Below, one piece after another: positions 1 to 23,052 of a DNA stretch of 23,052 bases (position 1 is the stretch's first letter; each line of letters opens with the position of its first letter). The translations under genes and the position numbers were made by a program. The stretch spans positions 1 to 23,052 of the IMG/VR virus record IMGVR_UViG_3300017739_000122. The stretch is one strand, 5' to 3'. This DNA comes from a virus. The notes beneath the pieces were generated by a model. The model was not told the origin of the DNA and did not search any database. It worked only from the letters and a program-made list of their open reading frames with translations.

Positions 1-138
1 CTTCATACCCATATCATCTGGATAATAACCTGACTTCATATCTCTTCTTCTTGTAGACATTCCGCCACCCATTTTTTTTACTCTGCCACCAGATTTCATC
101 TGATTAGCTACTTGTTTGTTGTATCTTCTATTAGGCAT
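1..138 (-). CDS. Small basic glycine-rich protein, cut by left edge
   Basis: An ATG at 138 opens a frame that stays open for 46 codons to the window edge, so the C-terminus is missing. The start overlaps the stop of the upstream membrane-protein gene by one base (TAATG), which supports it as a coupled last-in-operon gene. The visible protein is very basic and Gly/Met-rich, with the motif SGGRVKKMGGGM followed by an Arg cluster. The GGRV word recurs in the 418-aa virion-associated protein of the same operon, so a virion or scaffold-related role is possible. I recognise no domain and the function is unknown. Confidence 0.65.
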   Translation of the reverse strand, partial: MPNRRYNKQVANQMKSGGRVKKMGGGMSTRRRDMKSGYYPDDMGMK

Positions 139-527
139 TATTTTTTTCCTCCGTTCCTAAAGATTTGTGTACCCTTTATTCCAAAAATGCTCGCCACGAC
201 AAGGATCCATAAATTCGTGAACCAGCTCGGAAGCGACTGGAAATACTCAAAGAAGAGTTTTACTTTTTCCATAGCTGCCGGATCGTCACTCATCACCGCC
301 CACATTAAAACAATGATGGGCGCCGAAATAATCACAAGAACGAATTCGTCCTTGTAGTCATTCTGACGAGCTTCTAAAAGTTTTCCCTGGTAAGCTTCTT
401 CACCTCGGGCTTGACGCTCTGCGTGCAATAATTGTGCATCAGACATTGCGACTTTTGCCTTTTGGCGGTTAGCATAAATTTTACCGCCAGCTTGCAAAGC
501 CATCTTTGCTAAACTGAACCAAGCCAT
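138..527 (-). CDS. Two-helix membrane protein, holin-like
   Basis: A 129-aa protein. Residues 1-60 are Ala/Gln/Lys-rich and likely helical and coiled. They are followed by two hydrophobic segments, roughly residues 62-80 (containing VLVIISAPIIVLMWAVM) and 105-123 (containing LWILVVASIFGIKG), joined by an acidic amphipathic linker with the word LPSWF. A charged N-terminal helix, two membrane helices and a basic tail resemble the layout of phage holins of the GTA/3TM type, so a lysis or membrane-anchoring role is the best guess. No catalytic motif is seen. The start lies one base after the stop of the 59-aa gene upstream, and its own stop overlaps the next start, so it is embedded in the late leftward operon. 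Holin is inference; the membrane topology is the firm part. Confidence 0.7.
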   Translation of the reverse strand: MAWFSLAKMALQAGGKIYANRQKAKVAMSDAQLLHAERQARGEEAYQGKLLEARQNDYKDEFVLVIISAPIIVLMWAVMSDDPAAMEKVKLFFEYFQSLPSWFTNLWILVVASIFGIKGTQIFRNGGKK

Positions 528-528
528 A

Positions 529-708
529 CTAGTACCAGGTTGCTTTTACAGGTTTTTTGTCAGGACGCATTCTTTTTGTGCCTCTAACATCAACAACCTG
601 TGATTCCATAGGGTCAGTAGCTTTAATTTCAACGCCACCATTTTGGTATCCGTCCTTATTAAGCCCTAACTCTTTTGTAATTTTAGGTTCTTTAACTTTT
701 TTATCCAT
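529..708 (-). CDS. Small Lys-rich protein of the late operon, unknown function
   Basis: A 59-aa frame with a near-perfect ribosome binding site: AAGGAG, six bases, ATG at 708. It fills the gap between the portal gene and the two-helix membrane protein. The product is rich in Lys and Asp, begins MDKKVKEPKITKELG, contains NGGVEIKATDP and ends in VKATWY. It has no membrane segment and no domain I recognise. The fit into the gap, the strong ribosome binding site and the one-base spacing to the next gene make it a credible small late gene, possibly a minor virion or assembly factor. Confidence 0.7.
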   Translation of the reverse strand: MDKKVKEPKITKELGLNKDGYQNGGVEIKATDPMESQVVDVRGTKRMRPDKKPVKATWY

Positions 709-734
709 AGTTTACTCCTTGAGTTGGTTTATAC

Positions 735-3245
735 CTATTTTTTCTTAAAGTTTCTACCGAAATCGTGAATTTTGCTAGCGTCAGACATTTGTTGTTTAGC
801 TAATGACACTCCTGCACGTAAACCAGCCAACTCTTCGTTCTGTTGAAGCTTATCTTCTTGGTTTTCTTGGTTCATCATTGCTTTCATAGTGTCTAAATCT
901 AATCTTGCTTCTTGATTTTCAGATTTTTCTTGGTCTGCTTTAGCTTTTAAGTCTAATTCACGTGATTTTAGTTTTAATAATGGATCACCACCTACTTCAG
1001 AACTAATTTTGTCCTCTTCTTTAGCGTAATCAATCATCATTTCAGCAATTAACTTCGCTTTTCTAGATTCTATTTGTGAAGTTATCTGTTGAACACGTTG
1101 CATACCTTGCATTGCTTGTGGATTTTGTTGCATCATTATAGGATTTTGCATCATTGGTCCTAGTTGTTGTTGTATCATTTTAATTTCTTGCATTTCTTCT
1201 ACAAATTCTAACTGAATTTGCTCCTGTGCCATAAATGAAATGTGTTCAAGTATGTTTTTTTGTAATGCCATCATAGCTGCGGGATTATTTTGCACCATAG
1301 ATATGGACATAAAACTTAAATGCGCATCAATATGTGCTTTGTGATCTTGTCCTGGAAAAGCTTGGAAAGGTTTTCCGTTAATTGCCATAATATTTTCTAA
1401 TGCAGGGTCCATTGGTTGTGGTGGAGCCGGTGGTGGTAAAATAGAATTTATATTTTTTACTCCCAGCGCATCATACATAGATCTATACGCTTGGTATAAA
1501 TTATGTATTCGAGGGTTTGATTGCGCCAGTTGTAATTGAGATTGAGCTAAAGATATTCTCTGCGTCTGTGAAAAGATGTTTGGATCTGCCACAGGTAAGA
1601 TATCAACTCTATCGTCAAAGTCTTGAACCTTAACTTCTTTAGTTGCACCAGGTACATCGTAAGGATAAACAGGTGGTAAGTATGTCTTAAATACTTCTGC
1701 TAATAATTTAAATTCTTGTTTTAATCCCACATATAATCTTTTGTGTATTGCAGACATTACACGTGAACCACGCTCTAATAATGCGACTGTAGTTCCAACG
1801 GCTGCTTGTTGGTTCATATCACCAACTTGCATATCAGCAATTGCTGCAAATCTTTGTCCTGCTTGAACCACAATACCCATCAATTGTAATAGAGTTGCAT
1901 CTGGACCTTTGAAAGGTAAAGTCATAAACTGATCTTTAATATTACCACCAGGTGCATCTACATCTCTAAACTCACCAGGTTGTAATGGTTGTGCATCATC
2001 TCTAACTCTTATACCTCTAGATTTGAAACCAGCTGGTAGGTTTGCTAAAGTACCGGCATCAAGTAATTGTCTCAACGCTGCGGTTGCAGTTCTAGTTAAA
2101 CCACCAATCATATGGATTAGTCCAAAACCATAGAAACCTGTGCCAGGTAAAAATTTAAATTGCACAAAGTAATTTATTTTTCTCTTAAGTGGATCTTGAG
2201 GATTGTAGTTTCTTCTAATAGATAAAACCTTTTGACCTGCTTGTGCAACAGTTACAACGTAAGGTAATTTAATTCCAGTAGGTTCACCATCACCACCCAT
2301 ATCTTCGTAACCTTCTAAATCTAAATTAGTATGCACTTCATACAAAGTATATTGATCTTCTTGGCCATCTTTAGAAATTCCTTCTAGCTCTAATTTTTTA
2401 TCTTGTAATTGGTTTTCTATAATAGGTGGTGCACCTAATTCTATGTCTCTATAAAAACCATTAACTTGTTGTTTCTTTAATTCGTTTTCAGAAATTTTTA
2501 CAACGTGTATGACTGACTCCGCATCTTCTAAACTATTTGCAGAGTACGGAACAATTAAATCATCCGCCGGTACAAATTTAGAAACCGCCCTACCTAAAAG
2601 AGAGTCATAATAAACTTTCTTAAAGGTAGATCCGGATAGAGGGAGGTAGAAAAGCATTTGATCAAACTCTGGTTCATACTCTTTCATTTGATCCATAATT
2701 TGATAATTCATAAAATCTTTGACACGTTTAGCCTGTTCTTCTTTTTTTACATCGGCCGTGCCCATAATTTGAGTTCTTACTGGTCCGTCTGCCGGTAATA
2801 ACTCTTTATAAGCTTGCGCTTGAAATTGCGTAACAGCTTCAGCAAGGACCGGGTGATTGACACCACTCGCGCCTCTAAAGGGTTCAGTTCGTCTTTCATA
2901 TTTAAATCCTAATAGTTCGAGTCCATTTCGATAGGTATCTTCCCAGTCACCACGGGACTCTTTGTATTCGTTGTACTGGTCTACCATTTTAGAACCTAAA
3001 GGTTCTAAAACTTGTTCTCCTAAAAAATCTGCTAAGTTTTCAAAATGATCTTCACCACTTTCTGGTATTATAGCTCTTGGGTCAAATGCAATCTCTGCAC
3101 CACCCTCTTCATCCATAGTAACTTCTACATTACCTTGTTGATTTTTCTTTTCAATAATCTCGTCTCGTTCTTGAATTAATTCTTCTTGCTTTGGAACTTC
3201 AACTACTGTTTCTGAAACGTTTGGAACTGGTTTATCTATTGCCAT
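735..3245 (-). CDS. Portal protein
   Basis: An 836-aa protein with the features of the P22-type and marine-podovirus portal family. An acidic N-terminal arm (about 1-95) precedes the conserved block at about 99-158 (RGDWEDTYRNGLELLGFKYE, the FRGASGVNHPVL word, then AYKELLPADGPVRTQ). A long alpha-helical body follows, and then a Gln/Met-rich C-terminal region (about 690-740) with coiled-coil character, as expected for a barrel or tail region. The portal forms the dodecameric DNA channel at the capsid vertex, docks the terminase and later serves as the tail attachment site. It lies three bases after the 696-aa gene in the same leftward operon and downstream of terL, the usual partner. The length suits this family. 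The ATG at 3245 has a GAGGAAAG stretch upstream, lying within the end of the preceding gene. Confidence 0.9.
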   Translation of the reverse strand: MAIDKPVPNVSETVVEVPKQEELIQERDEIIEKKNQQGNVEVTMDEEGGAEIAFDPRAIIPESGEDHFENLADFLGEQVLEPLGSKMVDQYNEYKESRGDWEDTYRNGLELLGFKYERRTEPFRGASGVNHPVLAEAVTQFQAQAYKELLPADGPVRTQIMGTADVKKEEQAKRVKDFMNYQIMDQMKEYEPEFDQMLFYLPLSGSTFKKVYYDSLLGRAVSKFVPADDLIVPYSANSLEDAESVIHVVKISENELKKQQVNGFYRDIELGAPPIIENQLQDKKLELEGISKDGQEDQYTLYEVHTNLDLEGYEDMGGDGEPTGIKLPYVVTVAQAGQKVLSIRRNYNPQDPLKRKINYFVQFKFLPGTGFYGFGLIHMIGGLTRTATAALRQLLDAGTLANLPAGFKSRGIRVRDDAQPLQPGEFRDVDAPGGNIKDQFMTLPFKGPDATLLQLMGIVVQAGQRFAAIADMQVGDMNQQAAVGTTVALLERGSRVMSAIHKRLYVGLKQEFKLLAEVFKTYLPPVYPYDVPGATKEVKVQDFDDRVDILPVADPNIFSQTQRISLAQSQLQLAQSNPRIHNLYQAYRSMYDALGVKNINSILPPPAPPQPMDPALENIMAINGKPFQAFPGQDHKAHIDAHLSFMSISMVQNNPAAMMALQKNILEHISFMAQEQIQLEFVEEMQEIKMIQQQLGPMMQNPIMMQQNPQAMQGMQRVQQITSQIESRKAKLIAEMMIDYAKEEDKISSEVGGDPLLKLKSRELDLKAKADQEKSENQEARLDLDTMKAMMNQENQEDKLQQNEELAGLRAGVSLAKQQMSDASKIHDFGRNFKKK

Positions 3246-3248
3246 TGA

Positions 3249-5339
3249 TTAGCTTTCCTCTTTGTTGAACATTTTATATATGAATCCCTCTTGATTCTTG
3301 TATTTCGTATATTGATCATATGCAGTCATAGCCGTACTCAATGCAAGTCCCGGTAAACCCACAAACCTACTTATACCCCTAATTGTACCAGGATTCAATC
3401 CTAATCTCAATGCTGTATTCACCTTCCCTGCTTTATCAATACCTGCTGCTCTTGAGAGTGGAGACATTGTAGCTAATCCCAACCAGTTTAATGGATTACT
3501 AACAATCTCACTTGTGGTTTTATCTTGTTTAATTTGTTCGTTAATAAAATACGTATCGAGTAAAGCTGTCGGTAATGGAGCTCCGACTGCAGCTAAAGTT
3601 TTACCTACAGTTTTTAAAACGCTCTTATTTGGTTTTGGTAATTTTGCTGGCTCTCCAACTTTAACTTCCATTGGATTGTCGACCGCGTATTGTTTAATCT
3701 CGGCTTGCGGTGCAACGCTATCACCTTTGTTTACATTTACAAAAGCACCTTTAATGTTATCATATTTTAATTTTTCCACTACTGCTCCTGCTCTTGCCAT
3801 AGCTGTTTGTGGTATATTTATTTTTTCTTTTCCTACAAACTTTTTAGGCAAAATAACTTCACCACCAAGATTTGGCCCTCTTCTTCTTTCTGCCACTTTT
3901 CTACCTATATTAACCATTTTTTCTGGAACGTCTACTGATTTAACATTACCGGTTAAAGTTCCCTGACGTTGCGCGTAGTATCTTGCATCTGCAGGATTAT
4001 CAAAAAAGAATCTGCCTTTTAAAGACTCATCATACATACCAGGCTCACCTTTAAAAGATTTGTATAATTCAGTTTTTCTGGCAGGCTCTTCACCTCGATA
4101 TAAACGAATAAGTTTTTGTGAGTCTTCTTTTAAATCTTTTAATGGTCCTTTGGTTGCGGTAATTGCATTGTTTAACTTAAGTGCAGCTCTTTCAGGATCT
4201 GCTTTTATTATTGCTTCGCATTTACCAATAGGTCCACCCAAGGCTTTTGATACTATAGTTCTACAACCACCTGGAATTGATTTTACTTTTTCAACAAATG
4301 AATCTACGACTGTTCCTCGTTTTAAACCTAATCCAGTTTCTAACATTTTAGTGTCTCCGGTAAATCCGCTTAATCCTATTTTATCATCTACCAAATCTGG
4401 TAAAGTAGATTTAGCGTATTCTATAAATTTACCTGTAGCACTAGCAGGTTGTTTATATCCTATACCTTTTGTTTTGAAAGTTCCGGTTGGAACTTCTGGT
4501 TGTAATGTAATTTTTAATTCTTTTGCTTTTTCAATTATTTTTTTTACTTTTGAATTATTAGGGTCAGGATTTTTTTCTATAAATTTTTCAGCCATATCTT
4601 TAAATCCACCCGATCTATTATAAGGTCCTAAAATAGGATTTCTATTGTAAGGAAAATCTTTCATAGCTCCCGCTTTACGAACATCTCTTTGATGTTCTAT
4701 TTCAAACAATCCTCTTTTATCTAATTCATAAATAGTAGGTTTAGATTTAATAATATTTCCGTCACCATCAACTGTTACTGATAATTTATCAATTAATTTT
4801 TTATTATTTAAAACAAGATTAGGATTAGCTTTAATCTTATCATTAAGTTGTCTAGTAATTAATGATTGTTCAAAGTTTAATAATCTTTCATTAGCAGATA
4901 GTTTAGCTTTGTCAGAAAGTTTAGCTACTCTTCGCCCTCTTCTACGTTCTGCTTTTTTAGCCATCTCTCTTTGTTTTCTTTCTGGATCTGCTTCTATAGC
5001 AGCTTTCATTTTAATTCTTTTTCTTCTAGATATATTTTTATTAAACTTAGAATCAAAACCCTCGATGGTTTTTTTAGCTTCAGCTTTTGCTCTTAATTGT
5101 TGTGGGGACATCCCAGTCCCAACGTTTGGTTTTACATATTTAGGTATGTAATCAGGATCATTAGCCATACCTTTATAATCTTCAAGATATTGTTCAAAAG
5201 TTATTGTATCAATTTTTCCTGAAGAAATTCTTTTTCTTAATCTTGTTCTTTGATCAATAGTCAAATCCTCCATATCTTTACCATAGAAAAGATTTGATAT
5301 TTTTTGTTCTTCCGATGTAACCGGTCTAATGAGAGCCAC
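3249..5339 (-). CDS. Virion-associated protein with ADP-ribosyltransferase-like segment
   Basis: A 696-aa protein starting at GTG (5339), preceded by AGGAGG and overlapping the upstream stop by one base. Residues 100-145 are an extremely basic stretch (RRKRIKMK, ERRRGRR). Residues 214-245 contain EIEHQRDV, PYNRNP and PYNRSGG, a His/Asn spacing faintly like an HNH fold. Residues 411-500 hold LYRGEE (R415), then GRFFFDNPADARYYA (442-456) and GGEVILPKK (E494). The order YRG, then an aromatic-x-A-x-YA block, then a Glu in a beta-strand followed by Pro-Lys is what I expect from phage-borne ADP-ribosyltransferase domains. Two C-terminal hydrophobic Ala/Gly-rich stretches (about 573-600 and 655-675) could contact membrane. 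Its position between portal and terL suggests an internal or ejected virion protein that modifies host proteins early. The enzyme call is inference from motifs only; the gene itself is certain. Confidence 0.7.
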   Translation of the reverse strand: MALIRPVTSEEQKISNLFYGKDMEDLTIDQRTRLRKRISSGKIDTITFEQYLEDYKGMANDPDYIPKYVKPNVGTGMSPQQLRAKAEAKKTIEGFDSKFNKNISRRKRIKMKAAIEADPERKQREMAKKAERRRGRRVAKLSDKAKLSANERLLNFEQSLITRQLNDKIKANPNLVLNNKKLIDKLSVTVDGDGNIIKSKPTIYELDKRGLFEIEHQRDVRKAGAMKDFPYNRNPILGPYNRSGGFKDMAEKFIEKNPDPNNSKVKKIIEKAKELKITLQPEVPTGTFKTKGIGYKQPASATGKFIEYAKSTLPDLVDDKIGLSGFTGDTKMLETGLGLKRGTVVDSFVEKVKSIPGGCRTIVSKALGGPIGKCEAIIKADPERAALKLNNAITATKGPLKDLKEDSQKLIRLYRGEEPARKTELYKSFKGEPGMYDESLKGRFFFDNPADARYYAQRQGTLTGNVKSVDVPEKMVNIGRKVAERRRGPNLGGEVILPKKFVGKEKINIPQTAMARAGAVVEKLKYDNIKGAFVNVNKGDSVAPQAEIKQYAVDNPMEVKVGEPAKLPKPNKSVLKTVGKTLAAVGAPLPTALLDTYFINEQIKQDKTTSEIVSNPLNWLGLATMSPLSRAAGIDKAGKVNTALRLGLNPGTIRGISRFVGLPGLALSTAMTAYDQYTKYKNQEGFIYKMFNKEES

Positions 5340-6595
5340 TATCGCCTCCTAGGCTTGAACCTTGTAGCGAGGCCACCGTCTCTATAATCCGTTCTTCCTC
5401 TACCAGTTCTATTACTTACGGGACCGCCGGTTGTTGCAGAGGTACCAAACCCTGTGCCAAAATCATAAGATTGTTGACCATCAGCACCTCTTCCATAATT
5501 CGTTGCTCCGTATTGTGCTGCTCTTTCTTGTTCTCGTCTAATTTTTTCTTTCATTTCTCTTTCTAATCTAGCTTTTTCAATCGCATTGTTTTGTATCTCT
5601 TGTTGTTTTGCAGATCTTTGTTTTATAAAATTGGAAACCATTCCAATGGGTGAAAATTGTTTATACAAGTCAAATAAACCAGTAGCTGCATCTTTTAAAC
5701 CCCCAATTATTCCTGGTCCTGTTCCTTGATAATCTGATGTACCTAATAAATCATTTCTATTAAATGTTGGTCCTGGAGGTGGGCCATCACCGCCATCACC
5801 ACCTGTTTGTAGTTTTTGATTAATAATTCCTTGATCAGGTGTATCAGGTTTTGTACCACCAGGTGTATACAATCCACGCTCCGCTAATGCATTTGCAATT
5901 TCTTGATCACTAAAGCCATACGCGCTCATAGAATTGTAAACCGATAATGCTTGGCCTGTTAATGGATCACCACCCATAAACAATCCGACTCGACCGCCGT
6001 CTGCTAATCTATTTTCAGGTCTTGTTTGAAATTCTATTTTAAATAACTCATCAAGAGTTTCGTTACCTTTTAATTTAACATTTAAAATATCTTCTGCTCT
6101 TTCATAATCAATAACTCTTTTACCACCAACTTTTTTAGTAAATCTTTCTAATAAATTTGCAGCTTTTAAAATCTCTGGTGTTTCTTCATACAAACCTAAT
6201 TCTTGTGTTCTTAAAATTTTTTTTAATTGATCTTCAGGAATATTTTCCATCTCTGAAATTTTTATTGGTCCTTTCATTTCAGAGTATGTTGATAATGGAA
6301 TATCGTCTCTACTTCTAAAGCCTACTTTTTCCATAGCTTTAGTTTCTATGATGTCATCTATTTTATCTTTACCACCTTTAAAAAAACTTCCTATACCTTT
6401 TAGAAAACCACCGGATACCATTTTAGTTCTTGGTTCTTTATCAGTGAACAAAACTTCTATACCAATCGATCCGCCGTCCGCTTTGTAATCTACACCACCC
6501 ATTCGATCAATGTATTGTGTTAACGTTTCGCCCGGCTCTACTAAAATTCCGTTTTCGTAATCGTCTATAAGTTGTGCATAACTGTTGTCAGCCAT
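5339..6595 (-). CDS. Gly-rich virion-associated protein with repeated ADGG motifs
   Basis: A 418-aa protein encoded directly after terL, with a TAATG one-base overlap at the start. The motif DGG recurs three times in similar settings: ADGGSIGIEVLF (39-50), ADGGRVGLFMGG (198-209) and RDGGLATRFKPRRR (405-418, the extreme C-terminus). Between them are charged helical regions, a flexible Gly/Pro segment (about 262-300) and a strongly charged coiled-coil stretch (about 325-362, KARLEREMKEKIRREQERAA). I recall DGGRVGLFMGG-type words from predicted structural proteins of marine phages. A role as internal, head-tail connecting or ejected protein would fit the neighbourhood. No enzymatic motif is visible, so function is unassigned. 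Confidence 0.7.
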   Translation of the reverse strand: MADNSYAQLIDDYENGILVEPGETLTQYIDRMGGVDYKADGGSIGIEVLFTDKEPRTKMVSGGFLKGIGSFFKGGKDKIDDIIETKAMEKVGFRSRDDIPLSTYSEMKGPIKISEMENIPEDQLKKILRTQELGLYEETPEILKAANLLERFTKKVGGKRVIDYERAEDILNVKLKGNETLDELFKIEFQTRPENRLADGGRVGLFMGGDPLTGQALSVYNSMSAYGFSDQEIANALAERGLYTPGGTKPDTPDQGIINQKLQTGGDGGDGPPPGPTFNRNDLLGTSDYQGTGPGIIGGLKDAATGLFDLYKQFSPIGMVSNFIKQRSAKQQEIQNNAIEKARLEREMKEKIRREQERAAQYGATNYGRGADGQQSYDFGTGFGTSATTGGPVSNRTGRGRTDYRDGGLATRFKPRRR

Positions 6596-8091
6596 TAGTA
6601 GTATTCCTTTTCAATTCGCGGTAATGGGTCTTCTTTGTAATCATCAGGTAAGCTTACAAAACCTCCCTGTCTAAAACGCATTAACGCCTGTGTTGTACTG
6701 TCCACCAAATCGTCGTGATCTCCGTACGGAAATGATGCACATTCTTCTATAACCTCATCCGCGAACTCTTCGTCGGGCGCCCAAATCATTCCGGACTCGA
6801 ACATCGGAGCGACGCTATTGACCCTAGAAAATTTGTCCTGTCCTTTACTAGGAGTGAAATTTATAACAGGTATTCCAATCTTTCTCAACTCATAAGTTAA
6901 GGGTTGGCCAGATGCTTTTGCTTCTATGATAACGGTATCAGGTTTCCAATATTTGTATTGTTCTAACGCTTCTTTACGTAATTCAGGAAACTCTAATCGT
7001 TCTTTGTGTGCATCTAATAATATTAAATGAGCAGCAGAGTCTTCGTTTGGATAAAAAACTCCCCAGGTTGTAATGGCAGAATAATCCGCTGTTTCCTTTT
7101 TACTAAAGGCTGTGTCATAACTTTGTATAATATGTTGTAGAGGTGGTATGGATGACTTCTCCCAAACGTTCCACCATTCACGTTTAATAATACTACCTTC
7201 TTCTGCCGTTGGATTCTGCATCCATTGTGCATTCCATTTGCCCGCGGTCAGCGAAGCTTTAACACCTTCTAACTCTGACTTCTTCCAATACTGAGGCCAG
7301 ATCGGTTTACCTGATGGCATAATCGCTGGGAACTCTACAATCTCCCATTTATCTGCTTTAATATTTTTTTGTGATGCTAATAGTTTAGAAGTTAAATCTT
7401 TTACACTCCATCGTGTCATAACCACAACGATTGCTCCGCCGGGTTGCAAACGTTGACGTGGACCTGATGTATACCATTCGTAAGCACGTTCCAGCGCTTC
7501 GGGATTCATTGCATCTTGCTCCGAGTGTGGGTCATCAATAATCAATAAGTCCGCACCACGGCCCGTGATTGCAGAGCCAACACCGGCTGCATAATATTCA
7601 CCGCCCTGTTCTGTTTCCCATTTACCCGCGGCTTGTGAATCTTCTCTTAACTTTGTGCCGAAGATGTTTTGGTATTCGGGGCTATCAATTAATGTTTTAG
7701 CTTTACGACCGAATCGTATAGCGAGCTCCGTGGTGTGTGTTGTTTGGATTATTTTTAAATTTGGTTTACGGCCCACCATCCACGCAGGAAGTAAGAAGGA
7801 ACTAAATTCACTCTTCGTGTGCCGCGGTGGCATATTAATAATTAATCTTTTAATTTTACCTTTTGCAATCTTATCAAACTTATCTGCAATTTCTTTGTGA
7901 TGTCTACCTTCAATAAACTCTGGCCACATCTCTTTAACGAATGCCATAAAACTATTATTAATTTTATGTATCTTTTCTTTTTTCTCGAATGTTCTTTTAA
8001 GCAGATGTAGGTGTTGTAGCTCTTCGTATGTTAAATGTTCCGTGAAGTCGGCTCTAAAACAACGTAGGATTTCTTCCGGTAAACCGTTCAT
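6595..8091 (-). CDS. terL: Terminase large subunit (ATPase and nuclease)
   Basis: A 498-aa DNA-packaging motor. The ATPase half has a Walker A-like loop MPPRHTKSE (87-95), adenine-side words HTTELAIRFGRK (119-130), Walker B LLIIDDP (182-188) and the coupling motif VVVMTRW (222-228). The C-terminal RNase H-like nuclease has QSYDTAFS (D326), VIIEAKASG (E390) and YGDHDDLVD (acidic cluster 457-464), the expected metal ligands. The enzyme cuts concatemeric DNA and pumps it through the portal. It heads the leftward late block and is followed with a one-base overlap by the 418-aa gene. The first ATG (8091) has no clear Shine-Dalgarno site. Unusually, the small-subunit gene is 3 kb away on the other strand. 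Confidence 0.95.
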   Translation of the reverse strand: MNGLPEEILRCFRADFTEHLTYEELQHLHLLKRTFEKKEKIHKINNSFMAFVKEMWPEFIEGRHHKEIADKFDKIAKGKIKRLIINMPPRHTKSEFSSFLLPAWMVGRKPNLKIIQTTHTTELAIRFGRKAKTLIDSPEYQNIFGTKLREDSQAAGKWETEQGGEYYAAGVGSAITGRGADLLIIDDPHSEQDAMNPEALERAYEWYTSGPRQRLQPGGAIVVVMTRWSVKDLTSKLLASQKNIKADKWEIVEFPAIMPSGKPIWPQYWKKSELEGVKASLTAGKWNAQWMQNPTAEEGSIIKREWWNVWEKSSIPPLQHIIQSYDTAFSKKETADYSAITTWGVFYPNEDSAAHLILLDAHKERLEFPELRKEALEQYKYWKPDTVIIEAKASGQPLTYELRKIGIPVINFTPSKGQDKFSRVNSVAPMFESGMIWAPDEEFADEVIEECASFPYGDHDDLVDSTTQALMRFRQGGFVSLPDDYKEDPLPRIEKEYY

Positions 8092-8207
8092 AAAAAATTT
8101 TTGCAGAATTTTTTGGGATTCTGTTTTCCTCTCGTTTCAAATTTATCACAGATTTAAGACTAAAACAAACTGTATAGGTGTATATGTTGGGACCCCTATC
8201 TGTTTTG

Positions 8208-8234
8208 GGGTGGGTGGGCCCATTGTTCGCGAGC
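8208..8234 (+). repeat. 27-bp G-rich element, copy 1
   Basis: Fits GGGNGGGTGGGCCC, eight bases, CRAGC, here ending in CGAGC. It is part of a near-duplicate with copy 2: both continue GGGCCCAT, one variable base, GTTC, one variable base, CGAGC. It is preceded by TGGGACCCC at 8189-8196 and by a pairing ACCCC/GGGGT. Confidence 0.8.
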
Positions 8235-8261
8235 TTATATCGGTTTTGGCTGGGACCCCTC

Positions 8262-8288
8262 GGGTGGGTGGGCCCATAGTTCACGAGC
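8262..8288 (+). repeat. 27-bp G-rich element, copy 2
   Basis: Fits GGGNGGGTGGGCCC, eight bases, CRAGC, here ending in CGAGC. It starts 54 bp after the start of copy 1. Together with the GGG of the upstream TGGGACCCC it gives four G-triplets with loops of about 7, 1 and 1 bases, a potential G-quadruplex. A TTGACAAG word follows 40 bp after its end. Confidence 0.8.
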
Positions 8289-8347
8289 ACACAAACCCAT
8301 TTTGGTCAGTGTTGCATATTTACAATATTGACAAGGTTTAATTCATA

Positions 8348-8503
8348 TTAGTTAAACCTCGTTTGGTTATCGATTGACTGTTCGTGCTTTCTTTTTTCAC
8401 TGGCCTTCTTTGCAATCTTAACAGCCAACGCCCCGTGTTTATCTAAAAAAGATTTAGCACATAAAGTTCTATAATCTTTTATAAGTTTATCTATATAAGT
8501 CAT
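8348..8503 (-). CDS. Small basic protein, unknown function
   Basis: A 51-aa frame starting at ATG 8503 with a good ribosome binding site (AGAAAGGA, six bases, ATG) and a near-consensus promoter directly upstream (TTGACA, 17 bases, TAAAAT). The product is rich in Lys/Ala/Arg (KIAKKASEKRKHE at about 29-41) and probably helical. No domain is recognised. The transcript would run towards terL and might read through into the late block, so this could be the first gene of that unit. The dedicated promoter and operator-like palindrome support a real, regulated gene. Confidence 0.65.
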   Translation of the reverse strand: MTYIDKLIKDYRTLCAKSFLDKHGALAVKIAKKASEKRKHEQSIDNQTRFN

Positions 8504-8518
8504 TTATTATCCTTTCTA

Positions 8519-8548
8519 TGTATGGGATTTTATATTAAATCCCATACA
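8519..8548. promoter_or_regulatory. Perfect inverted repeat over a promoter (probable operator)
   Basis: The arms TGTATGGGATTT (8519-8530) and AAATCCCATACA (8537-8548) are exact reverse complements of 12 bp separated by six bases. The palindrome covers the -10 box and most of the spacer of the promoter for the 51-aa gene, so a dimeric regulator bound here would block polymerase. The half-site word TATGGGA recurs at four other promoter regions in the window. Confidence 0.7.
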
Positions 8549-8555
8549 TTGTCAA
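8527..8555 (-). promoter_or_regulatory. Sigma70-type promoter for the 51-aa gene
   Basis: Reading leftward, TTGACA (8555-8550), a 17-base spacer and TAAAAT (8532-8527), followed at once by CCCATA. The consensus -35 and optimal spacing make it a convincing host-polymerase promoter. Confidence 0.75.
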
Positions 8556-8559
8556 CCCT

Positions 8560-9108
8560 TTATTGTTTAAAGTTTGGAAGTGCCTGTAAATCTTGGTTCC
8601 ACCTTAAACCAATCTTTTGAGATACCTTATCAAGTGCGATTGCAAGTGCATCAGGCGTTCCACTTTCCATAACAACATCTTTAGCTTTTTGTTTAAGCTC
8701 TTTAAGTTGTTTTAGTTTAGCGCCTTCAGGTCTCTTCTCAATCTCACGTTGTGCAAGATCAGACGCCCACTCTCGCAGTTGATCTTGACAATCAGACAGA
8801 GTTATTTCACGTATGCTTCTATTATATTCTCTAAAATTATAATTAAGCTCCGCGTCTTTTGGTTTTTTCTTATTAAAAAAAGTTAATGCGGTTGCTTGCG
8901 CCTCTGCTAACTTTTTTTCTGCCTCGGCAAACTTACTGATAATTGTATCTGCGCCAATCTTTTTAGATAGCTTTGATACAGCTTTGTCAGTTGCTTCAGT
9001 CTTAAATTGTTTGACCAATAATTCTTGATCTTTAATCATTGGTTCAAACTGCCTATCAACCTTCTCTTTAAAATGCTCTAGTTGATACTTGGTCATTGTT
9101 TTACTCAT
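8560..9108 (-). CDS. Coiled-coil protein, unknown function
   Basis: A 182-aa soluble protein, mostly helical and highly charged, beginning MSKTMTKYQLEHFKEKVD and ending WNQDLQALPNFKQ. Heptad-like stretches occur at about 35-75 and 130-150, and the middle has the word CQDQLREWASDLAQREIE. I recall similar proteins in marine phages but know no function. It has its own promoter (9136-9163) and an AAAGGA ribosome binding site six bases before the ATG, and lies just upstream of the promoter for the 51-aa gene. The regulatory logic matches the neighbouring TATGGGA-bearing promoters, so it is probably expressed at the same stage. Confidence 0.75.
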   Translation of the reverse strand: MSKTMTKYQLEHFKEKVDRQFEPMIKDQELLVKQFKTEATDKAVSKLSKKIGADTIISKFAEAEKKLAEAQATALTFFNKKKPKDAELNYNFREYNRSIREITLSDCQDQLREWASDLAQREIEKRPEGAKLKQLKELKQKAKDVVMESGTPDALAIALDKVSQKIGLRWNQDLQALPNFKQ

Positions 9109-9127
9109 TTGTTATCCTTTCTTTTAT

Positions 9128-9163
9128 TATGGGATTTTATAACACAATAGAAATATAAGTCAA
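9128..9163 (-). promoter_or_regulatory. Promoter with TATGGGA motif for the 182-aa gene
   Basis: Reading leftward, TTGACT (9163-9158), 16 bases, TATAAA (9141-9136), then ATCCCATA. The TATGGGA word (9128-9134 on the + strand) sits just downstream of the -10, as it does at the 51-aa gene and at the 16.07 kb promoter. There is no second palindrome arm here. Confidence 0.65.
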
Positions 9164-9185
9164 TCTTTATTTTTATTTATTTTAG

Positions 9186-9212
9186 GGGAGGGTGGGCCCA
9201 CGGCCCACAAGC
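9186..9212 (+). repeat. 27-bp G-rich element, copy 3
   Basis: Fits GGGNGGGTGGGCCC, eight bases, CRAGC, here ending in CAAGC. It contains a hairpin TGGGCC-CAC-GGCCCA (9193-9207). It lies in the divergent gap between the 182-aa gene and the rightward pair, 29 bp before the -35 box of the rightward promoter. Confidence 0.8.
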
Positions 9213-9240
9213 ATAGGTTGAATAAAAATTAATTATTTAT

Positions 9241-9270
9241 TTGACAAGATATGGGATATTATGCTATTAA
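9241..9270 (+). promoter_or_regulatory. Promoter with TATGGGA motif for the 9291-9630 gene pair
   Basis: TTGACA (9241-9246), 18 bases, TATTAA (9265-9270), then AAGAAAGGA and the ATG at 9291. The spacer contains ATATGGGATATTATG (9249-9263), a 15-base word found again, identical, at 9914-9928. Confidence 0.65.
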
Positions 9271-9290
9271 TAATTTAAGAAAGGATAAAT

Positions 9291-9443
9291 ATGGAAAATA
9301 TAATAACAAAAGAAAAAATAGAACAGCTAGAAAGGTTTAAGGGCCTTATTCAAATAATGGATAAGATGTCAAACAATATGCAATTACTAGCTAATAGAAT
9401 AGTTACACTAGAGCAGGAAGTGAAGAGGTTAAAAGATGAGTAA
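9291..9443 (+). CDS. Short coiled-coil protein, unknown function
   Basis: A 50-aa frame with ribosome binding site AAAGGA six bases before the ATG, and a promoter 20 bp upstream. The product is a single amphipathic helix with Leu/Ile heptads (IEQLERFKGLIQIMDKMS, then LANRIVTLEQEVKRLKDE), so a dimerising coiled coil or leucine-zipper-like partner protein is likely. The stop overlaps the next gene's start by eight bases, indicating coupled translation. No domain is recognised. Confidence 0.7.
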   Translation: MENIITKEKIEQLERFKGLIQIMDKMSNNMQLLANRIVTLEQEVKRLKDE

Positions 9444-9630
9444 TCCTCAAATTGATAGCTTTGAAATAGGTTTATTCGAGCAATACCTCGAGGACCTAGA
9501 AACAAAATATTTTCAGGGTGTCATTACGTGGGGTCCTGATAAAGGTGAGCCATACTATTCCAAGACACAAAGTGAAATGGAAACAGAGGCAGAAAAAAAA
9601 GTAAAAGAATTTATGGATCGCAATTCATAA
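9436..9630 (+). CDS. Small acidic protein, unknown function
   Basis: A 64-aa acidic protein (FEQYLEDLETKYFQGVITWG, then KVKEFMDRNS) encoded in overlap with the coiled-coil gene before it. It has no membrane segment, Cys motif or known domain. The stop is followed within ten bases by the structured region starting at 9639, so it is the last gene of this small rightward unit. It may act with the preceding coiled-coil protein; this is inferred from coupling only. Confidence 0.65.
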   Translation: MSNPQIDSFEIGLFEQYLEDLETKYFQGVITWGPDKGEPYYSKTQSEMETEAEKKVKEFMDRNS

Positions 9631-9638
9631 AAGATCTT

Positions 9639-9855
9639 GCGCCCTTCGGGGCGCCTGATCCCTGGACAGAGCAACGTCAGACTAGGGCTAGCCTAAGTCG
9701 TATGAGCACGCAAGTCTCGACAACGTTGGTTTCGAACCTTAATGGTCTGTCCTGGGATCAGCTTACTACCGTACACCGGTCCGGACGACGAGAAGGAAGA
9801 CTCCGGACTGCTGGTCTAATTTATCCTTGAACCGGTGCGCGGGCGCAAGCCCGCG
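9639..9855 (+). ncRNA. Candidate structured RNA (unknown class)
   Basis: A GC-rich stretch with no gene but dense nested complementarity. In order: GCGCCC-UUCG-GGGCGC (9639-9654, UUCG tetraloop); a long closing helix GATCCC/GGGATC plus GGACAGA/TCTGTCC with one T-T mismatch (9657-9670 with 9746-9759); inside it CAACGT/ACGTTG (9672-9677 with 9723-9728), a hairpin GAC-TAGG/CCTA-(A)-GTC (9680-9699), a weak GAG/CTC hairpin (9704-9718) and GGTT-TCG-AACC (9728-9738). Then comes a second domain with CACCGG/CCGGTG (9774-9779 with 9832-9837) enclosing TCCGGA/TCCGGA (9780-9785 with 9802-9807), and a perfect CGCGGGC-GCAA-GCCCGCG hairpin (9838-9855, GNRA tetraloop). UUCG and GNRA loops on the + strand argue for a folded RNA rather than chance palindromes. 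It matches no class I know. It could be a phage ncRNA or a leader controlling the GP88-like gene. Confidence 0.6.
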
Positions 9856-9862
9856 AGCGGGG

Positions 9863-9889
9863 GGGAGGGTGGGCCCGGAGGGCCCAAGC
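9863..9889 (+). repeat. 27-bp G-rich element, copy 4
   Basis: Fits GGGNGGGTGGGCCC, eight bases, CRAGC, here ending in CAAGC and extended upstream to seven Gs. It contains a perfect 7-bp hairpin TGGGCCC-gga-GGGCCCA (9870-9886). The final CAAGC directly abuts the -35 box TTGACA of the GP88-like gene. Confidence 0.8.
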
Positions 9890-9918
9890 TTGACAAGTAG
9901 AATTAAAAATGTTATATG
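9890..9918 (+). promoter_or_regulatory. Promoter of the GP88-like gene
   Basis: TTGACA (9890-9895), 17 bases, TATATG (9913-9918). The start codon follows at 9926, so transcription would begin at or just before the ATG. The -10 overlaps ATATGGGATATTATG (9914-9928), which also includes the ATG itself. Confidence 0.65.
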
Positions 9919-9925
9919 GGATATT

Positions 9926-10531
9926 ATGAGAATTGAGAAAGCAAAAGAAATTACAGGATCATTAAGCAAGCCGAGCAAGATGCCGGGCCACGCGTATGGT
10001 TTACCAGCTAAAGAATGCAAGACCGGGGGCAAGCTTCAAAATGTTAAGGGCTCGACGTGTTACGGCTGTTATGCTTTAAAAGGTTGTTACGTTTTCAAAG
10101 TTGTACAAGCTGCACAATATAAAAGATTAAAAGCAATACGCCATCCATTATGGGTCAAAGCGATGGCGATGCAAATCAACAGTAAGAAAACAAAATTTTT
10201 TAGATGGCACGATTCCGGAGATGTGCAAGATCTTAAACACTTAGCAAAAATTTTTGAAGTTGCTAGACGCTCCCCGGATGTTAATCACTGGTTACCGACT
10301 CGAGAAGCTTGGACGGTTAAGTATCAGGACAGAGCGCCAGCAAATCTAAAATTAATTTTTTCTATGCCGATGGTCAATCAGGAAGCGGCGGGCAAGTTTA
10401 AATATACCAGCACCGTGGTGACTGATCCTAAAAAAGCAACCTGCCCGGCCCCGAACCAAGACAATGAATGCAAGGACTGTCGAGCGTGTTGGGATAAGAA
10501 AATTAAAAACGTTGCCTATCTGGCCCACTAG
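9926..10531 (+). CDS. GP88-like phage protein with two cysteine clusters
   Basis: I chose ATG 9926 because conserved sequence begins there and a promoter overlaps the longer frame, which opens at 9827 inside the structured, G-rich region. The 201-aa product has the layout I recall for the phage GP88 family: LSKPSKMPGHAYGLPAKECK near the N-terminus, a first Cys cluster (C31, C45, C48, C54 in CYGCYALKGCY), RWHDSGD (93-99), WLPTREAW (122-129) and a C-terminal Cys cluster (C173, C182, C185, C188 in CKDCRACW). Eight Cys in two groups suggest metal or iron-sulfur binding, and H95/D96/D99 could be catalytic. The biochemical role of the family is not known to me. Base composition is more GC-rich than flanking genes. 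It lies between two copies of the 27-bp element. Confidence 0.75.
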   Translation: MRIEKAKEITGSLSKPSKMPGHAYGLPAKECKTGGKLQNVKGSTCYGCYALKGCYVFKVVQAAQYKRLKAIRHPLWVKAMAMQINSKKTKFFRWHDSGDVQDLKHLAKIFEVARRSPDVNHWLPTREAWTVKYQDRAPANLKLIFSMPMVNQEAAGKFKYTSTVVTDPKKATCPAPNQDNECKDCRACWDKKIKNVAYLAH

Positions 10532-10537
10532 TTTAGA

Positions 10538-10711
10538 ATGATTCTAATGTGGCATCATCCAAAATATTACAAAGAGCTCAAGCGGATCGCGAAGGAAGAA
10601 GCGGACAAGCGAGCAAGCGAGCAAGCGCGCAGGCGGGCGGGTGGGCCCGAGGATCGCAAGCGAACGAGCAGCGATCAAGCGTCCGGGGAGCGAGCAAGCA
10701 AGCAGCGTTGA
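10538..10711 (+). CDS. Small Arg/Lys/Ala-rich protein overlapping a repeat region
   Basis: A 57-aa frame six bases after the GP88-like stop, with in-frame ATGs at 10538 and 10547. It starts with a protein-like segment, MWHHPKYYKELKRIAKEEAD, then becomes Arg/Ala/Ser-rich where it crosses the AGCGAGCA repeats and copy 5 of the G-rich element. No Shine-Dalgarno site is visible, but coupling to the preceding gene is possible. Its last 37 bases overlap the convergent VRR-NUC gene. The first 20 residues look genuine; the rest may be non-coding DNA read through. A different forward frame over the same bases (10549-10794) looks less protein-like. Confidence 0.45.
   Translation: MILMWHHPKYYKELKRIAKEEADKRASEQARRRAGGPEDRKRTSSDQASGERASKQR
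10608..10699 (+). repeat. GC-rich short-repeat tract (AGCGAGCAAGC)
   Basis: AGCGAGCAAGC occurs at 10608-10618, overlapping at 10616-10626 (an 8-bp tandem AGCGAGCA), and again at 10689-10699. An inverted pair GATCGC/GCGATC lies at 10652-10657 and 10671-10676. The CAAGC core is the same word as the tail of the 27-bp element, and copy 5 of that element lies inside this tract. Confidence 0.55.
10635..10661 (+). repeat. 27-bp G-rich element, copy 5
   Basis: Fits GGGNGGGTGGGCCC, eight bases, CRAGC, here ending in CAAGC. Unlike the others it falls within a possible reading frame (10538-10711) and is not directly followed by a TTGACA box. Confidence 0.75.
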
Positions 10712-11052
10712 ATGTGGTCCCAATCATTGATTGCGAGGGAAGGTGTTTCGCGGTGATCAAGCAGAAGACCGGGGATCGAGCTAGACTCGTATAATTTTAC
10801 AAGCTTAAGGGAAGGCTGGTTAACAAGGATAAAGTTACGTTTTTTTCTAGTTAAGTGAAACAATTTTTGATGTGGACTGAACGATATTTTAGGTGACCGA
10901 ATCACCTTAAGCTCAACCATAAAGAATCCACAAGAATCGTGGTATCCCAACAAATCTGGAACACCAAAGGATGCCCAAGACTCCAGTCTGGTCCACTGAA
11001 TTAGGGGTGTTTTCTTCTTAACTAATTGCCAAAATTTGCTCTCTTGTTTCAC
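10675..11052 (-). CDS. VRR-NUC / Holliday-resolvase-like PD-(D/E)XK nuclease
   Basis: A 125-aa protein starting at GTG (11052); an in-frame stop lies five codons upstream and no ATG is available. The active-site pattern is clear: GVPDLLGY (D33), FFMVELKV (E47, K49) and SPHQKLFH (Q62), the D...ExK...HQ order of the VRR-NUC and related phage nuclease families. The domain is the minimal size for stand-alone phage versions, which act on branched or flapped DNA in recombination and replication. It is convergent with the 57-aa frame and divergent from terS. The gap between it and terS carries two back-to-back promoters and AAAACGTAA repeats. Its -10 box lies only about ten bases from the GTG. Confidence 0.8.
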   Translation of the reverse strand: MKQESKFWQLVKKKTPLIQWTRLESWASFGVPDLLGYHDSCGFFMVELKVIRSPKISFSPHQKLFHLTRKKRNFILVNQPSLKLVKLYESSSIPGLLLDHRETPSLAINDWDHIQRCLLARSPDA

Positions 11053-11061
11053 CGCAAGTTT

Positions 11062-11090
11062 ATACTATATATGTAATAAAACGTAAGCAA
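11062..11090 (-). promoter_or_regulatory. Promoter for the VRR-NUC gene
   Basis: Reading leftward, TTGCTT (11090-11085), 17 bases, TAGTAT (11067-11062), with the GTG at 11052. The -35 box overlaps or abuts the two AAAACGTAAG repeats. Confidence 0.45.
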
Positions 11091-11142
11091 AAAACGTAAG
11101 TTATTTTGCTAAATAACCATTTATTTGATATAAAAACGTAAT
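11078..11142 (+). repeat. AAAACGTAA direct repeats between divergent genes
   Basis: AAAACGTAAG at 11078-11087 and 11091-11100, and AAAACGTAAT at 11133-11142, directly before terS. The same decamer AAAACGTAAG occurs at 12396-12405 beside the TGTGCCA cluster. The placement in a divergent promoter region fits binding sites for a regulator. Confidence 0.6.
11106..11134 (+). promoter_or_regulatory. Promoter of terS
   Basis: TTGCTA (11106-11111), 17 bases, TATAAA (11129-11134). The ATG is at 11144, so the leader would be only about 2-3 bases. No Shine-Dalgarno site is present. Confidence 0.55.
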
Positions 11143-11143
11143 T

Positions 11144-11674
11144 ATGCAGACAATAACACCTCGAAAAAAGGGAAGACCACCAGCTCTCACACAAAAACAG
11201 AAGAGATTTGCTGAATTATATGTATGGGACCGGGGTAAAAAGAGTCTAAGTCAGTGTGCATTTGAAGCTGGGTACAAGAACAGACCATCTGAAACGGCAT
11301 CTGATTTAAGAAATCCAAGAAAGTACCCGCTAGTTTGTGAACACATAAGAAAGCTAGAGAAAGAACAAGAGAACAGATTTAGAATAAACAAATCAATTCA
11401 TATGCAAGACTTAGGACATATTAAGAATGAATCTATGAAGCAACCCACTACTCTGTCTGTGGCTCAAAGGGCTGAGGAAAACAGAGGTAAAGTAATGGGC
11501 TACTATAAAAACGAAAACATCAATACTAACGTCAATGTAAATGTAGACTCTATGACTAGAGAAGATCTAATCAAAGAATTTGATAAATTTTACAGTGATA
11601 GAATGAAAGATGTTACGCCTGATAAATCAAAACTAAAAGCATCAGAAGTAAAACAAGACCCTGAATCCGATTAG
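11144..11674 (+). CDS. terS: Terminase small subunit
   Basis: A 176-aa protein. Residues 6-75 match the Terminase_2 type small-subunit pattern: a basic RKKGRPP tail, then LTQKQKRFAELYVWDRG, AFEAGYKNRPSETASDLRNP and PLVCEHIRKLEKE, i.e. a helix-turn-helix DNA-binding region of the kind that selects phage DNA for packaging. Residues 80-130 are helical and include AQRAEENRGKVMGYY. The C-terminal part has MTREDLIKEFDKFYSDRM and a charged tail. It forms a ring that loads TerL on the packaging site. It is alone on the + strand, with its own promoter overlapping AAAACGTAA repeats, and terL is more than 3 kb away on the opposite strand. A terminator-like hairpin follows. Confidence 0.85.
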   Translation: MQTITPRKKGRPPALTQKQKRFAELYVWDRGKKSLSQCAFEAGYKNRPSETASDLRNPRKYPLVCEHIRKLEKEQENRFRINKSIHMQDLGHIKNESMKQPTTLSVAQRAEENRGKVMGYYKNENINTNVNVNVDSMTREDLIKEFDKFYSDRMKDVTPDKSKLKASEVKQDPESD

Positions 11675-11829
11675 TCATTTCGTTTGCTCGGCAATACCAT
11701 TCGTGTATTTTGTTTGCCGATCTTTTTATTATTTCCATATAATACTCCTTGTGAGTTTGGACCCTTCCTCGGGGGAAGTTGGCTCCATTTTACGTTAGGC
11801 ATATTCTTAGTCAAGGTTTTATTTTTCAT
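11671..11829 (-). CDS. Small conserved-type phage protein with PPRKGPNSQG motif
   Basis: A 52-aa basic protein whose core KWSQLPPRKGPNSQGV resembles a short motif I recall in many small marine-phage proteins; the function is unknown. It starts at ATG 11829, overlapping the end of the preceding 26-aa gene by 11 bases. Its stop overlaps the terS stop in a tail-to-tail arrangement by four bases. The terS terminator hairpin lies inside its C-terminal codons. It is the last gene of the leftward operon. Confidence 0.65.
   Translation of the reverse strand: MKNKTLTKNMPNVKWSQLPPRKGPNSQGVLYGNNKKIGKQNTRMVLPSKRND
11689..11727 (+). terminator. Rho-independent-like terminator of terS
   Basis: The stem CGGCAA/TTGCCG (11689-11694 with 11714-11719), with an inner helix that can extend through TAC/GTA, is followed by ATCTTTTTATTATTT. 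It starts 15 bases after the terS stop. The interrupted stem makes it imperfect. Confidence 0.5.
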
Positions 11830-11899
11830 AGTTCCACATCAATAATAGCAGAGTAATAAACCCATAGATAGCTAAAACAATACTAATAGATAAAAACAT
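11819..11899 (-). CDS. 26-aa single-helix membrane micropeptide
   Basis: An ATG-started 26-codon frame encoding almost only hydrophobic residues (LSISIVLAIYGFITLLLLMW) and ending NYEK. That is one membrane helix with a short tail. It fills the gap between the 96-aa and 52-aa genes with a five-base spacing upstream and an 11-base overlap downstream. Its size makes it uncertain. If expressed it would insert in the inner membrane, as small phage exclusion or lysis-modulating peptides do; that role is speculation. Confidence 0.45.
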   Translation of the reverse strand: MFLSISIVLAIYGFITLLLLMWNYEK

Positions 11900-11904
11900 T
11901 ATCG

Positions 11905-12195
11905 TTATCTTTCGTTAATTTTTTCCATTTTAATTATACACCCAACAGGAAATACATTTCTATCACTAAATAATTCATCATTCTCTTCGTAAGATGCAAA
12001 CGTCCAGATATATTTTCTGTTCTTATCAAATACGTAAGCGTGAGTTATCATTGTAGATGGTATCAAACTATATGAATCAAAGTGTGTAGCGTGCCCAGAA
12101 TCGCCCGTTGGATCGATCCAGGTAATTTTATAATAGTAATACCTCTTCTTGTTAATAACAACAGATTTGTATTTTGATTTTTTAGGACGTCTCAT
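11905..12195 (-). CDS. Conserved-type small marine-phage protein, unknown function
   Basis: A 96-aa protein with a basic N-terminus (RRPKKSKYKS) and then a beta-rich body containing YYKITWIDPTGDSGHATHFDS, MITHAYVFDKNRKYIWTFASY and FSDRNVFPVGCIIKME. The pattern of alternating aromatic and polar residues suggests a small beta-barrel. I recall the words GDSGHAT and DRNVFP from marine-phage proteins without assigned function. It lies downstream of the TGTGCCA cluster, so that cluster is well placed to control it and the two genes after it. Confidence 0.7.
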   Translation of the reverse strand: MRRPKKSKYKSVVINKKRYYYYKITWIDPTGDSGHATHFDSYSLIPSTMITHAYVFDKNRKYIWTFASYEENDELFSDRNVFPVGCIIKMEKINER

Positions 12196-12278
12196 ATTGT
12201 ATCTTATAATGTATAGTAGAATATTTAGGCAAAAAAGTTTTCAAAAAAACAAAAAGGGTCGCGCACGCAGAGTACATC

Positions 12279-12510
12279 TGTGCCAAGCCATAATTGCAAA
12301 AAAGCCAGTGTTTACACCATTTGTGCCAGGGTGTGCCAAGAGAAATTGATGTCGTGGCACAGCTATTCGTCAATAATACCAACGATAATAGCTCAAAAAC
12401 GTAAGTGTGCCACCTGTGCCACCAGTTTTTTTTGATGACTGAAAAAAAAATTTGCCCTAGAATTCCACTATGCATTGGCACACTACCTCGATTTGGGCAC
12501 ATTTGTGCCA
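12279..12510. repeat. TGTGCCA site cluster in a 378-bp intergenic gap
   Basis: The gap 12196-12573 has no credible gene. It contains eight exact copies of TGTGCCA or its complement: forward at 12279, 12322, 12332, 12406, 12415 and 12504; reverse at 12355 and 12476. A near-match GGGCACA at 12495 makes an inverted pair with the site at 12504. Spacings of 10 and 9 bp within pairs place sites on one DNA face. One site directly follows an AAAACGTAAG decamer (12396-12405). Just after the deformylase stop an inverted repeat GCCCTAC/GTAGGGC (12536-12542 with 12558-12564) could be a hairpin but lacks a T-run. Iterons of a replication origin or a multi-site operator are the two best readings. Confidence 0.7.
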
Positions 12511-12573
12511 TTTTTTATAATCTTTTTGGTTCCTGGCCCTACAATGTCAAATTTTGCGTAGGGCAACCAGTCT

Positions 12574-13137
12574 TTACGGATTAGATTTAACTCTAAAATC
12601 AGTGTCGACCATTGTTTGGGCGTTATGTTTGTCCCTATTATACTCACCTTTTTCATAATCTATACACAATTTACCCTCTAGGTGGTCCATTTCGTGTTGA
12701 ATACATCTGGCCTCTAGATTGTAAAATGTTTTTGTATGTTCTTCTCCTTCCTCATCTTTGTAGTTTAGAGTGATTCTAATATGTCTTTTGACTTCACCCT
12801 GCTTGCCGGGTGCAGATAAACACCCTTCAAAGTCTGTAATTGTTTCCTCACTATTTTTTACTATCGTGGGATTTATAAATACTTGTGGCTTGCCTTGGTA
12901 TCTTGTGCAATCCATCGTAAACATACGCACATCATACCCAACTTGAACAGCAGCCAAACCTATGCCATTGTGTTGGTACATAGCCCTAGTCATCCAGGTG
13001 ATAAGTCTTTTGGTTTTATCATCTAGTGGAAAAGCTACGTCTTTACTCACTTTTCTTAAAAATACGTCAGGATATTTGACCAATTCTATACTAACCAAGG
13101 TGCCTCCCAGTCTCCCGGTTGGCACCTCGTTGCGCAT
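12574..13137 (-). CDS. def: Peptide deformylase
   Basis: The three deformylase motifs are present and in order: GIGLAAVQVG (58-67), EGCLSAPG (104-111, metal ligand C106) and QHEMDHLEG (147-155, ligands H148 and H152, catalytic E149). The enzyme removes the formyl group from new N-terminal methionines. Phage copies are known auxiliary genes in marine phages and may favour synthesis of phage or host proteins during infection. The ATG at 13137 has no ribosome binding site. A TTG at 13098, five bases after GGGAGG, would give a 174-aa protein starting (M)VSIELVKYPD, a more typical deformylase N-terminus, so that start may be the real one. A 7-bp inverted repeat (13098-13104 with 13121-13127) would bury that ribosome binding site. 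The gene heads directly into the TGTGCCA gap. Confidence 0.92.
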   Translation of the reverse strand: MRNEVPTGRLGGTLVSIELVKYPDVFLRKVSKDVAFPLDDKTKRLITWMTRAMYQHNGIGLAAVQVGYDVRMFTMDCTRYQGKPQVFINPTIVKNSEETITDFEGCLSAPGKQGEVKRHIRITLNYKDEEGEEHTKTFYNLEARCIQHEMDHLEGKLCIDYEKGEYNRDKHNAQTMVDTDFRVKSNP

Positions 13138-13154
13138 TATCCATTATGGATTCG

Positions 13155-13403
13155 TTAAATACCATAGTTCTTTTTGGGTCCTGTAAAACTGATGGACCTA
13201 TGTCTTTGTAAATTTTCGTGTTTCAAAACAATCCTTGCTGGTTCTGGTGCACCAATGAGTTTATTTTTTTCTAATGCAATAAATCTTACTTCTTCGAGAT
13301 AGCCGTCTTTGGTTTCTAAATATATTGGACAGTCAGATATGTTTGTGCCCTTCTCACCATCAGTGAACTTTCCGAGTATTTGTTGCAAGTCTCTTACTCT
13401 CAT
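13155..13403 (-). CDS. Small phage protein, unknown function
   Basis: An 82-aa protein with a perfect AGGAGG ribosome binding site four bases before ATG 13403. The N-terminus (MRVRDLQQILGKFTDGEKG) resembles small phage proteins of the type MKVKDLIEKL followed by a beta-rich body (CPIYLETKDGYLEEVRFIAL), which are widespread and uncharacterised. It ends 17 bases before the first deformylase start. It overlaps out of frame with the 58-aa gene upstream. Confidence 0.7.
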   Translation of the reverse strand: MRVRDLQQILGKFTDGEKGTNISDCPIYLETKDGYLEEVRFIALEKNKLIGAPEPARIVLKHENLQRHRSISFTGPKKNYGI

Positions 13404-13536
13404 CTATCCTCCTCACTATTGATTCTAATAACTCATACCATTTTTCTTTCCACATTTCCTTCATTGGTCCTGTAGTTTTATTATAGGTATTTGCTATATT
13501 ATTTAGTCTTCTCATTTCTAATTTTATAGAACTCAT
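13360..13536 (-). CDS. 58-aa basic protein overlapping both neighbours
   Basis: An ATG at 13536 preceded by AAGGAGG and four bases, inside the end of the exonuclease gene. The frame runs through the gap and 44 bases into the 82-aa gene. The product has KTTGPMKEMWKEKWYELLES, a Trp-containing amphipathic segment with a feel familiar from small marine-phage proteins, and a basic tail. The gap between the exonuclease and the 82-aa gene is otherwise empty, and the ribosome binding site is excellent, which supports it. A later start at 13515 is possible. Confidence 0.55.
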   Translation of the reverse strand: MSSIKLEMRRLNNIANTYNKTTGPMKEMWKEKWYELLESIVRRIDESKRLATNTRKVH

Positions 13537-14188
13537 CCACCCTCCTTAAAAAGTTATGTTTATATTTTTTGAACTCACTACCTTCAACCACAAACTCTTG
13601 GTAATAATTATCTTTGCTACACATCATAATCACACCCTTCGTTATTTGAGTGTTGAATAAAATGTTATGTGCCATTGCATACGCAGATAGCTGCATAAAA
13701 TAATCATCAATCCATTCTCTCTTTTTTGGTTTATTAGTTTGCTTGAAGTCTATAATTGCATCAGATCCTTTATGTATACCTACTAAATCTGTTTGGCCTG
13801 CGTATAGGCCTGGGTAGTATAAAGTACATTCTGTGCCGTAATATTCTGTAACATTGGATAAACCACTTTGAATAACTTGAGATGCCATATTATGTGCTTG
13901 TTTACCTACATTTGTTTCATCGAGGTAACCTTCTTCAAGAATATATTTTTCTAAGATCTTGTGCATAGCTGTGCCTCTTGCGCCTGATTCATCCACGATC
14001 CGCGTCGCTTCGGCCTCGCCTTTCGAAGCTCTCCAGTTGGCCAACGCTTCGCGCTTCTCGGCTGATTGCGTGGCATCTAATATTGTCGTAACGCTGGGTA
14101 ATTTTTCTTTATCAAAGACATAATGACGTTTACCATCTATTTTTTCTCGTTGAGTCTTCGGGTATCTATAACTATTATTTTTTTTCAT
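13499..14188 (-). CDS. PD-(D/E)XK exonuclease, Cas4/RecB-like
   Basis: A 229-aa protein with the RecB/Cas4-type nuclease signature: PSVTTIL at the N-terminus, GARGTAMHKILE (H76), the acidic word YGTECTLYYPGLYAGQTDLVG (E120, D134), AIIDFKQTNKPK (D147, K149) and the QxxxY motif QLSAYAMAH (Q166, Y170). There are no Cys ligands for an iron-sulfur cluster as in true Cas4. Phage members usually act as 5'-3' exonucleases in recombination or host DNA degradation. It lies between the 36-aa lipoprotein and the 58-aa gene, overlapping both, within the leftward nucleic-acid operon. Confidence 0.85.
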   Translation of the reverse strand: MKKNNSYRYPKTQREKIDGKRHYVFDKEKLPSVTTILDATQSAEKREALANWRASKGEAEATRIVDESGARGTAMHKILEKYILEEGYLDETNVGKQAHNMASQVIQSGLSNVTEYYGTECTLYYPGLYAGQTDLVGIHKGSDAIIDFKQTNKPKKREWIDDYFMQLSAYAMAHNILFNTQITKGVIMMCSKDNYYQEFVVEGSEFKKYKHNFLRRVDEFYKIRNEKTK

Positions 14189-14285
14189 TTGTTAGTATCC
14201 ATCTAAACATTGCTGTTGTTGGGTCGTAGCTGTCAAATTTGGCGCTACAACCAGTTAGTAATATAAGTATAATCAATATTCTCAT
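14175..14285 (-). CDS. 36-aa lipoprotein
   Basis: ATG 14285 overlaps the preceding stop as ATGA. The protein is a short hydrophobic signal (MRILIILILL), a good lipobox LTGC (cleavage before C13), then 24 residues ending FRWILTNEKK. It would be exported, lipidated and anchored to a membrane. Tiny phage lipoproteins include Rz1-type outer spanins and superinfection-exclusion lipoproteins. The location inside a DNA-metabolism operon, away from the late genes, fits exclusion or an early membrane role better than lysis. The role is inference; the lipobox is clear. Confidence 0.65.
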   Translation of the reverse strand: MRILIILILLTGCSAKFDSYDPTTAMFRWILTNEKK

Positions 14286-14686
14286 TTTAATTTTACTCCA
14301 TCTTTTAGTTTTAAGTCACCCACCTTTTTACTTTTAAATTTAGTATTATTAAAGTGAGTCGTTGTAGGTAGATCTTTATCATACCATTCGGGTTTTATCT
14401 TACTAAGATTCCAGGCCCAATATGAACCATCTTTAAACTTACATACATAACCAGGGATTTTACCATTGGCATTGGTCACTAGATAGTCATACTTCATCTT
14501 TTCGATCAGCGATCCGTCGAAGTCTTGCGGGTTATACTTTTCACGATTCTTTAATTCCATAACGTAGTTAGTATTTTGTACATCAATCGGGCTCATAGGG
14601 TCGTAGACTCTATTGATAGGGTCTTTACTAAATACAGAGCCATTCAACTCGTGTATCATTTCATTTTGGGTTTTATTCCAACTCAT
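14282..14686 (-). CDS. Nuclease-like protein with ELK motif
   Basis: A 134-aa protein coupled at both ends by ATGA overlaps. It has PIDVQNTNYVMELKNREKY (D35, E44, K46), then DFDGSLIEKMKYDYL and a beta-rich part with YVCKFKDGSYWAW. Acidic residues followed by hydrophobics-E-L-K, then a second Lys in a helix, is the outline of a compact PD-(D/E)XK fold, and marine phages carry similar small proteins. Catalysis cannot be proven from motif spacing alone. It could be a structure-specific endonuclease working with the Cas4/RecB-like exonuclease two genes on. Confidence 0.6.
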   Translation of the reverse strand: MSWNKTQNEMIHELNGSVFSKDPINRVYDPMSPIDVQNTNYVMELKNREKYNPQDFDGSLIEKMKYDYLVTNANGKIPGYVCKFKDGSYWAWNLSKIKPEWYDKDLPTTTHFNNTKFKSKKVGDLKLKDGVKLK

Positions 14687-15129
14687 TCTAAACTCCTTAT
14701 CTCCTTATATTCTTTAAGATTTACAACCTTATCATTTAAAATTCTTTCTTTACCTTTAGTGTAGTGATCTATGATTTGTTGTATTTTTTCTAGTTTGGTG
14801 TGGGCGTAGGGAAAGAGTAAAATACACACGTATAACGCGTCTCTAAAAGTACAACGCCATTTGTATTGCATTAAAAAATTTGTCCCATCTTTACGTAAAC
14901 CTTTTCGAGGCTTTCGTACCACGGTCCCGCAACCGAGAACTTCGTGGACCCAACGGACAACAGACTCATCGGTCATTGTAATTTCCATACTTAATCTTAA
15001 ACTATTAGACACTCTATATCCTTCACCTTTATGTTTCTTTTTCTTTTCAGGTCTTCGGGTGTAATAGATACTACCCTCACCATCAAAAAGTCCAGCGATG
15101 TAAGCTGCTTCTTCATTCGTTATCGTCAT
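14683..15129 (-). CDS. LAGLIDADG endonuclease-like protein
   Basis: A 148-aa protein with one LAGLIDADG motif, AYIAGLFDGEGSIYY (9-23), including the metal-binding acidic residue of GLFDGEGS. It is followed by MTDESVVRWVHEVLGCGTVV, YKWRCTFRDALYVC and a helical tail, in line with single-motif homing endonucleases that work as homodimers. It is free-standing: its start overlaps the stop of the gene before by 17 bases and its stop overlaps the next start as ATGA, so it is not inside an intron or intein. It may be a mobile gene that has settled into the operon, or a domesticated nuclease or DNA-binding protein. Confidence 0.8.
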   Translation of the reverse strand: MTITNEEAAYIAGLFDGEGSIYYTRRPEKKKKHKGEGYRVSNSLRLSMEITMTDESVVRWVHEVLGCGTVVRKPRKGLRKDGTNFLMQYKWRCTFRDALYVCILLFPYAHTKLEKIQQIIDHYTKGKERILNDKVVNLKEYKEIRSLE

Positions 15130-15268
15130 AGATTATTCTCTCTTTGCCGTCGTAATCCATATAATAACCTACGATTTTCTTCTTTCTTTTATATTTTTTC
15201 TTGGATTCGATTTTTTTACTTTTAAATTTTGGTGTTTTCAGTTCCTTGGCTACAGGGTTCTTGCTCAC
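15113..15268 (-). CDS. Small very basic protein, GTG start
   Basis: A 51-aa frame starting GTG at 15268, where GTGA overlaps the stop of the zinc-motif gene, so coupling supports the start. The product begins SKNPVAKELKTPKFKSKK, continues with a Lys-rich stretch KKKYKRKKK and ends in an acidic tail (YYMDYDGKERIIYDDNE). I recall the NP-AKEL-PKFK word from small marine-phage proteins of unknown function. Nucleic-acid or ribosome binding is plausible from its charge. Confidence 0.65.
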   Translation of the reverse strand: MSKNPVAKELKTPKFKSKKIESKKKYKRKKKIVGYYMDYDGKERIIYDDNE

Positions 15269-15450
15269 TGCAGCCTCGCTGACGCTGCTAATTCCTGCAG
15301 CTCTTCTAACGTTGGTTCTTCTAATGGAAGCTCACCTTCTGATTTACATTTATCACATTGAACAACCATATTCTTTGCGATTTTATTATATCCATTACCC
15401 TTACATTCAGGACAGATATACTTGTGATTAGCTACTTTTATCTTTTCCAT
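15265..15450 (-). CDS. Small zinc-binding protein with CxxC pairs
   Basis: A 61-aa protein with two Cys pairs: YICPECKGNGY (C13, C16) and VVQCDKCKSEGE (C32, C35), like one DnaJ-type CxxCxGxG zinc unit, followed by an acidic helix (EEPTLEELQELAASARLQ). It likely binds one zinc ion and mediates protein or nucleic-acid contact. The start overlaps the ribbon-helix-helix gene by 23 bases, and the stop overlaps the next GTG. Confidence 0.7.
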   Translation of the reverse strand: MEKIKVANHKYICPECKGNGYNKIAKNMVVQCDKCKSEGELPLEEPTLEELQELAASARLQ

Positions 15451-15601
15451 TTTTCTTTACACCTTTGTTATCTAAAAAAAATCTAATAAGTCTTCCAATC
15501 ATTTTAGATCTTGTTCTATTTGTCTTATTTGCAAGTACACCCAGTTGTTCCCAATCTTCGCGTGGAACAGAAAGCGACTTGTATTTAGCTGGATCAGCCA
15601 T
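15428..15601 (-). CDS. Ribbon-helix-helix-like DNA-binding protein
   Basis: A 57-aa protein, MADPAKYKSLSVPREDWEQL followed by GVLANKTNRTRSKMIGRLIR and a short basic tail. A beta-strand KSLSVP, then helix, TNRTRSK turn and helix is the Arc/MetJ/CopG outline. Such proteins bind DNA operators as dimers, usually palindromes or direct repeats. It is one of the first genes after the 16.07 kb promoter, so it is a candidate ligand for that promoter's palindrome or for the TATGGGA, AAAACGTAAG or TGTGCCA sites. The assignment to any site is inference. Confidence 0.7.
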   Translation of the reverse strand: MADPAKYKSLSVPREDWEQLGVLANKTNRTRSKMIGRLIRFFLDNKGVKKNGKDKSS

Positions 15602-15809
15602 TGTTTCTTCCTTTTGTTATTGTTGATACGTGATTATTCTTTTTATTTCTATACTCTATAAAATATCTTTTCTTGGGGTCAAGTTTACGTTGTAGTTTTT
15701 TAAAAGACATTGCTTGCATCTCTTGGGTTTCACCCACGTATACAGAATCATCCCCATTAACTACTTTTTTGTCTTCGCTTAACTCTCTTACTTTGTAAGA
15801 ATATCTCAT
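15594..15809 (-). CDS. Small protein, first gene of the 16-kb promoter unit
   Basis: A 71-aa basic protein (RYSYKVRELSEDKKVVNG at the N-terminus, AMSFKKLQRKLDPKKRYFIE in the middle). A beta-alpha-beta outline is possible. No known domain is seen. An AGAAAGGAAAT stretch precedes its ATG. Its stop overlaps the RHH gene start by eight bases. It follows a long structured leader, so its expression may be controlled at RNA level. Confidence 0.6.
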   Translation of the reverse strand: MRYSYKVRELSEDKKVVNGDDSVYVGETQEMQAMSFKKLQRKLDPKKRYFIEYRNKKNNHVSTITKGRNNG

Positions 15810-15849
15810 ATTTCCTTTCTTATTATTGTTCTTCTCATATTTTAATAAC

Positions 15850-16030
15850 TCTGCCTGGTGGGATTACGTTGGTACGGCACCCACAATTTTTCCCGAAGCG
15901 TCCAACTATTCATATAAATGAAAGAGATGGTCGGTACTAAAAACCACTTCCGGTGTCTTCAGCCACTCGGCCGTAACCCTCCGGTTGTGTGCATTACACC
16001 CGCTTAAGCGTTGTTCTGCCACAAAGCTTA
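15850..16030 (-). ncRNA. Candidate structured leader or ncRNA upstream of the 71-aa gene
   Basis: The gap 15810-16178 has no credible gene. Between the promoter at 16068-16095 and the ATG at 15809 lies a GC-richer stretch with several small complementarities. On the minus strand these are AACC-ggag-GGTT, GGCC-gagt-GGCT, GTGT-aatg-CACAC and TTCAT-ttat-ATGAA. There is also a crossing pair, GTTGG with CCAAC and GTGGG with CCCAC (+ strand 15902-15906/15868-15872 and 15880-15884/15858-15862), which could form an H-type pseudoknot. A word GCCGAGTGGCTGAAG resembles a tRNA D-arm, but no T-arm or acceptor stem follows. A leader riboregulator is possible; the evidence is weaker than for 9639-9855. Confidence 0.35.
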
Positions 16031-16051
16031 ACTAAATTGCAATTTAGTTAA
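16028..16051. promoter_or_regulatory. 24-bp perfect palindrome (probable operator)
   Basis: TTAACTAAATTG joined directly to its exact reverse complement CAATTTAGTTAA, with no spacer. It lies about 10-33 bases downstream of the predicted start of the leftward promoter, a roadblock position for a dimeric repressor. In RNA it would make a loopless and therefore poor hairpin, so a DNA-binding site is the likelier reading. Confidence 0.7.
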
Positions 16052-16061
16052 TTTGAGTATG

Positions 16062-16095
16062 TATGGGAATATATACTAAAAAAAATACTTTGCAA
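16062..16095 (-). promoter_or_regulatory. Promoter with TATGGGA motif for the 11.7-15.8 kb operon
   Basis: Reading leftward, TTGCAA (16095-16090), 16 bases, TATATT (16073-16068), then CCCATA. The TATGGGA word on the + strand (16062-16068) overlaps the end of the -10, the same arrangement as at 8.5 and 9.1 kb. Confidence 0.6.
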
Positions 16096-16145
16096 GTGTT
16101 ATTTTTTTATTATAAAAGAAAGATCTCTTCTCACACCTTTTGTTT

Positions 16146-16169
16146 GTTCGTCCCTTTCTTGGGACGGAC
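16146..16169 (-). terminator. Hairpin after the 80-aa gene (terminator-like)
   Basis: GTCCGTCCC-aagaaa-GGGACGAAC read leftward, a 9-bp stem with one G-T pair, ten bases after the stop of the replication operon's last gene. There is no clear T-run behind it, so it may be a weak or Rho-assisted terminator, or an mRNA-stabilising hairpin. Confidence 0.45.
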
Positions 16170-16178
16170 AGACATCTA

Positions 16179-16421
16179 TTAAGATTCTACTTTAGGTTGA
16201 GTTCTTGGTAGAGATATTTTGTAAGGATGGCACTCAAATTTGATATATATGTCGTGTTTGTTTACTTCTTTTCGCCCTAATTCAGCTATCTTTTTTCCGC
16301 TTTCTTCATAGCCTGCAATCATACACCCATATTGGTCATAAAACCTGTCGGGCCATATGTATGGATCCATACAAGTTTTTTGTATTGCAGAACATAAATA
16401 TAAAATTAAAACTACGTCCAT
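16179..16421 (-). CDS. Small Cys-containing membrane or exported protein
   Basis: An 80-aa protein with a hydrophobic N-terminus (MDVVLILYLCSAIQ), then four further acidic, basic and aromatic blocks with Cys at 10, 17, 33 and 64 (CMIAGYEESGKKIAELGRKE). It could be exported with two disulfides, or membrane-anchored. I recall the CMIAGYEES and NKHDIYIKFEC words from marine-phage proteins of unknown role. The start overlaps the previous stop as TAATG, and it closes the replication operon. Confidence 0.65.
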   Translation of the reverse strand: MDVVLILYLCSAIQKTCMDPYIWPDRFYDQYGCMIAGYEESGKKIAELGRKEVNKHDIYIKFECHPYKISLPRTQPKVES

Positions 16422-16561
16422 TATTTTCCTTGTCCCCGGTAAAGCTTAAAATTTTTTCGTTTCTTTTTGTTCATTTTTTGCAAGCTTGGTCTACGTCCAA
16501 TACTTGTTTTGTTAAAGATAGGTTCGTGTGGTGTAAAATTTTTAAAGTTTTGTTTCGCCAT
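16421..16561 (-). CDS. Small basic protein with KTSIGRRP motif
   Basis: A 46-aa very basic protein with the words FNKTSIGRRPSLQKMNKKKR and a YRGQG ending. This combination is, from memory, one of the commonest tiny proteins of marine phages; its function is unknown. ATG 16561 lies within the end of the zinc-ribbon gene upstream (20-base overlap), and its stop overlaps the next start by one base. Confidence 0.7.
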   Translation of the reverse strand: MAKQNFKNFTPHEPIFNKTSIGRRPSLQKMNKKKRKNFKLYRGQGK

Positions 16562-16766
16562 CGTCGTCTACCCATTCTTTTACAAAAGGTTTTGCACCTT
16601 TTGGAGATGTTATTGCTGGTAAATAAGTTATCTTACCATTAACGTGCTGCTCCAAATCAACACCACAATTCATACACCTAAATAATTCTTTGGATAGACC
16701 TATTAATAAAGTAAATTCATTACACGTTGGGCATTTGCCATTTACAATTTCAGCAGTTAATCTCAT
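16542..16766 (-). CDS. Zinc-ribbon protein
   Basis: A 74-aa protein from ATG 16766 (a GTG one codon earlier is also possible; either overlaps the upstream stop). Its CPTC pair is at about residues 12-15 and its CMNC pair at about 31-34, each in a beta-turn context typical of a zinc ribbon, followed by DLEQHVNGKITYLP and an acidic tail. Small phage zinc ribbons often bind nucleic acid or RNA polymerase. No specific partner can be named. Confidence 0.7.
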   Translation of the reverse strand: MRLTAEIVNGKCPTCNEFTLLIGLSKELFRCMNCGVDLEQHVNGKITYLPAITSPKGAKPFVKEWVDDDGETKL

Positions 16767-16978
16767 CACTCAAGTATTAACGACTTTATTGACAAACTTC
16801 CATCAATATTTTTCTCTAATTGTGCCTTAGATTTAATGCATTTATAGGATATATCATTCTGTATTGTTCTAGTGGCCTCACGTTTATGTTTTAAACAAAC
16901 GCTCATTGACTCTTGAATACGATGCTCTTTGATCTCAGGTCCTATAAACATTAAAAGGGCTACAATTTCTGCGATCAT
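16766..16978 (-). CDS. Small protein with N-terminal hydrophobic segment
   Basis: A 70-aa protein whose first 14 residues (MIAEIVALLMFIGP) are hydrophobic. A charged helical part follows with C28 and C47 (MSVCLKHKREATR, SYKCIKSKAQLEKN) and the hydrophilic C-terminus SLSIKSLILE. It is possibly exported or membrane-anchored, with one disulfide. The start overlaps the previous stop as ATGA. Function is unknown. Confidence 0.65.
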   Translation of the reverse strand: MIAEIVALLMFIGPEIKEHRIQESMSVCLKHKREATRTIQNDISYKCIKSKAQLEKNIDGSLSIKSLILE

Positions 16979-17139
16979 AATACCTTACCTTTGTTTGGTC
17001 CGTATTTAATTCTGTATTTATGTGTACCTGTGCCATTGATCTCTACTTCTTGTTTAAGATCTTTTACGTAACTCATTTGTTTTGCCTTCTTCTCTTGATC
17101 AGAGATATAGTCTAAAATTTTTCTAGTGACTCTTTCCAT
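16975..17139 (-). CDS. 54-aa charged protein, unknown function
   Basis: A 54-aa frame from ATG 17139, inside the end of the 130-aa gene (17-base overlap), with stop ATGA-coupled to the next gene. The product is a charged helix (MERVTRKILDYISDQEKKAK) followed by a beta-rich segment (EVEINGTGTHKYRIKYGPNK). No domain is recognised. Tight coupling on both sides makes it credible. Confidence 0.6.
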   Translation of the reverse strand: MERVTRKILDYISDQEKKAKQMSYVKDLKQEVEINGTGTHKYRIKYGPNKGKVL

Positions 17140-17515
17140 TCGCTCTTACCTTATCTTTTAAAACTTCTATATCTACCAAAGCTTTTTCCATTTGTTTTTG
17201 TAAGAATTGAATATTAACTTTGTTGTGCATCATATCTTCAATTCTTTTTTCTATCTTCTCGGTGGTCTTATAAAGATCCTCCAACAACATCAGCTGTTCC
17301 TGGTCCACGGGTAACTGTTCGGACTTCTTTAATAAATCAGCTTGCATCAGTTCACGTGATGTCTCCAACGATACTAATCGCCCAGTCAATTCTGTGTAAC
17401 CGATCACGCCCATTGCGACGAGAACGATCAAACTGGCAACCGTCTTCATTGGCATCTGCACGGAAGCCGATTCTGAGATGTTGAGTGGTTTGTTAGTAGG
17501 CACTTGGTCCTCCAC
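17123..17515 (-). CDS. Membrane-anchored coiled-coil protein
   Basis: A 130-aa protein starting GTG (17515). A short cytoplasmic lead of about 22 residues precedes one membrane helix (about 23-42, MKTVASLIVLVAMGVIGYTE). A long charged coiled coil follows, with LPVDQEQLMLLEDLYK, IEKRIEDMMHNKVNIQFLQK and a basic end. The layout (one inner-membrane helix plus extended coiled coil) recalls i-spanin-like or membrane-tether proteins, but the position in the replication operon suggests attachment of replication or DNA to the membrane instead. Both readings are inference. Confidence 0.7.
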   Translation of the reverse strand: MEDQVPTNKPLNISESASVQMPMKTVASLIVLVAMGVIGYTELTGRLVSLETSRELMQADLLKKSEQLPVDQEQLMLLEDLYKTTEKIEKRIEDMMHNKVNIQFLQKQMEKALVDIEVLKDKVRANGKSH

Positions 17516-17591
17516 ACAAAGCTAGTGATATAATAAGAATAATTAATATTCCTGTAAAATAATAATTCATCCTGGCTACCTCTATTGTCAT
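17493..17591 (-). CDS. Small single-helix membrane peptide
   Basis: A frame with starts at ATG 17591 (32 aa) or ATG 17570 (25 aa, with CCAGG upstream). It encodes a hydrophobic segment ILIILIISLALCGG and ends PSAY. It overlaps the 130-aa membrane protein's start by 23 bases and fills the gap after the 212-aa gene. The sequence before the Cys (LALC) is not a good lipobox, so a plain membrane peptide is more likely. Its small size makes it uncertain. Confidence 0.45.
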   Translation of the reverse strand: MTIEVARMNYYFTGILIILIISLALCGGPSAY

Positions 17592-17607
17592 AGCCCAGCA
17601 GTTTACA

Positions 17608-18246
17608 CTATTTGTCTTCTATTTTGTAGAACATTTTGTCCGAATCCTCTGTGATCCAGCCTTTATTTTCAACATTCCATTCCGTAGTTTGGACCTTATA
17701 ATCTGGTATGTTGTCTCTTGTGGTAAAATTACTAATATTCCAAAGAATACGATTATTAGGTTGAATTGAATAATTACCATTATCAAGAGCCATAACGTGT
17801 CCACACTTATGCTCGTGAGGAATCTCGCTGTGCTCAGTATCCAGGATATTACTTTCCGGATGGCACCAATCAATGGTGAACATATACTCACCATAATATA
17901 ATTTCTTATCTTTTCCGAAGTATTTACCGCGTTGAGATGTTAGATAATTAAACATATGCACACTAGGATAATAGCTAAAGCTATTCCACAGCTGAAGGGC
18001 GTCAACTGGCATATCCGGCACTGATTTTCTGTCAAATTCTTTTTGAAAAAACGCACTGATAGGCAGTCTAAAAAAGACCGCACCGTTTGGTAGCATAATG
18101 TGAAATAATGTTGCCGCTCCTGCCATACTGGTAAGACCGAAGACCACGCATTCTTCACTTTCTCCGTGATGTTTTTTAAAGTCATAAAGATACTCCTTCC
18201 GTACTTTACAATAAATGGGTGGTATATCTGCATTTAATAAAGCCAT
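17608..18246 (-). CDS. Conserved-type 212-aa protein next to PolA, unknown function
   Basis: A soluble, aromatic-rich protein (MALLNADIPPIYCKVRKEYL, HHGESEECVVFGLTSM, NGAVFFRLPISAF, then QLWNSFSYYPSVHMF and TIDWCHPESN) with several His and Cys residues (HSEIPHEHKCGHV). I recall very similar proteins beside polA in marine phages, but none with a function. It starts with a TAATG overlap at the polA stop, suggesting stoichiometric coupling to replication. The His/Cys-rich loop could bind metal. Confidence 0.75.
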   Translation of the reverse strand: MALLNADIPPIYCKVRKEYLYDFKKHHGESEECVVFGLTSMAGAATLFHIMLPNGAVFFRLPISAFFQKEFDRKSVPDMPVDALQLWNSFSYYPSVHMFNYLTSQRGKYFGKDKKLYYGEYMFTIDWCHPESNILDTEHSEIPHEHKCGHVMALDNGNYSIQPNNRILWNISNFTTRDNIPDYKVQTTEWNVENKGWITEDSDKMFYKIEDK

Positions 18247-20108
18247 TATTTAATATCGCCCCAATTATCTCCTTGTTCGTAATCCACTTTGTTAGGAACT
18301 TTTAACTCTACTGCTGATTCCATTATGCTTATAATTTGTTCTGCTTTTTCTGGAGATTCAACAGAGATATCCACTTCATCGTGAATTTGTATGTGTGGTA
18401 TTATACCATTTTCATACAATGCAACCATACTTTTTTTAGTCATATCTGCAGCACTTCCTTGTATTAATTTATTCAAAGCTTTGTACGTAAATGCACGTTT
18501 CAAAGGCTCATCATATTCTTTTCTCGCTTGTTCTAGCGGTAATGGTTTAAATACACCAAATTGAACAGGTTGCCATAGATCGAAATGACACGCTCTACCT
18601 AGTAAAGTTCTAATTTTACCTCTGTCATTTGCTTTACGAGATACATTATCCATCAATTGTTTTACGAATGGAGCTCTGTTATGGTATTGTTTAATTAGTT
18701 TTTCTGCAGAGTCTTTCATTAGACCCAATTCGGCCATTAATTTATTTTTACCCATCCCATACATAAGACCCAAATTGATCGTCTTGGCTTGCTTACGCTC
18801 TATGCCTGCCATATCCGCAACAACCTGGTGGAAGTCTGCATCACCTTGATTATATGCATCTACAATTTCATCAACTCCAGATAAATTTTGTAACTTTGCA
18901 TAGTGTACTAATATTCTAGGTTCTTGTTGTGAGTAATCAAAAGATCCCCACGTATGTTTATCTTCAGGAATAAATATAGATCTAATCAAAGGACCTAACT
19001 CTGGATGTCGTGCAGGTATCTGTTGCAAGTTTGGATTAGACATACTAAATCTACCCGTCACGGTGCCACCTGCATCAGATCTTATTTGATTTATATCTGC
19101 GTGTATTCTACCATCAACTGCGTGTTTAGTTATTGAATCAATAAATGTGCTGTGAGCTTTGTTAAGTTCTCTTGCTTCAGCAATTGCTTTTGGTAATTCG
19201 TGTGGATGATTCTGTAAAAAGTTTTTTGTAAAACTTGGCTCTTTACTTTTTTCTGTCCTGTCATACGGAAGTTTTAATTTATCAAATGCTTTTGCAATAC
19301 TACGAGCCGCCATAATTTCTACGTCAACTCCTGTTAAAGCTTTGATTTTACTTAATATTTTCTTCTCTTTATGTATTAAGGATTTTTTAATATTGTCTGC
19401 TTTCTCTAAGTTAACTCTTACACCTTTGAATCTCATATCAACTAGACACGGAAATAATTTTGTCTCCAAGTTAAATATATCCCACAACTCTTCTTGATAT
19501 AATTCTGTCTCTAATCGTTTCCAAAGTTTAAGTGTAGACTCTGCATCACGCTCTGCATACTGACCTACAAACATTGCAGGTAATCTCCACATATCTTTTT
19601 TTGCATCAAGTCCATATTCTTTTGCAGCAGCATTAAGAATACTTTCATCTTTACCCATACCTATGTAATGTCGAGAAAGTGTATTTAATTGATAAGATAA
19701 TCTATTCTCATCAATCAAAGACGCTGCTATCATTGTGTCTACAATTTTACCTTTAATAGTAAGTCCTGCTGATCTTAACCAACAAATATCATACATTGCA
19801 TTATGAAATATGAAGGTAGTATCTGCTTGATTGAATATTTCCTGCAACCAAGAAAACACCAGTTTTTTGTCCATATTACCATTAGACTCGTGTCCTATAG
19901 GAAAATACCCTGACCAGCCCTCTACGGCCACCGCAACGCCAGCAATGTGGCCTTTTCCAGTCACATTACCAGAGCCAAGCTCTTTTAAATGTGGATCATT
20001 AGTTTCTAAATCGATTGCTATTTCTTTGGCACCCCGAAGATCTTTTAGCTCTTCCGGCATAACCCATTCCGTCTCTGGTGTAAACAGAGGTATCTGTGTG
20101 CTTCTCAC
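18246..20108 (-). CDS. polA: DNA polymerase, family A, with 3'-5' exonuclease
   Basis: A 620-aa protein from a GTG start (GTGA overlap with the gene before). The exonuclease has AIDLETNDPH (D33, E35), FIFHNAMYDICWL (N103, D107) and QYAERDAEST (D188). The polymerase part has TGRFSMSNPNLQQIP (351-365), motif A GSFDYSQQEPRIL (D391), motif B with KTINLGLMYG (442-451), QGSAADMTKK and motif C QIHDEVDISV (H576, D577, E578). There is no 5' nuclease domain, as expected of phage replicases. Proofreading residues are intact. The position after the DUF3310 and helicase genes fits the replication operon. In this family the motif B residue four before the conserved Tyr is often informative for lifestyle; here the Tyr is at 450 and the residue four before it is Leu446 (NLGLMYG). 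Confidence 0.95.
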   Translation of the reverse strand: MRSTQIPLFTPETEWVMPEELKDLRGAKEIAIDLETNDPHLKELGSGNVTGKGHIAGVAVAVEGWSGYFPIGHESNGNMDKKLVFSWLQEIFNQADTTFIFHNAMYDICWLRSAGLTIKGKIVDTMIAASLIDENRLSYQLNTLSRHYIGMGKDESILNAAAKEYGLDAKKDMWRLPAMFVGQYAERDAESTLKLWKRLETELYQEELWDIFNLETKLFPCLVDMRFKGVRVNLEKADNIKKSLIHKEKKILSKIKALTGVDVEIMAARSIAKAFDKLKLPYDRTEKSKEPSFTKNFLQNHPHELPKAIAEARELNKAHSTFIDSITKHAVDGRIHADINQIRSDAGGTVTGRFSMSNPNLQQIPARHPELGPLIRSIFIPEDKHTWGSFDYSQQEPRILVHYAKLQNLSGVDEIVDAYNQGDADFHQVVADMAGIERKQAKTINLGLMYGMGKNKLMAELGLMKDSAEKLIKQYHNRAPFVKQLMDNVSRKANDRGKIRTLLGRACHFDLWQPVQFGVFKPLPLEQARKEYDEPLKRAFTYKALNKLIQGSAADMTKKSMVALYENGIIPHIQIHDEVDISVESPEKAEQIISIMESAVELKVPNKVDYEQGDNWGDIK

Positions 20109-20371
20109 TTGTAATCCCTTTCAATTATCATCTCAATAAAATGGATGGCTTTAAGTAAATCCTCTTTGCCGTTTTTATCCTGATGCCTAATTATGTATTT
20201 TATAGCACATCCCTCCGGAAATAAAAGTTTATTTTCTACCACAAACTTACTGGGCTGTATGACATACTTTGCATAGTGACTCCCTCCGTGTTGCTTTTTC
20301 CAGACGTCACCAAGTTTTACTTTGTCATTTATAACGCCTTTCTTTACTAATTTTTTATATAATTTTTTCAT
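20105..20371 (-). CDS. DUF3310 family protein
   Basis: An 88-aa protein matching the small phage DUF3310 pattern: QHGGSHYAKYVIQPSKFVVE, LLFPEGCAIKYIIRHQDKNG and EDLLKAIHFIEMIIERDY. In this family the HY...IQP..., KYI.R...KNG and DL.KA.HY elements are the conserved core. It has been linked to nucleotide kinase fusions, but the function of the stand-alone form is unknown. ATGA and GTGA junctions couple it to the helicase before it and polA after it, implying a nucleotide- or replication-related role. Confidence 0.8.
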   Translation of the reverse strand: MKKLYKKLVKKGVINDKVKLGDVWKKQHGGSHYAKYVIQPSKFVVENKLLFPEGCAIKYIIRHQDKNGKEDLLKAIHFIEMIIERDYK

Positions 20372-21876
20372 AATATATAAGCTCGATCAAAATCTTTTGG
20401 ATCCAAGACGTGCAATTCACGCTTCGCGCGCGTCGCTCCGGTGTAAAACAATCTGTGTAATTCATCCGGGTCGTGACTAAATGTTTCGAGTGCAGCGTTC
20501 GTGATGTCTTGCATCAATAAAACTTTGTCAGCTTCTCCTCCTTTCGCTCCGTGTATTGTTGACATTTGTATACGAGGATTTTTATTTAACGTTTCACCAT
20601 TCGCCCTCATATTACGAATGTAATTCTCTGTCATAGGATCTAGTCCTTCGAATGCTTCATACCAAACACTATCAGTAATTAAACCGTGTTCAGCTCTACA
20701 ATCTCTCATCAAATATTTTTGATCTGCGTGTAGTGTTTTACCTTTTCTAAATCCTTCTAAAACATTTGATCCTAAAAATTCATAAATATTTTTTATTTCT
20801 AAATAACCAAGTGATGCATTTTTACGCCAAGCTTCCCAGTTATTTAATGCTAATAATAATTTTAGTGATATGGAATTACGTCCTTTAAAAGAATAGTACC
20901 AACCTCGCAGCTCACATACTTCTTTGACAGAATCTAAAAAATAATTTGCAGAGGATAATACTAACCAGTTACCTTCTGACATATCTACTTGTGTAATATC
21001 AGAATATCTTTTTAATATTCCTTGTTCTGTTCTAGGTTTATAATCTTTGTCAAATCTATTTTGTACCTGGCCTATGATTTTTTGTGATAGTTCGTGTATT
21101 GGCCCTCCAGGTATACGATAAGACTGATCTAATACTTTAATATCATTTACTTCTTCTTTAAGTGCAATGAAGTGATCTACATCTGCACCAGCCCATTTAA
21201 ATATTGCTTGGTCATCATCACCAGCTATATAAGTCTTGCCTGACTTAGCCCAAATCTTTCTTACCATTTCCCACTGCAACAAAGATAGATCCTGTGCTTC
21301 ATCTATAAATAATACTTCAAAACTATTATGTTTTTCTTTTGCAATAAAATCTTCTAACAAATCATTAAAGTCTTTAAGTCCTTTTTCTTTTTTGAATCTC
21401 TTTAATTCTTCTGCTAAAAGATATAAAGTATTGCGTTCAATATCTAAAATGTTTTGCCTAGAGTCGTAGTATTCTAATAAATCCATTCTCTTCACAGCAG
21501 CTGTATTTATTATTGTAAGATATTCATTATCAGAATTAAATGTACCATCGCTTTCAGAAAACTTTGCCGTCTTAATTGGTATGCCACACTTTTCTCCAAA
21601 CTCTTTGTAGTCTTCAAAACCCATCATCTTTTCTCTAGTCATACCTAACTGATTAAATGCATAAGAATGTAGTGTCCTAAAAAATGCTAAATCATTTTCC
21701 GCATCCAGACCAAACTTTTCCGCGGCCCTCGTTGCAGCTTCCATTGCAGCTTTTTTAGTGAACGAAAAATAACCTATCTGTCTAGGCCTTATTCCGTCTT
21801 GAATAAATTGGTCTACTAGATTTAACAACGTTGTTGTTTTGCCAGTTCCTGGTGGACCTAAAATTATCGTTTTCAT
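20368..21876 (-). CDS. UvrD/PcrA-like superfamily 1 helicase
   Basis: A 502-aa protein starting right at the ATP-binding loop: GPPGTGKTT (7-15). It continues with motif Ia YFSFTKKAA (36-44), FFRTLHSYAF (65-74), motif II FIDEAQDLS (190-198), motif III AGDDDQAIFKWAGAD (218-232), motif IV LDQSYRIP (249-256), motif V STIHGAKGGEAD (439-450) and motif VI LFYTGATRAKRELHV (476-490). These are the standard SF1A helicase motifs in order. The enzyme is a 3'-5' DNA translocase and the likely replicative or recombinational helicase of the phage. It is shorter than cellular UvrD, with reduced 1B/2B insertions. It lies between a short overlapping gene and DUF3310. Confidence 0.93.
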   Translation of the reverse strand: MKTIILGPPGTGKTTTLLNLVDQFIQDGIRPRQIGYFSFTKKAAMEAATRAAEKFGLDAENDLAFFRTLHSYAFNQLGMTREKMMGFEDYKEFGEKCGIPIKTAKFSESDGTFNSDNEYLTIINTAAVKRMDLLEYYDSRQNILDIERNTLYLLAEELKRFKKEKGLKDFNDLLEDFIAKEKHNSFEVLFIDEAQDLSLLQWEMVRKIWAKSGKTYIAGDDDQAIFKWAGADVDHFIALKEEVNDIKVLDQSYRIPGGPIHELSQKIIGQVQNRFDKDYKPRTEQGILKRYSDITQVDMSEGNWLVLSSANYFLDSVKEVCELRGWYYSFKGRNSISLKLLLALNNWEAWRKNASLGYLEIKNIYEFLGSNVLEGFRKGKTLHADQKYLMRDCRAEHGLITDSVWYEAFEGLDPMTENYIRNMRANGETLNKNPRIQMSTIHGAKGGEADKVLLMQDITNAALETFSHDPDELHRLFYTGATRAKRELHVLDPKDFDRAYIL

Positions 21877-21973
21877 ATGCTTGTTTAACGCACTCCTTTG
21901 CTTGTTTAATTTGTTTGTGATCCCATAACCATTTAGCGTGTCTTATTAAAATTATATTTTTTTCGCTACGCAT
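21782..21973 (-). CDS. 63-aa protein overlapping the helicase start
   Basis: ATG 21973 overlaps the primase stop as TAATG. The first 32 residues (MRSEKNIILIRHAKWLWDHK, then QAKECVKQAYEND) occupy the gap before the helicase and look like a helical protein. The remaining 31 residues are read out of frame through the first 95 bases of the helicase gene, including its ATP-binding loop. The arrangement means the helicase ATG lies inside this gene, so translation could be coupled by backtracking. The start is convincing; the functional importance of the C-terminal half is unclear. Confidence 0.5.
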   Translation of the reverse strand: MRSEKNIILIRHAKWLWDHKQIKQAKECVKQAYENDNFRSTRNWQNNNVVKSSRPIYSRRNKA

Positions 21974-23052
21974 TAAAAGTTTTCCTCTTGGTATGGTATT
22001 TTAGAAACAGAAGCTTCTGTCTGTTTCATTGTTTTTATTTTAATTAATCTTGGTTGTTGTTTTTTAATTCTAATTCTTTCTTCATCTACAAATACTTCTA
22101 ATTGTTTTATTAAATTACCTGTTTGATTCTTATCTTTTTCCCAATGATTTCTTTTGCAAAAATTATAAAAGTCTTCCATTCTAAAATATGTAAATTCTCT
22201 TTTCTCATCTGTGTATGGTAGTTTGTTTAGTATATCATCCCAAGTTCTTGCTGATTGTCTATTCGTTGTCCAGTCTTGTAAAAGTCCTGTGAGTTCATTG
22301 ACTGGGTCTAAAGACTCTAGTGGCTCAACCTCCTGAAGGCCAGTCATCATTGGTTTTAAAAAATGTTGTTTCCAATCTTGTGGTTTAGGTACAGGTACAA
22401 CTAAATTTGCTTGATCTAAACACGCTAATGCAAATAGCTGCGGACTATAAAGTTGTTCTGATTTTAATTGTATTCTTTTTTTATCTACATTTAAAAACCA
22501 CTCTGGTGGTTTAGATGCATACTTTGTAAGACTACCTAACACTGGCATCTCTTCTTCACCAAAGCCTACACCAAATCTTTTTGTTCTACATAAACCAGAC
22601 TGACATACTGCATTGATTGGTGCATCCTTGCATCTATATTTGTCATAACCTTTTCTGTTTACTGATTTAATTAATTGTTGCACCTCACTATTACTTAGTG
22701 GTGGGTCCATATATTTTAAATTTGCTCCAACAATTTCATCTTCCCAAGTATCTGGTTTAGCTTGTTTGTAATACACAGCAATATTAAACAATGCATTGTT
22801 CCTGGAGCCTTGTCCAAAACCTGTTGCTGCAAGTTTATTTAGACAAGGTGGTCCCATAGGAAATGCTTCTTCTATTTTTTTCTCTTCTGTTTTGATTGCT
22901 TCAACTTGTTCTTTTGTGCAAGCCCAAACATCATAGAGCTTATAAAATTCTTCAAGTGTACAACCGGCGCCATTATCGTTGATAGCATAACGTAGTCCTT
23001 TCATTTCATTGTAGTAGGGTAGATTTAAAAAGTTACCTGTGTCCCCACGTTC
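21973..23052 (-). CDS. Primase C-terminal (PriCT-like) part, cut by right edge
   Basis: The frame is open to the right edge (359 codons before the stop), and the residues before the internal Met at 23004 (GDTGNFLNLPYYNEMKGLRY) belong to the protein, so its start lies outside the window. The visible part has the word NLPYY typical of the end of a primase-polymerase domain and an EEFYKLYDVW helix. The PriCT-like core is TGFGQGSRNNALFNIAVYYK, PDTWEDEIVGANLKYMDPPL and EVQQLIKSVNRKGYDKYRCK. A Cys group (C125, C134, C139 counted from the Met at 23004, with RTKRFGVG) is of the kind seen in marine-phage primases. A helical charged C-terminus follows. It would lay primers for the leftward replication genes that follow. 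Confidence 0.8.
   Translation of the reverse strand, partial: ERGDTGNFLNLPYYNEMKGLRYAINDNGAGCTLEEFYKLYDVWACTKEQVEAIKTEEKKIEEAFPMGPPCLNKLAATGFGQGSRNNALFNIAVYYKQAKPDTWEDEIVGANLKYMDPPLSNSEVQQLIKSVNRKGYDKYRCKDAPINAVCQSGLCRTKRFGVGFGEEEMPVLGSLTKYASKPPEWFLNVDKKRIQLKSEQLYSPQLFALACLDQANLVVPVPKPQDWKQHFLKPMMTGLQEVEPLESLDPVNELTGLLQDWTTNRQSARTWDDILNKLPYTDEKREFTYFRMEDFYNFCKRNHWEKDKNQTGNLIKQLEVFVDEERIRIKKQQPRLIKIKTMKQTEASVSKIPYQEENF

Follow-up and report, generated by a model that had tools for sequence, protein, structure and literature searches.

What function does a dense cluster of the heptamer TGTGCCA serve in a pelagiphage genome, and which protein reads it? The DNA analysed here (the window, meaning the whole stretch of 23,052 nucleotides) is a 23-kb phage fragment. 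Among named phages, the closest to it is 023Pt_psg01 (MW574966, a complete genome of 59.8 kb), with 82% nucleotide identity over half of the window, and HTVC027P and HTVC023P are remoter relatives; by sequence comparison, the source of the window is an HTVC023P-type pelagiphage near 023Pt_psg01. In 023Pt_psg01, the genes are, in order, those for an AEP primase, a UvrD-like helicase, PolA, several small proteins, an exonuclease and a deformylase, followed by a 57-aa ORF, the array, a 96-aa ORF, terS (on the other strand) and terL. The array is located between the replication/exonuclease/deformylase block and terS. In the literature searched, we found neither a replication origin for the HTVC023P-type pelagiphages, which are SAR11 viruses and form a widespread group, nor an earlier description of this array.

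The TGTGCCA cluster

A sequence-only reading of the window had reported, within 12279-12510, eight exact TGTGCCA/TGGCACA sites plus a near-match, in both orientations and with pairs at 9-10 bp. All of these are present in the sequence, as follows.

12279..12285, plus strand: outer site, closest to the 96-aa gene, exact
12322..12328, plus strand: core site, pair member, exact
12332..12338, plus strand: core site, pair member, 10 bp from the 12322 site, exact
12355..12361, minus strand: core site, inverted, exact
12406..12412, plus strand: core site, pair member, exact
12415..12421, plus strand: core site, pair member, 9 bp from the 12406 site, exact
12476..12482, minus strand: core site, inverted, exact
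12495..12501, minus strand: near-match TGTGCCC within the 57-aa ORF
12504..12510, plus strand: site in the 3' part of the 57-aa ORF, exact
12483..12656, minus strand: 57-aa ORF overlapping the array edge, with a counterpart in 023Pt_psg01 at 13429-13629
11905..12195, minus strand: 96-aa ORF adjoining the array, without family match, used as anchor for the search described below

The whole window carries 13 exact copies of the word, versus 2.0 expected. In 200 first-order Markov resamplings, TGTGCCA occurred at most three times per 232 bp, against eight in the real sequence, and no 7-mer with at least three G/C exceeded four copies per 232 bp. The cluster had also been placed in a gap with no gene. 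This holds in part: the conserved 57-aa ORF overlaps the last two sites (12495 and 12504), and the gap is therefore not gene-free. Because of this overlap, the site at 12504 may be partly a coding coincidence. The array consists of short direct repeats about one helical turn apart, mostly non-coding and conserved, as in iteron-type arrays.

Conservation and geometry of the array

The array was found at the same place in 023Pt_psg01 and in 93 regions from IMG/VR. In 023Pt_psg01, seven sites follow the order and spacing seen in the window. The IMG/VR search, anchored on the 96-aa gene, yielded 133 distinct upstream regions, 93 of which carry TGTGCCA arrays. Six core sites follow one arrangement in 84 of these 93 regions: read towards the 96-aa gene, it is inverted site, pair, inverted site and pair, with spacings of 60-62, 8-9, 49-52, 14 or 23, and 9-10 bp; only the fourth spacing has two distinct values, which lie 9 bp apart. 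A DNA-pattern scan for further TGTGCCA arrays returned short contigs only. The 96-aa protein also occurs in other marine phages that have no array and a different gene context (L153, L156, L163-L168).

Scaffold elements around the core sites

Several further elements accompany the core sites, and together with them they make up a scaffold.

12203..12233, minus strand: right arm of an enclosing inverted repeat (TTTGCCTAAATATTCTACTATACAT) with a sigma-70-like promoter, from sequence and repeat comparison
12257..12269, minus strand: G/C-rich element (TGCGTGCGCGACC on the minus strand), from sequence
12374..12383, minus strand: GTTGGTATTA element, a conserved block of the spacer that separates a pair from an inverted site
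12426..12453, no strand assigned: tract rich in A/T (T8...A9) that separates core sites and is a candidate for the unwinding element, from sequence
12452..12475, plus strand: left arm of the enclosing inverted repeat (TTGCCCTAGAATTCCACTATGCAT), from sequence and repeat comparison

Of the 93 TGTGCCA arrays, 89 contain the TTGGTAT/ATACCAA block within the GTTGGTATTA element, and most of the other word classes have it as well. The interval from the first core site to the tandem pair averages 81% A+T (84 arrays), so that the array has the neighbouring A/T-rich region of an iteron origin. The inverted repeat of about 25 bp (12203-12233 and 12452-12475) surrounds the array, and its right arm coincides with the sigma-70-like promoter of the 96-aa gene (TTGCCT-18-TATAAG). 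The two arms resemble each other more within genomes than between them (mean score 14.5 versus 13.26, sd 0.24, 5000 permutations), and they drift together inside genomes. The G/C-rich element resembles CGCGCG in 94 of 126 arrays, and both it and an A/T-rich tract persist where the word has changed.

Direct repeats that come in pairs, spaced by about 10 bp and lying beside A/T-rich DNA, also resemble the arm-type sites of a tyrosine-integrase attP. However, the annotations of HTVC027P, HTVC023P and the first 30 kb of 023Pt_psg01 contain no integrase, and a lytic life style is given for HTVC027P (PMC12753301); on these annotations, an attP is extremely improbable.

Exchange of the repeated word between lineages

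At this place, 17 word classes were found including TGTGCCA, although some of the 16 others rest on one region and are uncertain. The alternative words include TGGCAAG or GGCAAGG, TGGTACA, TGTCTCA, GATCACC, GGTTACA, TGTTCCA and others. HTVC027P carries a TGTTACA/TGTTTCA array at about 14.8 kb, upstream of gp28, and HTVC023P carries a CTAGGAAA array directly upstream of terS. Written in the TGGCACA direction, the words of this clade have TGG(C/T)A in common and vary in their final two positions; CTAGGAA and GATCACC, which belong to distant lineages, do not fit one simple code. Across different words, the flanking proteins reach 98% identity for the 57-aa ORF, 100% for an 82-aa ORF and 96% for the 96-aa ORF. 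Since words differ while flanking identity reaches 98-100%, the word has been exchanged as a cassette, and an array that moves as a cassette must be matched by a cognate reader encoded elsewhere, unless its reader tolerates the word change. A fixed place with changing words is how a cognate pair of site and reader behaves. It is nearly certain, on the sequences compared, that the TGTGCCA cluster is a real, precisely spaced and conserved nucleoprotein site with swapped specificity.

In the GGCAAGG-word phage G021 (L272/L273, 22072-23826), a large C5 cytosine methyltransferase-like gene lies between the gene for a ribbon-helix-helix (RHH) protein and the exonuclease gene; it is shared with G020, which has the same word.

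The deformylase gene (12574-13137) was found in TGTGCCA phages only and in none of the other word classes examined, and some TGTGCCA phages lack it. A TGGCACC near its start had been noted as a partial match to the array word within a hairpin. It is no outlying copy of that word and forms one side of the stem in an RNA hairpin distinct from the array.

13105-13130, minus strand: RNA hairpin over the deformylase start, with a 7-bp stem, a short inner helix and a GAGA-type tip

The stem containing TGGCACC becomes GGGG/CCCC in phages that keep the TGTGCCA array. Among 24 phages, seven of the nine pairs keep pairing through two-sided changes, as where GGTGCC/GGCACC has become GGGG/CCCC. The 3' side of the hairpin includes a Shine-Dalgarno-like GGGAGG. 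These comparisons suggest that the hairpin is likely a translational control element. An Rfam search of window positions 8000-13500 gave no match.

Candidate proteins reading the word

Alignment columns that separate words were compared between TGTGCCA and GGCAAG-type genomes, with the expectation obtained by label shuffling. The primase has six such columns (0.32 expected), and the adjacent helicase also has six (0.12 expected), versus none in PolA, TerS and the 96-aa protein. A downstream VRR-NUC-like nuclease has seven, from very few independent sequences, and fewer word changes are required on the tree of the neighbouring exonuclease than on that of the primase. In several genomes, short repeats of the type GCTTG(C/A/T)G / GCGAGCA form clusters within or close to the VRR-NUC-like gene, for example at 10609-10690 of the window and at about 16500-16625 of HTVC027P.

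Several neighbours were rejected as readers. The 96-aa protein, considered as a self-regulator, is 96% identical across words without word-separating columns. An apparent outlier was the first early gene (Pam3 gp32-like), but its product does not have a DNA-binding look and only one TGTGCCA genome was comparable. The small terminase deserves more attention, as the array might be a packaging site (pac or cos-like) bound by it. Pac sites often lie near terS, and the array is about 0.6 kb from terS in the window and directly upstream of it in HTVC023P. However, TerS proteins are only 31-35% identical within one word and up to 86% identical across words, no column separates the words, and no covariation of TerS with the site was found. 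We therefore regard TerS as rejected and a packaging site as quite unlikely.

RHH repressors read 7-bp heptads, and the RHH protein of these phages was attractive at first for this reason.

15428-15601, minus strand: RHH protein of 57 aa; most of the related genomes examined encode a relative

It was dropped because nearly identical copies accompany different words, namely TGTGCCA in G002 and TGGCAAG in G013; the covariation with the heptad that marks an omega/CopG-type heptad operator was not found in this pair. The RHH reading strand varies by lineage (KYKSLSV, KFKSVSV, KYKNVSL, KYKSLAV), independently of the array word.

The array may also be an operator or enhancer, through which a phage transcription factor other than the primase would control the 96-aa promoter or switch the leftward operon, with diversifying specificity. 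This explanation is retained because the sigma-70-like promoter of the 96-aa gene sits at the array edge, where it is kept across word classes. In addition, HTVC027P has no RNA polymerase of its own and must steer the host enzyme (PMC12753301), a dependence that would suit an operator. However, no word-tracking regulator was found in the early region, where the RHH protein is the one conserved small DNA-binding candidate and does not track the word; an array of more than 200 bp with an A/T-rich tract is large for a single promoter; and the 96-aa gene exists elsewhere without the array. On balance, we consider an operator unlikely, if less so than a packaging site.

The predicted winged helix of the AEP primase

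The AEP primase is the best candidate reader of the word, as judged from word-separating residues and a predicted fold.

21973..23052, minus strand: the 359 C-terminal residues of the AEP primase, whose gene is truncated by the window end; candidate array reader from sequence and predicted fold
22033..22194, minus strand: primase residues 287-340 (of 359), predicted to form a winged-helix domain, pLDDT about 90
22069..22071, minus strand: codon of wing residue Arg328 (023Pt position 483), which tracks the word

The primase family matches AEP-TOTE and PriCT_1 in Pfam, and its N-terminal part gives a profile match to 7nqd and 7nqf, which are CRISPR-associated prim-pols. AlphaFold2, supplied with the 359-aa fragment and 72 diverse relatives, returned a model with a mean pLDDT of 79 and about 90 over residues 287-340, while an earlier prediction with 31 close sequences (pLDDT 44) was unusable. 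The predicted C-terminus runs strand, helix, helix, strand, wing, strand, with Arg328 within the wing. Both the Pfam matches and the predicted fold are those of a primase with a C-terminal winged helix. In Foldseek, the best PDB matches of the model are TcpK with and without oriT DNA (E 0.03-0.05, probability 1.0), where the E-values are weak and the aligned part of the primase model is not reported.

Position 483 is Arg in 12 of 12 TGTGCCA (TGGCACA) genomes and in none of eight genomes with other words, all eight of which carry TGGCAA(G), TGGTAGA or TGGTAA. The residue is Thr in G013, G021 and G067, Asn in G031, Val in G065, Glu in G004, Lys in G062 and Ser in G064. In G006 and G055, the neighbouring wing letters are as in TGGCAAG genomes, yet Arg occurs together with TGTGCCA. 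After correction for phylogeny, the association corresponds to one or two independent changes, and an independent-pairs test was not significant, with too few pairs. The predicted recognition helix is mostly constant, as is the TGG half of the word. Based on this model and the association of the wing residue, we give about even chances that the winged helix of the primase reads the array.

It is possible, although less probable, that the array is an origin read by another protein, either of the host or from a genome part beyond the linked contigs, with the primase link reflecting shared ancestry. The small number of independent changes behind the primase link agrees with this, the helicase separates the words as well as the primase does, and late genes were compared in few genomes. 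On the other hand, the helicase has no recognised sequence-specific DNA-binding domain, and the wing residue would then follow the word in two backgrounds by coincidence.

A candidate replication origin

The sequence-only reading had left the choice between a replication origin and a large operator array. Its absence from close relatives would have refuted such a site; instead, the array is conserved in relatives at the same place. Its anatomy favours the origin, because phased iterons, an A/T-rich tract and an enclosing inverted repeat occur together with a primase as the candidate reader. The GC-skew check that had been suggested did not lend support, as neither GC skew nor third-position skew switches at the array; for third-position skew, this was the result in 023Pt_psg01, HTVC027P, HTVC023P and G001. 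Taken together, we infer that the array is probably a replication origin, and, with slightly less assurance, that it is an iteron-type origin of an HTVC023P-type pelagiphage with the AEP primase as best candidate initiator.

In the proposed mechanism, the 7-bp iterons would stand in a fixed layout of inverted site, A/T-rich tract, tandem pair, GTTGGTATTA block, inverted site and second tandem pair. The phage initiator, most plausibly the AEP primase reading the word with its C-terminal winged helix, would bind the iterons cooperatively, the A/T-rich tract would melt, and the separate phage SF1 helicase and the PolA polymerase would load at the melted tract. The constant recognition helix may read the conserved TGG half of the word and the wing its variable end, such that the wing Arg would specify TGGCACA; a contact between such an Arg and the G opposite C6 would be a classical one.

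More tentatively, pelagiphage origins might fall into specificity types, comparable to incompatibility or immunity groups, which would combine a conserved scaffold with swapped words and matching primase-wing residues; we consider this rather doubtful at present. Origin words would diversify because sharing a word with a co-infecting phage, a satellite or an origin-targeting nuclease would be costly. If so, an arms race at the origin, like that of ICP1 and PLE, would take place in some of the most abundant viruses of the sea. If the origin reading is right, the array provides a landmark for replication mapping in all HTVC023P-type pelagiphages, together with a set of naturally exchanged words on one constant scaffold and a few candidate specificity residues.

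Comparison with known systems

The system nearest in behaviour to the array is the origin and RepA of PLE (PMC8263062, PMC7145576), the satellite of Vibrio cholerae in which the origin iterons and the DNA-binding domain of the initiator (RepA) covary and are swapped (PMC8263062). However, PLE, as a satellite, has three repeats that are semi-palindromic and about 30 bp long, together with a RepA_N domain, whereas the pelagiphages have 7-bp iterons in two orientations and a candidate AEP primase reader proposed from sequence and predicted fold.

In protein architecture, the nearest systems are the alpha protein of phage P4 and the AEP primases with winged helices. The alpha protein carries a fused helicase. 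As cited in later papers, it combines a primase with an origin-binding winged helix, P4 being classed with iteron-type origins (Yeo et al. 2002, via PMC4234260 and PMC10516667), and its primase is of the Toprim type (PMC4234260). In contrast, the pelagiphages have an AEP-type primase and a separate UvrD-like SF1 helicase in place of a Toprim-type primase fused to a helicase, and for these reasons the array does not represent a P4-type system; it would work like P4 alpha without being a member of that type.

TcpK of plasmid pCW3 is a winged-helix protein that binds tandem 9-nt oriT boxes through its beta-wing (PMC6137059). It resembles the primase model in its winged helix and is the best PDB fold match of that model; however, TcpK is a conjugation accessory protein and not a primase, and its boxes are 9 nt with 3-nt linkers.

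The PolpTN2 and PrimQH families share AEP, PriCT-1 and a C-terminal winged helix with the pelagiphage primase, and origin recognition by the recognition helix and wing has been proposed for them (PMC5862659). While that proposal is structural only, the pelagiphages add words that vary in nature, perhaps in step with a wing residue, and so a candidate pair of site and reader in phages; if the origin reading holds, the series of swapped words makes the proposed recognition of origins by AEP-primase winged helices (PMC5862659) directly testable.
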